49,125 nucleotides of DNA from assembly GCA_903851135.1 (NCBI GenBank), contig CAINNK010000004.1:1-49125 (forward strand), given 5' to 3'. Shown here in pieces: positions 1 to 49,125 of this stretch (positions are counted from its first letter, which is position 1; each line of letters starts with the position of its first letter). Under the pieces are notes generated by a model. That model saw only the letters and a list, made by a program, of their open reading frames with translations. It ran no database searches and had not been told where the DNA came from. The DNA comes from an uncultured bacterium. GTDB lineage: Bacteria > Patescibacteriota > Minisyncoccia > Moranbacterales > GWC2-37-73. Position numbers and translations under genes: made by a program.

Positions 1-116
1 ATACTACAAATTCATTGGATGGGTCATTCGCTCATTTGAAAGATATGCTGAGAATTCACAGAGGAATGAAAAAGGACAGAAAACTAAAAATGATTAATGA
101 AATTTTAGCAAAATAG
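1..116 (+). pseudogene. Transposase C-terminal fragment, cut by the window edge
   Basis: An open frame runs in from the left edge and stops at 114-116. Its about 37 residues begin TTNSLDGSFAHLKDMLR and continue with a His/Arg-rich basic tail. A TTN-x-L-(D/E)-G motif followed by LK-x-x-LR-x-H-(R/N)-G is typical of the C-terminal end of DDE transposases in several bacterial IS families. I cannot name the family from this piece. Whether the gene is intact outside the window is unknown. No clear terminal inverted repeat can be recognised just downstream. Confidence 0.6.
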
Positions 117-215
117 CATTACATATTTACTATTAACCCTATTTTGTGAACATTAAATATTAGCTTATTTGGGAAATAAGTCAATAGTAATCAATTGAAC
201 CTAAAAACAAAAAAC

Positions 216-256
216 CCCATAATCTGAAGTAGAGAATCTCTACTTCAGATTATGGG
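216..256 (-). terminator. Intrinsic terminator of the 264-632 gene
   Basis: A perfect 20-bp inverted repeat (216-235 with 237-256) is followed, on the minus strand, by a run of T (plus-strand A-run at 201-214). It lies directly after the stop codon of the minus-strand gene. Confidence 0.85.
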
Positions 257-263
257 TGCGGGG

Positions 264-632
264 CTATATATCGTCCAGATACCTCAGGCGTCCTTCTGGA
301 AACTGAGGAATCAAGCAAAAAAGCGGTTTTCGCTCTTTCTTGCAGACTAAGTTCGGAATATAAACCATTATGCCGTAAGTTTCTCCACCAAGCTCAATGC
401 CTGCCTGAAGATACTGCTTATTAAGCTTAGCAAGCTCGATTAATTGTGGTGTTGCTTCCGGCTCAGCGGTGCAGTCTACATGTGCGCCGACAATTCTCCG
501 CAAGAGAACAACGAAATCAGAAGTAATCTTGTCATTATTCTTCATTAAATCGTCAATCTCCAATTGATAGTATCGACGGGTCAATTTGATTGGTTGGGCT
601 TTTTCTTGCACCTGTGCTTCTGAGTCGTTCAT
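264..632 (-). CDS. Hypothetical protein, 122 aa
   Basis: I do not recognise this protein. It is soluble, with no signal peptide or membrane segment. A charged N-terminal third (about 1-35) precedes a mixed alpha/beta region that contains two Cys (in HVDCTAEPE and NLVCKKERK). The start ATG has a strong Shine-Dalgarno (AAGGAG, 7-8 nt upstream), unlike many genes in the window. It is monocistronic: a consensus promoter lies at 729-757 and a hairpin terminator at 216-256. The region upstream of its -35 box is shared with the promoter of the 4920-5246 gene, so the two may be co-regulated (inference). Confidence 0.8.
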   Translation of the reverse strand: MNDSEAQVQEKAQPIKLTRRYYQLEIDDLMKNNDKITSDFVVLLRRIVGAHVDCTAEPEATPQLIELAKLNKQYLQAGIELGGETYGIMVYIPNLVCKKERKPLFCLIPQFPEGRLRYLDDI

Positions 633-728
633 GTTCTTTCTCCTTTGTTGGTTGCAAAGTTTTGTTTCAAAATAGTGGATATGATTACCGGGTGTTGCTT
701 GAAAATGTTTGTTAAATTACAACCAGAA

Positions 729-757
729 AATTTAGCATAGCTGAAGATTTTAGTCAA
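729..757 (-). promoter_or_regulatory. Sigma70-type promoter for the 264-632 gene
   Basis: On the minus strand, TTGACT (plus 752-757), 17-bp spacer, TAAATT (plus 729-734). It lies about 100 bp upstream of the start codon. Confidence 0.7.
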
Positions 758-767
758 ATGTTTGACA

Positions 768-817
768 GAAATGCAACATTCAAACAGGAAGCCTCTTTTT
801 CTTTGCCTAATTTTACA
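768..817. repeat. Shared upstream element, copy A
   Basis: About 50 bp here match 5353-5400 with few changes; the core GCAACATTCAAACA is identical. Each copy sits immediately upstream (minus strand) of the -35 box of a strong promoter. It may be a common operator or activator site, or the relic of a duplication. The rest of the 633-947 gap holds only the promoter and the terminator of the next gene. Confidence 0.6.
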
Positions 818-876
818 GACAAGTTCTTTAGCTAGCTAATGTTTTTTTACTTGCACTGTTTAATAAATAAAAAAAG

Positions 877-913
877 GCGCACATCCTCTCAAAATTGAGA
901 GAACGTACGCCAA
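877..913 (-). terminator. Intrinsic terminator of the HD-domain gene
   Basis: A 17-bp stem (with three G-U pairs) and a 2-3 nt loop, followed on the minus strand by seven T (plus A-run 870-876). Confidence 0.85.
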
Positions 914-947
914 GGTTTTGAAAAAAATGAAAAGATGAACCATATTG

Positions 948-1607
948 CTATTTAAAGCTGGTAACTTCGATTGCGTTGCTTAATTTCTCGGCTGACCAAC
1001 CATCCTTGATAACCTTAATAGCTTCTTTCATCTTAACTTCAAGTTCATTTGCACATTCAATCCACTCTCTGCCAAAGGAACGAAGCGCTGGAAGCAGAAT
1101 AGGCATCAGGGTTCCTTCAGTCTCCTCTATTTGTTCGTGTTGCATTTCCAGGTCGCACACATCAAGCGTGCGAAGGTTGTGCAAGCGATCAAAACCTTTT
1201 CCTGAAATTGTTTCCGGATCTTCCTTCACAACCCTGAGCATACTTTCTTTAAAGGTTTCTTTTCCTTTGGTTACCGCAAAGACACGAAGAGTGGTTTTTT
1301 CCCCAAAAATAAATGAAATCCAATAAAAAGAGAGTAGGAAGGAGTCCTCTGGTAGGTCATGAAGTAACAGGAAAATAATAACATCTGGATCTAGTCCGCC
1401 AAATTCATGGATGTAAATCCAAGCCACAGCCTTCGGGTGATCGAAGTAGCGACTGCCGTCTTTTCTTTTTTGTTTAGCATGACCAGCTTTTGAAAGCGCA
1501 TATGCGAACTTGACACGCAAAAGATCACTCGGTTTAAGCGAAATTTCCAAAGGTGCGAAAAATAATTCACGCCCTGGAGGACGAGATGGACATTTTGAAA
1601 TAATCAC
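948..1607 (-). CDS. HD-domain metal-dependent phosphohydrolase (RelA/SpoT-type HD)
   Basis: 219 aa. The metal and nucleotide-binding signature of the HD superfamily is visible in order: FDHP with H57, the HD doublet with downstream ED in LLHDLPED (H83, D84, E87, D88), and a distal FDRLHNLRTL (D140, N144). This arrangement is typical of the (p)ppGpp hydrolase domain of SpoT/RSH proteins and of small alarmone hydrolases. There is no synthetase domain. The likely role is hydrolysis of a nucleotide such as (p)ppGpp in the cytoplasm; the substrate is not proven. The N-terminal about 25 residues are unusual and may not belong to the fold. The gene is monocistronic with a consensus promoter at 1671-1699 and a strong terminator. 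Confidence 0.8.
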   Translation of the reverse strand: MIISKCPSRPPGRELFFAPLEISLKPSDLLRVKFAYALSKAGHAKQKRKDGSRYFDHPKAVAWIYIHEFGGLDPDVIIFLLLHDLPEDSFLLSFYWISFIFGEKTTLRVFAVTKGKETFKESMLRVVKEDPETISGKGFDRLHNLRTLDVCDLEMQHEQIEETEGTLMPILLPALRSFGREWIECANELEVKMKEAIKVIKDGWSAEKLSNAIEVTSFK

Positions 1608-1670
1608 TATTGCCTCCTTTTAATTTTAGAAAAAGTCGTTTATTGTTTTTTTGCAAAGAACCAGTGGTGA

Positions 1671-1699
1671 ATTCTAGCGTTAAATTAAAATTAAGTCAA
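1671..1699 (-). promoter_or_regulatory. Sigma70-type promoter for the HD-domain gene
   Basis: Minus strand TTGACT (plus 1694-1699), 17-bp spacer, TAGAAT (plus 1671-1676). Confidence 0.8.
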
Positions 1700-1765
1700 A
1701 AAATAATATTTTTTATCGCATTTTGTCAGAAGATTGAAGATAGTTTTTATTTTGGATGTAAAAAA

Positions 1766-1794
1766 GGTCAGAAACTATAAAGATAGTTCTGACC
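1766..1794 (-). terminator. Intrinsic terminator of the 1818-2609 gene
   Basis: GGTCAGAAC-type stem-loop, followed on the minus strand by six T. The plus-strand side also has five T, so it could act in both directions. Confidence 0.8.
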
Positions 1795-1817
1795 TTTTTG
1801 AAGCCGTAGTTCCTTTG

Positions 1818-2609
1818 CTAAGACTTCGCTTTAATTTTTTCCGCAATCCCAAGTAGCATGCAAGTCCGAAAAAATCCACCGGACATTTCTTCCACTGAAA
1901 TTTTCAGCAGATTGGCTTCGCCTTCCGTAATGTGCCTGTCTAAGACTTTCATATTGCGCAGACCGGCAAAATTTTGACCCGTCAATTTGCTGGCGATATA
2001 TTTTTCAACAAATCGCTCATAAAAGTCGGCTTGCAACTTGTGCTGACCAAGAAAATCAAGCAAGTCGTTGAGAAACTTTTTGCCCAGCTGGCTTTCTTCG
2101 TTGCCAATTCCAGCTAGAAAGGCAAGTTGCTTGAGAACTTCATTTACATCCGCTCCTACCAGATTGCCACCGAAGTCTCCACTTTCGCCGAATGCCTCAA
2201 GCTTGTTATTGGTGTCAACACGAAGGTGCGCGCCAATAACAAAAATTGGGAGGTCGTAAGCGTCGGTGTTTTTCAGTCCGGGATATCTTAAACCCATTCT
2301 TTTGTCGTGCTCTGCAATGATATCACGGTGGAAAGGCCGGTCCAGACTGATAATGTCGAATATTACCACGTCTCCAAAACCCAAAGACCGCAGACAGAGC
2401 GCATATTTCTGGTCCGCTTTTGCCTTGACGCCATTTTCAACGAAAAAGCGTACTGAGATAATCCCCATGGTGTCAGGATTCCCATTGGCGTGGTCATCTA
2501 CCAGCATAATACTTTCAAAGATGTTGTTATTTCCCAACCCCTGGTATGCCTCTCGAAAGGCTTTATCAAGGGAATTATCATCAAGTTTCTGACCTTCAAA
2601 CACTAGCAT
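1818..2609 (-). CDS. Hypothetical protein, 263 aa
   Basis: I do not recognise the family. The sequence looks like a soluble cytoplasmic alpha/beta protein. Features: an acidic stretch LVDDHANGNPD at about 36-46, a Gly-rich middle (GESGDFGGNLVGAD, about 141-154), and a helical C-terminal half. There is no signal peptide or membrane span. The start is supported by GAGGTGA just upstream of the ATG. It is monocistronic, with a promoter at about 2671-2699 and a hairpin terminator at 1766-1794. It is divergent from the AI-2E-type permease gene; both promoters fit in the 222-bp gap. Confidence 0.75.
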   Translation of the reverse strand: MLVFEGQKLDDNSLDKAFREAYQGLGNNNIFESIMLVDDHANGNPDTMGIISVRFFVENGVKAKADQKYALCLRSLGFGDVVIFDIISLDRPFHRDIIAEHDKRMGLRYPGLKNTDAYDLPIFVIGAHLRVDTNNKLEAFGESGDFGGNLVGADVNEVLKQLAFLAGIGNEESQLGKKFLNDLLDFLGQHKLQADFYERFVEKYIASKLTGQNFAGLRNMKVLDRHITEGEANLLKISVEEMSGGFFRTCMLLGIAEKIKAKS

Positions 2610-2670
2610 ATTATCACCTCATTTTATTTATTATTTTTAAAACAGAAATTTATTCTGCGAACAACGTTCA

Positions 2671-2699
2671 ATGATGGCATATTCCTGGAAAAGAGTCAA
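2671..2699 (-). promoter_or_regulatory. Probable promoter for the 1818-2609 gene
   Basis: Minus strand TTGACT (plus 2694-2699), 17-bp spacer and a poor -10 CATCAT (plus 2671-2676). The weak -10 suggests activation or an alternative spacing. Confidence 0.5.
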
Positions 2700-2732
2700 G
2701 GCCGCAAAGATGTTGTTATGCTGGCTTTAATC

Positions 2733-2761
2733 TTGACAAAAAATAGCATTAATGTTAATTT
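2733..2761 (+). promoter_or_regulatory. Sigma70-type promoter for the AI-2E family gene
   Basis: TTGACA (2733-2738), 17-bp spacer, TAATTT (2756-2761); the start codon is 70 bp downstream. Confidence 0.7.
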
Positions 2762-2831
2762 TTGCAATCGTACATTTACATTTTATTCTTTAACTAATTC
2801 CAATAACCCTTCATAAAATAGAGAGGTAACA

Positions 2832-3860
2832 ATGAAAGTGATACAATTGGCAGCCGCGATGGTCATTATCCGGCTGGTTTGCGATTTTTTGGTAGTCGAG
2901 AGGGTTTATGCGACTCCGGTTGTGCTTGCGGTAATTCTCTGCTTTTTTACTGTTGAAATAGCAGGTGTGTTGCAGCGACCAAAGTTTAAAAGCGTGCAAA
3001 TTCCTCACGGGCTTGCACTCACCTTGGCTGTTGGTATTCTTGGTTCGCTTTGCGGCGTAATTGGGTGGATTCTAAATGCTAACATTCACGCAATTATTGC
3101 AGTTGCTCCGGCGTATCAACAAAAACTTTTGGCTATGCTTGAATCTTTGCGCACCATCAGCATCTTCAAGAATCTTCCTACTGATTATCGTCAGTTGGCT
3201 GCTAGCCTTGATTTGAAGGAACTGTTTAAGTCCTTGGCTGAGCTAGTTAAAGTTTTTGCTGAGAATATTATCGCTATTGTGCTTTATTCAGGTTTTATTT
3301 TGAGTTGTTGCCGTCCTCTTGTCGAAGACATCAAAGAGATGATTAACGAATATGTTTCTGAGGATATGTTTGAGGAAATCAACTCAAAAATCAGAACATA
3401 TGTTGTGGTGAAAAGCTTGCTTAATTCGCTGGCAGCGCTACTCGCTTATGGGGTTATGACAGCATTTGGCCTTAATTTTGCGCCGCTTTGGGCGTTGCTG
3501 ATCTTTTTGCTGCATTTCGTGCCAATCATTGGTGGTATTGTTTCCTTTGCTTTACCACTTTCTATCGCCTTGGTTCAGTTCGGTTGGCATCAAGAGTTCT
3601 TTGTTCTTCTCGTGGCACTTTCAACAATCATGCTGGTTGTGGGTCACGTGCTTGAACCGAGAATGATGGGGGAATCATTAAACCTTAAGCCCCTTATCAT
3701 TATCGTTACACTTGGCATCAGCAATCAAATCTGGGGTATGGTCGGAATGCTCTTGTGCATTCCAATTTTGGTTATTTTTAAAATCATTCTTGTAGAATTT
3801 CCTCAGGCTAGGCGATTGGTAAATCTTATCTCGGTCAAGCGGGAAGTCAAAAAAGGATGA
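2832..3860 (+). CDS. AI-2E family transporter (PerM-like permease)
   Basis: 342 aa, the usual length of the AI-2E/PerM family. Hydrophobic segments occur at about 3-25, 28-45, 58-82, 140-165 and then a dense C-terminal block. The family hallmark is the C-terminal region: a PIIGGIVSFALPLS segment followed by LEPRMMGESLNLKPLIII and G-x-L-L-C-I-P-I. The family includes exporters of AI-2 and Na+/H+ antiporters, so the substrate is open. GAGGTAAC lies just upstream of the ATG. Its own promoter (2733-2761) and a terminator just downstream make it a single-gene unit. Confidence 0.85.
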   Translation: MKVIQLAAAMVIIRLVCDFLVVERVYATPVVLAVILCFFTVEIAGVLQRPKFKSVQIPHGLALTLAVGILGSLCGVIGWILNANIHAIIAVAPAYQQKLLAMLESLRTISIFKNLPTDYRQLAASLDLKELFKSLAELVKVFAENIIAIVLYSGFILSCCRPLVEDIKEMINEYVSEDMFEEINSKIRTYVVVKSLLNSLAALLAYGVMTAFGLNFAPLWALLIFLLHFVPIIGGIVSFALPLSIALVQFGWHQEFFVLLVALSTIMLVVGHVLEPRMMGESLNLKPLIIIVTLGISNQIWGMVGMLLCIPILVIFKIILVEFPQARRLVNLISVKREVKKG

Positions 3861-3879
3861 CAGTTTTTCATTCATTTAC

Positions 3880-3910
3880 ACTGCAAGAAATTTTTCGTGC
3901 AGTTTTTTTT
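3880..3910 (+). terminator. Intrinsic terminator after the AI-2E family gene
   Basis: ACTGCA..GAAA stem-loop followed by eight T on the plus strand. It overlaps the stop codon of the minus-strand DMT pseudogene. Confidence 0.85.
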
Positions 3911-4250
3911 AATACAAACTTAAAGACAAAAGGAAGATGGCCACAAAAGCGGTGATGATTCCTGCAGCTCCAATTCCATTGAGCTTCTCATTGAAAATCA
4001 ACAGTCCAATGGCGACAGTTGTCAGTAAGCTGAGCACTTACCAGAGGGCGCCTACGATTGAAAGTTGGTCTTTAGCTAGAATCGCTGGTAGCCAAGCCAG
4101 GGTTCCAATACCATCCACCACTAGCACCCAAAAGATATAGATAAATTTTGGTTGCAAGGCAAACTTTTTTGACAAAAATTCTCCAGCCGCAAAAAAGACT
4201 GCGGAAATTAGCAGTCAGACGAAATAGTTGATAGATAGTAGATACTTCAT
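3909..4250 (-). pseudogene. DMT/EamA-type small membrane transporter, broken by two stop codons
   Basis: Reading the minus strand from ATG at 4248-4250 gives a continuous 113-residue hydrophobic protein interrupted by TGA at codon 12 (after INYFV) and TAA at about codon 71 (after VGALW), then a normal TAA at 3909-3911. Translated across the stops it has four membrane helices and the ...LSLLTTVAIGLLIFNEKLNG... type pattern of small drug/metabolite transporters of the EmrE/DMT superfamily. The frame is conserved throughout, so point nonsense mutations rather than frameshifts killed it. TGA is a normal stop elsewhere in this window, so recoding is unlikely. An extended -10 (TGC-TATAAT, plus 4282-4287) still precedes it. 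Confidence 0.7.
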
Positions 4251-4281
4251 AAAAGTCAAAATTAAAAATTCCAATTTTCTT

Positions 4282-4290
4282 ATTATAGCA
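4282..4290 (-). promoter_or_regulatory. Extended -10 promoter upstream of the DMT pseudogene
   Basis: Minus strand ATGC-TATAAT, a perfect -10 with TGn extension (plus 4282-4290), about 30 bp upstream of the ATG. There is no good -35. Confidence 0.55.
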
Positions 4291-4304
4291 TAAACTTGCA
4301 ATTT

Positions 4305-4748
4305 TCATTTCTCCAACATTTCTTTTAATTTATCTATCACGGCGTGCTCCCAAAAGCGCAGGGCATATTGTCCGATCAGAAAGCCGCCCAAAACCCGTAG
4401 GACTGGATTTTCCAACTGGACAGCATAGGAATATTTGATTCTGGTGCCTTCTGGAATTTCTTCCATCAGAAATTCTTCGTGACCGGAAGTTCCCAAGGCG
4501 CTTTTGTTGTCTGAGACATATCCCAATGGGGGACGCAGCTCGGTTTCCATTTGTGCGGCAATGACCCGTCCAAAGGTTTTGGCTTTAGCCTTGATGGAAA
4601 GGTGGTTGCCATCTCTTTTCAAAATGCGCAACGACTGAGCTACTTTCGGAAAATATTTCGGCATATTTTCAAAATCGCTCATGATTGCATAGACCTCCTG
4701 GCGAGGAGCTTTGATGACCCAAGATTTTTGAAGCAGAATTTTTTTCAT
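4305..4748 (-). CDS. SRPBCC / polyketide-cyclase-like protein (RatA-type fold)
   Basis: 147 aa. The N-terminal pattern of a beta strand, then APRQEVYAIMSDFENMPKYF (about 14-33), is the START/SRPBCC signature of the coenzyme-Q-binding COQ10/RatA group. Central strands and a long C-terminal helix (about 122-147) complete the helix-grip fold. These proteins bind hydrophobic ligands; the ligand here is unknown. There is no clear Shine-Dalgarno. It lies between the DMT pseudogene and the duplicated 108-aa gene, both on the same strand. Confidence 0.8.
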   Translation of the reverse strand: MKKILLQKSWVIKAPRQEVYAIMSDFENMPKYFPKVAQSLRILKRDGNHLSIKAKAKTFGRVIAAQMETELRPPLGYVSDNKSALGTSGHEEFLMEEIPEGTRIKYSYAVQLENPVLRVLGGFLIGQYALRFWEHAVIDKLKEMLEK

Positions 4749-4783
4749 ATTGATATTTTAGCACAGAAATATAAAACTTAGCA

Positions 4784-4798
4784 GGGGACAGTCCTTGG
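4784..4798. repeat. Dispersed palindrome GGnnnGTCCTTnG, copy
   Basis: GGGGACAGTCCTTGG followed by ATAATT. Related sequences occur at 7823, 8722, 10105, 10807 and inside the truncated RhuM gene (48212-48228). Confidence 0.5.
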
Positions 4799-4840
4799 AT
4801 AATTCCTATATAAAAAACAAAATGGGTATAAAAACAGAAA

Positions 4841-4863
4841 AACCCACCGAAACAGAATGGGTT
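4841..4863 (-). terminator. Intrinsic terminator of the duplicated-repeat gene
   Basis: A 7-bp stem (AACCCAC / ATGGGTT, one G-U) with a 9-nt loop. The minus strand continues TTTCTGTTTTT. Confidence 0.65.
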
Positions 4864-4919
4864 CTTCCGTTGATGGGCTCAAGATTTTTGTGCTGACTTG
4901 AAAACTACCGTTTTTATTC

Positions 4920-5246
4920 CTACTTAGCATCGGTTCTCAGAATGCCAGCAGCTAATGTCGCAACGGCCATGATATAAATCTGTCCACCACCGGAACTCTC
5001 ATAAACCAAGTAATGGCTTGCATACATTTGTTCCATGAGAACTGTATCTGCAAGTAAGACTGCGTCTGTAACAGAATCCTTGGTAGCGTTAGTTTCAAGA
5101 ATTCCGACAGCCAAGGCAGCAACTGCCTTGATGAAAATCTGTCCGCCACCACCACTTTCATAAACTTGATACTCACTCCTTTCCATCTGTTCCTTAAGAA
5201 CTTCATTGGCGAGCGAAACCACTCTTTTAACGGTACTTTCAATCAT
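4920..5246 (-). CDS. Internally duplicated protein of two 51-residue repeats
   Basis: 108 aa made almost entirely of two tandem repeats, residues 5-55 and 58-108, which I align at 31 identical positions of 51. Each repeat has a helix with EQM, then (Q/L)VYES-x-GGGQI, then a hydrophobic Ala-rich helix ending GIL-x-T. I do not recognise the family. There is no signal peptide; the Gly-rich turn between an amphipathic and a hydrophobic helix could be a binding or self-assembly unit (inference). The start has a Shine-Dalgarno (AAGGAG). It has its own consensus promoter at 5316-5344, with a 50-bp upstream element shared with the gene at 264-632. Confidence 0.8.
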   Translation of the reverse strand: MIESTVKRVVSLANEVLKEQMERSEYQVYESGGGGQIFIKAVAALAVGILETNATKDSVTDAVLLADTVLMEQMYASHYLVYESSGGGQIYIMAVATLAAGILRTDAK

Positions 5247-5315
5247 AACAGACTCCTTTTTAAATAGCGGTTGATGTTTGTAATGTACGACTTAGATAAC
5301 CTATTTCAACAAATA

Positions 5316-5344
5316 AAAATAACACCCAAGGTACTATCTGTCAA
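5316..5344 (-). promoter_or_regulatory. Strong sigma70 promoter for the duplicated-repeat gene
   Basis: Minus strand TTGACA (plus 5339-5344), 17-bp spacer, TATTTT (plus 5316-5321), about 70 bp upstream of the start. Confidence 0.8.
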
Positions 5345-5352
5345 GGTGTTGT

Positions 5353-5400
5353 ACAAAATGGCAACATTCAAACATGAAGGCCCCTTTTTCTGCTAAACTA
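5353..5400. repeat. Shared upstream element, copy B
   Basis: Matches 768-817 (identical core GCAACATTCAAACA, then a GAAG-GCC / pyrimidine tract). It has the same position and orientation relative to a -35 box as copy A. Confidence 0.6.
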
Positions 5401-5432
5401 GAGCGTTAACTTTTAAAACGCTTTGGATATGA

Positions 5433-5458
5433 AAAAGTGGCTGATAAAAGCCACTTTT
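5433..5458 (-). terminator. Intrinsic terminator of the DUF1428 gene
   Basis: A 10-bp stem, AAAAGTGGCT / AGCCACTTTT, loop of 6. The minus strand ends in a short T run. Confidence 0.7.
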
Positions 5459-5490
5459 GAATGGATGCTGTTAAAATCTACTTGATTTCT

Positions 5491-5871
5491 TTATCCCTCC
5501 ACTTCGACCTGAAAACCGCCATAGGCCATTCGCTTCATCTCAAAAGGCATTGGCATGTTTTCGAATTCATTCTTTTGATTTTTCATTTCTTCCAACACCT
5601 TGGCATTCACCTGATCCCGGTGTTCTTTTGATTTGAAGACGATGAAAGAAAACCAGACCGTTTCACCGCCGGATGCTCCAGCCATTTCAGCAAATTCGCG
5701 AGCCTTTCCACCGCCCATATCCTGAGGAGAAAGATCGTCGCCTCGGCATTCATAATATTCAAGTGCGCCGTGCTTTATCCAAATGTCCCGACCGCCCTCG
5801 GCCATTTTCTTGTACTGCTCGGTTTTGTCATTTGGAACCACGAGCACAAATCCATCCACATATTTTTTCAT
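5491..5871 (-). CDS. DUF1428 family protein (YbaA-like)
   Basis: 126 aa. The N-terminus KKYVDGFVLVVP, the GALEYYECRGDD block, the FSFIVFKSKEHRDQVNAKV block and the terminal KRMAYGGFQ are the landmarks of the DUF1428/YbaA family, a small dimeric alpha-beta barrel of unknown biochemical role. Length equals the family norm. A GGAG lies about 20 nt upstream of the ATG, further than usual, so the start is likely but not certain. It has its own terminator at 5433-5458. Confidence 0.85.
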   Translation of the reverse strand: MKKYVDGFVLVVPNDKTEQYKKMAEGGRDIWIKHGALEYYECRGDDLSPQDMGGGKAREFAEMAGASGGETVWFSFIVFKSKEHRDQVNAKVLEEMKNQKNEFENMPMPFEMKRMAYGGFQVEVEG

Positions 5872-5985
5872 AATTTTGCAATTAATATTTACTCCTGTAA
5901 AAATTTATACGCTTCGCTAATTTCTTTTTTTTCAAACACAAAAGCAAAGCGCTTGAGCCTGCAACAAGTCCCGCAAACAAAGAAA

Positions 5986-6006
5986 AACCGAGGTTTTCAC
6001 CTCGGT
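5986..6006 (-). terminator. Orphan hairpin terminator
   Basis: A 7-8 bp stem (ACCGAGG / CCTCGGT) followed by TTTTTC on the minus strand. No minus-strand gene is visible upstream of it (6010-6200), so it may be the leftover of a lost gene. Apart from it and the promoter of the next gene, the 5872-6206 gap shows nothing I can support. Confidence 0.5.
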
Positions 6007-6145
6007 CTGTTCTATTTTGCTCCCTCTGCTGAACAAGCCTAGAACTTTTGAGTGGAGCAAAGTATGGGCCGAGATGGAATTATTAAACAAATTTGGTTGT
6101 AATTTATTAAGTGTAAAGAATTCTTAATTAAACTTGATTTAAAGC

Positions 6146-6151
6146 TATAAT
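6146..6151 (+). promoter_or_regulatory. Probable -10 box for the 6207-7000 pair
   Basis: A perfect TATAAT 55 bp upstream of the first ATG; no convincing -35. Confidence 0.4.
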
Positions 6152-6206
6152 TGTACTAGTCTGTAGGTATGGTACTGAATATTGCATAAATCAATTAAAA
6201 AGAACT

Positions 6207-6455
6207 ATGGACAATACTGAGAAACTCAACGAGGAATTCAAATTTTATAGAGAAAATCAAAAAAGCCTAGTTGCAGATTATAAAGGTAAATTTGTTGTTA
6301 TAAAAGACAAACAGATTGAGGGTGTTTATGATTCGGAAATGGAAGCCTATGAAGATTCTCAGCAAAAATACGAACTTGGCACGTTTCTTATACAATTAGT
6401 TGGGTCAGGAGAGGAAAGCTATTCACAAACTTTTTATTCTAGGGTGACAATATAA
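6207..6455 (+). CDS. Small acidic protein, likely DUF5678-type, partner of the retropepsin-like gene
   Basis: 82 aa, no membrane segment. The pattern FYRENQKSLVADYKGKFVVI followed by GVYDSEMEAYEDS, then KYELGTFLIQ and a C-terminal FYSRV fits a family of about 80-residue bacterial and archaeal proteins (DUF5678-like) in which a stretch of the form 'YxGKxVxIxDxxVxGVYDS' is conserved. Function unknown. The stop codon overlaps the start of the next gene by one base (TAATG), so the two are translationally coupled. Confidence 0.75.
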   Translation: MDNTEKLNEEFKFYRENQKSLVADYKGKFVVIKDKQIEGVYDSEMEAYEDSQQKYELGTFLIQLVGSGEESYSQTFYSRVTI

Positions 6456-7000
6456 TGCAAAAAATATCAGCTCTAACAATAAGAGGAAACGGAAGGATGG
6501 CATCCATAAATTGCAAGGTTGGCATATCTATCCCGTTCATGGGTGACCCATCCACGCAGAGGGGTCTTGTAATGAAACAATTTAATGGGGTTTGGGATAC
6601 TGGAGCAACCAATTCCGTAATTACCAAGGAGGTTGCCGAAGTGTTGCAGCTTAAACCAACAGGCCAAACAGAAATACATACCGCAAATGGTGCATGCATA
6701 AAAAACACATATCTCGTAAATATCTTTCTACCTTCAAATGTAGTACTCCCTCATGTGAGGGTTACTGAAGGTGAGTTAGGAGGAATCCAAATGTTGATTG
6801 GCATGGATGTTATAACAATAGGTGATTTTTCAATTACAAATTTCGAGGATAAAACAACTATGTCCTTTAGGCTTCCCTCTTGCGGAGAAGTAGATTTTGT
6901 ACCTGAGGCAGATGAAAAGAATGAAAAAGATTTGCTTATAGGAATGAATAGGCACCAAAAAAGAGCCTACGAAACACAAAAAAGGAAACACAAAAAATAA
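6455..7000 (+). CDS. Retropepsin-like aspartic protease domain protein
   Basis: 181 aa. WDTGATNSVIT at 47-57 contains the D-T-G-A triad (catalytic D48), and MLIGMDVI at 113-120 is the hydrophobic-hydrophobic-Gly motif that closes the pepsin-like active site. One such domain per chain implies a homodimer, as in retroviral and DdI-like proteases. The C-terminus (about 160-181) is a basic tail, NRHQKRAYETQKRKHKK, perhaps for nucleic acid binding. There is no signal peptide, so it is cytoplasmic. The start overlaps the previous stop (TAATG) with AGGGTGA upstream. No reverse transcriptase or other retroelement gene is nearby. Confidence 0.85.
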   Translation: MQKISALTIRGNGRMASINCKVGISIPFMGDPSTQRGLVMKQFNGVWDTGATNSVITKEVAEVLQLKPTGQTEIHTANGACIKNTYLVNIFLPSNVVLPHVRVTEGELGGIQMLIGMDVITIGDFSITNFEDKTTMSFRLPSCGEVDFVPEADEKNEKDLLIGMNRHQKRAYETQKRKHKK

Positions 7001-7007
7001 ACTACTC

Positions 7008-7038
7008 TTGACTTTTCTTTACTTTTATGAAATACTAT
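7008..7038 (+). promoter_or_regulatory. Promoter of the candidate structured RNA
   Basis: TTGACT (7008-7013), 19-bp spacer, TACTAT (7033-7038), starting 8 bp after the stop of the protease gene. The long spacer is the weak point. Confidence 0.45.
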
Positions 7039-7044
7039 TTATAG

Positions 7045-7406
7045 AACTTTCATAATTTTTCAACCTTTCAGGCAACGGTCGATAACAACTACCAGAGTTT
7101 GACGAACCAAACCTCGAAAGGAATCCAGTTAATGCATTTAATCTTTGATAAAGACTAAACTAGGTAGACCTAAAAAAGGATGAGGCGCCGTGCAGTTGAA
7201 AGCCTGCAGAAAGACCGAAAAATATCAAAGGGTGAATGAATGCGTGGAATTGGTAATTTGATAGACGCCTTTTGGGGCTCATCTTAAACTCTACAAAAAA
7301 TGATGACTATGCTGTTTTAAGCATTGTGTTGTTATTGTTTGTGGGTGATTACCAATTCTACACATACTTACATAAAGACGGCTATCAAATATAGCCGTCT
7401 TTATGT
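7045..7406 (+). ncRNA. Candidate large structured non-coding RNA, about 360 nt
   Basis: No convincing reading frame, but many complementary segments between a promoter (7008-7038) and a strong terminator hairpin (7371-7405). Visible pairings: 7064-7069 with 7116-7121 (CCTTTC/GAAAGG), stacked on hairpin 7095-7101/7108-7115; 7177-7184 with 7278-7285 (GATGAG/CTCATC core); hairpin 7309-7313/7320-7324; and a long-range helix 7240-7257 with 7348-7365 (17 of 18 pairs counting one G-U). Size is like RNase P RNA or tmRNA, but I see neither the RNase P core (GAGGAAAGTCC) nor a tRNA-like end with GTTCGA/CCA, nor the 4.5S RNA core. Class unknown. Confidence 0.55.
7371..7405 (+). terminator. Strong hairpin terminator of the candidate RNA
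   Basis: A perfect 15-bp stem (CATAAAGACGGCTAT / ATAGCCGTCTTTATG) with a 5-nt loop, then TTTTC. Confidence 0.8.
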
Positions 7407-7687
7407 TTTCAAAAAAAGAAAATCAACAAATAAATACTAAGGAACAATTAGTAAAACAGGATTTGAATCGCGTTGTCTTTGTTGATTTGTTTATAAATTT
7501 AAATGTGGAAGTTAATTTAGAATCAAAAAATCTAAAAAAAAGTAATTTAGGAAAATTATTTAGCAAAGCATTTTTTTTACTAACGCTTTTATCAATGGAT
7601 TATTCCATGGTTTTAAAAAATATTAACTTTGTCATAAATATAATTATTAGAATTTTTTAACAATATAAATAGTCTATTTCGCAAGAT

Positions 7688-7722
7688 GAAAAAGACCATA
7701 CCTAAAGATAGTCTTTTTTATT
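7688..7722. terminator. Bidirectional hairpin terminator
   Basis: AAAAAGAC ... GTCTTTTT stem, with A-run before and T-run after, so it could work on either strand. It could end the minus-strand APH-like unit. Between 7407 and 7687 I see only very AT-rich DNA with a doubtful 85-codon frame. Confidence 0.6.
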
Positions 7723-7797
7723 TTTCCCGCCAAAATATCTTTTTTCTCGCTGGCAAAACATCCTTCAATTTTTCCCAGCAGCTTTCCTTTTTCAAAA
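7711..7797 (-). pseudogene. Decayed 3' end of a thioredoxin-like gene, copy 1
   Basis: On the minus strand this segment translates as FEKGKLLGKIEGCFASEKKD and on through a GKIKK helix, matching the last about 30 residues of the ferredoxin-thioredoxin-like protein encoded at 10131-10733. There is no 5' part and no start. It is followed directly by the 7688-7722 hairpin. Confidence 0.7.
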
Positions 7798-7822
7798 AAA
7801 GTATTTTGGGTTAAAAGATAGC

Positions 7823-7848
7823 AGGAAATTGTCCTCAGCTAGCTTCTT
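7823..7848. repeat. Dispersed palindrome, copy at the end of the APH-like gene
   Basis: AGGAAATTGTCCTCAGCTAGC lies directly at the 3' end of the minus-strand APH-like gene. It resembles the copies at 8722, 10105 and 10807. Confidence 0.45.
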
Positions 7849-7849
7849 G

Positions 7850-8662
7850 CTAAAAGTTGTTGCAAATAAATTCTATCAGGGGTTTGTGAGCCTCAATTTC
7901 TTCCAGGGAGTCTTTTTGAAAATATTTTGCACATTCTTCTATCTCAATCAATCTCCTCATTTCTGCGCGAATGACAAGCTGTTTGATTTCGGGCAAATCT
8001 TTTACTAGGTTAAATATTGATTCATCGGCCCCCTCCCAAACTATTGCGTCCACTAGTATTATTGCCTTGGCAAAATCCTTCGGTCGATAATAAGGTGTAA
8101 AATCGATTATTGCAGGCGGCAAGACATCATGAAAGAGAATGTTCCCGGTAAAATCACCGTGTATTATCTGATTAGGCAAGTCTATCGGCTTTAGCAATTT
8201 TTGCAGCCTGCTCAGTTGTTCTTGCAACAGCGGATGATGCGCGATGGTTTGTTCGTCCCAGGTTGCGCGATCTGCAATTGCCCAGGGGTTATTTCTTTTT
8301 GAAATGAAATCCGGGCAGGGCAAGCCTTTCAAAGCGTCGTGAAACTTTTCACAAAGCTTGAATTTTGCCTCCCAGTTATTTTTTTCATGTTCTCCTTCGA
8401 CAAATTCATAGGCAATCCATCCGTTTTCGACCCAGTTTCCGTCGGTTGATTTCAGGTAGTGGGGGACTTTGAAGCCATCTTGTTTTATGTTGTTTAGTGT
8501 TTCTGCAATCCATTCATATTCGGCGATGTTCTCAATCCGCTTCAAGACAATGTTTCCAGCTTTATAGTTATCTCCCTGACCACCATGAAGCAGTGCTGGT
8601 TTTTCTTTTATGCCAAAGGAGTTTAAAATATTTTCAGGAACTTCAAAAGTTTTTAGTTTCAT
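7850..8662 (-). CDS. APH/choline-kinase-like phosphotransferase (TIGR02569-like)
   Basis: 270 aa. The aminoglycoside-phosphotransferase-like kinase core is clear: IIHGDFTGN (catalytic D170, N174) and the metal-binding IIDFTP (D187), 13 residues later. The N-lobe has a short Gly-rich stretch LLHGGQGDNYKAG (24-36) and a lysine in IVLKR (38-42). The combination HGDxxGNxLF...LPPAxIDFxPYxRP resembles the TIGR02569 group. Substrate unknown; resistance is not implied. There is no Shine-Dalgarno. It lies in a run of minus-strand single genes separated by repeats. Confidence 0.8.
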   Translation of the reverse strand: MKLKTFEVPENILNSFGIKEKPALLHGGQGDNYKAGNIVLKRIENIAEYEWIAETLNNIKQDGFKVPHYLKSTDGNWVENGWIAYEFVEGEHEKNNWEAKFKLCEKFHDALKGLPCPDFISKRNNPWAIADRATWDEQTIAHHPLLQEQLSRLQKLLKPIDLPNQIIHGDFTGNILFHDVLPPAIIDFTPYYRPKDFAKAIILVDAIVWEGADESIFNLVKDLPEIKQLVIRAEMRRLIEIEECAKYFQKDSLEEIEAHKPLIEFICNNF

Positions 8663-8721
8663 AATTTTTTAATCTGGCTTATATGGAGTAGTTGAACTTT
8701 TTTATCAGCAAATATCATATC

Positions 8722-8745
8722 CAAGGACCGTCCTTAGATAACTAT
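8722..8745. repeat. Dispersed palindrome, copy after the 8752-9150 gene
   Basis: CAAGGACCGTCCTTAGATAAC, an AAGGAC/GTCCTT palindrome, sits just behind the stop codon of the minus-strand gene. Confidence 0.5.
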
Positions 8746-8751
8746 TTCTAA

Positions 8752-9150
8752 TCAGATCCTATTTAGTAAAATTAGTTTCTTGAGTTTTTCATCCATACCT
8801 TCGCATACCTGCAGGTACCTGGGGAGGGTGCCGTCATTTTCAATGTCGTGACTGTTGCCGGGCAGGATATAGACATTACCACTTGAAGGATCTCTTCCAA
8901 GAGTCACCTTTATTCCTTCAGTTTCGAATCTTTGCATGAGCGTGTCGATGGGGGTGGTGTAATCAGGATGCTCTTCTTCGACAGCTTTCATTTTCAAATA
9001 GCCACCTGAGTCAATGCCAGGAAAAGGAAAGACCTTGCCGTATAACTCTATCGCTAACGCTATAAGTTCCAAATCTTTCTTCCTTTGGATTTCTCTTGCG
9101 CTATTTTCTTTAGGCACTGGCGCTGAAAATTTTTTTTCAAAATTCTCCAT
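8752..9150 (-). CDS. Hypothetical protein, 132 aa
   Basis: Soluble, no membrane segment. A charged N-terminal 25 residues precedes a helix (DLELIALAIELYGKVFP), then a mixed region with GRDPSSGNVYILPGN (about 85-99) and a C-terminal helix. The family is not recognised. No clear Shine-Dalgarno. It is flanked on both sides by the short palindromic repeats and by decayed thioredoxin-like 3' ends, so its neighbourhood is rearranged. Confidence 0.7.
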   Translation of the reverse strand: MENFEKKFSAPVPKENSAREIQRKKDLELIALAIELYGKVFPFPGIDSGGYLKMKAVEEEHPDYTTPIDTLMQRFETEGIKVTLGRDPSSGNVYILPGNSHDIENDGTLPRYLQVCEGMDEKLKKLILLNRI

Positions 9151-9240
9151 AATGATAATTAATTAAAATAGAAGCTCTCACACGATTTCTCACTTGGAAC
9201 TTAGTGGTAATGTTTACAAGATTTGAATTAGTTGGTACTT

Positions 9241-9337
9241 ATCCAATTATCTCCTTTATTTTCCCAGTCAAAATATCCCTTTTCTCATTGTCATAATATC
9301 CTTCAATTTTTCCCAGCAGTTTTCCTTTTTCAAAAAA
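9241..9337 (-). pseudogene. Decayed 3' end of a thioredoxin-like gene, copy 2
   Basis: The minus strand reads FEKGKLLGKIEGYYDNEKRD, then DILTGKIKEIIG and a stop, nearly identical to the C-terminus of the protein at 10131-10733, including the stop and flanking bases. Upstream of the homology (9338-9440) the frame is lost. The rest of the 9151-9444 gap shows nothing supportable. Confidence 0.75.
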
Positions 9338-9444
9338 TAAAAAAACGAACCAAGTCTCATTCGAAGAATGCAGTGCTCCCGACTAAATTTTGCAGCATTG
9401 GAAGCGACTTTCAGTTTAAAAAATATTAAAGCTGTTTCAGTTTT

Positions 9445-9987
9445 TTACGCTTCAGGGTCAAACCAATCAATTTTATTCACAGAGGCGTTTGGATATGCGG
9501 GAATATCATAGAACAATTGGTTTTCGCCGTTGTTTTTAATTGTTTCCATCATTCTGCCGACTCCTGCGTGACTCACGACTAGAATAGTTTCTGGAGACTT
9601 GGACAGCTGTTGCAAAAAAGAGCAGACACGATTGCGGAAGTCAGCTGCATTTTCGGCATTTTGAGCGGAAGTTAATTCTTTCGAGGAAATCTTACGAATT
9701 GGCGTCCTAGTTAGACTGCCCATGTCATATTCAGTAATTCTGCTGTCAATTTCTATTCCATTTTTATCAAATCCGATTTCTTGCGCAATTATGTTTGCCG
9801 TTTCAAGTGTCCTTTTTAGTGGTGAACAAAAAATCCTAACCACATTAGGAATTTCGGCTTTTATTGCTTGAGCTGTAGCCTTCGCTTGCTCCTTGCCTTT
9901 TTCAGTGAGAACAGAGTCATCTCTTTGACCTGCGAATACTCCCTTTAGATTGGCTTCGCTCTCACCGTGTCGTACGAAATATATCAT
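9445..9987 (-). CDS. Histidine phosphatase superfamily (phosphoglycerate-mutase-like)
   Basis: 180 aa. The catalytic RHGES is at 6-10 (phospho-accepting H7). The SPLKRTLETA block (R59) and ITEYDMG (E86) follow, and the second catalytic His is in VVSHAG (H140). This is the complete active-site set of branch-1 histidine phosphatases (PhoE/GpmB/CobC type). It removes phosphate from a small metabolite; the substrate cannot be told. No signal peptide. No close operon partner. Confidence 0.9.
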   Translation of the reverse strand: MIYFVRHGESEANLKGVFAGQRDDSVLTEKGKEQAKATAQAIKAEIPNVVRIFCSPLKRTLETANIIAQEIGFDKNGIEIDSRITEYDMGSLTRTPIRKISSKELTSAQNAENAADFRNRVCSFLQQLSKSPETILVVSHAGVGRMMETIKNNGENQLFYDIPAYPNASVNKIDWFDPEA

Positions 9988-10104
9988 AAAGAAAGTTTAA
10001 CATCATTTGAAATTATTTGTAAACAAAAGCAGGAAATCGTTGCGCAAAAAGCTTGTTAGCTGTTAAATTGCAGGGAGAAAAGCATTTTTGAATAGAAAAA
10101 GTGC

Positions 10105-10127
10105 AAGGATCGTCCTTAGCTAATTTC
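10105..10127. repeat. Dispersed palindrome, copy after the ferredoxin-Trx gene
   Basis: AAGGATCGTCCTTAGCTAA immediately behind the stop codon of the minus-strand gene. The minus strand then reads GCAC-TTTTTC, so it might double as a weak terminator. Confidence 0.5.
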
Positions 10128-10130
10128 TGA

Positions 10131-10733
10131 TTATCCAATTATCTCCTTTATTTTTTCTGTCAGAATATCCTTTTTCTCGTTGGCAAAATATCCTTCAATC
10201 TTTCCCAGCAGTTTTCCTTTTTCGAAAAACAGCAGGGCGGGCAATTTTTTGATTTTCAGTTTCGTTTGCAATTGGCTGCCAATCAGCATTTTGCGATATT
10301 TGACGGTGAAGTCGCCGAGAAGTTTTTTCAGGGGAATTGATTTCAGCAGGCACGCAATGGAATCATCATTGAAACATTCCACCGCCACCAATTTGTCTGA
10401 CTCCAAAACCTCCAACTCAAACTTGTCGTCCGAAATCAGAAAAGCGGTGTGAATCGGTTGGGCGCCGTAGCGGTCGACAAACAAGTCTGAAATTTTTCTT
10501 GAATCTTCTTTCAGTTCTTTTTTGATCTTGACATATTCTTTTTCATCTTTCGCCACGTGAATGGCTGCAACTTGGCAACTCTTTTCACATTTTCGGCAAC
10601 TGATGCATTTTTTGTTATCAATTGCCACACTTTTTTTCTTGGCGTCCCAATACAAAGCCCCAGTGGGGCACACCGCAACCCCATTACATTCTTTGGCATT
10701 ATCGCAAATTTTGAAATTGATCAGCACAGACAT
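10131..10733 (-). CDS. 4Fe-4S ferredoxin domain fused to a thioredoxin-like domain
   Basis: 200 aa. Residues 1-60 form a ferredoxin-like domain: C43-x2-C46-x2-C49-x3-C53 is a standard 4Fe-4S motif, while the first motif is unusual (C10, C16, C22-P). Residues about 85-200 look like a thioredoxin fold with the cis-Pro region KLPALLFFEKGKLLGKIEGY, but the redox CxxC is missing; only one Cys remains in NDDSIACLL. A longer frame upstream (GTG at 10800-10802) is rejected because a perfect extended -10 (TATAAT, plus 10774-10779) lies inside it, so ATG 10731-10733 is the start. The role may be electron transfer or a scaffold. Two remnants of its 3' end lie at 7711 and 9241. Confidence 0.8.
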   Translation of the reverse strand: MSVLINFKICDNAKECNGVAVCPTGALYWDAKKKSVAIDNKKCISCRKCEKSCQVAAIHVAKDEKEYVKIKKELKEDSRKISDLFVDRYGAQPIHTAFLISDDKFELEVLESDKLVAVECFNDDSIACLLKSIPLKKLLGDFTVKYRKMLIGSQLQTKLKIKKLPALLFFEKGKLLGKIEGYFANEKKDILTEKIKEIIG

Positions 10734-10773
10734 ATTTTTGTGAAAAATTATTAGAGGCTCTTTTCTGCTCAGT

Positions 10774-10782
10774 ATTATATCA
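10774..10782 (-). promoter_or_regulatory. Extended -10 promoter of the ferredoxin-Trx gene
   Basis: Minus strand TGA-TATAAT (plus 10774-10782), about 40 bp upstream of the ATG. It decides the start codon. Confidence 0.65.
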
Positions 10783-10806
10783 CAGTTAGAACTTGGAAAC
10801 ACTGTT

Positions 10807-10829
10807 GAGGAAGGTCCTTTGCTAGCTTA
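10807..10829. repeat. Dispersed palindrome, copy between divergent genes
   Basis: TTGAGGAAGGTCCTTTGCTAGC context; same core as the copies at 7823, 8722 and 10105. Confidence 0.4.
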
Positions 10830-10879
10830 CAGTACGGTGCGCATAATCATTTTGCATTTAGTAGTCTAAAACTAACTTG

Positions 10880-10908
10880 TTGACTTTTTTAAACTATAGT
10901 GCAATAAT
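10880..10908 (+). promoter_or_regulatory. Promoter of the GNAT-ASCH gene
   Basis: TTGACT (10880-10885), 17-bp spacer, AATAAT (10903-10908). The about 100-nt leader contains a GAAA-tetraloop hairpin, CTTGTC-GAAA-GACAAG (10973-10988). Confidence 0.6.
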
Positions 10909-11013
10909 TTATTGATTTCGGAAAAACTGAAATCATAGAAGTTATTTTAAAATTAACCATTGGGTCACACAACTTGTCGAAAGACAAGCTGGATTCAGCA
11001 TTGGAGATAAGCT

Positions 11014-12354
11014 ATGAATGCAAATGTTTTAATTAGGGATGCACGACAAAATGACTTTGACTGGGTTGTGGAGCTTATGCAAGAAGCTCTTGAGCCCTAT
11101 TATGGCGGAGATCATCGAGCCCATGCGAAAAGAATCTTTGATGCCCATATCTTAGGTGGTCAGGATCATGTTGGTTTCTTTTCTTTTAAACAGAGCATGT
11201 TTGTGCTTGAGGTTCAGGGAGAAAAGGCTGGAATTATTCACGTAGTGGGAAAAAGACAGTCAACTTACAAAATCAGCCCGCTTATTCTTTCACAAAAATA
11301 TCAAGGAAAGGGAGGTTTAGGAAGTATGCTCCTGAGTTATGCAGAGAACTATGCTCAAGCACATGAAGCCAGACAGCTTTACTGCACCGTTGCTGAAAAA
11401 AATTTCTCGGCGATGCAGTTTTTTCTTCGAAAAGGATTTATCAGAGCTGGCAGTTCTGACAGTCATTACAAAAATGGGGTAACGGAGACGATGTTGTACA
11501 AGCCTTTACGGGAAAAGGCACAAGTCGAAAGATTTGATGAAGTCAACATTTCCGTTATTCCCTTTTCGGATATTAATCCTGACCTGAGGAATCAAGTTGC
11601 AAGAATTCTCTTGGAAAGACTTCCTGAATCGTTTGAAGGCATAGATGAAAAGTGGATTAGTTCACTTTTCGAAGGATATGCCAGAAGGGACACGGCAGAT
11701 GTCAATTCCAAATATAAGTTAATTTTTGTGGCCCTTGATGGAAAAGGAAAAGTTGTCGGAGTGGCTGGAGCTACACCTAAAAAAGGAAGCCCAATAAAAG
11801 TCATGCCTTTTATTGCAACTGACAATGTTGCTTTTGAGGCACTTTTAATCGACATTCCTCATCAGCTGGTGTCCTATGGCCACAAGCTTTACATCCATAT
11901 AAATCCTACAGTCGAAGAAGTGGTTTCGCTTCAACGCCTCGGTTGGAAATTGGATGCTGCCTTACCTGGAGCATATCGTCCTGAAATCACTACTCAACAA
12001 TGGAGCCTTAAAATTGGAGAAAATACTATGAGAACAATGAGAATTAAGCAAAGATTTTTTGACCTGATAAAATCTGGTGCCAAACAACTTGAGGTGCGTG
12101 TTGGTTACGACAGCATCAACAGAATAACAATTGGTGAATCAATCAATTTGATTTCAAAAACATCTACCATGAATGTGCGGGTGAAAGACATCAGAAAATA
12201 CACCAATTTCGGATTGATGCTGGAAAAGGAGCCTTACAGCATGATTGCTCCAGATGTTTCCTCTAAAACAGAACTGCTCAAACTGCTCAGGAACATTTAT
12301 CCTTCAGACAAAGAAAAGCTCGGCGTTGTTGTGCTTGAGCTTGAGGTAAAATAA
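11014..12354 (+). CDS. GNAT acetyltransferase / second GNAT-like / ASCH domain fusion
   Basis: 446 aa, three modules. Residues 1-165: a GNAT fold with the acetyl-CoA loop QGKGGLGSMLL at 97-107 and a C-terminal FFLRKGF strand-helix. Residues about 170-335: a second, more divergent GNAT-like unit (KVVGVAGA strand, then a long helix and LGWKLD). Residues 339-446: an ASCH domain with the KSGAKQLEVR motif at 353-362 (RNA-binding PUA-like superfamily). The combination suggests acetylation of an RNA or RNA-bound substrate, or modification coupled to RNA sensing (inference). GGAG precedes the ATG. It is convergent with a free-standing ASCH gene, with which it shares a terminator. Confidence 0.8.
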   Translation: MNANVLIRDARQNDFDWVVELMQEALEPYYGGDHRAHAKRIFDAHILGGQDHVGFFSFKQSMFVLEVQGEKAGIIHVVGKRQSTYKISPLILSQKYQGKGGLGSMLLSYAENYAQAHEARQLYCTVAEKNFSAMQFFLRKGFIRAGSSDSHYKNGVTETMLYKPLREKAQVERFDEVNISVIPFSDINPDLRNQVARILLERLPESFEGIDEKWISSLFEGYARRDTADVNSKYKLIFVALDGKGKVVGVAGATPKKGSPIKVMPFIATDNVAFEALLIDIPHQLVSYGHKLYIHINPTVEEVVSLQRLGWKLDAALPGAYRPEITTQQWSLKIGENTMRTMRIKQRFFDLIKSGAKQLEVRVGYDSINRITIGESINLISKTSTMNVRVKDIRKYTNFGLMLEKEPYSMIAPDVSSKTELLKLLRNIYPSDKEKLGVVVLELEVK

Positions 12355-12380
12355 TAGGAATTATCTTTAGTAAACAAACC

Positions 12381-12413
12381 CCGGGAAGCTCAATAGAGTC
12401 TTCCCGGTTTTTT
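12381..12413. terminator. Shared terminator between convergent GNAT-ASCH and ASCH genes
   Basis: An 8-bp CCGGGAAG / CTTCCCGG stem followed by T7 on the plus strand. The minus-strand gene's stop codon sits inside the T-run. Confidence 0.85.
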
Positions 12414-12748
12414 TATATCAATTTGATTTTTATACCAACTACCCCATATTTTTCTTGCTCATTTTTCGGATAAAAACTATTTATTTCTTCAAGTAGAAAC
12501 GCTTTTGAGGTCCCTCCGAAATATTCAGGTGGAAAATGTGAGAAAAGTTTTTCAAAAGAAGGATAATTATAAATTGCTGTGACAATAGTTTTGATATTCT
12601 CTTCCGGATCTTCATTTTGAATAAAAAATATTTCATCCCCAACGTTTATTAGTTGTCTTTTTTCATCAAAAAGTCTTGATTCTATTATTTTGTTTCCAGT
12701 GGCTATTTTATTGAAAGGTTCGCTGGCCAGTTTCATTTGATGAATCAT
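12413..12748 (-). CDS. ASCH domain protein (DUF3850-like), 111 aa
   Basis: A single ASCH/PUA-like domain: KLASEPFNKIATGNKIIESR (about 6-25) is the characteristic first helix and strand, followed by a beta-rich VGDEIFF segment and a C-terminal YGVVGIKI strand. Related proteins are predicted to bind RNA or hydrolyse modified nucleosides (e.g. acetylcytidine in YqfB). It is convergent with a larger protein that ends in the same type of domain. No Shine-Dalgarno is visible. Confidence 0.8.
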   Translation of the reverse strand: MIHQMKLASEPFNKIATGNKIIESRLFDEKRQLINVGDEIFFIQNEDPEENIKTIVTAIYNYPSFEKLFSHFPPEYFGGTSKAFLLEEINSFYPKNEQEKYGVVGIKIKLI

Positions 12749-12815
12749 ATCTTTTATAAAAAATAATTATTTTAATAAAAAACAGGTGCAAGGACCTGAG
12801 TTTATTATTTGGCGT

Positions 12816-12834
12816 GCTACGCGATGAGCGTAGC
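12816..12834. other. Hairpin next to the tRNA gene
   Basis: A 7-bp stem GCTACGC / GCGTAGC with loop GATGA, then GAGTTTTTC on the plus strand. It lies 11 bp beyond the 3' end of the minus-strand tRNA. T-run polarity fits the plus strand, where no gene lies upstream. Confidence 0.4.
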
Positions 12835-12844
12835 GAGTTTTTCG

Positions 12845-12919
12845 TGGCTCCGCGACCAGGATTCGAACCTGGAACCTGAGGATTAACAGTCCTTCGCTCT
12901 ACCGTTGAGCTATCGCGGA
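12845..12919 (-). tRNA. tRNA-Asn (GTT)
   Basis: A complete cloverleaf on the minus strand: acceptor TCCGCGA/TCGCGGA, D-arm AGCTCAACGGTAGAGC, anticodon loop CTGTTAATC with anticodon GTT, and T-arm CCAGGTTCGAATCCTGG. The 3' CCA is encoded (plus 12845-12847). A promoter (TTGCCA, 16 bp, TATAAT) lies at plus 12949-12976. Confidence 0.97.
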
Positions 12920-12948
12920 ATAAAATCGCTTTTTCAAGCAATGAAGCC

Positions 12949-12976
12949 ATTATAGCAAAAGGAGCTAGTTTGGCAA
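12949..12976 (-). promoter_or_regulatory. Promoter of tRNA-Asn
   Basis: Minus strand TTGCCA (plus 12971-12976), 16-bp spacer, TGC-TATAAT (plus 12949-12954). Confidence 0.75.
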
Positions 12977-13036
12977 GGGTAGCGGTTAGCGAGGCTAGTT
13001 TATTAGGCTTTAGCTTTTTAGGATAACAATAAAAAA

Positions 13037-13065
13037 CAGCTTCTTTTTTTAAAGTAAGGAGCTGT
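13037..13065 (-). terminator. Terminator of the GlsB-like gene
   Basis: ACAGCT / AGCTGT stem extended by CTT/AAG, followed by TTTTTTATTG on the minus strand. Confidence 0.65.
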
Positions 13066-13088
13066 ATTAAATAGCAATTTGCAAAGTT

Positions 13089-13328
13089 TTAGCGGATCGC
13101 TTTGACGAGTCCAATCAAAATGATGGCGCCGAGAACAGCCACAATGAAACTATAAAGGTTGAACCCAGTGACGCCGCCTTCGCCGAAAAAACTCATAACC
13201 CAACCGCCGAGAATTGCGCCCACGATTCCCAAAACGATATCCATAAGCAAACCCTCGTTGGTGCCCATGAACACTGAAGCTAGCCAGCCTACGATTGCTC
13301 CAAACAAAATCCACATTAAGATGCCCAT
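13089..13328 (-). CDS. GlsB/YeaQ/YmgE family stress-response membrane protein
   Basis: 79 aa with three membrane helices. The pattern WILFGAIVGWLAS (6-18), then DIVLGIVGAILGGWV (about 30-44), a short GEGG loop and a last helix, is that of the Transgly_assoc (GlsB/YeaQ/YmgE) family. Function in general stress is known only from expression in other bacteria. Single gene with its own terminator. Confidence 0.9.
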   Translation of the reverse strand: MGILMWILFGAIVGWLASVFMGTNEGLLMDIVLGIVGAILGGWVMSFFGEGGVTGFNLYSFIVAVLGAIILIGLVKAIR

Positions 13329-13460
13329 ATTTTTTTGTAAGTTAGTTATTAATTAAACATTACAACAACTAATACAATAGGTTCTGGTTTATATTCTTGG
13401 AAATTTCAGCAAGAAAAAATGATTTAATTTGTTAAATGTCGTTTATGCTAGATGCTATCT

Positions 13461-13490
13461 TTGACTAGTCCGCAAGTACTGGGGTATAAT
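13461..13490 (+). promoter_or_regulatory. Promoter of the Kup gene
   Basis: TTGACT (13461-13466), 18-bp spacer, TATAAT (13485-13490). Confidence 0.75.
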
Positions 13491-13567
13491 ATTTTGGTTG
13501 TGGTAAATTTTTGGAAAGTGCGCAGAAATTTGGCGAAAAATATAATTTATTTTTTTTAATATTTTTT

Positions 13568-15520
13568 ATGCATCAAGAAAAGTCAGCGGAAAACGCAAAA
13601 CCATCGAAGAAAAAATTATTTTGGCTTACCCTCGGAGCGCTTGGGGTGGTGTTTGGAGACATTGGCACCTCGCCACTTTATGCCGTCAGTCAGATTTTTT
13701 TTGGACTGGGCAAGATGCCAGTCACCAGTGAAAACATTTTTGGAGCGATTAGTTTGATTGTTTGGGCGTTGACGATTGTGGTGGCCTTCAAATATGTCAC
13801 CCTAGTGTTGCGAGCCGATAATGGAGGCGAGGGTGGCGTGTTTGCGCTCTATGCTTTGCTGCATAAGAAAATGGCTTCTAAGAAATATTATTTATTTTTA
13901 CTTTTCATTCTTACTTTGGCAGCAGGTCTGCTTTTTGGAGACGGAATCATTACGCCGGCCATTAGTGTACTTTCAGCTGTAGAAGGTTTGGCAGTTGCAA
14001 CGCAAAGTTTGGCACCTTTCATTGTGCCCATCACACTTGTCCTGCTGACAATCTTGTTTTTGTTTCAATCAAAAGGGACGGCCAAAGTAGGTAACATCTT
14101 TGGACCAATCATCGTCGTCTGGTTTTTGGCGATTGCCGGCTTGGGATTAAATCAAATTTTGATGCAGCCGAGCATTTTGATGGCCCTGAGCCCACTTTCC
14201 GCAATTAAATTTGCCACTCACACCAACATTCATATTTTGCTGGTCGTAATGGGGTTTGTAATGCTTTCAATCACGGGCGGTGAAGCCTTGTTTGCGGATA
14301 TGGGACATTTCGGCATCAAACCAATTAGGGCTGGTTGGTTTTCCTTAGTATATCCAGCCTTACTACTTAATTATCTGGGACAAGGAGCGCTGCTGCTTTC
14401 AGGCAAAGAGATTGTCAACGGCGATATTTTTTATAACCTGGTCCCTGGGCAAATGCTGATTCCAATGATCGTGTTGGCAACCGCTGCCACCATTATTGCT
14501 TCACAGGCAATGATTTCAGGGGCTTTTTCTCTGGCTTCGCAGGCGGCAGTGATGAATCTTTTGCCAGCTTTGAAAAAGAAATATACTAATGAAGACCATG
14601 AGGGACAAATTTACATTCCCATGATCAATTGGAGTCTTTTTGTCGGCTGTATCTTATTGGTTTTGTTTTTCAAATCCAGCTCGAATTTAGCTTCAGCCTA
14701 CGGCCTGGCGGTTTCCGGCGACATGTTGGTGACCTCAATTGCCATGATTTTGATTACTCGTTATTTGTGGAAATGGAAAAGTTGGCAATCCTTGGCTATT
14801 TTCGTGCCGCTGGCTTTGCTTGACTGTGTTTTTCTCTTTTCGAACTCGTTGAAATTTTTTCAAGGCGGTTTTATTCCACTGACTATTGGAGTTGTGATTT
14901 ATTTCTTTATGAGCACTTGGAAGTGGGGAAGGGGAAGGATAAGAGCCTCAAATTTGGAAGTACCAAAAATGACCATAGCTGAGTTGGTTGAGCTTTCGCA
15001 AAAACCTTGCGCAATTGTGCCTAAGACGATAATTTTTTTGGGACGTGAGTTTAAGAAAGATGCAACTTATAGAGTTCCAATAATTTTTCAAACTTTTTGG
15101 GACCGTTTCAGTGCTCTGCCGCAAAACATCGTTTTTTTGAATGTTAGGATTGAAAGAAAGCCGCATATGGACCGTCAGCGTTTTAAAATCGTGACTTTTA
15201 AAAAAGGCAAGAACAGCCTCGGAAGCATTGTTGCGGTTAGAATTAGTTTTGGTTATTGGGAGCGTCCGAACGTGGAGGAAATTCTTGATGATCTGGCGCA
15301 GCATCATTTGATTGATATCAAAGACGATCATCGTCAGTGGCTTTTGTATATTATTCAGGAGCGAGTTTACGCAGCCAAGCAAGAAGTGTCATTCTTCAAG
15401 AGCTTGAGGATTAAGGTTTTCAAAGTGCTGCTAAAGAATGTCGATCACAAAGACAGTTATTTTGGTCTAGGCCAAGACATTGGACTTTCAGCCGAGTCAA
15501 TCCCAGTTTATATTGACTAA
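13568..15520 (+). CDS. kup: KUP/HAK/KT family potassium uptake transporter
   Basis: 650 aa from the ATG at 13568, about the length of E. coli Kup. The N-terminal GVVFGDIGTSPLYA, the KYVTLVLRADNGGEGG motif and G-D-G-I-I-T-P-A-I-S in the next segment are the family signature. About 12 membrane helices are followed by a cytoplasmic C-terminal domain of about 180 residues. It imports K+ with protons. A frame extension to a TTG at 13511 is possible but adds 19 low-quality residues close to the transcription start, so the ATG is preferred. No Shine-Dalgarno. Own promoter; a 12-bp inverted repeat follows. Confidence 0.95.
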   Translation: MHQEKSAENAKPSKKKLFWLTLGALGVVFGDIGTSPLYAVSQIFFGLGKMPVTSENIFGAISLIVWALTIVVAFKYVTLVLRADNGGEGGVFALYALLHKKMASKKYYLFLLFILTLAAGLLFGDGIITPAISVLSAVEGLAVATQSLAPFIVPITLVLLTILFLFQSKGTAKVGNIFGPIIVVWFLAIAGLGLNQILMQPSILMALSPLSAIKFATHTNIHILLVVMGFVMLSITGGEALFADMGHFGIKPIRAGWFSLVYPALLLNYLGQGALLLSGKEIVNGDIFYNLVPGQMLIPMIVLATAATIIASQAMISGAFSLASQAAVMNLLPALKKKYTNEDHEGQIYIPMINWSLFVGCILLVLFFKSSSNLASAYGLAVSGDMLVTSIAMILITRYLWKWKSWQSLAIFVPLALLDCVFLFSNSLKFFQGGFIPLTIGVVIYFFMSTWKWGRGRIRASNLEVPKMTIAELVELSQKPCAIVPKTIIFLGREFKKDATYRVPIIFQTFWDRFSALPQNIVFLNVRIERKPHMDRQRFKIVTFKKGKNSLGSIVAVRISFGYWERPNVEEILDDLAQHHLIDIKDDHRQWLLYIIQERVYAAKQEVSFFKSLRIKVFKVLLKNVDHKDSYFGLGQDIGLSAESIPVYID

Positions 15521-15551
15521 TCGCTATTTGAATATCGCCAACCTAGAATTA

Positions 15552-15585
15552 TTGACAAAACAGTTTAGTGTGCTAAACTGTTTTG
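15552..15585. promoter_or_regulatory. Promoter overlapping a perfect 12-bp palindrome
   Basis: TTGACA (15552-15557), 16-bp spacer, TAAACT (15574-15579) drives the 15627 gene. AAAACAGTTTAG-TGTG-CTAAACTGTTTT (15557-15584) covers spacer and -10. It may be an operator, or the Kup terminator (few T follow), or both. Confidence 0.6.
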
Positions 15586-15626
15586 TTATTTAAGTTTCTG
15601 TTTTTTTAAAATTAAATTATTTATCC

Positions 15627-16085
15627 ATGCATATTTTCCGAGAATACGAGTTGTTGGGAGGATGCTGCATCATCACTTCTTTCAAAAATATCTATGGGTG
15701 TAAAGGTAAGTTTTTGGTTGTGGCCAGTAGCAGTCGTAATGATAAGTTCAAACTTATTGTGTTTCGTGTTTTTATTGAAGAGGGGAGTGTGGAAAGAAAA
15801 TGCATAATCCGCTTTAGTAATGATGGAAGTGAGGCAATTGCGGACGTTATTGGACTAAAAGGTGTTAAGGATATCTTGCAAACTCACGCCAAAAAAATGA
15901 ATTGGCCAGAAGATCTTCTCGGCGATGCCAATGAAAAATCTAGTGTGCTGGTTTTCGACGTTAATACCGAGCTCTGCGAAAAATTCTTAAAAAATCCCAC
16001 TCCCGACAAGCTCACTTTTTTGCTTGGCGAGGAAAAACGAGTTGCCACTATTAAAAATTTTATGAGCTCTATGCTGAAAAAATAG
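15627..16085 (+). CDS. Hypothetical protein, 152 aa
   Basis: A soluble protein with a beta-rich first half (about 1-75, several strands; Cys pair GGCCIIT near the N-terminus) and a helical second half ending in a Lys-rich tail. I do not recognise it. No Shine-Dalgarno. A promoter with an embedded palindrome lies 45 bp upstream and a strong terminator follows, so it is a single-gene unit. Confidence 0.7.
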   Translation: MHIFREYELLGGCCIITSFKNIYGCKGKFLVVASSSRNDKFKLIVFRVFIEEGSVERKCIIRFSNDGSEAIADVIGLKGVKDILQTHAKKMNWPEDLLGDANEKSSVLVFDVNTELCEKFLKNPTPDKLTFLLGEEKRVATIKNFMSSMLKK

Positions 16086-16137
16086 AGTTCCGGAATTTTT
16101 GAAAATTTACCTGGCAAGTATGTAGCAGGTGGCTTTT

Positions 16138-16176
16138 AAACCAGGAGATGATCTTATCATCCTCCTGGTTTTTTAA
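16138..16176 (+). terminator. Terminator after the 15627-16085 gene
   Basis: A 14-bp stem, AACCAGGAG.. / ..CTCCTGGTT with one bulge, followed by six T. Confidence 0.85.
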
Positions 16177-16255
16177 AAATAGAAAATATTAATTTTAGTT
16201 GATGAGTGTGTTTAATGAAAAAGGTATATAGGAAAACCAAAAGAAACAAAAATCG

Positions 16256-16264
16256 TGCTAGAAT
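16256..16264 (+). promoter_or_regulatory. Extended -10 promoter of the GH18 gene; leaderless start likely
   Basis: TGC-TAGAAT ends only 6 bp before the ATG at 16271, so transcription would begin at or next to the start codon. Confidence 0.55.
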
Positions 16265-16270
16265 TTAGAT

Positions 16271-17479
16271 ATGAAAAAAAACACACTCAAATTCAAATTA
16301 ATTTTCAGTTTAGTCGCGTTGGCTGTGCTTTTGGGTAGCCTATATTTTTTCGCAGGAAAAAAGCGCTCAGTTCAATTGATTGGAAATAGCGTTCAAGAAA
16401 AGCTGATCGATAAGGTTGCAGATACCAAGATTGAAAAGGTTGATGAAAAAACAGCCTCAGCTTTTTTGGTGACTGGTTGGATTCCGTATTGGGCCAAAAG
16501 CGCAGGCGTTGCTTCTTTGCAAGGAAAAATGGAGCTTTTCTCACAGCTTAATCTTTTTGCTTTTGGAGTTTCGGCCGACGGACAGCTTGTTGATACGGCC
16601 AAAAGCAAAAATGCTCCATGGCCCCAACTGTTTGCTGAAGCTAAAAAACAGAATGTCAAAATTGTGCCGACAATTTTGTGGGGAGACGCGATTGCAATAC
16701 ATAAAACATTTTCTGATCCAGCGCTACGTAGCAAGCATGCCGATAGCATTGTGGCGATGCTGGCTCAAAATGATTTTAGAGGTGTCGATATTGATTACGA
16801 AGGCAAAGATATCGCTGATCGAGATAACTTTTCTTTATTTCTAAAATCCTTACATGAAAAATTACAATCTTCTCAAGGTAGAACTTTAAACTGCACGGTG
16901 GAAGCGCGCACGCAGGACAGCCCGCCTGCTGATTTGACGGGAATTCGAGCAATGAGCTTTGCCAATGATTTTTCGGCGCTTAATCATTTTTGCGACAGTG
17001 TGACAATCATGGCCTATGACCAAGTTTTTCAAATTCATCGAGTTAAAGTTTTTGAGGATAATGGTTCTGCACCTGCTGCGCCAAACGCCGACAATGCTTG
17101 GGTTCAAGATAACATCGAATATGCACTGAAATTTATTGCGCCAGAAAAATTAATCCTGGGTGTTTCGACTTATGGTTGGGAATTTCGAGTGGAAAAAATT
17201 GCCAACGGTTATCACTACACGAGAGTCAGAAGCGTTAGTTATCAAGACGCCATGGCCTTGGCTGCTTCGGTTGGCGCAACTCCAACGCGAACCACCGGGG
17301 GAGAACTTTCCTTTGCTTATAAGGCTTCTGACGGTCAGCACTTGGTGACCATCGATGATGGTGAGTCAGTCAGCGACAAAATTGCCCTTGCCAAAAAATT
17401 TGGGCTTAAGGGTATCAGTCTGTTTAAAATTGACGGGCTAACGGATCCGAAAGTTTTTGAAGTCTTAAAAGTTAGATAA
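16271..17479 (+). CDS. Glycoside hydrolase family 18 protein, membrane-anchored
   Basis: 402 aa. An N-terminal signal anchor (about 8-28) precedes an extracytoplasmic TIM barrel. The GH18 catalytic motif is GVDIDYEG at 171-178, with D173, D175 and the acid E177. The (V/I)TIMAYD strand and a late YGWEF segment also fit. It resembles YaaH/SleL-type enzymes that cut GlcNAc-containing polymers such as peptidoglycan or chitin. It is probably an envelope hydrolase acting on cell wall or host polymer (inference). There is no Shine-Dalgarno; the -10 box is so close that the mRNA is probably leaderless. Downstream is a small inverted repeat (ACATTCTCA-type) but no clear T-run. Confidence 0.9.
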   Translation: MKKNTLKFKLIFSLVALAVLLGSLYFFAGKKRSVQLIGNSVQEKLIDKVADTKIEKVDEKTASAFLVTGWIPYWAKSAGVASLQGKMELFSQLNLFAFGVSADGQLVDTAKSKNAPWPQLFAEAKKQNVKIVPTILWGDAIAIHKTFSDPALRSKHADSIVAMLAQNDFRGVDIDYEGKDIADRDNFSLFLKSLHEKLQSSQGRTLNCTVEARTQDSPPADLTGIRAMSFANDFSALNHFCDSVTIMAYDQVFQIHRVKVFEDNGSAPAAPNADNAWVQDNIEYALKFIAPEKLILGVSTYGWEFRVEKIANGYHYTRVRSVSYQDAMALAASVGATPTRTTGGELSFAYKASDGQHLVTIDDGESVSDKIALAKKFGLKGISLFKIDGLTDPKVFEVLKVR

Positions 17480-17605
17480 CACAACATTCTCAAATTCTCA
17501 AGAATGTGAGGATGTTGTCTTGTTGAAAATTTAAAATCTTGCAATATCTGAAATTCTTTTTTGTATTATTTATCGGACTGAGTAATTTTTTATTTTTTAA
17601 ATCCT

Positions 17606-17764
17606 ATGAAAAAAGAAACTTTCAGAAAAATTGACAAAGAAGTTGAAGCGCGGCAGCACTTTCAATTGACCCGTCCGCCGAGACTGGAAGGCAAGGTCAA
17701 GAATGTCATGATGAATCCCATCAGAAAGCCCAAATCCGTGAAAAATGAAATGAAAGGAAAATAA
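17606..17764 (+). CDS. Small basic protein, 52 aa
   Basis: ATG at 17606-17608, stop at 17762-17764. The protein is strongly basic (KKETFRKIDKEVEARQHF, then a Pro/Arg/Lys-rich tail). Not recognised; it could be a nucleic-acid-binding or ribosome-associated peptide (inference from charge only). It is supported by an isolated position with a good terminator 20 bp downstream and by codon use like the neighbours. Confidence 0.6.
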   Translation: MKKETFRKIDKEVEARQHFQLTRPPRLEGKVKNVMMNPIRKPKSVKNEMKGK

Positions 17765-17785
17765 CCGAATTTTTCAAAAAGAAAA

Positions 17786-17817
17786 ACCTCAGCCCCGTTT
17801 AGGGTTGAGGTTTTTTT
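17786..17817. terminator. Terminator after the 52-aa gene
   Basis: An 11-bp stem AACCTCAGCCC / GGGTTGAGGTT and seven T on the plus strand. The minus strand has AACCTC..GGTTTTTC, so it may also serve the small minus-strand gene whose stop lies in the loop. Confidence 0.85.
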
Positions 17818-18002
17818 GGTTTTCTGCTTTGCAATTTTGATATTATCAAAAAAGTTGCTAGTCCCACGATGGAATAAAACAATTCCAGCTCTGGTGAAGT
17901 ATTTTTATTAACACCGTAGGAAATTAAGGCGGTAAAAAACGAAAGAACAAGGAAAAACGGAAATCCAGTGATGACAAGGGTATAAAAGTTTGCATTTTTC
18001 AT
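17799..18002 (-). CDS. Small two-helix membrane protein, 67 aa
   Basis: Two hydrophobic segments (about 8-30 and 41-56) with a short polar loop and a basic C-terminus. The stop codon lies in the loop of the shared hairpin terminator. No homologue recognised; no clear Shine-Dalgarno. It may be co-transcribed with the upstream 175-aa gene (19 bp apart, same strand). Confidence 0.5.
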   Translation of the reverse strand: MKNANFYTLVITGFPFFLVLSFFTALISYGVNKNTSPELELFYSIVGLATFLIISKLQSRKPKKPQP

Positions 18003-18020
18003 AGCGTTTTCTTTTTGATT

Positions 18021-18548
18021 TTAATGAACTCCGCGATAATAAATAATATTATCGCCGTGACTGAATAGTCCAGATGTACTTTGTGGATAAACAAGTTTTC
18101 TCTCTCTATAAACTTCGTTGTATTCATTAATCTCAAGATCAGCTACATATCCATGGTCATTTGGAAGACAGCCTAATCCTGATGATATTTTATTGAAAAA
18201 GACTTCTGGATATTGTGTTAGGAAAGCCATACCGCCTAACACTCCTAAAAGTTTTCTTTCTCTGTATTTTGCAATTATTTCAAATAATGGTGGCTTTACG
18301 CAGTAAATCCCTTTGACCTCATAAATTTCTGCCATAAAACTCTTTCCGCTTATGGCTCGAGCAAATTCTTGTTCGCATCGATATTGTAATCCCGTGAAAG
18401 GCAAATCTCCAAGGATTGTGCCAAGAAAAGGTCTGCAGTATTCAGCCAGTTCTTCTTGACTTGTAACTGATGGAATTTTAATCAGAAATTCGCCAATTGG
18501 CTCAAGATAGTCTTCTTTTGGCCAGATGGTGTTTGGATACATTTGCAT
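18021..18548 (-). CDS. Hypothetical protein, 175 aa
   Basis: A soluble protein with several Cys and aromatic residues and no signal peptide or membrane helix. I do not recognise the family. The start is well supported by GAGGTTGCT just upstream of the ATG and by a consensus promoter at 18604-18632. It is divergent from the Lrp-type regulator gene; the two -35 boxes are only 18 bp apart, so the regulator may control it (inference). Confidence 0.75.
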   Translation of the reverse strand: MQMYPNTIWPKEDYLEPIGEFLIKIPSVTSQEELAEYCRPFLGTILGDLPFTGLQYRCEQEFARAISGKSFMAEIYEVKGIYCVKPPLFEIIAKYRERKLLGVLGGMAFLTQYPEVFFNKISSGLGCLPNDHGYVADLEINEYNEVYRERKLVYPQSTSGLFSHGDNIIYYRGVH

Positions 18549-18603
18549 AGCAACCTCGTTTTTTTATGTTAAAGGACTAGATGAACTATTGGTTGAACAA
18601 GTT

Positions 18604-18632
18604 ACATTAGCACAATAAAAATATAAAGTCAA
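18604..18632 (-). promoter_or_regulatory. Promoter of the 175-aa gene
   Basis: Minus strand TTGACT (plus 18627-18632), 17-bp spacer, TGC-TAATGT (plus 18604-18609). Confidence 0.75.
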
Positions 18633-18650
18633 TACTTTTAAAACAAATAA

Positions 18651-18679
18651 TTGACATAATTTTAAAAATAAGATAAAAT
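18651..18679 (+). promoter_or_regulatory. Promoter of the Lrp-type regulator gene
   Basis: TTGACA (18651-18656), 17-bp spacer, TAAAAT (18674-18679). Back-to-back with the divergent promoter. Confidence 0.8.
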
Positions 18680-18708
18680 AGAAATATAAATATCCTAAAT
18701 ATACAAAA

Positions 18709-19689
18709 ATGTTGGAAGAGCTTGATCGAAAAATTTTATATAGTTTGGACGCAGATTCGACCACATCTTTGACCAAGATAAGCCAAGAAGTTGGCATTTC
18801 GCCTCAGTTGGTGAAATATCACTTGGCGCGTTTGAAAAAAGAGGGCCTTATTTTGGCTTATTGGCCAATGCTAGACTTTAGAAAATTGGGTTATTTTAAC
18901 GTGTCATACTTCCTAAAATTAAAAAACCTTTCTGGCGAAAAAGAAAAAGAGCTGATGCATCATTTGAAGCAGGGGAATAATTTCAACATTGTGATGCGAG
19001 GAGATGGCTATTGGGACTTGCATTTCACGATTTCTGCCAAGAGTATTTTCCAGGTGGTGGAAATTTTTAATGCTTTTTATGATTTGTTTCACCTTTATAT
19101 TTTGAACTACGAAACTGCCATTTCTGTTGGTTTTCATCAATTCAGGCGAGAATATTTGGCGGGCAGAAAAACCAGCAGTGGCAAAAAAGAAATGGCTTTC
19201 ACCGGTGGAGACGTTGAGCAGGTGAAGCTCAACAAAAAACAGCTAGCCATCGTTGAAAGTTTGAACAAAAATTGTCGGCAGTCGTATGCTGAACTTGCCA
19301 AGCACTTGCATATTTCCAGGGAAAGGGCAATTTCCAATGTGGCAAAACTCAAAAAGTTGGGCATTCTTCAAAGCAACGCCTTGCTGCTTGATCACGAAAA
19401 AATTGGCTATCCTCATTATCGGGTTTTGCTGCAAATGACAAATTTTACTTCGAAAAAGGCTGATGAGTTTTTTGTTTTTTGCCAGCAAAGTCCCAATGTG
19501 ATTAACTTTTTGAAGCTGTTCGGCAATTGGCAAGCCCTGATTGACGTTGAAATCGAAAGCCGGGAAAAACTGCGCAAGCTCTTTGAGGAGATTATGCAAA
19601 AATATGGAGATGTCGTGCTTCGGATTGAAAGCACTAATGTCTACAAGACAGAAAAATTCCGAGATGTTCCTAATAAGTTAGAGGATTAG
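18709..19689 (+). CDS. Lrp/AsnC-type transcriptional regulator with duplicated HTH-effector units
   Basis: 326 aa, about twice the normal Lrp length. First winged helix at about 3-50 (LDRKILYSLDADS, then ISQEVGISPQLVKYHLARLK) and a second at about 178-225 (LNKKQLAIVESLNKN, then ELAKHLHISRERAISNVAKLK). Each is followed by a RAM-like alpha/beta segment. Such double-Lrp proteins are common in archaea and CPR bacteria. The tandem architecture suggests a pseudo-dimer in one chain. No Shine-Dalgarno; good promoter. Probable autoregulation and control of the divergent gene. Confidence 0.85.
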   Translation: MLEELDRKILYSLDADSTTSLTKISQEVGISPQLVKYHLARLKKEGLILAYWPMLDFRKLGYFNVSYFLKLKNLSGEKEKELMHHLKQGNNFNIVMRGDGYWDLHFTISAKSIFQVVEIFNAFYDLFHLYILNYETAISVGFHQFRREYLAGRKTSSGKKEMAFTGGDVEQVKLNKKQLAIVESLNKNCRQSYAELAKHLHISRERAISNVAKLKKLGILQSNALLLDHEKIGYPHYRVLLQMTNFTSKKADEFFVFCQQSPNVINFLKLFGNWQALIDVEIESREKLRKLFEEIMQKYGDVVLRIESTNVYKTEKFRDVPNKLED

Positions 19690-19699
19690 ATTTATTTTC

Positions 19700-19708
19700 T
19701 GTGCTAAA
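19700..19708 (+). promoter_or_regulatory. Extended -10 promoter for the 19740 gene cluster
   Basis: TGC-TAAAAT about 30 bp upstream of the ATG at 19740. Confidence 0.5.
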
Positions 19709-19739
19709 ATTAAAAAGTCATATTTTTTAAAATTTATTC

Positions 19740-20237
19740 ATGAAAAAAATTAACCAGGAAAAATTTCAAGCAGGGAAGAATAAATTTCTTTTCGGAGGTT
19801 TTGCCGCTATTATCACAAACCTTGGCATTATTGCCGGCTTACTTTCTAGTCATAATGCTAAGGGCAACATCATCGGCAGCATGTTGGTCATTGCCATTGC
19901 AGACAACATTTCCGACACTTTTGGTATTCATATCTATCAGGAAGCTGAGGGTTTGAAAGAATCGGAAGTTTGGCTTTCGTCTCTGACAAACTTTGCTTCG
20001 AGATTTTTTATTTCATTGATTTTTGTTTTTTTCGTTGTTTTTCTGCCGCTCAATGTGGCAGCGATTGCTTGTTTAGTTTTCAGTTTAGTGATGATTTCAA
20101 CTATTAGTTATTTTATCGCAACTTACAAGAAAAGAAATCCCTATGTGGCAATTTTTGAACACCTTAGTGTGGCAGCTGCTGTCGTAATCATAAGTAGAAT
20201 ACTGGGTAATCTCATAACCGGTTATTTTTATCGCTAA
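19740..20237 (+). CDS. VIT1/CCC1-like integral membrane protein, 165 aa
   Basis: Four or five membrane helices. The N-terminus FGGFAAIITNLGIIAGLLSS and the following AIADNISDTFGIHIYQEAE block resemble the first two helices and the metal-site region of VIT1/CCC1 (DUF125) Fe2+/Mn2+ transporters, but the protein is shorter than the family norm of about 230. The substrate is therefore a guess. It ends one base before the next gene's ATG, so both are probably translated from one mRNA. Confidence 0.65.
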   Translation: MKKINQEKFQAGKNKFLFGGFAAIITNLGIIAGLLSSHNAKGNIIGSMLVIAIADNISDTFGIHIYQEAEGLKESEVWLSSLTNFASRFFISLIFVFFVVFLPLNVAAIACLVFSLVMISTISYFIATYKKRNPYVAIFEHLSVAAAVVIISRILGNLITGYFYR

Positions 20238-20238
20238 G

Positions 20239-20670
20239 ATGAAAAAAATATTTTTTGCAATTGCAATTACTTTTGGTTTGAATTTTGTTTGGGAAATTTC
20301 TCAATCTTTTTTGTATGCGCCGCATTACAACGGAATTGGCGAATTGATTAGCATTCATCTTTGGGCGAGCGGAGGGGATGTGGTGATGGTTGCTGTGGTG
20401 CTTTTTTTGGCTTGGATTTGTGCTGAAAAATTTTTAAAAAAGAAAAAAAACAGTTGGCAAGAATTGTCCTTGATAATATTTTTTGGTTTTTTGCTTTCAG
20501 TTTCAGTTGAAAAATACGCTCTGACAGTCGGAATGTGGTCGTATAATGTTTGGATGCCAATGCTTCCTTGGCTGAAAGTGGGGCTAACTCCCGTGCTGCA
20601 GATGATGATCATCCCAGGTGGCTGGCAACTTCTCATAGGCAGCAGAAATTTAGTTGAAAGAAAAAAATAA
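20239..20670 (+). CDS. Integral membrane protein of unknown function, 143 aa
   Basis: Four hydrophobic segments (about 3-20, 43-62, 74-92, 108-132), with conserved-looking polar residues at membrane borders (NFVWEISQSF, GMWSYNVWMP). Family not recognised. The start follows the previous stop with one base between. In an operon of small membrane proteins behind the Lrp-type regulator. Confidence 0.7.
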   Translation: MKKIFFAIAITFGLNFVWEISQSFLYAPHYNGIGELISIHLWASGGDVVMVAVVLFLAWICAEKFLKKKKNSWQELSLIIFFGFLLSVSVEKYALTVGMWSYNVWMPMLPWLKVGLTPVLQMMIIPGGWQLLIGSRNLVERKK

Positions 20671-20717
20671 GTGATGCGTTTTAAAGAGGGAAAGTCTAAG
20701 AATTTTTAAACAAAAAA

Positions 20718-21032
20718 ATGGAACATTTTGTTGAGAAAAAAAGCGAAGATATTTATCATATTTTGAATACCTCATCAAACTTGTTGGGCTTGTGTTTTTT
20801 TATTGTGATGTATTTGAAAACAGCTAATATTGCTAAGAGTACGATGATAGACGAATTGGTGGGTTTTGACGCAATTGTGTTTGGATTTTGTTGTATTTTT
20901 TCTTTTTTATCTATGCGAAGTTTAAGTAAGGCAAGAAAAGAAAGATATGAGCTGATTGCAGATTTTTTATTTTTTTTCGGTATTCTTTCTTTGGTGACAA
21001 TTATTATTGCTGGCTGGTTTAGTTTTTTTTAA
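20718..21032 (+). CDS. Small membrane protein, 104 aa
   Basis: Three hydrophobic segments (about 18-34, 48-66, 80-103) and a short polar N-terminus. No homologue recognised. Third of the small membrane protein genes; 47 bp after the previous one, no Shine-Dalgarno. Confidence 0.65.
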   Translation: MEHFVEKKSEDIYHILNTSSNLLGLCFFIVMYLKTANIAKSTMIDELVGFDAIVFGFCCIFSFLSMRSLSKARKERYELIADFLFFFGILSLVTIIIAGWFSFF

Positions 21033-21044
21033 TTTTTGCAACTC

Positions 21045-21073
21045 TTGAAAAATAAAGGCTTTGGTGCTAGGAT
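21045..21073 (+). promoter_or_regulatory. Promoter of the 21106 gene
   Basis: TTGAAA (21045-21050), 17-bp spacer, TGC-TAGGAT (21068-21073). Confidence 0.65.
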
Positions 21074-21105
21074 AAATAAGTAATTAATTTTAATAAAAAA
21101 AAAGT

Positions 21106-21417
21106 ATGCAATTAGAAGGAAAAGTTTTGGGTTATGACAAAAAGATTGTAGCTGCTGTTGTTTATACGTTAGTGATAATTTTGGTGGCTTTTTATGCGGG
21201 AGCTAAATATGAAAAGAGTAAATTAACTTCACTGGCTCGTCAGAAATCTGCAAGTTCAGCTCCAAAGCAAGCTGGCACCAAAAAGGCTAAAACAGCCGCT
21301 AATCAGCCAGAAAATTCAGATTCTCAAAATGTCACCACTCCTACTACTCCTGCTCCCGTTAAGGCTAATCAGCCAGCAGGTGCAACTAATGCAGCCAGCA
21401 CAAGCGCTGCAAAATAA
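21106..21417 (+). CDS. Single-span envelope protein with low-complexity tail, 103 aa
   Basis: One membrane segment at about 13-31 ending YAGAKYEKSK, then an extracytoplasmic tail rich in Ala, Thr, Pro, Lys and Gln (about 45-103). The helix plus GAKYEK border resembles the N-termini of the DUF5666-like proteins at 39543 and 43468, but here no folded domain follows. Function unknown. It ends 9 bp before a perfect 13-bp hairpin. Confidence 0.7.
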   Translation: MQLEGKVLGYDKKIVAAVVYTLVIILVAFYAGAKYEKSKLTSLARQKSASSAPKQAGTKKAKTAANQPENSDSQNVTTPTTPAPVKANQPAGATNAASTSAAK

Positions 21418-21426
21418 AAACTTTTA

Positions 21427-21459
21427 CATCAAGACTGCCTAGGGCAGTCTTGATGTTTG
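21427..21459 (+). terminator. Hairpin terminator after the 21106 gene
   Basis: A perfect 13-bp stem CATCAAGACTGCC / GGCAGTCTTGATG, loop TAG, then TTTGTT. The next gene's ATG follows within 7 bp. Confidence 0.75.
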
Positions 21460-21461
21460 TT

Positions 21462-22568
21462 ATGAATAAGCAGATTGTAAAAATATTTTTAATTTGGTTA
21501 GGACTTCTTTTGGCTGTTGGCTTTTTTGCCATGCATCTTTCTCTGTACAAGGGTGGAAAATGCGACGTCAAAAACCAACTGCCATATTATCGTTGGGATT
21601 CTTTTTGGTATACTTCTATTTCGCGTCATGGCTATAGCTTTTCTGACTCAAAAAACTCCAGCATTGCATTTTTCCCGCTCTACCCGGCGGTTATAAAGGT
21701 GGCCCATTTTAGTACTGACATTCGTGAAGATCATTTGAGCTTTGGTCTGAATATTGTTTTTTCTTTTTTGGCCGCTTTATATCTCTATCAATTGGCTAAC
21801 CTTGATTATGATGAGAAAAAAAGCTTGGCAGTGGTGATGGTATTTTTGTTTTTTCAACCGGCTTACTTTTTTCTTGCTGGCTATCCGGACGCGCTTTTTG
21901 CAATGCTAGCAATCGTGAGTTTGTATTTCGGTCGAAAAAAAGCTTGGGGCAGGGCTGGAATTGCAGCCGGACTCCTGACAATTACCAAGCCGTATGGGAT
22001 TTTGATGCTGCCAGCCCTTGGCTTGGAATATCTTTGGAGTCACGATTGGAACGTGAAAATACTTTTGAAAAAAATTGATTGGTTGCCATTGCTGCTGCCA
22101 CTTTTCTCGTTCGGCGGATTTGTGCTTTTTAATTATTTGAAATTTCACAACCCAGTTGCTTTTCTTGATGCTCAGCAAACTTGGGGCCGAACCTTGGCTA
22201 ATCCGGCCGTAGCTCTTTTAGAAGAAGGCAGGTATTATTTGTTTGGGGGAAAAATTTTGACCGGCAGTAATTTCCCTTATGTTATTTATCTTGGAAGTTT
22301 CGTTTTTTCCCTTTGGGCTTTTTGGTTGGCTTGGAGCAGGGTGCGAAAAACATACTTGCTTTTTTCGGGACTGCTTTTGCTCTCAGCTTTGCTAACTGGC
22401 ACCCTGACGAGTTGGGGACGCTATATGTTGTTGGGCTTTCCGGTGCTGATGGGTCCGGCTGTCTATTTGGCTGAAAAGAAAAAAATATTTTGGCTTTATT
22501 TGTTTATTTCCACTGCGCTACTACTTATCTGCGCCAATTTTTTTGTGCGTTGTTTTCCGTTTGAATAA
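21462..22568 (+). CDS. PIG-V-like GT-C mannosyltransferase family protein
   Basis: 368 aa with about 9 membrane helices. RWDSFWYTSISRHGY (near 45-59) and IAFFPLYPAVIK (about 69-80) correspond to the conserved WDxxWY and FFPLYP signatures of PIG-V-like dolichol/polyprenyl-phosphate sugar transferases, and ITKPYGILMLP fits the later conserved helix. It would transfer a sugar from a polyprenyl carrier to a surface glycan or protein. Starts further upstream (TTG 21450, ATG 21453) lie inside the preceding terminator, so ATG 21462 is used. First of three GT-C genes in a row. Confidence 0.8.
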   Translation: MNKQIVKIFLIWLGLLLAVGFFAMHLSLYKGGKCDVKNQLPYYRWDSFWYTSISRHGYSFSDSKNSSIAFFPLYPAVIKVAHFSTDIREDHLSFGLNIVFSFLAALYLYQLANLDYDEKKSLAVVMVFLFFQPAYFFLAGYPDALFAMLAIVSLYFGRKKAWGRAGIAAGLLTITKPYGILMLPALGLEYLWSHDWNVKILLKKIDWLPLLLPLFSFGGFVLFNYLKFHNPVAFLDAQQTWGRTLANPAVALLEEGRYYLFGGKILTGSNFPYVIYLGSFVFSLWAFWLAWSRVRKTYLLFSGLLLLSALLTGTLTSWGRYMLLGFPVLMGPAVYLAEKKKIFWLYLFISTALLLICANFFVRCFPFE

Positions 22569-22606
22569 CTAACCTTAAAAAGTATTTGGAACACAAAAAC
22601 ATTTTT

Positions 22607-23971
22607 ATGAAATATGCGTTATTGGAAGGACTAAAGAAAAAAATACAAACGCAATGGATTCTTTTTGTTTTAATTGCTGTTGGGATTTTTTTGCGGACCT
22701 ATCATTTTCAGCGACTACTTGTTTTCGCCAGTGATCAATTTCGAGATCTAGAATTAGTTAAAAGTGTAGTAAACGGACACAATACTTGGCCATTGCTTGG
22801 ACCGGACATGACCGGTGGGCAAGGTTTCAGGCTTGGTCCGATTTACTATTATTTTCAAATTATTTCGGCTAAAATTTTCGGGATTAGTTCGCTTAGTCAG
22901 GCTTATCCAGACTTGTTTTTTTCTATCCTTTCAATACCGCTGCTTTATTATTTTTTGAAACGTTATTTTAGTGAAAAAACAGCCCTTCTTTCTGTGACGG
23001 TGTATGTTTTTTCGTATTTCAGTATTGAATATTCTCGCTTTGCTTGGAATGTGAATTTCATTCCTTTTTTTGTTTTGTTGTTCTTGCTTTCTTTCGAAGA
23101 ATTTTTGTCTGGAGAGGAAAAGACCCAGTGGAAGTGGATTGCAGGCACCGGAATAGCCTTAGGAGTTGGAATTCAGTTGCATGCAATTTTGCTAATACTC
23201 TTGTTAGTTATGGCGGTCGGTATTTTTGTTTTTTTAATTGTGCGTAATATCAGAGTGTGGAAAAAAATTATTGTAATAATTTTAATAACCTTATTTTTAA
23301 ATACTCCGCAACTTTTGAGTGAACAAAAAAATAGTTTTGCAAATACAAAAATTTTTTTCAGAGCCTTCTTTTTTAAATCTCAACGTTCAGGGGGAACAAT
23401 TTTAAAAGGAATTACGCTTGATGTAGCCTGTAACGCTCAAGCTAATACACATATCTTGTCATCCTTGGGCAATAAAGATATTTGTGATTTTCTTTATGAC
23501 AATCAACAAATCAGCACTACTTATAAAACACCAATTATCTTGGACAGGCAACCTTGGTCACTTTTCGGCAAGTTCGTAAGTCTGTTTTTTTCAGTTTCGG
23601 GTTGCGGTTTTTTGCTGTATCATTTTTTCAAAGACAAAGGCAGAGAAAAATATTTTTCGGGGTTACTTGTTCTGTATGGTTTTCTTTATTTTTTGATTAT
23701 GATTCCGATTGCGCCCGGCTCAAGACTGCGATATTATCTGCCGATAATTTTTCTGCCCTTTGTCTTTCTTTCCTTCATCTTTGAATTTTTAATGCAAAAA
23801 TATCCTCAAAAATGTAACTGGATAATTGGTTTGCTTGTTTCTTTTCTATTGATGACAAACCTAAGCTCGATGCGCTTAAGGCTGAATGAAACAGGTTGTA
23901 GCAAAGAAGTCCAAGCTAATTTTGGTTGCAATTTGCCTTTAGATGGAACTTTTGTCAGAAAAAGAAGATAA
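22607..23971 (+). CDS. GT-C glycosyltransferase (family 39-like), short paralogue
   Basis: 454 aa with about 10 membrane helices. The GT-C first-loop acidic motif is VFASDQFRDLELVKSVV (SDQFRD), followed by WPLLGPD and RLGPIYYYFQIISAKIFG. It is a close paralogue of the next gene, with long blocks in the same order. Compared with that paralogue it lacks the C-terminal soluble region of about 90 residues and ends in a basic FVRKRR. The polyprenyl-sugar donor and acceptor are unknown. A TTG 21 bp upstream is less likely than the ATG at 22607. Confidence 0.8.
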   Translation: MKYALLEGLKKKIQTQWILFVLIAVGIFLRTYHFQRLLVFASDQFRDLELVKSVVNGHNTWPLLGPDMTGGQGFRLGPIYYYFQIISAKIFGISSLSQAYPDLFFSILSIPLLYYFLKRYFSEKTALLSVTVYVFSYFSIEYSRFAWNVNFIPFFVLLFLLSFEEFLSGEEKTQWKWIAGTGIALGVGIQLHAILLILLLVMAVGIFVFLIVRNIRVWKKIIVIILITLFLNTPQLLSEQKNSFANTKIFFRAFFFKSQRSGGTILKGITLDVACNAQANTHILSSLGNKDICDFLYDNQQISTTYKTPIILDRQPWSLFGKFVSLFFSVSGCGFLLYHFFKDKGREKYFSGLLVLYGFLYFLIMIPIAPGSRLRYYLPIIFLPFVFLSFIFEFLMQKYPQKCNWIIGLLVSFLLMTNLSSMRLRLNETGCSKEVQANFGCNLPLDGTFVRKRR

Positions 23972-24047
23972 AAAGGTAAAAATGATTGAGCTGTTTGCTT
24001 TTCTGATATAATAAATAGAAGTAAGGTTTTGAAAAAATTTAGTAACT

Positions 24048-25703
24048 ATGTTTAAATCTGTGCTGGAAAACATTGTCACAAAACTGAAGAACAATAGAAG
24101 ACTAGTCCTGCTATTTTGCGGTATTTTTTTAGTTGGCATCTTTCTGCGAACTTATCATTTTAGGCAATGGCTTTATTTTTATCCAGATCAGGCTCGGGAC
24201 CTTATGTTGACCCAGGATGTGCTCGCTGGAAAAGCTGCTTGGCCCCTGCTGGGACCGATTGCGGCCAGCACTCCCTTCAAGCTCGGTCCGATTTATTATT
24301 ATTTCCAAATTATTTCCGCCAAAATTTTCGGAGCAGCGCCTCAAACAGTAGCCTATCCAGATGTTTTGTTTGGAATTTTAACTTTGCCGCTGCTGTATTT
24401 TTTTCTCAAGCGTTATTTTGACTCGAAAATAGCGTTACTGATGATGGGTTTGTACTCAATTTCTTTTTATGTGATTAGATATTCTCGATTTGCTTGGAAT
24501 TCCAACCCGATACCTTTTTTTGTGTTGCTTTTTTTGTTGGGGCTGACTGAATTTCTCACTGCTAAAGAAAAAACAGCTTGGGGATGGATTGTTGTAATTG
24601 GGATTGCGCTGGGCGTCGGTGTGCAGCTGCACACGGTGCTGTTGGTTTTGCTGCCAATGTTGATGTTGTTGACTTTTGGCTTTTTGGTGAAAAAGAATCA
24701 ACACGTTTTGCTTAAATTTTTTGCAATTTTTTTGATTGCTTTTGCTTTGAATGCACCTCAACTTATCAGTGAAAGTCGGACGCATTTTCAAAATTCCAGA
24801 TACTTTTTTCAAGTTTTCAGTGGCAGGTCTCCGCAGCAAGGAAGTGGTCTTTTGGAAAACTTTGCTTTAAACGTCATTTGTCAGTCACAGGCCAATGCTG
24901 TTTTCCTGTCTTCTTTGAACGGTGTGGACTCGTGCACTGTTTTTTCTGAGTTAAGACCCAGCACCTATAGCGAGGGAACTATAACGGACTATGTTATTTC
25001 AATGTTCAGTATCGTCTTTGGTTTTTGTTTTTCAGCGGCAGGTTATGTCTTGCTAGTTTATTATTTTAAAAAGGAAAAGAATGAAAGAAAGAAAATATTC
25101 TTAGGAACACTACTAATTTATAGCGTACTGACCTTTCTGGTTATTTTGCCGGTTGCCAGTCATAATAGTCAGGTTCGTTATTGGCAGCCAACTTTGTTTT
25201 TGCCGTTTTTATTTTTGGGTCTGTTACTGCATTTTTGCTCCAAGAGATTTTCCAAAAAGTGTAATTGGTTTTTGGCGCCAGTAGTTGTTTTCTTAGTTGT
25301 CGCAAATTTTTGGACTATTGCTTTACAGGTTAAGAAATATGAGGCTCAATTGCAAAACACGCCTCAATATGTGGTGCTTGGAGAGCTTGAAAATATGCGT
25401 GATTATATTGCAGCTCAAGAACATGGCGCGAAGGTGGCTTTTTTGGTGGGAGAAGATAAGCGGATGTTAAATGGCCCGGATAAATACGTGCAAAATTATT
25501 ATAAGCCCTTGGCATACGTCCTGTGGCAGCGAAATATCAATCTGCTGAAAAATCAAAAAGATTTAGATAATTTACCTGCAGATGCAATCTTTTTTCATGT
25601 TGGGCAGAAAGGGGAGGATCAGCAGCTGACGGATATCAATGGCTTTACTATTTCGCAAGGTAAGAGTTTCGGCAATATTGATGTTTATAGCTTGAAAAAA
25701 TAA
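24048..25703 (+). CDS. GT-C glycosyltransferase (family 39-like), full-length paralogue
   Basis: 551 aa. YPDQARDLMLTQDVLAG carries the DQxRD catalytic acidic motif in the first periplasmic loop. WPLLGPIAA, KLGPIYYYFQIISAKIFG and RYSRFAWNSNPIPFF follow as in the upstream paralogue. About 10 membrane helices precede a C-terminal extracytoplasmic domain (about 445-551), which the paralogue lacks. The tandem pair arose by duplication. Role: transfer of a lipid-linked sugar outside the membrane. A -10-like GATATAAT lies at 24004-24011. Confidence 0.85.
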   Translation: MFKSVLENIVTKLKNNRRLVLLFCGIFLVGIFLRTYHFRQWLYFYPDQARDLMLTQDVLAGKAAWPLLGPIAASTPFKLGPIYYYFQIISAKIFGAAPQTVAYPDVLFGILTLPLLYFFLKRYFDSKIALLMMGLYSISFYVIRYSRFAWNSNPIPFFVLLFLLGLTEFLTAKEKTAWGWIVVIGIALGVGVQLHTVLLVLLPMLMLLTFGFLVKKNQHVLLKFFAIFLIAFALNAPQLISESRTHFQNSRYFFQVFSGRSPQQGSGLLENFALNVICQSQANAVFLSSLNGVDSCTVFSELRPSTYSEGTITDYVISMFSIVFGFCFSAAGYVLLVYYFKKEKNERKKIFLGTLLIYSVLTFLVILPVASHNSQVRYWQPTLFLPFLFLGLLLHFCSKRFSKKCNWFLAPVVVFLVVANFWTIALQVKKYEAQLQNTPQYVVLGELENMRDYIAAQEHGAKVAFLVGEDKRMLNGPDKYVQNYYKPLAYVLWQRNINLLKNQKDLDNLPADAIFFHVGQKGEDQQLTDINGFTISQGKSFGNIDVYSLKK

Positions 25704-25736
25704 AGAACAGTAGCGATAATTTTTTGAAAAATCATC

Positions 25737-26807
25737 ATGGATAAGAAAAAACTAATATTGCCAGTCGGCATAATTTTGTTGTTGTTTGGGCTAGCCTATT
25801 TTGGCTCAGCCTCTTTTAGTAATAATCTGAACAAAAGATGGAACACGGCTTATGTAAAAGTAGCTAGGATTGTGAGGAATTTTCAAATCACTCACATTAA
25901 AGATGAATCGCCAGGCGTGGGACCCGGGAATAATTCTGTGGAAGTTAAAGACCCCGAGCATTTTTCTTTCGCTGTCATGGGCGATACGCAGATGTTTAAT
26001 TTTCCAGGCAATACCGGTTCGCTTCAAAAAGCAGTCAATCAAATCAGAAAAATAAACCCCAGTTTGGTGATGACGGTGGGGGATTTGATTCAGGGTTGCA
26101 ACACGAGTGACAAGTGCATGAACTATAAAATTTGGAAAAGTGTTGTTAAACCGCTTTTACCGATAACGTATGAGGTGGTCGGTAATCATGACCGAATTGT
26201 GGGTAATAGTAATCCGCACAAAGTAGCTGCTGATAAGGATTGGCAAAGTTTTTTTAATTTGCCAACTAATGGACCTGATGGGTACAGTGAATTCGTTTAC
26301 TCTTTCAATGTTGGCAATTCACATTTTGTCGTGCTAGACAGCGAAAAGCCAAAAGAGCATATTATTGGGCAAGAGCAATTGGATTGGCTGGAAAAAGACT
26401 TGTCAGTCAACAAACAAGACAACACTTTTGTTTTTTATCACGAACCGGCCTTTCCGATGAGTTATAAAGTTGGACAAAGTTTGGATGTGCGCAAAGATCA
26501 ACGCGATGCGCTTTGGGCTATTTTGGACAAATATGATGTGACGGCAGTTTTCAATGGTCATGAGCATATTTTTTCCAGGCAAAATATTGATGCCAATTTT
26601 TTTCCAAATGCCAAAAGCAAAATTTATCAATTTATCATCGGCAACACCGATGCTTCCGAAAGGCAGAATGTTGCTATTGGAAATCAAGTGAACTATTATC
26701 ACCAGGGACATGATTTCGTGATGGTGGATGTTGCAGGCAAAGAAATCACCGTCAAGCTATTTTCGGTAGATGGAGAATTGATTAACTCTTTTACTTTTTC
26801 TAAATGA
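25737..26807 (+). CDS. Membrane-anchored calcineurin-like metallophosphoesterase
   Basis: 356 aa. An N-terminal signal anchor (about 6-26) precedes the catalytic domain. The five metal-site motifs are in order: VMGDTQ (D..), TVGDLIQG, GNHD, YHEPAF (FYHEP) and FNGHEH. The order and spacing match the purple-acid/CpdA-like metallophosphoesterases. It acts outside the membrane on phosphate esters; the substrate is unknown. It follows the GT-C pair by 33 bp and may be in their operon, which would fit a role in lipid-carrier or polymer phosphate turnover (inference). Confidence 0.9.
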   Translation: MDKKKLILPVGIILLLFGLAYFGSASFSNNLNKRWNTAYVKVARIVRNFQITHIKDESPGVGPGNNSVEVKDPEHFSFAVMGDTQMFNFPGNTGSLQKAVNQIRKINPSLVMTVGDLIQGCNTSDKCMNYKIWKSVVKPLLPITYEVVGNHDRIVGNSNPHKVAADKDWQSFFNLPTNGPDGYSEFVYSFNVGNSHFVVLDSEKPKEHIIGQEQLDWLEKDLSVNKQDNTFVFYHEPAFPMSYKVGQSLDVRKDQRDALWAILDKYDVTAVFNGHEHIFSRQNIDANFFPNAKSKIYQFIIGNTDASERQNVAIGNQVNYYHQGHDFVMVDVAGKEITVKLFSVDGELINSFTFSK

Positions 26808-26832
26808 ATTTAATTAGAAATTATTATTAATT

Positions 26833-27165
26833 ATGTCAAACAAAAAAACAAACAAAAAAACGAATAAGCAAGTAGCTAAAATTAGTGTGAAAAAAATAGT
26901 TTATGTCGTTTTGACTATTTTCCTGGGGAAATTACTCGGGCTGCTGGCCTTTGAGTTGATTTCGTTTAATTTTGTCAGTACGTTAGAGAAAGATTCTTTG
27001 CCGGTGGCATATGATCAAATTTTCGGACTGGTTTGGAGTCCGCTGCCAGCCTATCTTTTTTGGACCCTGATTTTCTTCGGCGCCGTGGGAGGCTTTTTCT
27101 TGGGTCTAACCTGGTGGCGGATTGTCTATGTCGAGCACAGGCACTGGAGAAATAAGACGAAATAA
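26833..27165 (+). CDS. Small membrane protein with Lys-rich N-terminus, 110 aa
   Basis: A very basic first 22 residues (repeated KKTNKK), then two or three membrane segments (about 24-50, 68-92) and a basic C-terminus after VEHRHW. Family not recognised. It follows the phosphoesterase gene by 25 bp, and a terminator follows. Confidence 0.65.
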   Translation: MSNKKTNKKTNKQVAKISVKKIVYVVLTIFLGKLLGLLAFELISFNFVSTLEKDSLPVAYDQIFGLVWSPLPAYLFWTLIFFGAVGGFFLGLTWWRIVYVEHRHWRNKTK

Positions 27166-27190
27166 ATTTATTTAAAATTTTTTCCCCAAC

Positions 27191-27224
27191 AAAAAACTCC
27201 CCAGCTTACGCCGGAGAGTTTTTT
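27191..27224. terminator. Bidirectional terminator between convergent genes
   Basis: AAAACTC ... GAGTTTT stem with inner CC/GG pairs and T-runs on both strands. It ends the 26833 operon and the cold-shock gene. Confidence 0.8.
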
Positions 27225-27244
27225 GAAAAGTAAATGCGCTAAGA

Positions 27245-27442
27245 TTACGCTAGGGTAACATTAACAGCGTTCAAGCCTTTTGGAGATTCTTCTGATTCGA
27301 AAGAAACATTGTCTCCTTCTTGCAGTTGATCAAATGAAACACCAACCAAAGAATTGCTGTGGAAAAATAGGTCTTTTCCCAATTCTGGAGAGGTGATAAA
27401 GCCGAAGCCTTTGTCAGTTTTCTTTTTGATTACACCATTCAT
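27245..27442 (-). CDS. Cold-shock domain protein (Csp)
   Basis: 65 aa, the usual Csp length. RNP1 KGFGFI is at 11-16 and RNP2 LFFHS at 25-29. A beta-barrel single-stranded RNA/DNA chaperone. ATG 27440-27442 is the start: the frame is open further upstream, but the transcription start predicted from the promoter at 27524-27552 lies there, giving a 75-nt leader as is usual for cold-shock mRNAs. Confidence 0.95.
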   Translation of the reverse strand: MNGVIKKKTDKGFGFITSPELGKDLFFHSNSLVGVSFDQLQEGDNVSFESEESPKGLNAVNVTLA

Positions 27443-27523
27443 AGTTTTGAAGTGATTTTTAGATTTGTAAATTTGAAAGTTTGCAGGGCTCGACGATTGT
27501 TCCAACAATAATTTCACGTCTTC

Positions 27524-27552
27524 AGTCTAGCATAGAAAGCTTTAAAAGTCAA
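27524..27552 (-). promoter_or_regulatory. Promoter of the cold-shock gene
   Basis: Minus strand TTGACT (plus 27547-27552), 17-bp spacer, TGC-TAGACT (plus 27524-27529). Confidence 0.75.
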
Positions 27553-27589
27553 CTAGGACAAGCCGGGCGCTAATTATTTCAAAGTTTCA

Positions 27590-27736
27590 AGTTGTAACCT
27601 GGAAAGTCAATAAAATGAAAAATGATGATTTAGGCTGGCTTAGTCTTTACAAGACGTCTGTTTTCAGGTTAAGATAAAGACTGCATTACGAGGTTACCGA
27701 ACTAGGGAGATATAATTTTTTAGTGTTTTTAAGAAT
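27590..27736 (+). promoter_or_regulatory. Possible structured leader of the ABC-F gene
   Basis: AGTCTTTA (27642-27649) pairs perfectly with TAAAGACT (27675-27682). TAACCT at 27595-27600 can pair with either of two AGGTTA copies (27666-27671, 27691-27696), giving mutually exclusive or pseudoknotted folds. ABC-F genes are often controlled by leader attenuation. The transcription start is not clear, so the TAACCT segment may or may not be in the mRNA. Confidence 0.3.
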
Positions 27737-29188
27737 ATGGCCAAGGATGACGTTGCAATCAGATTTAACAAAGTGACTTTTGAATATTCTCATGAAAAGC
27801 CAATTTTAGATGAGGCTTCTTTTGCGCTGCGCCGAGGCACGAAAATGACTTTGATGGGTCAAAATGGAGCAGGCAAGAGCACGATTTTGAATTTGATCAC
27901 GGGTGCGCTCAAACCAGAAGATGGTTCAATTTATGTCGATAGCGATTTGACGATTGCCTATGCCAAGCAAGTGATTCCTCGTGAGCAATTAGATTTGACG
28001 GTGAAGGAATTTTTTGAAAAATGTTTTGATGAGAAAATTTACAACCTTGATCCAAAAATTGACGCAGTGCTGGATGCAGTGAATTTGCATGCTCCGAAAG
28101 ACAAAATCATTCGAGCTTTTTCTGGTGGACAACAGGCCAGGCTTTTGATGGCTTCAGCCTTGATCCAAAATGCCGAGCTGCTCATTTTGGATGAACCGAC
28201 GAACAATCTTGATAAGGCAGGCATTGCTCATTTGACAGCCTTTCTCATGAATTATGACAAAACTTGCATTGTGATTTCTCATGATGCGGACTTTTTAAAT
28301 TCCTTTACTGATGGCGTGCTCTATTTGGATGTTTTCACGCACAAAGTCGATCAATATCTGGGTGACTATTATGTGGTGGTGGCGGAAATTGCCGCCCGCA
28401 TTGAGAAAGAAAAAATGAAAAATGCGCAATATGAAAAAGAAATTATTGCCAACAAGGAAAAGGCCAACTTCTTTGCCAACAAAGGAGGAAAAATGAGATT
28501 AGTAGCACGGCGCATGCGCGACAAAGCGGCTGAAATGGAAGAGGCTAAAGTCGATGTGCGCAAAGAGGATAAGGCTATTCGCGGTTTTTCCATTCCAACT
28601 CAAGAAAACTTGAGCGGCGAAATTTTGAAAATTTCATCCCTAACGGTGATCAAAAATCACGAGCCCGAGGAAAAACAAGTTAATGTTTCGCTCAAAAAGA
28701 ACAATCATTTGCTTTTGGCTGGGCCTAATGGCATTGGTAAAAGCACCTTATTGGAATCACTGGCAGCTGAAACGGCCAAAGGCGCTAAATATGCCGAGGG
28801 CGTGCGAATTGGCTATTATCGTCAGGATTTTTCCACGCTCAATTTTGAAGACACGGTTTATCAATCTTTGGCTGGAGCAATGCAAACTACGGATGAAGAA
28901 AGATTGCGTAGCGTGGCTTCCGGTTTTTTGATTGATGGAAAATTGATTAATTCCAAAATCGGTACACTTTCAGAAGGACAAAAGGGATTGGTGGCGTTTG
29001 CGCGTTTGGTGTTGGAGCAACCGGGGCTTTTAGTTTTAGACGAGCCGACCAATCATATCAATTTCCGTCATTTGCCGATTATCGCCAAGGCATTGAGTGA
29101 ATATGAAGGTGCGATGGTGCTCGTCAGTCACGTGGCAGATTTTGTGCAGCAGATTAGGATTGATGAAGTTTTGGATTTGGAAAAGTAG
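27737..29188 (+). CDS. ABC-F family ATP-binding protein
   Basis: 483 aa with two ABC ATPase domains and no membrane part. Domain 1 has GQNGAGKST at 41-49, the signature FSGGQQARL (about 129) and LLILDEPTNNLD. A charged, Lys/Glu-rich helical linker (about 215-275) corresponds to the P-site tRNA-interacting motif region. Domain 2 has GPNGIGKST, a deviating signature LSEGQKGLV and LDEPTNHIN instead of NHLD. ABC-F proteins act on ribosomes in translation or antibiotic protection. The shortened length and altered second site place it outside the well-known subfamilies I can name. It stands alone, behind a possibly structured leader. Confidence 0.9.
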   Translation: MAKDDVAIRFNKVTFEYSHEKPILDEASFALRRGTKMTLMGQNGAGKSTILNLITGALKPEDGSIYVDSDLTIAYAKQVIPREQLDLTVKEFFEKCFDEKIYNLDPKIDAVLDAVNLHAPKDKIIRAFSGGQQARLLMASALIQNAELLILDEPTNNLDKAGIAHLTAFLMNYDKTCIVISHDADFLNSFTDGVLYLDVFTHKVDQYLGDYYVVVAEIAARIEKEKMKNAQYEKEIIANKEKANFFANKGGKMRLVARRMRDKAAEMEEAKVDVRKEDKAIRGFSIPTQENLSGEILKISSLTVIKNHEPEEKQVNVSLKKNNHLLLAGPNGIGKSTLLESLAAETAKGAKYAEGVRIGYYRQDFSTLNFEDTVYQSLAGAMQTTDEERLRSVASGFLIDGKLINSKIGTLSEGQKGLVAFARLVLEQPGLLVLDEPTNHINFRHLPIIAKALSEYEGAMVLVSHVADFVQQIRIDEVLDLEK

Positions 29189-29224
29189 AAGCAGTTTTTA
29201 GCCGCATTAGCTTTTAGGAAATAC

Positions 29225-29302
29225 ATGAATTCAGAATCTACGAATTTATTTTTAAAACACCTAGAGAAATTAGAACAATTAGAACACTTACAGCATTTAT
29301 AA
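29225..29302 (+). CDS. Candidate 25-aa Leu-rich peptide
   Basis: A short frame with ATG at 29225 and stop at 29300-29302. The sequence has a regular Leu spacing (LEKLEQLEHLQHL) that could form an amphipathic helix. It is followed without gap by a hairpin terminator. No clear Shine-Dalgarno; it could be chance. Confidence 0.25.
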   Translation: MNSESTNLFLKHLEKLEQLEHLQHL

Positions 29303-29322
29303 CATCCTCTCGGGTGTTTTTT
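29301..29322 (+). terminator. Terminator after the ABC-F region
   Basis: AACATCC-TCTC-GGGTGTT hairpin (one G-U), followed by a T-run. Confidence 0.75.
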
Positions 29323-29327
29323 GTTTG

Positions 29328-29336
29328 TGCTAGAAT
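29328..29336 (+). promoter_or_regulatory. Extended -10 promoter of the 29396 gene
   Basis: TGTGC-TAGAAT, 60 bp upstream of the ATG; no good -35. Confidence 0.5.
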
Positions 29337-29395
29337 AAAATAGTTGAAACTTTCGTACTAAAAGATAATAAATCCAAATGCATAATTTCTAAAAA

Positions 29396-30565
29396 ATGAA
29401 TTTCATCAAAGAAATCAAATTTTTTCACGTGGTTGCAATTGTTTTGGCTCTCTCGGGGCTAGTTTTCGGTTGGATTTTTTTTGAAACGCGCTTTTCAAAT
29501 GCCACAAAGCTGCAAACCCCAACACCTGTGCCAGAGGTAGCAACTGAGAACAAGCTGCCAATTGTTCCGAAAATCAAAGACCGGCCAAAAACGGCGTCAG
29601 TTTCGATGGCAAGACTGAAAGCTCAGGGCTGCGTGACAGATGGACTTTTGTCGGAATATAATCCCGATTGGCAAGAATATGCCAACTTGATTAATCGATC
29701 CAATTGTTATTATCTCCACCGGGCGATTGAAACGTGGCTGACTCCGCCTGATTTTGAAACCATAAATTTCGAAATGGGGCAGATTACCAAAAAAGATGTT
29801 GTGTATGGCATGTTTTTGGCTGAAGCAATCGATACGCGAGCGAAATATTTCAATAATGGTGAAAACAAATATTTTGATTTTGAAAAAATGTGTCGCAAAG
29901 GCAGTGACAATGCTTGGGGTGATCATACCTGCAAGCCGACTTTCGCCAGCAAGGAATATCGGGATTATCTTGCCTATATCACGCACTGGGCAATTGACCT
30001 GGGGGTGCAAAGTTTTACCTTTGGTCAAATATATATGCAAGAAGCAGCTGGTAAAAACTATGCTTCGGAAATAATCACTGATATGCGACAGTACGCCAAA
30101 GCAAAAGGGGTGGATATTGTTGTTGGAGCTCAGACAGGGGACATTATGGATGCAAATTACCTCAGCTTGTTTGATTATATTGAAGGCGGAGTTGGAATTG
30201 ATGGAAATGGTCAGGTTGAAAATGGCCCCTGTCTTTCAACGCGAGGTGGTTGTTGGGCTCTGCTGTGGCATCAAAATTATGCCAGCAAGGCTAAAAATGT
30301 TTTGCTCCATTTGGATTGGAGCGGAATTGTATCTGACGATTTAGACATTTTTGCACGAATGTCACCAGATGCAAGGAGTCAAACTTTGAAAAATTTATAC
30401 GCAAAATTTAATGCTGGTAATACTGGTTTTTTGATGCCAATGTTTGGAGTTTTGGCCAATGAAAATGAGGGTTGTCATGGGCCTAAAAGAAAATTCTACT
30501 CAGCTGACAAGGCTTATTCTTGCAATGACGAGAAAGCTATTAATCAAATTTTATCGAGAAAATAA
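29396..30565 (+). CDS. Secreted or anchored protein of unknown function, 389 aa
   Basis: A signal anchor at about 11-32, a Pro/Thr-rich linker (about 38-65), then a globular extracytoplasmic domain with several Cys (GC.., SNC.., KMC.., TCK.., GPC.., GGC.., GC.., SC..), probably disulphide-bonded. Alternating strands and helices with HWAIDLGVQSFTFGQ, DIVVGAQTGD, DYIEGGVGI and NVLLHLDWSG look like successive strands of a TIM-barrel, possibly a glycoside-hydrolase-like fold (inference). I cannot assign a family. It lies between the ABC-F gene and the pilin-like cluster, with own promoter and terminator. Confidence 0.75.
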   Translation: MNFIKEIKFFHVVAIVLALSGLVFGWIFFETRFSNATKLQTPTPVPEVATENKLPIVPKIKDRPKTASVSMARLKAQGCVTDGLLSEYNPDWQEYANLINRSNCYYLHRAIETWLTPPDFETINFEMGQITKKDVVYGMFLAEAIDTRAKYFNNGENKYFDFEKMCRKGSDNAWGDHTCKPTFASKEYRDYLAYITHWAIDLGVQSFTFGQIYMQEAAGKNYASEIITDMRQYAKAKGVDIVVGAQTGDIMDANYLSLFDYIEGGVGIDGNGQVENGPCLSTRGGCWALLWHQNYASKAKNVLLHLDWSGIVSDDLDIFARMSPDARSQTLKNLYAKFNAGNTGFLMPMFGVLANENEGCHGPKRKFYSADKAYSCNDEKAINQILSRK

Positions 30566-30597
30566 CCTATAGCAGAATATTGATGCTAGATTTTTAA

Positions 30598-30634
30598 AAA
30601 AAGCATGCTAACTTTCTAACTTTCATGCTTTTTC
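30598..30634 (+). terminator. Terminator after the 389-aa gene
   Basis: A 10-bp stem AAAAAGCATG / CATGCTTTTT with a 16-nt loop. Confidence 0.75.
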
Positions 30635-30677
30635 AGATTAATTATTTTAGTTCTTGTTTTTATTATCAGCGTATCTT

Positions 30678-30703
30678 CTAAAATCTAAAATCTAAAATTT
30701 AGA
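30678..30703. repeat. Short tandem heptamer repeat
   Basis: About three copies of CTAAAAT in the gap between the 389-aa gene and the pilin-like cluster; simple AT-rich sequence. Confidence 0.6.
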
Positions 30704-30736
30704 ATCTGTTTTCATGCGTGCAGATTTTTTAAACTG

Positions 30737-30745
30737 TGCTATAAT
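30737..30745 (+). promoter_or_regulatory. Extended -10 promoter of the pilin-like cluster
   Basis: TGC-TATAAT (30737-30745), 70 bp upstream of the first ATG. Confidence 0.6.
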
Positions 30746-30814
30746 TTTAAAAGATATAAATTTTTCTTTTTCTGCCAAATAGTTGCATGACTTTTTGGTT
30801 TAAAAAATAAAAAA

Positions 30815-31300
30815 ATGAAAACAAAAAAAATGCAGTTTGCCAGTTTGCTCTCCCTGAGATTTAAAAAGGGGATGATGATTGCGATGACAGCGTTATTTGC
30901 TTTAACCTTGACTTCTCCAATTCCAACTCATGCATTAAGTTGGGGAGTTGGCGTTGATTCATCCGGGAACGTGGTTGCTGCTATCGGCTCAGGTTCGAGC
31001 TCTGGAGGTTATGGTGGTGGTTGGTCATTGAATAACACTTACGGTTTGCCAGATGGCAGTATTTTGGGAATTGTCTCAAATTTACTTTCTTGGCTTTTAT
31101 CGATTTTTGCTATTGTTGGTATAATAGGGTTCGTGCTTTCGGGAATTTTCTATTTAATTTCAGCTGGTAATGATGACATGATAACAAAAGGAAAGGAAGG
31201 CATGACTTGGTCAATTGTGGGTATTATCGTTGGTCTTTCTGGCTTGGTGATTATGCAAGCGGTGCTGGCTTTGCTTGGCGGAGCCTCGAAAAGGTTTTAG
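30815..31300 (+). CDS. VirB2/TrbC-like two-helix membrane protein 1, 161 aa
   Basis: A basic N-terminus and signal-like helix (about 20-38, with a THALS cleavage-like site), then a Ser/Gly-rich stretch (about 55-72). The C-terminal module has two membrane helices separated by a short charged loop: GIIGFVLSGIFYLISAGNDD then KGKEGMTWSIVGIIVGLSGL. This helix-loop-helix with a charged turn is the VirB2/TrbC pilin-like architecture, common in CPR genomes. First of four related genes in a row. No conjugation or secretion ATPase gene is nearby, so a pilus role is unproven. Confidence 0.8.
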   Translation: MKTKKMQFASLLSLRFKKGMMIAMTALFALTLTSPIPTHALSWGVGVDSSGNVVAAIGSGSSSGGYGGGWSLNNTYGLPDGSILGIVSNLLSWLLSIFAIVGIIGFVLSGIFYLISAGNDDMITKGKEGMTWSIVGIIVGLSGLVIMQAVLALLGGASKRF

Positions 31301-31319
31301 GTTGTAATTAAAATTTTTT

Positions 31320-32078
31320 ATGAAAAAATCAAAAAATCAAGTTTACTTATTTGTAGCGGTGTTATTTCTTTTGGGTATTTTTTTTGCCAAGATTGGCAAA
31401 GTTTCCGCTGCTACCTGTGGTAGCGACTTAGGAGGTACATGTGTGCTTTATTGTGATACAGCATCAAACTTTGTGAGTACTTTGACAGTGACCGATTGTA
31501 ATTCAAGTCAGCAATGTTGTGTTCCCAGCAGTCACAATGGCAACACAGCGATAACTTGTGCAAGTCTGGGTGGTTCATGTGCAACCTCTTGTCTTAGTTC
31601 AGAATATCCACAGTCGAGCGCAACAGACTGTACACTTGCCGCTCCAACGTGCTGTGCACCTAACAGTACTGGCGGTGGCGGAGGTGGTTCTGGCGGTGGC
31701 GGCGGAACTGGTAGCGGTGCTGGCGGGGGCACTGGCACGAATCCGACAGGAACTGGAGCAGCTCTTGATTGTGGAGCTAATTTTGAAAAAATCGGAGGGG
31801 TTTGCTATCCGACTAACACTGGTCTTTCCAATGCTACAATAACTTCTATTCTCGAGAATCTTTTTTCTTGGATGATGGGACTCTTCACTCTTTTGGCAGT
31901 TGCAGCTTTTGTGATTTCTGGTATTCAATATCTCACCGCTGCTGGTAGTCAAGACATGATGGAAACTGCTAAGCGCAATTCAATCTATTCAATAATTGGA
32001 ATTTTGGTTGGGCTTTCTGGTTTTGTGATTGTCAAAGCTATTGCAGCAGCGCTTTCGGGGACAAGCTCGATTTTCTAA
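31320..32078 (+). CDS. Cys-rich secreted module fused to a VirB2/TrbC-like domain, 252 aa
   Basis: A signal peptide (about 8-30) is followed by two tandem about 40-residue Cys-rich repeats (SDLGGTCVLYC...SQQCC and ASLGGSCATSC...APTCC), each with six Cys in a C-GG-C-C...C...CC pattern. A Gly/Ser/Thr linker (about 115-145) leads to a last Cys loop (DCGANFEKIGGVCYP) and the C-terminal two-helix module (AAFVISGIQYLTAAGSQD, then KRNSIYSIIGILVGLSGF). The Cys repeats resemble small disulphide-rich toxin or lectin folds (inference). It starts 19 bp after the previous gene, in the same operon. Confidence 0.8.
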   Translation: MKKSKNQVYLFVAVLFLLGIFFAKIGKVSAATCGSDLGGTCVLYCDTASNFVSTLTVTDCNSSQQCCVPSSHNGNTAITCASLGGSCATSCLSSEYPQSSATDCTLAAPTCCAPNSTGGGGGGSGGGGGTGSGAGGGTGTNPTGTGAALDCGANFEKIGGVCYPTNTGLSNATITSILENLFSWMMGLFTLLAVAAFVISGIQYLTAAGSQDMMETAKRNSIYSIIGILVGLSGFVIVKAIAAALSGTSSIF

Positions 32079-32168
32079 AGGGTCCCAGTTGTGCTAATTA
32101 TTGCAATTGTTCTAGTTGTTGTAGGTGTCTCGTTGATTACTAGCTACTGATTACTTATTTATACTATT

Positions 32169-32441
32169 ATGGAATTCATCAACATTGCTCATGCCGGTGT
32201 CATTACTGATGCGCCAACGCTTGCTTCTAGTGGAATGAAAATTTTGAATTTTTTATTGTCAGTGTTTGGAATTATTGCTATAATTATGGCAGTAGTTTCT
32301 GGAATGCTTTATTTTTTTTCAGCCGGCGATGAAGAAGTAAACAAGAAAGCCAAGAAGTCTGTAGTCTATTCTGTTATAGGTGTAGTCCTGGCTATGGCCG
32401 CGCTGGTCGTCGTTAAAGTTGTTGGACAATTTTTGAAATAA
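32169..32441 (+). CDS. VirB2/TrbC-like two-helix membrane protein 3, 90 aa
   Basis: The shortest member: almost no N-terminal extension, then helix 1 (about 25-51, ending LYFFSAGDEE), a charged turn (VNKKAKKS) and helix 2 (about 60-85). Same core pattern as its neighbours. It may be processed near IAHAG (residues 6-10). Function unknown. Confidence 0.8.
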   Translation: MEFINIAHAGVITDAPTLASSGMKILNFLLSVFGIIAIIMAVVSGMLYFFSAGDEEVNKKAKKSVVYSVIGVVLAMAALVVVKVVGQFLK

Positions 32442-32522
32442 AAATTTGAAAGTTTAGATATAAATTATAACATTTCATCAAAATTTTTAATTTTGAGAAA
32501 TTTAGTGAAAGGAGGTGTGTGT

Positions 32523-32873
32523 ATGAATATAAAAAAAATTGCTTATGGTGTTGCTTCAACTCTTATTGCGGCTCCAGCTATAGCACTCGCTCAATTTGAA
32601 ACACCATCCGGAACAAATCTTCCAGCTGGTTCTCTTACCAACATCATTACTAATGGTATGAATTTCCTTTTGATTATGGTGGGAATTTTGGGAGTTATCG
32701 GCTTTGTTATTTCTGGAATCCTCTATTTGACGGCAGCAGGCGATGAAGATCGAATCAAATTGGGAAAAAGCGCTTTGGTTGCTTCAATTACTGGCGTTAT
32801 TGTGGCCTTGGTTGGACTCGTTGTTTTGGGAGCGGTTAAAGGATTGCTCGGTGGAGCGTCTAAAACTTTCTAG
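32523..32873 (+). CDS. VirB2/TrbC-like two-helix membrane protein 4, 116 aa
   Basis: Signal peptide with an ALA-Q cleavage-like site (about 24), then the two-helix core: GVIGFVISGILYLTAAGDED and SALVASITGVIVALVGLVV. The start is ATG 32523, because a full AAGGAGGTGTG Shine-Dalgarno lies right in front of it; a GTG-type start 30 bp upstream would lie before it. This is one of the best ribosome binding sites in the window, suggesting that the last member is made in larger amounts (inference). A terminator follows. Confidence 0.85.
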   Translation: MNIKKIAYGVASTLIAAPAIALAQFETPSGTNLPAGSLTNIITNGMNFLLIMVGILGVIGFVISGILYLTAAGDEDRIKLGKSALVASITGVIVALVGLVVLGAVKGLLGGASKTF

Positions 32874-32893
32874 TTTTGATTATTTTATGCAAA

Positions 32894-32918
32894 AAAACGA
32901 TCCGCAAGGGTCGTTTTT
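32894..32918 (+). terminator. Terminator of the pilin-like cluster
   Basis: A 10-bp stem AAAACGATCC / GGGTCGTTTT (one G-U), tetraloop GCAA, then T-run. Confidence 0.85.
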
Positions 32919-32934
32919 GTTTTGGAAAAAGGTA

Positions 32935-32975
32935 TTGACAAGATTCAAAAGGCGCAATATACTTAGAGTATCTAA
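32935..32975 (+). promoter_or_regulatory. Promoter and probable MarR operator
   Basis: TTGACA (32935-32940), 17-bp spacer, TATACT (32958-32963), with the palindrome TTAGA-GTA-TCTAA (32963-32975) at the transcription start. The position fits autorepression by the MarR protein encoded next. Confidence 0.75.
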
Positions 32976-32993
32976 CAATTAATAAAATTAACA

Positions 32994-33407
32994 ATGTCTG
33001 ATCGCGTTGAACGAATCATTTCGCTTATTTTTACTACTCGCAGGATGCTGCATGAGCAAAAGCAGTCGCAAAAGAGCAAGAATTGTTCTTCTTTGCATTT
33101 GATTACACTGGGCATCGTCCAGAACAAAAGCCCGCTTATGAAAGAGCTTGCTGATTATCTTGGAATCACTCCTCCTTCGGCAACCTCGCTAATCAACAAG
33201 CTTGTGAAAGATGAGTTTGTGTATCGGCAAGCAGACAAGATTGATCGCAGAATTGTGCGGATTGTGATTTCAAAGAAGGGTCAGCTATTTCTGGAAACGC
33301 ACAAAAAAATGATGGCTGAAAAAATGCGTTCAAATCTGAGTCGTTTGTCGACAAGTGAGCAGCAAGAACTTGAAAAGATTTTGAAAAAAATTTCCGCTGA
33401 AGATTAA
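32994..33407 (+). CDS. MarR family transcriptional regulator
   Basis: 137 aa. The winged helix spans about 35-100: MKELADYLGITPPSATSLINKLVKDEFV is the recognition HTH, followed by the DKIDRRIVRIVISKKG wing (D-x-R-R). N- and C-terminal helices form the dimer part. It precedes two HlyD/EmrA-type adaptors and an EmrB-type pump, which fits local control of drug efflux. A palindrome at its own promoter suggests autoregulation. A 19-bp hairpin covers its stop codon. Confidence 0.93.
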   Translation: MSDRVERIISLIFTTRRMLHEQKQSQKSKNCSSLHLITLGIVQNKSPLMKELADYLGITPPSATSLINKLVKDEFVYRQADKIDRRIVRIVISKKGQLFLETHKKMMAEKMRSNLSRLSTSEQQELEKILKKISAED

Positions 33408-33534
33408 TCTTAATTTTAAAAAATAGTAATTTTTTAAAATTAAGATTTGAATTTATACATATTTAAATAACAGGGTATTGAAACTAATCAATTTATTATA
33501 ATAAGTAGTTTCTCAAGAAGAGATTCAAATCTTA
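33406..33534 (+). promoter_or_regulatory. Overlapping alternative hairpins between MarR and the adaptor gene
   Basis: Hairpin A is a perfect 19-bp stem (33406-33424 with 33429-33447, loop of 4). Its second arm overlaps TAAGATTTGAAT (33441-33452), which pairs perfectly with ATTCAAATCTTA (33523-33534). The two folds exclude each other, as in attenuators. Hairpin A has no long T-run after it. Confidence 0.5.
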
Positions 33535-33547
33535 TTTAACTGGGTAA

Positions 33548-34417
33548 ATGAACAAGAAAACACGGAATATTGCCTTGACAATAATAATCTTGGCCGGAGG
33601 AATAAGTCTCGGATACATTTGGAGTAATTATGGTTTTAGTCCAGACGTAAAAGAAGTGCCTTTGCTGACAGAAAAAAACACCGGACAAATTCTGCTTGAT
33701 GGCAAGATTGTGCCTGAAAAAAGTGCCGATCTTGGTTTTATTATTCCAGCCACAATCAAAACAATTGCCAAAAAAGTTGGAGATGAAGTTAAGACGGGAG
33801 AAATTCTGGCTACGCAGGACAGCGCTGATTTGCAGGCTCAATTCAGTTCTACGCAGGCGTCACTTGCTGGTGCTCAGGCAGGATTAGATAAGGCTAATCA
33901 TGATCTCAAACAAGAAAAATTAAAAATCCATGGTCTGTCGAGTAATGCGCGCAAACAGCAACAGGCGCAAATTTCAAGTAGCCAGGATAGTGTTGCTGTG
34001 CAGGAAAATGTTATTATTTCAGCTCAAGCAGGAGTTGCCAACGCAAAAGCACAGCTTGCTAAAACAATACTTAAGGCCCCATTTGATGGCATTATTATGC
34101 GACAGGATGGCGAGGTTGGCGAGGTTGGAGGAGTTTCGGCGCCGTCATTCATGACAATTGCTTCCAAGGAACCGCTGCGAAAAATTGAAGCTTTTGCTAG
34201 TGATTTAGACTTGGCCAAACTTAAAGTTGGAGATAATGCTCAAGTTGCTTTTGATGTTTTGAATAGTCAAAAAACCATGACAGCAAAAATAATCAGCATT
34301 GATCCGCAGGCAACCAATGTGCAAGGTAAGGCGGTTTATAAGGTAACCCTAATGTTGGATGAAATTGATACGACAATTAGAGTTGGCATGCATGCAAGTA
34401 TTGTGCTTGGAAAATAA
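33548..34417 (+). CDS. HlyD/RND-type periplasmic adaptor protein
   Basis: 289 aa. An N-terminal anchor (about 7-26) precedes a split biotinyl-lipoyl domain (AKKVGDEVKTGEILATQD, and later KAPFDGIIMRQDGEVGE), a short coiled-coil (about 95-160) and a beta-barrel domain ending in GMHASIVLGK. Membrane-fusion proteins connect an inner-membrane pump to the outside; here, in an organism probably with a simple envelope, it may only be a pump subunit. First adaptor of the efflux locus. Confidence 0.88.
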   Translation: MNKKTRNIALTIIILAGGISLGYIWSNYGFSPDVKEVPLLTEKNTGQILLDGKIVPEKSADLGFIIPATIKTIAKKVGDEVKTGEILATQDSADLQAQFSSTQASLAGAQAGLDKANHDLKQEKLKIHGLSSNARKQQQAQISSSQDSVAVQENVIISAQAGVANAKAQLAKTILKAPFDGIIMRQDGEVGEVGGVSAPSFMTIASKEPLRKIEAFASDLDLAKLKVGDNAQVAFDVLNSQKTMTAKIISIDPQATNVQGKAVYKVTLMLDEIDTTIRVGMHASIVLGK

Positions 34418-34427
34418 TGTAGTTTGT

Positions 34428-34550
34428 TAAATTTCACTCGCAGACATTTTTCTTTTTATCCCAGTGAAAGTGTTTCTTTTCTGTTAGAATTTTTTAACAC
34501 CAAGGCGAAACACTTTCAAGCGAAAAAAGAAAAAGTATGCTCGCTTAATA
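34428..34550. repeat. Hairpin repeat element, copy 1 (about 120 bp)
   Basis: A long imperfect inverted repeat with ends near CTCGCAGAC and GTATGCTCGC. The inner 11-bp stem is GAAAGTGTTTC (34466-34476) with GAAACACTTTC (34507-34517), and outer T/A-rich arms pair. Copy 2 is at 36949-37072. It looks like a MITE-type or REP-like element. Confidence 0.7.
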
Positions 34551-34584
34551 ATTTAAATTAAATTTTTATAATCGATTAAATATT

Positions 34585-35226
34585 ATGGAAGATGAAAAAA
34601 ATTCACCGGTGCAAAACAAAAGCACCAAATCAGCCGCTATTGTTGGCGGAGGCTTGCTGGTAGTCATTGTTATTGTTGGAATCTTTTATCTTTTTATTAC
34701 GCGTAATCAAATTTACACTGACAAGGCTGACATTGAAGCGCCACTTATTTCAATTGCTCCGACTCAAGGCGGAACTTTGCAAAAAATGTTGGTGGCAAGT
34801 GGGCAGCAAATAGCCGCCAATACTTCGGTTGCCCAAGTGGCTGATCAAATTTTGCGCAGTGACCAACAGGCGCTGGTTGTTGAGGCTCAAAGTAATGAAG
34901 GTAAGACGGTTAACGCTGGTGAAGCAGTTGTGACCGTGATTCACCCTAGCGATTTGCGCGTGGTGGCTCATATTGATGAGGACAAGGGACTTAGCGGAAT
35001 TAAAGTTGGGCAGCTAGTAAATTTTACAGTTGATACTTTCGGCAGCAAAAAATACACTGGCATTGTGGATGAGATCAGTTCAACTTCTAGGCAGTCAGGA
35101 GTGGTGTTTAACATTTCCGATCAGCGTCAGGTTAAACAATTTGACGTGAAGATTAAATTTGATGTTCAAAAATACAGTGAACTCAGAAATGGCATGTCCG
35201 CCAAGGTGACAATTTTCAAAAAATAG
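34585..35226 (+). CDS. EmrA/HlyD-type adaptor, shortened, 213 aa
   Basis: A signal anchor (about 20-42), then ADIEAPLISIAPTQGGTLQK (lipoyl first half) joined almost directly to the second half (EGKTVNAGEAVVTVI) and the beta-barrel KVGQLVNFTVDTF. The coiled-coil hairpin seen in normal EmrA (about 390 aa) is essentially missing. The tail RNGMSAKVTIF is typical. It would work with the EmrB-type MFS protein encoded next. Between two large hairpins. Confidence 0.8.
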   Translation: MEDEKNSPVQNKSTKSAAIVGGGLLVVIVIVGIFYLFITRNQIYTDKADIEAPLISIAPTQGGTLQKMLVASGQQIAANTSVAQVADQILRSDQQALVVEAQSNEGKTVNAGEAVVTVIHPSDLRVVAHIDEDKGLSGIKVGQLVNFTVDTFGSKKYTGIVDEISSTSRQSGVVFNISDQRQVKQFDVKIKFDVQKYSELRNGMSAKVTIFKK

Positions 35227-35293
35227 TTCAAAAATAGTAGGCCGAATAGAAACCGATAAATAATGAAATTTTTCTCAAAATATCCTCACCGCT

Positions 35294-35361
35294 CTTTCTT
35301 TTTTAACTAAAATTTTCCCTCAATCGACGGCAACCACTGGAAAATTTTAGAAAAAAGAAAG
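35294..35361. repeat. Large hairpin between adaptor and MFS genes
   Basis: A 23-bp stem (35294-35304 plus 35307-35318, with 35339-35361; AA bulge), 20-nt loop. Sequence unlike copies 1 and 2 of the neighbouring element but similar architecture, with polypyrimidine/polypurine arms. Confidence 0.7.
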
Positions 35362-35434
35362 GCTTGCTCAAGCAATATATTTTTCAAAAATTTATTCTTT
35401 ATCGGTTTAAAAATTATTGTATTAAATTTTTTCT

Positions 35435-36922
35435 ATGTTAAAAAAGTTTGTCACAGCGGATAATTTAAAGTGGTGGGTGCTTTTCACGGTAATTGTGGGA
35501 ACTTTTTTGGGTCGGCTTGATCAGACCATTGTGAATTTGGCGCTGCCGAAAATCATTAGTGATTTTGGGATTACGGTTTCTTCGGCGGGCTGGATTGCCA
35601 CGGCCTATATTTTGGCCAACGCGGTTTTTGTCCCGGTCTGGGGAAAGTTGGGCGATGTGTATGGCCAAAAAAAAATCTATATCATTGGTTTTAGTCTGTT
35701 TATTTTTGGTTCAATTCTGGCTGGGATTGCTTGGAATTTAAGTTCCATGATTGGTTTTAGGGTTATTCAGGCAATTGCTGGGAGTGCTGATTATCCAACG
35801 GCGATGGCCATTATTGCTTATACCTTTAAACCAGGCAAAGAAAGGGCGCAAGCGCTTGGACTTTGGTCTTCTTCCTTTGCGGCCGCTTCGGTTTTTGGCC
35901 CTCTTCTTGGTGGACCACTAATTGATAATTTCGGATGGCGGAGTGTTTTCTTGATCAATTTACCGATTGGAATTTTGGGTTTGCTGCTGGCGATGATTTT
36001 TGTGAAAGAAGGTGGCAGACACTTTAAGGAGCATTCCTTTGATTGGTGGGGAGCGATTGCCCTTGGCGCAGCGCTAAGTTCTTTCGTATTGGTGCTAGAT
36101 AAAGGCTTGGAATGGGGTTGGCTTTCTTCCAATAGCTTTTTAGCGTATGCTGCCACGCTGATTTTCGGCTGGATTTTCATCAAAGTTGAACAAGGTCATC
36201 ACGATGCGATTGTAGATTTGAAATTTTTCAAAAACAAAATTTTCGTCAATGTGTTAGCTAATAACTTCTTGGTTTTTATGACCATGATGGGCAGTGTTTT
36301 TTTGATTCCGATTTTTGCTCAGACTTATCTTGGCTATGATGCAACGCAAACCGGCTTTCTGTTTATTCCAATGGCTTTCATGATCGTGCTGGCCGCGCCA
36401 ATTGGAGGAAGCTTTACTGGAAAAATTGAGCCACGTTGGGTGATTATGGCCAGCACTTTGGTGGCAGGCATTGGCCTCTATATGTTTTCTAGTTTGGACC
36501 CGCGTTCAACAGCTTTGTCAATCATTATTCCGCTCGGCGTGATGGCTTTTGGGATGGGATTTGGGATGGCGCAGCGCACCAATATTATTGCTTCGGCAGT
36601 GCCGCAAAATGAAATTGGAGCCGCTTCTTCAGTGCTGGCTTTGGCACGTAATATTGCAGGGGCTTTTGGGATTGCAGTCTTTGGAACCATTTTGCAGAAC
36701 GTGACCAATAGCAAAGTTTTGGAAATTGGCCGCAATAGTTTGATTAATTCTCACAAATTGGTGGATTTTCAAATTGGAACTTCACTAATAATCTTGAAAG
36801 CTCAGGTTGCTGCCTATGACCGTGTCTTTATCATTGCTGGAATTATGGCCATCATCGGAGCTTTTGGTGCTTATTGGATCAAAGTGGATAAGGTTTCTAC
36901 GGAGATGGTGCATGTGGAATAA
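35435..36922 (+). CDS. MFS multidrug transporter, DHA2 (EmrB/QacA) type
   Basis: 495 aa with 14 predicted membrane helices. GRLDQTIVNLALPKI (about 26-40) is the LDxTIVNVALP motif of the 14-helix DHA2 family. WGKLGDVYGQKKIY (about 68-81) is MFS motif A, and FGPLLGGPLIDNFGWRSVFLINLP contains motif C/the SWRWIF-like segment. It exports drugs by proton exchange, presumably with the adaptor encoded upstream. Last gene of the MarR efflux locus; a hairpin repeat follows it. Confidence 0.93.
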   Translation: MLKKFVTADNLKWWVLFTVIVGTFLGRLDQTIVNLALPKIISDFGITVSSAGWIATAYILANAVFVPVWGKLGDVYGQKKIYIIGFSLFIFGSILAGIAWNLSSMIGFRVIQAIAGSADYPTAMAIIAYTFKPGKERAQALGLWSSSFAAASVFGPLLGGPLIDNFGWRSVFLINLPIGILGLLLAMIFVKEGGRHFKEHSFDWWGAIALGAALSSFVLVLDKGLEWGWLSSNSFLAYAATLIFGWIFIKVEQGHHDAIVDLKFFKNKIFVNVLANNFLVFMTMMGSVFLIPIFAQTYLGYDATQTGFLFIPMAFMIVLAAPIGGSFTGKIEPRWVIMASTLVAGIGLYMFSSLDPRSTALSIIIPLGVMAFGMGFGMAQRTNIIASAVPQNEIGAASSVLALARNIAGAFGIAVFGTILQNVTNSKVLEIGRNSLINSHKLVDFQIGTSLIILKAQVAAYDRVFIIAGIMAIIGAFGAYWIKVDKVSTEMVHVE

Positions 36923-36948
36923 TATATTTTTTCTACGTTATATTTATT

Positions 36949-37072
36949 TTAAATTTCGCTCGCATACTTTTTTCTTTTTATCCCAGTGAAAATGTCTTCT
37001 CACTATTTGATTTTTTGACACCAAGGTAAGCCACTTTCAAGCGAAAAAAGAAAAAGTATACTCACTCAATTC
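36949..37072. repeat. Hairpin repeat element, copy 2 (about 120 bp)
   Basis: Nearly the same sequence as 34428-34550: identical blocks TTTCTTTTTATCCCAGTGAA and CACTTTCAAGCGAAAAAAG, with ends TCGCTCGCATAC / GTATACTCAC. Compensating and non-compensating changes lie in the central part. Confidence 0.75.
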
Positions 37073-37131
37073 GTAGTAGTTTAAAGTTATGATCTGCAAA
37101 AGATAATTTTTTTTCTGGCGTATGAGCGTGT

Positions 37132-37716
37132 ATGACTATTTCAGATGAACAATTGGTTGTAAATTTTCGCGCTGGGAATGAAAGCGCGTTAAAAGAGCTT
37201 ATTGATCGCTATTTGAAACCACTTTACAATTTCACGTTCCAACTTGTCAGGGATGAAAATGTTGCGCAAGACTTGGTGCAGGAAGTTTTTGTGAAGATGT
37301 GGAAGCATCTTGCTTCTTTTGATCAAAACAAAAAGTTTTCAACTTGGCTTTATGCTATTGCTAAAAACACTGCCTATGACTGGTTGAAAAAGAAAAAAGC
37401 TTTGCCCTTTTCTGTTTTTGAAAGTGCCGATGGCAGCAATTTTTTGGAAATCATTGAGGATCAAAACTTTTCAAACTCAACGCAGCTTTGGCAACAGATG
37501 GACAACGCCCAAGATGCCCAACAATTTTTGGATGCGCTTTCACCTGAAATGAAAACTATTTTTCTTTTGCATTTTCAGCAAGGTTTTTCCTTGGCTGAAA
37601 TCGCCGAAATTCTCGGTACCCCGACCAACACCGTCAAAAGCCAATTTCGCCGCACGCTTCTTTCTTTGCGAAATTTATCTTTTTTAAAAAATAAAACTTT
37701 AGCGAAAAATACTTAA
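37132..37716 (+). CDS. ECF-type RNA polymerase sigma factor
   Basis: 194 aa. Region 2 (about 10-80) contains ALKELIDRYLKPLYNFTFQ, the QDLVQEVFVKMW -10-binding helix and FSTWLYAIAKNTAYDWLKK. Region 4 (about 130-185) contains LSPEMKTIFLLHFQQGFSLA and EIAEILGTPTNTVKSQFRR. No regions 1 or 3: a typical sigma-70 group 4 factor. A putative membrane anti-sigma partner is encoded at 39110, separated by two genes; the DUF5666-MacAB operon behind it is a likely target (inference). Confidence 0.93.
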   Translation: MTISDEQLVVNFRAGNESALKELIDRYLKPLYNFTFQLVRDENVAQDLVQEVFVKMWKHLASFDQNKKFSTWLYAIAKNTAYDWLKKKKALPFSVFESADGSNFLEIIEDQNFSNSTQLWQQMDNAQDAQQFLDALSPEMKTIFLLHFQQGFSLAEIAEILGTPTNTVKSQFRRTLLSLRNLSFLKNKTLAKNT

Positions 37717-37723
37717 AAAATTG

Positions 37724-37745
37724 TTGCTGGCAAAAATAGCCGGCA
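37724..37745 (+). terminator. Weak hairpin after the sigma factor gene
   Basis: GCTGGC-AAAAATA-GCCGGC followed by ATATTTCTTT. Confidence 0.45.
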
Positions 37746-37766
37746 TATTTCTTTGAGTTAAAAAAG

Positions 37767-37795
37767 CCGCACAATCAATACTATTGACTGTGCGG
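37767..37795 (-). terminator. Terminator of the small minus-strand membrane protein gene
   Basis: A 13-bp stem CCGCACAGTCAAT / ATTGATTGTGCGG (one G-U), loop of 3, then six T on the minus strand. Confidence 0.85.
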
Positions 37796-37831
37796 AAATG
37801 CATGCTTATACTAAATTAACTTAATCTAGTA

Positions 37832-38041
37832 TTAGCGAATGAGGGGCAGTAAGATTATTGCTGTTGCTAAAAATATTGCCGTACAAACCGCCAAAAGAAC
37901 AAAATCCAGTATCATGTTAATAGGGCGATAGCAATACAACCCAACCCCTCCAAATAAGATTTTTAATCCTAACAAAAAAATCCCACAAAAACTAGTAAAT
38001 ACTGCTAGCTTTAACCCGAGTATTGTTAAAAATAAAATCAT
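37832..38041 (-). CDS. Small two-helix membrane protein, 69 aa
   Basis: Two hydrophobic segments (about 2-30 and 40-65) joined by a short GLYCYRP loop. The ATG at 38039-38041 is chosen because GGGAGAAGAA lies directly in front; an in-frame ATG 24 bp upstream has no such site. Function unknown. It lies opposite to its neighbours between the sigma factor and the TrmB-like gene and has its own terminator. Confidence 0.65.
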   Translation of the reverse strand: MILFLTILGLKLAVFTSFCGIFLLGLKILFGGVGLYCYRPINMILDFVLLAVCTAIFLATAIILLPLIR

Positions 38042-38113
38042 TTCTTCTCCCTTTTTGTGTCCCATAACTACGACAAGTTAGTTATAGGGCGGTTATTTGT
38101 AAAAGATCTTTTT

Positions 38114-38153
38114 GTTAAGATAGGTTTATTTATCAATCTTTATCTATCTTAAC
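38114..38153. promoter_or_regulatory. Inverted repeat upstream of the TrmB-like promoter
   Basis: GTTAAGATAG (38114-38123) and CTATCTTAAC (38144-38153), a perfect 10-bp inverted repeat ending 2 bp before the -35 box. Possible operator. Confidence 0.5.
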
Positions 38154-38155
38154 AG

Positions 38156-38184
38156 TTGACTGTATCATAAAAAGGTGCTATAGT
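38156..38184 (+). promoter_or_regulatory. Promoter of the TrmB-like gene
   Basis: TTGACT (38156-38161), 17-bp spacer, TGC-TATAGT (38179-38184). Confidence 0.75.
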
Positions 38185-38230
38185 ACATAGTGTCGACGAA
38201 GTTAGTCAAAAGAATTATTAAAGAAAAAAT

Positions 38231-39061
38231 ATGCTAGACACTACATTTGAAAAATTGGGCTTAAAAAGGGAACATTCGGACGTTTATCTGGCGCTTTTGC
38301 AAGGCGGGATTATGCCAGTGGGGAAACTCGCTAAGGGACTAAAGTTCCCTCGGACCACGATTTATGGTTTGCTTGATGATTTGGCAAAAGCGGGGTTGGT
38401 GCTGCAAAATGAGCAAAACAACGTTAAACTCTGGCAGGCAATTGCGCCAGAAGGAATAAAAACGATTATTAATGAGCGTATCAATGATCTTGAAAACACT
38501 CGCAGTGGTTTTGAGTCAATGCTTGAATCGCTCAAAAAAAGCCAAAAAACAGATTTCGTGAGTCCAAAATTCCACTACTACGAAGGTGCTGATGAAATGC
38601 AGCTTATGTTTAGAGACGTGCTTTTGTATAATGATTTGCAAACTGAAGCTTGCTGGCCAATTCAAGATATGCTTAAGGTGATGGGCGAGGAATTTCTGAA
38701 TGAATTTAACAAAAAAAGAGTCAAAAGCAACATTGCGCTGCGCGTTGTTTGGCCAAGAGACAAAACCGTGGATGTGGCAGAAGATGTTTTTTTGGCACCC
38801 GGAAAAGAAGTTTTGCGTCAAACTCGCTTGGCTCCAAAGGAAATGGATTTTTCGATGGGTTATTGGGCATATGCTGACAAGGTGATGTTTCTGTCATCGC
38901 GCGCAGAAAATTTTGGCTTTATTGTGGAATCTCGGGAACTTCGGCAACTTATCAAAACTCAATTTGAAATTTTGTGGAATGTTTCCGAGGAATTGAAAGT
39001 GGATCCGCAACTAGCTAGGAATTTTGCCAAGGAGGTCGGGGAAAGATATGGCGAAGAATAA
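38231..39061 (+). CDS. TrmB family transcriptional regulator
   Basis: 276 aa. The N-terminal winged helix (about 5-70) contains DVYLALLQGGIMPVGKLAKG and the recognition segment FPRTTIYGLLDDLAKAGLV. A coiled-coil (about 78-105) and a C-terminal alpha/beta effector domain follow, as in TrmB/TrmBL proteins, which sense sugars or other metabolites. The ligand is unknown. The 10-bp inverted repeat at its promoter suggests autoregulation. The next genes follow on the same strand. Confidence 0.88.
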   Translation: MLDTTFEKLGLKREHSDVYLALLQGGIMPVGKLAKGLKFPRTTIYGLLDDLAKAGLVLQNEQNNVKLWQAIAPEGIKTIINERINDLENTRSGFESMLESLKKSQKTDFVSPKFHYYEGADEMQLMFRDVLLYNDLQTEACWPIQDMLKVMGEEFLNEFNKKRVKSNIALRVVWPRDKTVDVAEDVFLAPGKEVLRQTRLAPKEMDFSMGYWAYADKVMFLSSRAENFGFIVESRELRQLIKTQFEILWNVSEELKVDPQLARNFAKEVGERYGEE

Positions 39062-39109
39062 AGAGTTAACTTTGCACCTAAACCTTCCTCTGTCTCGTAG
39101 TACAAGCAT

Positions 39110-39520
39110 ATGGATAGAAATTTCAACGAAATCATGGATAAGCTTTCCGAAATTGAGCCGCCAAAAGGTCTGAAAGAGGCGGTTTTTCAGCGAATCGAAA
39201 AAGAGCAGGTCAAAGCTGCTCTGCGCAAGCAAAGATTTTTTCAATTCGGTCTAGCAATTTGTGGAATTTCTAGTTTTGTTGCAATAGCAATTTTTGGACG
39301 AGCAATTTTGGCTTCAGAATTTTTCAGTTTGGCAATGCTCGCTTTCTCTGACCTCAAAACCGTGCTAGCGATGTGGCAAGATTATAGTTTTTCATTGCTA
39401 GAAACTTTGCCAACTTTTTCCGTCACCGCAACCCTGTTGCCAATTTTCGCTTTCTTGATGATCCTGCGACAATATGCGAAATTTCAACAAGGAAATTGTA
39501 ATTATGCATTAAAAGTTTAA
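39110..39520 (+). CDS. Putative membrane anti-sigma-type protein, 136 aa
   Basis: A charged cytoplasmic N-terminus (about 1-42: MDRNFNEIMDKLSEIEPPKG and KEAVFQRIEKEQ) precedes two membrane segments (about 45-68, 100-122). A short helical N-terminal domain plus membrane part is the usual layout of anti-sigma factors of ECF sigmas in CPR and other bacteria, and an ECF gene lies 1.4 kb upstream. There is no zinc-binding HxxxCxxC motif, so the assignment rests on layout and context. Start of the DUF5666-MacAB gene string. Confidence 0.5.
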   Translation: MDRNFNEIMDKLSEIEPPKGLKEAVFQRIEKEQVKAALRKQRFFQFGLAICGISSFVAIAIFGRAILASEFFSLAMLAFSDLKTVLAMWQDYSFSLLETLPTFSVTATLLPIFAFLMILRQYAKFQQGNCNYALKV

Positions 39521-39542
39521 TTTATATTAAAGTAAAAAACAT

Positions 39543-40055
39543 ATGACAGACATTCAAAAAATAACGCAATCAAAATATTTCAAAACAATTGTAACTACTT
39601 TGGCAATTTTAATTGCCGGAGCAGTTATTTTTGCAATGGGCGTGCACGTGGGGGAGCGTCGCGCCAGATATTCCTATCAATGGGGCGCCAATTATGAGCG
39701 AAATTTTGTGGGTGGCCCTGACAGGATGATGAACGGGGGTCGTGAGCGATTTGATGTGCAAGCAGGTGGACCTGCTGGGCCAATGGACATGGGCCGTAAT
39801 TTCACAGGTCAGGATTTTCGCAATGGTCATGGAATTGCTGGCACCATAGTTTCAATTACTGATAGTAATATTATTATTAAGGATCGCGCTGGCAAAGAAA
39901 ATACTGTGACAGTTAGCGATAAAACGTTAATCAAAAATGGTCAAACTGATTTGAAAATCACGGATTTGAAAAATGATGAAAGTCTTGTAGTAATTGGCAA
40001 TCCGAGTGATAATGGAGTAGTTAATGCAGATTTGATTCGAGTTTTTAATAATTAA
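39543..40055 (+). CDS. Membrane-anchored DUF5666-like protein, 170 aa
   Basis: A signal anchor (about 12-34), then a Gly/Arg/Met-rich linker (about 35-95), then a small beta domain (HGIAGTIVSITDSNIIIKD, with TVSDKTLIKNG later) of the DUF5666/OB-like type. The beta domain is like that of the 43468 protein, so this operon carries one such protein at each end of the MacAB genes. Function unknown; probably a periplasmic or surface binding module for the efflux system (inference). Confidence 0.78.
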   Translation: MTDIQKITQSKYFKTIVTTLAILIAGAVIFAMGVHVGERRARYSYQWGANYERNFVGGPDRMMNGGRERFDVQAGGPAGPMDMGRNFTGQDFRNGHGIAGTIVSITDSNIIIKDRAGKENTVTVSDKTLIKNGQTDLKITDLKNDESLVVIGNPSDNGVVNADLIRVFNN

Positions 40056-40126
40056 TAAAAAGATTAATAAAAAGTAGAGCTATTCTTTGAAAGTATAAAA
40101 GAATTGAATCTTACTTGTCTCGGCAA

Positions 40127-41347
40127 ATGAAAAATTTCTGGAAAAAGCATAAAAAGTTAATTGTAATTGTTGCGTTGATTGTAATTGGTGGTGGGTATTA
40201 TTGGTATCAAAAATCCCACCAAGTCACAGCTGCTATTAAGTATAAAACTGCTGTTACTGCAAAGGGAAGCTTGATAACGTCAGTTTCTGGTAGTGGAAAT
40301 GTGGTTGTTGATCAATTGGCAACAGTTGATCCAACAATTACAGGGACAGTTTCAAATTTAGCTGTTAATGTTGGCGATAAAGTTAAAAAAGGTGCAACTT
40401 TGTTTACGATTGTTAATGATGTGCTCTCAGTGAGTAATGATCAATCATCCGCATCGCTGCAGCAATCTAAAAATTCCGTCGACTCTGCCGAGTTAAATAT
40501 TAAGCAGGCCAAGGCTGATTACAAAGCATCTAAAAGTAGTAGCAGCACGGCAACATCAGATCAAAAGAAGATATTAAATGCTAAAATAGATATAGCTGAG
40601 AGTGGCTTAGTTGCTGCTCAAAAAAGTTATACTGCAACCTTGGCAAGTTACAATAACACTCTATCTACTGGAGCGAAAAGAGCTGTAACTTCTCCAATAG
40701 ATGGAACAGTTAGTGCAATTAATGTTAAAAATGGAGATGATTTAAGTAGACTTTCTTCCGGAAGCAATGCCAGCAGCGCTCCAATGATTATCGGAGACTT
40801 AACAACGCTTAAAGCGCAGGTATCAGTAAATGAAGTTGATATTCCAAATGTTGCTATTGGTCAAAAGGTGATGATGACTTTTTCAGCTATCAGTGGCCTT
40901 ACAATTTCTGGTAAGATTGAAAAAATGGACGCGCTTGGCACACTCGCACAGGGGGTTGTGACTTATAATGTTACAGTTGGTTTTGACGCACTCGATCCTC
41001 GTATAAAGCCCAATATGAGTGTTTCTGCTAAAATTATTACACAGGTTAAGCAAGATGTAATAACTGTTCCGAATGGTGCACTTAAAACCCAAGGAAACAC
41101 AACCTACGTTCAAGTTCTCAATAATGGATCTCAAGTGCCGGAAAATCGTACGATTGAAATTGGTTCGGCAAATAATACTGATACGGAGATAGTTAGCGGC
41201 ATCAATGTTGGGGATAATGTTGTTACCCAAATAATTGATCCAAATGCGAAAACAACCACAGCAACAACCACAAGTGGAATCTCGGCTTTGAGTGGTGCCA
41301 GGGGGGGATTTGGTGGTGGAGGAGGTGGCACACGAGCTGGAGGCTAA
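40127..41347 (+). CDS. MacA-like periplasmic adaptor (HlyD family)
   Basis: 406 aa. N-terminal anchor (about 9-26), lipoyl half 1 (LAVNVGDKVKKGATLFTI), a helical hairpin (about 95-175), lipoyl half 2 (VTSPIDGTVSAINVKNGD), a beta-barrel and a membrane-proximal domain (VPNGALKTQGNTTYVQVL). The C-terminus is a Gly-rich tail. It is followed by MacB-type ATPase and permease genes, the normal MacAB order. The ATG at 40127 is chosen over a TTG 12 bp upstream. Confidence 0.9.
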   Translation: MKNFWKKHKKLIVIVALIVIGGGYYWYQKSHQVTAAIKYKTAVTAKGSLITSVSGSGNVVVDQLATVDPTITGTVSNLAVNVGDKVKKGATLFTIVNDVLSVSNDQSSASLQQSKNSVDSAELNIKQAKADYKASKSSSSTATSDQKKILNAKIDIAESGLVAAQKSYTATLASYNNTLSTGAKRAVTSPIDGTVSAINVKNGDDLSRLSSGSNASSAPMIIGDLTTLKAQVSVNEVDIPNVAIGQKVMMTFSAISGLTISGKIEKMDALGTLAQGVVTYNVTVGFDALDPRIKPNMSVSAKIITQVKQDVITVPNGALKTQGNTTYVQVLNNGSQVPENRTIEIGSANNTDTEIVSGINVGDNVVTQIIDPNAKTTTATTTSGISALSGARGGFGGGGGGTRAGG

Positions 41348-41414
41348 AAATAATCAAACTTTTTGTTTTCTTCACTTATTGACCTTGTTAGGTAATAAAT
41401 TTATTAGGAATATT

Positions 41415-42101
41415 ATGATTGAATGTAGAGATTTAAGAAAAGTATATACCAATGGAGATGTTGAAACAGTTGCCCTAAAGGGTGCTTCGTTTAGCATTGA
41501 AAAGGGAGAATTTGTGGCAATTATTGGGCCATCTGGTAGTGGAAAGTCAACTTTGATGCATATCCTTGGAGCACTTGATAGTCCAACAAGTGGCACTTAT
41601 TTTTTGGACGGCAAGGAAGTTTCAAAATTGAATGATGATGAGCTCTCAGATCTTAGGCGCGAGAAAATTGGTTTTGTTTTCCAAGCTTTCAACCTTTTGC
41701 CACGCACAACCGTTTTGCGAAATGTGATGTTACCATTGCTTTATAGTAATACTACTGAAGAGGAACGTGAGGAGCGAGCAAAGGTCTGCTTGAAATATGC
41801 AGGCATGGAAGAAAATAAGTTTTATAATCTTTCCAATCAACTTTCCGGAGGTCAAATGCAAAGAGTGGCCATTGCTCGTTCCTTAATGAATAATCCTGCT
41901 ATTATTTTGGCTGATGAGCCAACTGGAAATTTAGACACTAAGACAAGTCATATCGTCATGGAAGCTTTTCAAGAATTGCATCAAAAAGGGCACACCATTA
42001 TTTTGATTACTCATGAGCCTGAGATAGCCCAATTTGCTCAGAGGGTCATTTCTATTCGTGACGGAATTATTGAAAGTGATATTAAAAAAACAAAAAAATG
42101 A
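41415..42101 (+). CDS. MacB-type ABC transporter ATPase subunit
   Basis: 228 aa. Walker A GPSGSGKST at 38-46, the Q-loop in FVFQAFNLLP, signature LSGGQMQRV (about 142-150), Walker B ILADEPTGNLD and the H-loop THEPEIA. This is the MacB/LolD/FtsE class. AGGAA lies just upstream of the ATG at 41415; earlier in-frame starts overlap the adaptor gene and are less likely. It overlaps the permease gene by four bases (ATGA), so the two are translationally coupled. Confidence 0.93.
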   Translation: MIECRDLRKVYTNGDVETVALKGASFSIEKGEFVAIIGPSGSGKSTLMHILGALDSPTSGTYFLDGKEVSKLNDDELSDLRREKIGFVFQAFNLLPRTTVLRNVMLPLLYSNTTEEEREERAKVCLKYAGMEENKFYNLSNQLSGGQMQRVAIARSLMNNPAIILADEPTGNLDTKTSHIVMEAFQELHQKGHTIILITHEPEIAQFAQRVISIRDGIIESDIKKTKK

Positions 42102-43315
42102 TTACAATAGATATCTTAAAAGAAACATTTTGGTCGCTCTCAGCCAACAAGGCTCGCTCAGGGTTAACAATTTTGGGTATTGTGATTGGGATTGCTTCAG
42201 TAATCACCATGGTGGCAATTGGACAAGGCGCACAGAGTGCTATAGCCAGCAGTATTCAATCAATTGGATCAAACTTGATTGTTATTAGTCCTGGAGCTCA
42301 AAGAGGAACAACTGTAAGCTCAGGAAGGGGTAGTGCGCAAACATTGACAATGGATGATGCGGCAGCTATCAGTTCTCAAATTCAAAATATCAAAGCAGTT
42401 GCGCCAGAAGATTCTGGGCGCAGACAAATCACCGCTAAGGGCACAAACACCAATACTCAAGTGATTGGAACTGTGCCAGATTATATTAACGTCCGAAATA
42501 TTACAATTGATTCTGGGAATTTCATTACGAGTCAGCAGGTAACCACTTCGGCCAAGGTGGCGGTGCTTGGGCCAACCGCGAGAGATGATCTTTTTGGAGC
42601 GGGATCAAACCCAATTGGCCAAACTATTAGAATTAAAAATGTTGATTTTGATGTCATAGGGGTTACTGTTTCAAAGGGTGGTAGTGGCTTTGCTAATCCT
42701 GATGATAGTGTCTATATACCAGTGACGAGTGCGCAGCATTTCTTGTCGGGTGATACATTTGTAACAACTATAAGTGTGGCTGCTAGTGATCAAAACTCCA
42801 TGGCTTCAGTGCAACAGCAAATTACAGATTTACTTTTAAGTAGACACGCAATTTCTGATCCATTGCAAGCAGATTTCAATCTTGTGAATCAAGCTGATAT
42901 TATCGCAACAGCTTCAAGCGTGACGGGAACATTCACAATTTTATTGGCTTCTATTGCTGGAATTTCGCTTTTGGTGGGAGGGATCGGAATTATGAATATG
43001 ATGCTCACGACGGTGACCGAAAGAACTCGCGAAATTGGACTTCGTAAGGCTGTGGGAATTAAGAAGACCTATATTAATATGCAATTTTTATCGGAAGCGG
43101 TAGCACTTACTTTTCTAGGAGGATTCTTGGGTGTTTTGCTTGGACTTGGAGCATCCCTGGCGGTAACTAAATTCGGAAACATTACGACTCAGATTTCTTC
43201 TTCATCAATTTTGTTGGCTTTCGGAGTTTCAGCTGGGGTGGGAATAGTGTTTGGATTTTACCCAGCTCGGCGGGCGGCAAATTTGAGTCCAATGGAAGCG
43301 TTGAGATATGAATAG
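42098..43315 (+). CDS. MacB-type ABC transporter permease (FtsX-like)
   Basis: 405 aa. N-terminal helix (about 20-42), a large extracytoplasmic MacB core domain (about 45-270) and three C-terminal helices, with the FtsX-type segments SLLVGGIGIMNMMLTTVTER, REIGLRKAVGIKK and FYPARRAANLSPMEALRYE. It transmits force from the ATPase to export drugs, peptides or lipoproteins across the membrane. Confidence 0.93.
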   Translation: MITIDILKETFWSLSANKARSGLTILGIVIGIASVITMVAIGQGAQSAIASSIQSIGSNLIVISPGAQRGTTVSSGRGSAQTLTMDDAAAISSQIQNIKAVAPEDSGRRQITAKGTNTNTQVIGTVPDYINVRNITIDSGNFITSQQVTTSAKVAVLGPTARDDLFGAGSNPIGQTIRIKNVDFDVIGVTVSKGGSGFANPDDSVYIPVTSAQHFLSGDTFVTTISVAASDQNSMASVQQQITDLLLSRHAISDPLQADFNLVNQADIIATASSVTGTFTILLASIAGISLLVGGIGIMNMMLTTVTERTREIGLRKAVGIKKTYINMQFLSEAVALTFLGGFLGVLLGLGASLAVTKFGNITTQISSSSILLAFGVSAGVGIVFGFYPARRAANLSPMEALRYE

Positions 43316-43320
43316 GATGT

Positions 43321-43350
43321 AAATTTTTAATTTTTAATTTTTAATTTAAA
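43321..43350. repeat. AT-rich tandem heptamer (about 4 x AATTTTT)
   Basis: Low-complexity tandem repeat between the permease gene and the 43468 gene. Confidence 0.7.
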
Positions 43351-43441
43351 ATTTTTAATCAATTATTAATTTTCAAATGACGAAATTTTTTAAATATTTA
43401 TTTCTTTAGATTTAATTTCAAATTTAAAACTTAAAATTAGT

Positions 43442-43447
43442 TATAAT
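43442..43447 (+). promoter_or_regulatory. -10 box (TATAAT) of the 43468 gene
   Basis: A perfect -10 ending 20 bp before the ATG; weak -35. It suggests a separate or additional promoter for the last gene of the cassette. Confidence 0.45.
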
Positions 43448-43467
43448 AATTTTACAAACAAAACATT

Positions 43468-43947
43468 ATGAAAAAACAAAACTTAGTAATTATGTTAGTT
43501 GTAGGTTTGGTTTTATTGGGTGGTTCATTTTATGTTGGCATGCAATATGGCGCAAAAAATGTTTCCAAAGCCCAATTGGCTCAGCAGAGCAGCAGAAATG
43601 GTAGTGGCAATTTTGGTGGGGGAGCCAATGTTGGTCAACGTGGTGCAGCTGGTCAAGGAGCGCAAGGCGGCGGTCAAAGAGGTGGAGCCAATGCTGGTGG
43701 AAGTTTTGCAACTGGGCAAATTGTAGCTAAAGATGATACCAGTATTACCATTAAAACCAATGATGGCGGTTCAAAAATAGTTTTCTTTTCTGGTTCAACT
43801 GGAATTGATAAATCGGTTTCTGGAACAAATTCTGATCTTAGTGTTGGTCAACAAGTTACGGTTAGTGGAAAAGCTAGCGCCGATGGAAGTGTGGTGGCGC
43901 AAAGCATTCAAATCAGACCAACTCAACCAGCTCAGCCAGCTCAATAA
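43468..43947 (+). CDS. Membrane-anchored Gly-rich DUF5666-like protein, 159 aa
   Basis: A signal anchor (about 6-24), a Gly/Gln/Asn-rich segment (about 40-85), then a small beta domain (TGQIVAKDDTSITIKTNDGG, TVSGKASADGSVVAQSIQI). Related in plan to the 39543 protein: anchor, flexible Gly-rich linker, DUF5666-type domain. It closes the MacAB gene string. Confidence 0.8.
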   Translation: MKKQNLVIMLVVGLVLLGGSFYVGMQYGAKNVSKAQLAQQSSRNGSGNFGGGANVGQRGAAGQGAQGGGQRGGANAGGSFATGQIVAKDDTSITIKTNDGGSKIVFFSGSTGIDKSVSGTNSDLSVGQQVTVSGKASADGSVVAQSIQIRPTQPAQPAQ

Positions 43948-43962
43948 TCAAAAAAATAAAGG

Positions 43963-43997
43963 AAAACCACTGAAAATCATTTTCAGTGGTTTTTTGC
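43963..43997 (+). terminator. Terminator of the MacAB gene string
   Basis: A 14-bp stem AAACCACTGAAAAT / ATTTTCAGTGGTTT, then six T. Confidence 0.9.
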
Positions 43998-44080
43998 AGA
44001 CTAGAATTTAGATTCATGAAACTTAACTTTTCAACTTTGAAGCTGTTGTGTTAGTTAGGTTTTAGCAATATAATAAGTAA

Positions 44081-44689
44081 ATGGGTGTAGATTTTACTAA
44101 CTTTCAACAGGTTCTCGCATGGGTGATTGCGCATGGCTATCCACTGATGTTTTTAGTAATGTGTATTGAAGGTCCAACTGTGACTGCCGCCGCAACTTTC
44201 GGGGCGGTTTTGGGATATTTCAATCCCCTCATCGTCTTTGCTCTTTCAGTGACGGGCGATGTGCTTCCGGATGCTATTTATTATGTGGTTGGACGTTGGG
44301 GAGGCCTACGGGTTGTGAAAAAAATTGGTAAAAAATTTGGTCTAAGTGAAACAAGAATTGAAAAAATGGAAAAGCATATCAAACTGCATGGCGGAAAGAC
44401 TGTGGCAGTTTTGAAATACACCCCGATTTTGGCGACTCCCGGGTTAATGCTAGTGGGCGCAATGCGCATGAATTGGTGGAAATATATCTGGTTTGTTTTT
44501 ATTGTAACTGTGCAAAAAACTTTGACGTTTATGGCGATGGGCTATTTTTTTGGTCGCACCTATAACATCGGAAAATATATCCGCTATGGGGCTGTAATAC
44601 CTTTTGTAATCATAGTGCTGTACTTTGTTTTGGCTTGGCTTTATAAGCGTTATTCTCAGCGGCTTACAAACAAAATTGAAAAACTTTAG
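44081..44689 (+). CDS. DedA/SNARE-associated (VTT domain) membrane protein
   Basis: 202 aa with about 5 hydrophobic segments. FLVMCIEGPTVTAAATFGAVLGYF, the GDVLPDAIYYVVGRWGG segment (VTT-domain G-x-x-x-G-D... R-x-G) and KYTPILATPGLMLVGAMRMNWWKYI (the F/Y-x-P..R-x-x-x-G-x-x-R-M-x segment) are the DedA family blocks. DedA proteins flip polyprenyl-phosphate or phospholipid across the membrane. The next gene, a glycosyltransferase fusion, starts 4 bp after the stop, which fits lipid-linked glycan synthesis. Confidence 0.85.
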   Translation: MGVDFTNFQQVLAWVIAHGYPLMFLVMCIEGPTVTAAATFGAVLGYFNPLIVFALSVTGDVLPDAIYYVVGRWGGLRVVKKIGKKFGLSETRIEKMEKHIKLHGGKTVAVLKYTPILATPGLMLVGAMRMNWWKYIWFVFIVTVQKTLTFMAMGYFFGRTYNIGKYIRYGAVIPFVIIVLYFVLAWLYKRYSQRLTNKIEKL

Positions 44690-44693
44690 GTGT

Positions 44694-46646
44694 ATGAAAA
44701 TCGCAATTTTTTCAGATAATTTTTACCCAGAGATAAGCGGAATTTCCGACTCTGTTATTTTGCTTGGTCAAAAGTTGCAAGACATGGGACATGAGGTGCA
44801 CTATTTTGCACCAAAATATTCGAAAAAAAATTACCAGATGGCCAATGTTGAAAACAAAGAATTGGAACTTGGCAAAAATATCAAGATTCATCGTCTGTGG
44901 TCGCTGCCTTTTTTTGAATCACCAACTAATCAGGCGCGTTTTGTAATCCCCTTGGGATTGTTGGCTTGGAAATTTCGCCGAGAAAAATTCGATCTTATTC
45001 ACACCCAATCACCATTTGGCTTGGGAATCGAAGCACTTTTGATGTCCCGTTTTTTGGGCATTCCACTGCTGGGCACAAATCATACCCCGATTGAGGAATT
45101 CACTTGCTACATTCCGATTTTTGGGAAAATTATGACCACCATCAGCAAACGCTATTTTTCTTGTTATTATAACCAATGCTCCTTCATAACCACCCCGTAT
45201 CAAGGTTTGCTCGAGGATATGAGAAATAATGGTTTGCGGACTGAAAACCAAGTGCTTTCAAATCCGATTGATTTGAAAAATTTTATCTCAGTTTCGCAGG
45301 AGCGAAAAAAAGAGCTTAAGAGTAAATATAAACTTTCTGATAGCGTAGTAATATATTCAGGGCGCCTGGCTCAAGAAAAGCATGTTGATGTCATAGTGCG
45401 AGCTATGCTTGAAGTAAGGAAAAGTTTTCCAACTGCAATGTTTGTCATAACTGGGATTGGAAGCGCCGAGGCAGACCTGAAAAAACTTGTTAGTAAACTT
45501 GGTCTAGCTGAGAGTGTTAGATTTTTTGGCAGAGTAGATGAGCAAACGCACATCGAACTATATCAGGCGAGTGAAATTTTTGCCATTATGAGTACAGCTG
45601 AAGCTCAGAGCTTGAGTTTGATGAAGGCTATGGCGGTTGGCATGCCTGTGATCGGAGCTGATGCCAGGGCTTTGCCAGAATATATCAAACCAAATTGTGG
45701 CTTTATCGTTCAAGCCGGAGATATACAGAATCTGACTGAAAAAAATATCTTTTTATTGAAAAGTGTCCAGCAGAGAAAAACTTTGGGAGAAAATGGTCAG
45801 CTTTTCGTTAGTCAATTTTCAGCTTCAGCCGTTGCTAGGAAGTGGGAAGGCATCTACAAAAAAGCTCAACAAAATCAGAAAAAAAATAATTTAATAAAAA
45901 AATCTATGAAACTAAGTATTGTCATTCCAGCTTATAATGAAGAAAAATATATCGGGAGATGTTTGCAATCAGTGCTTGCTCAAATTGAAACTCTTGGAGG
46001 TCGGCGGAACATTGAAGTGATTGTGGTTAACAATGCCAGCGTGGATGCGACAGCTGAAATTGCTGGTGAATTTGCAGGTGTTTTAGTGGTTGAGGAAAGT
46101 GAAAGGGGATTGACTAAAGCTCGACAAGCAGGTTTTGATGCTTCAACAGGTGAGTTGATTGCCAATGTCGATGCGGATAGTAAGCTTCCCGCAGGTTGGA
46201 TTGAAAAGGTTTTTTCTGAATTTGAAAAAAATGAAAAATTAGTAGCACTTAGTGGACCTTTTATTTATAATCACTCATCCCGACTGTCGGCTCTTTTTGT
46301 TTGGTTTTGGTATCGGGTTGGACAGGCAACTCATTTTGTCAATCAATACATTTTGAAAAATGGAGCGATGCTGCAAGGTGGAAATTTCATTCTGCGTCGC
46401 AGCGCTTTGGAGAAAATCGGAGGCTACAATACCTCGATTGATTTTTGGGGAGAAGACACTGATATTGCCAGGAGAATTAGCAAAGTTGGCAGGGTGAAAT
46501 TCACTTTCAAATTGCCAATGATTACCTCACCAAGGAGATTTAGGAAAGACGGTTTTTTGGTGGCAGCTTGGAAATATCTGATCAATTATGTCTGGGTGCT
46601 TTTTTCTGGAAAGCCATTTTTGAAAGAATATGAAGAAATTGAATAG
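44694..46646 (+). CDS. GT4-GT2 glycosyltransferase fusion, 650 aa
   Basis: Residues 1-about 390: a GT-B fold GT4 enzyme (FSDNFYPEISGISDSV at the N-terminus, then TNHTPIEEF, YSGRLAQEKHVDVIVRAM, and E-(A/S)-x-SLSLMKAMAVGMPVIG). Residues 405-650: a GT2 (GT-A) domain (LSIVIPAYNEEKYIGRCLQS, NVDADSKLPAGWI with the DxD-like site, and NFILRRSAL, FWGEDTDIARR). The junction (about 390-405) is Lys/Asn-rich and encoded by AT-rich DNA that looks like an old intergenic space, with an in-frame ATG at 45906. The start is ATG 44694 with AGGTGT overlapping the DedA stop. The product probably adds two sugars in succession to one lipid-linked acceptor (inference). Confidence 0.88.
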   Translation: MKIAIFSDNFYPEISGISDSVILLGQKLQDMGHEVHYFAPKYSKKNYQMANVENKELELGKNIKIHRLWSLPFFESPTNQARFVIPLGLLAWKFRREKFDLIHTQSPFGLGIEALLMSRFLGIPLLGTNHTPIEEFTCYIPIFGKIMTTISKRYFSCYYNQCSFITTPYQGLLEDMRNNGLRTENQVLSNPIDLKNFISVSQERKKELKSKYKLSDSVVIYSGRLAQEKHVDVIVRAMLEVRKSFPTAMFVITGIGSAEADLKKLVSKLGLAESVRFFGRVDEQTHIELYQASEIFAIMSTAEAQSLSLMKAMAVGMPVIGADARALPEYIKPNCGFIVQAGDIQNLTEKNIFLLKSVQQRKTLGENGQLFVSQFSASAVARKWEGIYKKAQQNQKKNNLIKKSMKLSIVIPAYNEEKYIGRCLQSVLAQIETLGGRRNIEVIVVNNASVDATAEIAGEFAGVLVVEESERGLTKARQAGFDASTGELIANVDADSKLPAGWIEKVFSEFEKNEKLVALSGPFIYNHSSRLSALFVWFWYRVGQATHFVNQYILKNGAMLQGGNFILRRSALEKIGGYNTSIDFWGEDTDIARRISKVGRVKFTFKLPMITSPRRFRKDGFLVAAWKYLINYVWVLFSGKPFLKEYEEIE

Positions 46647-46657
46647 ACTACAATTTT

Positions 46658-47866
46658 ATGGAAGAAAAAAAATTATTTCAAAGTGGTCCCTTGGCGGACA
46701 GAATGCGTCCTCAAACTCTTGAGGACTTTTTTGGCCAGCAAGAATTAGTCGGTGAAAATTCTTTTTTGCGCAAAGCTATTTTGGCTGATCAGGTGCCATC
46801 TATGATTTTGTGGGGGCCGCCTGGTTCTGGTAAAACGACCTTGGCAGCTGTGATTGCCAACGTCACTAACGCAGATTTTATCAAAATTAGTGCTGTGACA
46901 AGTGGTATTAAGGAACTACGCAAAACAATTTCCAAAGCCGAGGAGAATCAATGGCAAAAAAAGAAAACTATTTTGTTCGTGGATGAAATCCATCGTTGGA
47001 ACAAGGCTCAGCAAGATGCACTCTTGCCTCATGTTGAGCGGGGATTAATGACTCTTATTGGCGCGACCACTGAAAATCCTAGTTTTGAAGTCAACTCGGC
47101 GCTTGTTTCGCGCAGTCGAGTTTTTGTTTTGAATAAATTGGAAACGCCTGACTTGGAAAAAATAATCGAGAAAGCTTTGAGTGACAAAGAGAAAGGTTTG
47201 GGCAAGGAAAAAATTGAAATCACTCCTGAAATCATCAAAGAAGTTGCAATGCTTGCCAATGGCGACGCTCGCATGGCGCTCAACACTTTGGAAGCGGCAA
47301 CAAATCAAAGCAAAACAATCACCAGAGAATTGCTCAAGCAAATCATTCAAAAATCGCATCTCTATTATGACAAAGGCGGGGAAGAGCATTACAATATTAT
47401 TTCGGCGCTGCACAAATCGATGCGCGGCGGAGACGCCGATGCCAGCGTTTATTGGCTGGCGCGCATGATCGAAGGTGGGGAGCAGCCGACTTATATTGCT
47501 CGCAGGCTCTTGCGTTTTGCCAGTGAAGATGTGGGACTGGCTGACAATTTTGCCTTGGTGCTGGCCAACAACGTTTTCGACGCTTGCCATAAACTCGGCT
47601 ATCCAGAATGCTCCGTGCACCTGGCGCAATTGGTCGTTTATCTTGCCAAAGCGCCCAAAAGTGTGAGCAGCTATTTTGCTTATAATAAAGCCAAAAAAGA
47701 CGTGGAAGAATTCGGCAACTTGCCGGTTCCAATGCACATCCGCAACGCCCCAACCAAACTCATGGAAAAACTTGGCTACGGCAAAGGTTACAAATACACG
47801 CCAGTTGAAGACAGTTCTGGGCAGGAATACTTACCAGTGAAACTCAAGAATAGAAAGTATCTTTAA
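46658..47866 (+). CDS. rarA: Replication-associated recombination protein A (RarA/MgsA AAA+ ATPase)
   Basis: 402 aa. The N-terminal [18 protein letters not shown] motif, Walker A GPPGSGKT at 53-60, Walker B ILFVDE at 105-110 with [13 protein letters not shown], and sensor 1 [13 protein letters not shown] are the RarA/WRNIP1 signature. The C-terminal half holds the RarA oligomerisation domain ([17 protein letters not shown], and a late YKYTP segment). It acts at stalled replication forks. It follows the glycosyltransferase gene by 11 bp. Confidence 0.95.
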
Positions 47867-47885
47867 TGACTTGTTTTGGCTAAAT

Positions 47886-47937
47886 TTGACTAAAATATTT
47901 AGAGTGATATAATAGCACTAAGATATAATAGCACTAA
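47886..47937 (+). promoter_or_regulatory. Promoter with tandemly duplicated -10 box
   Basis: TTGACT (47886-47891), 16-bp spacer, TATAAT (47908-47913). A 16-bp direct repeat (47906-47921, 47922-47937) places a second TATAAT at 47924-47929. Confidence 0.6.
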
Positions 47938-47969
47938 GAAATAATAAAAATATTTAAAGTGCTAAAATT

Positions 47970-48254
47970 ATGAAACAGGAAGAGGAAAAATCACAAATTA
48001 TTATTTATAAAACAGAGGATGGAACGATTACTGTCGATACACTTATAAAAGATGAAAGTCTTTGGCTTTCGCAAAAATCTATGGCACAGCTTTTCGATTG
48101 CAGTACCGATAATATTGGTCTTCATCTTAAAAACATCTTTAAGCAAAAGGAATTGAAGGAAAAATCAGTTACCGAGGATTTCTCGGTAACTGCCAGTGAT
48201 GGAAAAATTTTCCAAAGACTGTCCTTGGAAAATTTTTCTCTAGAATTCGATTAA
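47970..48254 (+). pseudogene. Truncated RhuM-type (virulence/Fic-associated) gene
   Basis: 94 codons. Residues about 8-75 match the N-terminal domain of RhuM-family proteins: IIYKTEDGTITVDTLIKDESLWLSQKSMAQLF pattern (here split: DESLWLSQKSMAQLFDCS, NIGLHLKNIFKQKEL, then VTASDGK). Full-length members have about 330 residues and continue with a YNLD-type segment. Here the homology stops after DGK, exactly where a 14-bp inverted repeat begins (48201-48237), and translation ends shortly after. The 3' part is missing from the window, so the gene is probably dead. Confidence 0.7.
48201..48237. repeat. Palindromic element at the end of the RhuM fragment
   Basis: Perfect arms GAAAAATTTTCCAA and TTGGAAAATTTTTC (14 bp), with a 9-nt loop AGACTGTCC. 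The centre CCAAAGACTGTCCTTGG matches the dispersed palindrome found at 4784, 8722 and 10105. Confidence 0.65.
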
Positions 48255-48313
48255 TTTTGCTGGCTTTTGGTGGTATTTTTAGGGGAGGAATTATTTATAA
48301 CTAAAGATAAGCT

Positions 48314-48934
48314 ATGAAATTGCTATTAACATCAGCCGGATTTTCAAATGAATTAATTTCAAATGCGTTTTTGAAATTAACCGGGAAACATTTTCCTGAT
48401 TTAAGGGTCGCTTTCATCGCAAACGCTGCAGATAATTACGCCGATAAATGGTTTATCGGAAAGGATAGAAATAGTCTTCTTGAGCTTGGTATGAATGTTT
48501 CAGATGTTGATTTAAGAGGAAAAACTCCAAATGAGCTGTTGGTTGAATTTGAAAATGTTGATGTTATTTTTGTTGCAGGTGGAAATACTTTTTATTTATT
48601 GCAGAAAATGATTGAAAGCGGAGCTGACAAAATTATTAGCAATCTTATTGAGAAAGGAGTCGTTTATGTTGGTTCAAGTGCGGGTTCTGTTTTGGTTGGC
48701 CCTTCAATAGAGCCAGTTGCTGCGTTTGATGATCCAAAAGAAGCTCCAATGCTGACATCATTTGAAGGATTAAAACTTGTTGATTTTGTCACTCTGCCTC
48801 ATTTTAATAAAAATAGTCCAGAAGATAATTATACAGAAGTTATGAAAAAATATAGTAAAAAATATAAACTTGTAACAATTAGTGACAAGCAATCGATAGT
48901 TGTTAATGATGATACTTTTGAAATTGTTGGCTAA
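48314..48934 (+). CDS. Peptidase S51 family (dipeptidase E / cyanophycinase-like)
   Basis: 206 aa. IFVAGGNTFYLLQ (about 85-97) and the nucleophile elbow VGSSAGS (S122) are the S51 landmarks. The C-terminal LVDFVTLPHFN segment carries the conserved His. Length is normal for peptidase E (about 230) and it appears complete. It cleaves Asp-containing dipeptides in well-studied relatives; substrate here is inferred only. It lies between a broken gene and the IS30 end. No Shine-Dalgarno. Confidence 0.88.
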   Translation: MKLLLTSAGFSNELISNAFLKLTGKHFPDLRVAFIANAADNYADKWFIGKDRNSLLELGMNVSDVDLRGKTPNELLVEFENVDVIFVAGGNTFYLLQKMIESGADKIISNLIEKGVVYVGSSAGSVLVGPSIEPVAAFDDPKEAPMLTSFEGLKLVDFVTLPHFNKNSPEDNYTEVMKKYSKKYKLVTISDKQSIVVNDDTFEIVG

Positions 48935-48991
48935 GTTTTTTAGGGGATATTTTTAGAGAAAATACGTTAAGTTTTATTTTGTATCTTAGAT

Positions 48992-49125
48992 TCAAGAATT
49001 AACTGCAACTAATTTATTAAATGTTTCCTGCGGAGTTTGCCAATTTAGTGTTTTCCTCGGGCGCGTATTCAGACTTTGCTGAACTTTCTTAATTTCTCTT
49101 TTACTCACCTTGCTGAAATCAGTAC
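48992..49125 (-). CDS. IS30 family transposase, C-terminal part (cut by window edge)
   Basis: The minus strand reads TDFSKVSKREIKKVQQSLNT, then RPRKTLNWQTPQETFNK and a stop at 48992-48994. RPRKTL-x-W-x-TP-x-E-x-F is the C-terminal signature of IS30 transposases. The stop region (GTTGCAGTTAATTCTTGAAT on the minus strand) has the layout usual for IS30 members, in which the last codons overlap the terminal repeat, so the element probably ends near 48980-48990. The 5' part lies outside the window. Confidence 0.9.
   Translation of the reverse strand, partial: TDFSKVSKREIKKVQQSLNTRPRKTLNWQTPQETFNKLVAVNS

Follow-up and report, generated by a model that had tools for sequence, protein, structure and literature searches.

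What is the structured RNA that appears to be encoded at 7043–7405 (+) of the window, the whole 49,125-nt stretch of uncultured bacterial DNA that we analysed, and to which genes does it belong? A sequence-only reading had described it as a free-standing RNA of ~360 nt tied to the retropepsin-like gene on its upstream side.

Fold and sequence of the RNA

The description as a noncoding, structured RNA holds. No ORF of at least 60 aa lies inside 7043–7405 on either strand, and the predicted minimum free energy of -107.8 kcal/mol lies well below the shuffled mean of -75.3 (z -6.7), with none of 100 shuffled sequences as stable as the native fold. The 5' end at ~7043 is set by the position of a promoter-like site. 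Since the segment is conserved at 71–72% identity (BLASTN) in two other genomes, G068 and G045, it is not a chance fold. In all three, folding is more stable for the transcribed strand than for the complementary one (-106.1 vs. -99.3 in the window, -105.4 vs. -93.1 in G068, -108.1 vs. -95.0 in G045), as expected of an RNA and, in part, of (+) strand DNA as well.

The predicted fold (all + strand) begins with a 5' helix, P1, between 7064–7072 and 7112–7121; the homologues have a stronger P1. A possible long-range pairing joins 7089–7093 (CUACC) to 7163–7167 (GGUAG), a long-range helix joins 7134–7140 (GCAUUUA) to 7237–7243 (UGAAUGC), and a small hairpin, GCAG/CUGC, occupies 7192–7207. In the long core helix (7244–7257 with 7348–7361) both arms are almost invariant across the three genomes. 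The pairing of 17 out of 18 positions reported earlier between 7240–7257 and 7348–7365 is present, as 16 Watson-Crick pairs and one G-U pair. Compensatory changes in these helices are few. The 7089–7093/7163–7167 pairing has one compensatory change (UUACC/GGUAA in the homologues), and the small hairpin has two (GUGG/CCAC in G068 and GCGG/CCGC in G045, by eye and with the register shifted in G068), but the 18-bp helix has none because its arms hardly vary. These few two-sided changes come from three homologous sequences only (window, G068 and G045).

The promoter claimed for the RNA exists as a site, TTGACT-17-AATACT at 7008–7036 (+), but its match of 9/12 alone is no better than background: the scan gave nine promoter-like matches in the region where 6.9 would be expected. 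The site is made more credible by both homologues, which, despite different upstream sequence, have promoter-like sites at a matching distance (TTGAAA-18-TATAAT in G068, 11/12; TTGACT-16-TAAAAT in G045, 10/12). From the end of the site to AACCTTT in the first helix there are 24–25 nt in G068 and G045 and 25 nt in the window. On the minus strand of these Moranbacteria leaders a consensus scan, which a non-consensus promoter could escape, found no antisense promoter site of 9/12.

Homologues, the Rep operon and its element

BLASTN, run first on the 96 genomes closest to the window's and next on 131 from its order, found the RNA only in the window, G068 and G045; a fourth match, of 23 nt, is the hairpin alone. 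G068 and G045 are one genus of another family, recorded as Moraniibacteriota/Moranbacteria, and the RNA is missing from the five further members searched within the window's own genus. Phages and plasmids gave no BLASTN match to the leader, and viral contigs contained none of the exact core patterns. R1, a covariance model built on the 3' core, was run over genomes of the order (131), class (384) and phylum (380) and returned only the three known loci; its next-best full-length match, G114, is not a leader by eye. Over 48 Rep loci, R1 scores one further leader, L041, at 16 bits at the right place. The sequence similarity is not significant, so we treat L041 as an analogue.

In G068 and G045 the order is a promoter-like site, the RNA with its hairpin, an ORF of 47–48 aa whose ATG abuts that hairpin, and a protein of 372–374 aa. 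The genes upstream differ in all three genomes, so the RNA belongs with what comes after it; as far as gene order indicates, its homologues occur only before Rep operons, the window copy excepted. The proposed link to the retropepsin-like gene is accordingly rejected. In the window a DUF5678-like ORF overlaps the retropepsin-like ORF at 6207–7000 (PF13975, 2e-9), and no retropepsin-like gene stands beside the RNAs of G068 and G045, where the conserved neighbours are the small ORF and a gpII-like Rep. Because it has no homologue among 122 relatives, the retropepsin-like ORF may be cargo of a mobile element.

On the downstream side, an ORF that starts with the ATG at 7403 (7403–7660, +) is a homologue of the small ORF in the complete operons. 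The resemblance runs over its first ~45 codons (MFSKKENQQINTKEQLVKQDLNRVVFVDL vs. MLEKEENLQINEEKEKQDLDNLVGFFDLL) and then gives way to AT-rich DNA. The 'AT-rich desert' of the window begins where this decayed ORF fades and Rep is missing. Because the window's own genome has no Rep and the small ORF has faded, the window copy is probably an orphan that has kept promoter, RNA, hairpin and small-ORF start and has lost Rep.

The 374-aa protein of the complete operon is very probably a rolling-circle replication initiator of the gpII/X type, with its activity assigned from family membership. Searching species genomes with a Rep profile built from three sequences gave 54 loci, of which a few score weakly, and a single viral contig was also detected; the lineages include Patescibacteria, Omnitrophota, Babeliales, Alphaproteobacteria and others. 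Family members are remote. Among 33 aligned ones, 12 match PHROG_702 ('replication protein'), one matches PF05144 (Phage_CRI/G2P, 4.8e-6) and one, weakly, TIGR01629 (rep_II_X), while the G068 Rep itself matches no profile. The AlphaFold model of the 374-aa protein (pLDDT 87.5) finds an Inoviridae G2P in a fold search against BFVD (E 3.4e-6), with modest best-match TM-scores of 0.35–0.5, and a Foldseek search against the PDB returned nothing. The members at loci L033–L087, from many candidate phyla and Alphaproteobacteria, are mostly missed by Pfam, NCBIfam and PHROGs models, and a ~50-aa ORF and a SpoVG-like gene often lie upstream of them. In several relatives the SpoVG gene apparently stands between small ORF and Rep, one case being checked by Pfam.

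In G045 and in G008, whose Rep is 39% identical, the Rep operon is followed by cargo genes, including a cytosine DNA methylase in G045, and then by the gene of a large serine recombinase with Resolvase, Recombinase and zinc-ribbon domains. The end of the recombinase gene overlaps tRNA-Asn in both, and cargo and recombinase together mark the Rep element as integrative. Two further loci, L045 and L051, have tRNA-Asn near Rep. Direct-repeat att sites at the element ends were not found. The window RNA likewise points toward a tRNA-Asn (12845–12919), 5.4 kb off. In the sister genome G005 tRNA-Asn is directly followed by the terminator that corresponds to window 7689–7719. In the window the two are separated by 5.1 kb (7720–12834), which thus looks like an insertion directly behind tRNA-Asn, and the region looks like an insertion hotspot. 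The RNA lies outside this insertion; the stretch 4878–7688 is variable too. The one serine recombinase in the window's own genome is distant, on another contig, at 32% identity.

Other features of the neighbourhood deserve mention. Partial tRNA-Asn copies occur at the same hotspot in G003 and G004. Short dispersed repeats of ~80–125 nt, 76–96% identical, lie at 5314–5431 and 9238–9341/10104–10229 of the window and recur on other contigs of its genome and in sister genomes. A 108-aa ORF at 4920–5246 (-) consists of two similar halves, YQVYESGGGGQIFIKAVAALAVGIL / YLVYESSGGGQIYIMAVATLAAGIL.

The hairpin at the start codon and the proposed role of the leader

The RNA ends in a hairpin at 7370–7406 (+), ACATAAAGACGGCTAT/ATAGCCGTCTTTATGT, which abuts the start codon at 7403 and in the window pairs with it. 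It had been read as a 15-bp terminator. The hairpin is there, but with 12 bp perfect or 16 bp if extended, with a U-tract broken by the ATG, and at the junction with the operon. Because of that interruption a strict terminator scan finds none in the window; nor does it call one in G045 or, for the sense strand, in G068. The distance from this terminator-like hairpin to the first start codon of the rep operon is 0 nt in the window, G068 and G045. A small-ORF start was assigned in 14 Rep operons. In 11 of them a hairpin ends 0–13 nt ahead of that start, against 104 of 1113 random ATGs (9%) of the same loci; the Moranbacteria trio forms one cluster, so the independent count is ~9/12. The start of L041 was placed one base early in this count, and the result is unchanged. 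Since transcription starting upstream must pass the hairpin, it is placed to gate the operon.

Upstream in the leader, 7256–7264 (ATTTGATAG) is an exact 9-nt complement of 7382–7390 (CTATCAAAT), which covers hairpin 5' arm and loop, and is a candidate pre-emptor or antiterminator strand. A switch had been suspected from another pairing; a possible switch is supported, but the alternative pairing is better placed here. The complement is 9 nt long in the window, 8 nt in G068 and 7 nt in G045, with no compensatory change. In shuffled window sequences a complement of at least 9 nt arises in ~2% and one of at least 8 nt in 7.6%. The G008 leader, dissimilar in sequence, likewise carries 9 nt complementary to its own hairpin (4% in shuffles). 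Significance in this complement test is no more than moderate.

If the attenuator reading given below is right, at least three unlike leader sequences serve at this position before Rep. A long leader is absent from several Reps of the family. The L041 leader (L041:3418–3752) has a near-perfect promoter (11/12), a z of about -8 and a tandem strong hairpin. It also has two interleaved, mutually exclusive hairpins, AATCCGAT/ATCGGATT and AAATTCCCAAG/CTTGGGAATTT, just before the small ORF, and looks like a textbook attenuator.

On balance we lean towards the reading, drawn from these sequence comparisons, that the RNA is the 5' leader of an integrative element's replication operon and acts as a conditional attenuator, the window copy being an orphaned relic. 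With the hairpin at 7370–7406 formed, transcription would stop or the start codon would be hidden, and no Rep would be made. Were 7256–7264 to capture 7382–7390, the hairpin would be blocked and the operon read; this pairing and the long helix would together make a pseudoknot that excludes the hairpin. Such a switch would set how often the element replicates. Its signal could be a protein, either the small ORF product or SpoVG; M13 offers a precedent, its gene V protein binding the leader of the gene II mRNA (PMC5405960).

The strongest rival, which we consider unlikely, is a role as DNA: the conserved structure would be a replication origin, with a double-strand nick site and/or single-strand origin hairpins, and transcription would be secondary. 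The Rep is of the gpII kind and the M13 origins fill the region directly before gene II (PMC5405960), and the core GGAATTGGTAATTTGATAGACGCC is near-invariant and not covarying, as a protein-binding DNA site would be, which could reflect Rep binding. Against this, the promoter-like site keeps its distance in all three genomes, folding favours the transcribed strand (G-U pairs, a bias that the (+) DNA strand partly shares), and the hairpin, which abuts the start codon, differs between families yet stays a hairpin. The G008 element, moreover, shares no leader sequence despite its related Rep. The DNA and RNA readings are not exclusive.

A second rival makes the RNA a stand-alone, trans-acting product of the element that serves in regulation, incompatibility or defence and is terminated by its own hairpin. 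The promoter-like site and closing hairpin, both kept in the window after the loss of Rep, would suit it; however, both complete loci join the RNA directly to small ORF and Rep, no copy outside such a context is found except the window's in the order, class and phylum genomes scanned with R1, and recent decay explains the retention there. We regard this as quite improbable. For the window copy alone one may imagine that the orphan leader is still expressed and kept for action in trans, its near-invariant core pairing with the leaders of incoming elements, or titrating their regulator, and so blocking replication. We give this little credence; if true, it would make a mobile element's own leader into an RNA-based incompatibility or defence device.

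That the RNA falls outside known classes, as first proposed, was borne out by an Rfam 15 search, which at gathering score assigned no family to the window or to the G068 and G045 leaders; permissive matches in the window were at chance level, none credible, and ARAGORN found no tmRNA there. It is very hard to credit that the leader is an unrecognised, diverged member of a known catalytic or housekeeping class (group I/II intron, RNase P, tmRNA, 6S), the one support being a sub-threshold permissive match in G068 to group-II-D1D4-3 (21.7 bits vs. a gathering score of 32, E 0.55), with no group-II-type match in the window or G045 and no domain V seen by eye. The leader RNA is in no RNA database family, is narrowly distributed and is new.

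If the attenuator reading is true, replication of a gpII-type element would be gated by an RNA leader switch. To our knowledge, replication-gating RNA leader switches have been described mainly for small Firmicutes plasmids. In the literature searched we found no such leader described for this Rep family and none on such elements in Patescibacteria. The layout would also give a simple rule for finding more: look before Rep for a ~50-aa ORF whose start codon abuts a hairpin.

Comparison with known replication leaders

A close likeness in layout is to the repC attenuator of the rolling-circle plasmid pT181, in which a terminator-like stem-loop lies just upstream of the start codon and a pre-emptor is complementary to its 5' arm (PMC5703833). 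Here, too, the leader of a Rep operon has a hairpin before a start codon, and 7256–7264 is a candidate for the complementary segment; no sequence relation is seen. Unlike in pT181, the Rep is of the gpII family and not Rep_trans, a small ORF stands between leader and Rep, and the U-tract is interrupted by the ATG. The repR leader of pIP501/pAMbeta1, ~329 nt with attenuation before rep (PMC4981023), is similar as a long, attenuator-like leader before a rep gene. These are theta plasmids, in which the antisense RNAIII is central; none was found here, and the antisense promoter in the leader of both pT181 and pIP501 has no counterpart found here. With M13/f1 our locus shares the Rep superfamily and a noncoding region directly upstream, a likeness of layout and Rep. 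In contrast to M13/f1, it belongs to a chromosomal element with a serine recombinase and a DNA methyltransferase, and its leader is much longer and more structured. The arrangement, a replication-gene leader with an attenuator-like hairpin, is thus of a known kind, while this leader RNA is new.
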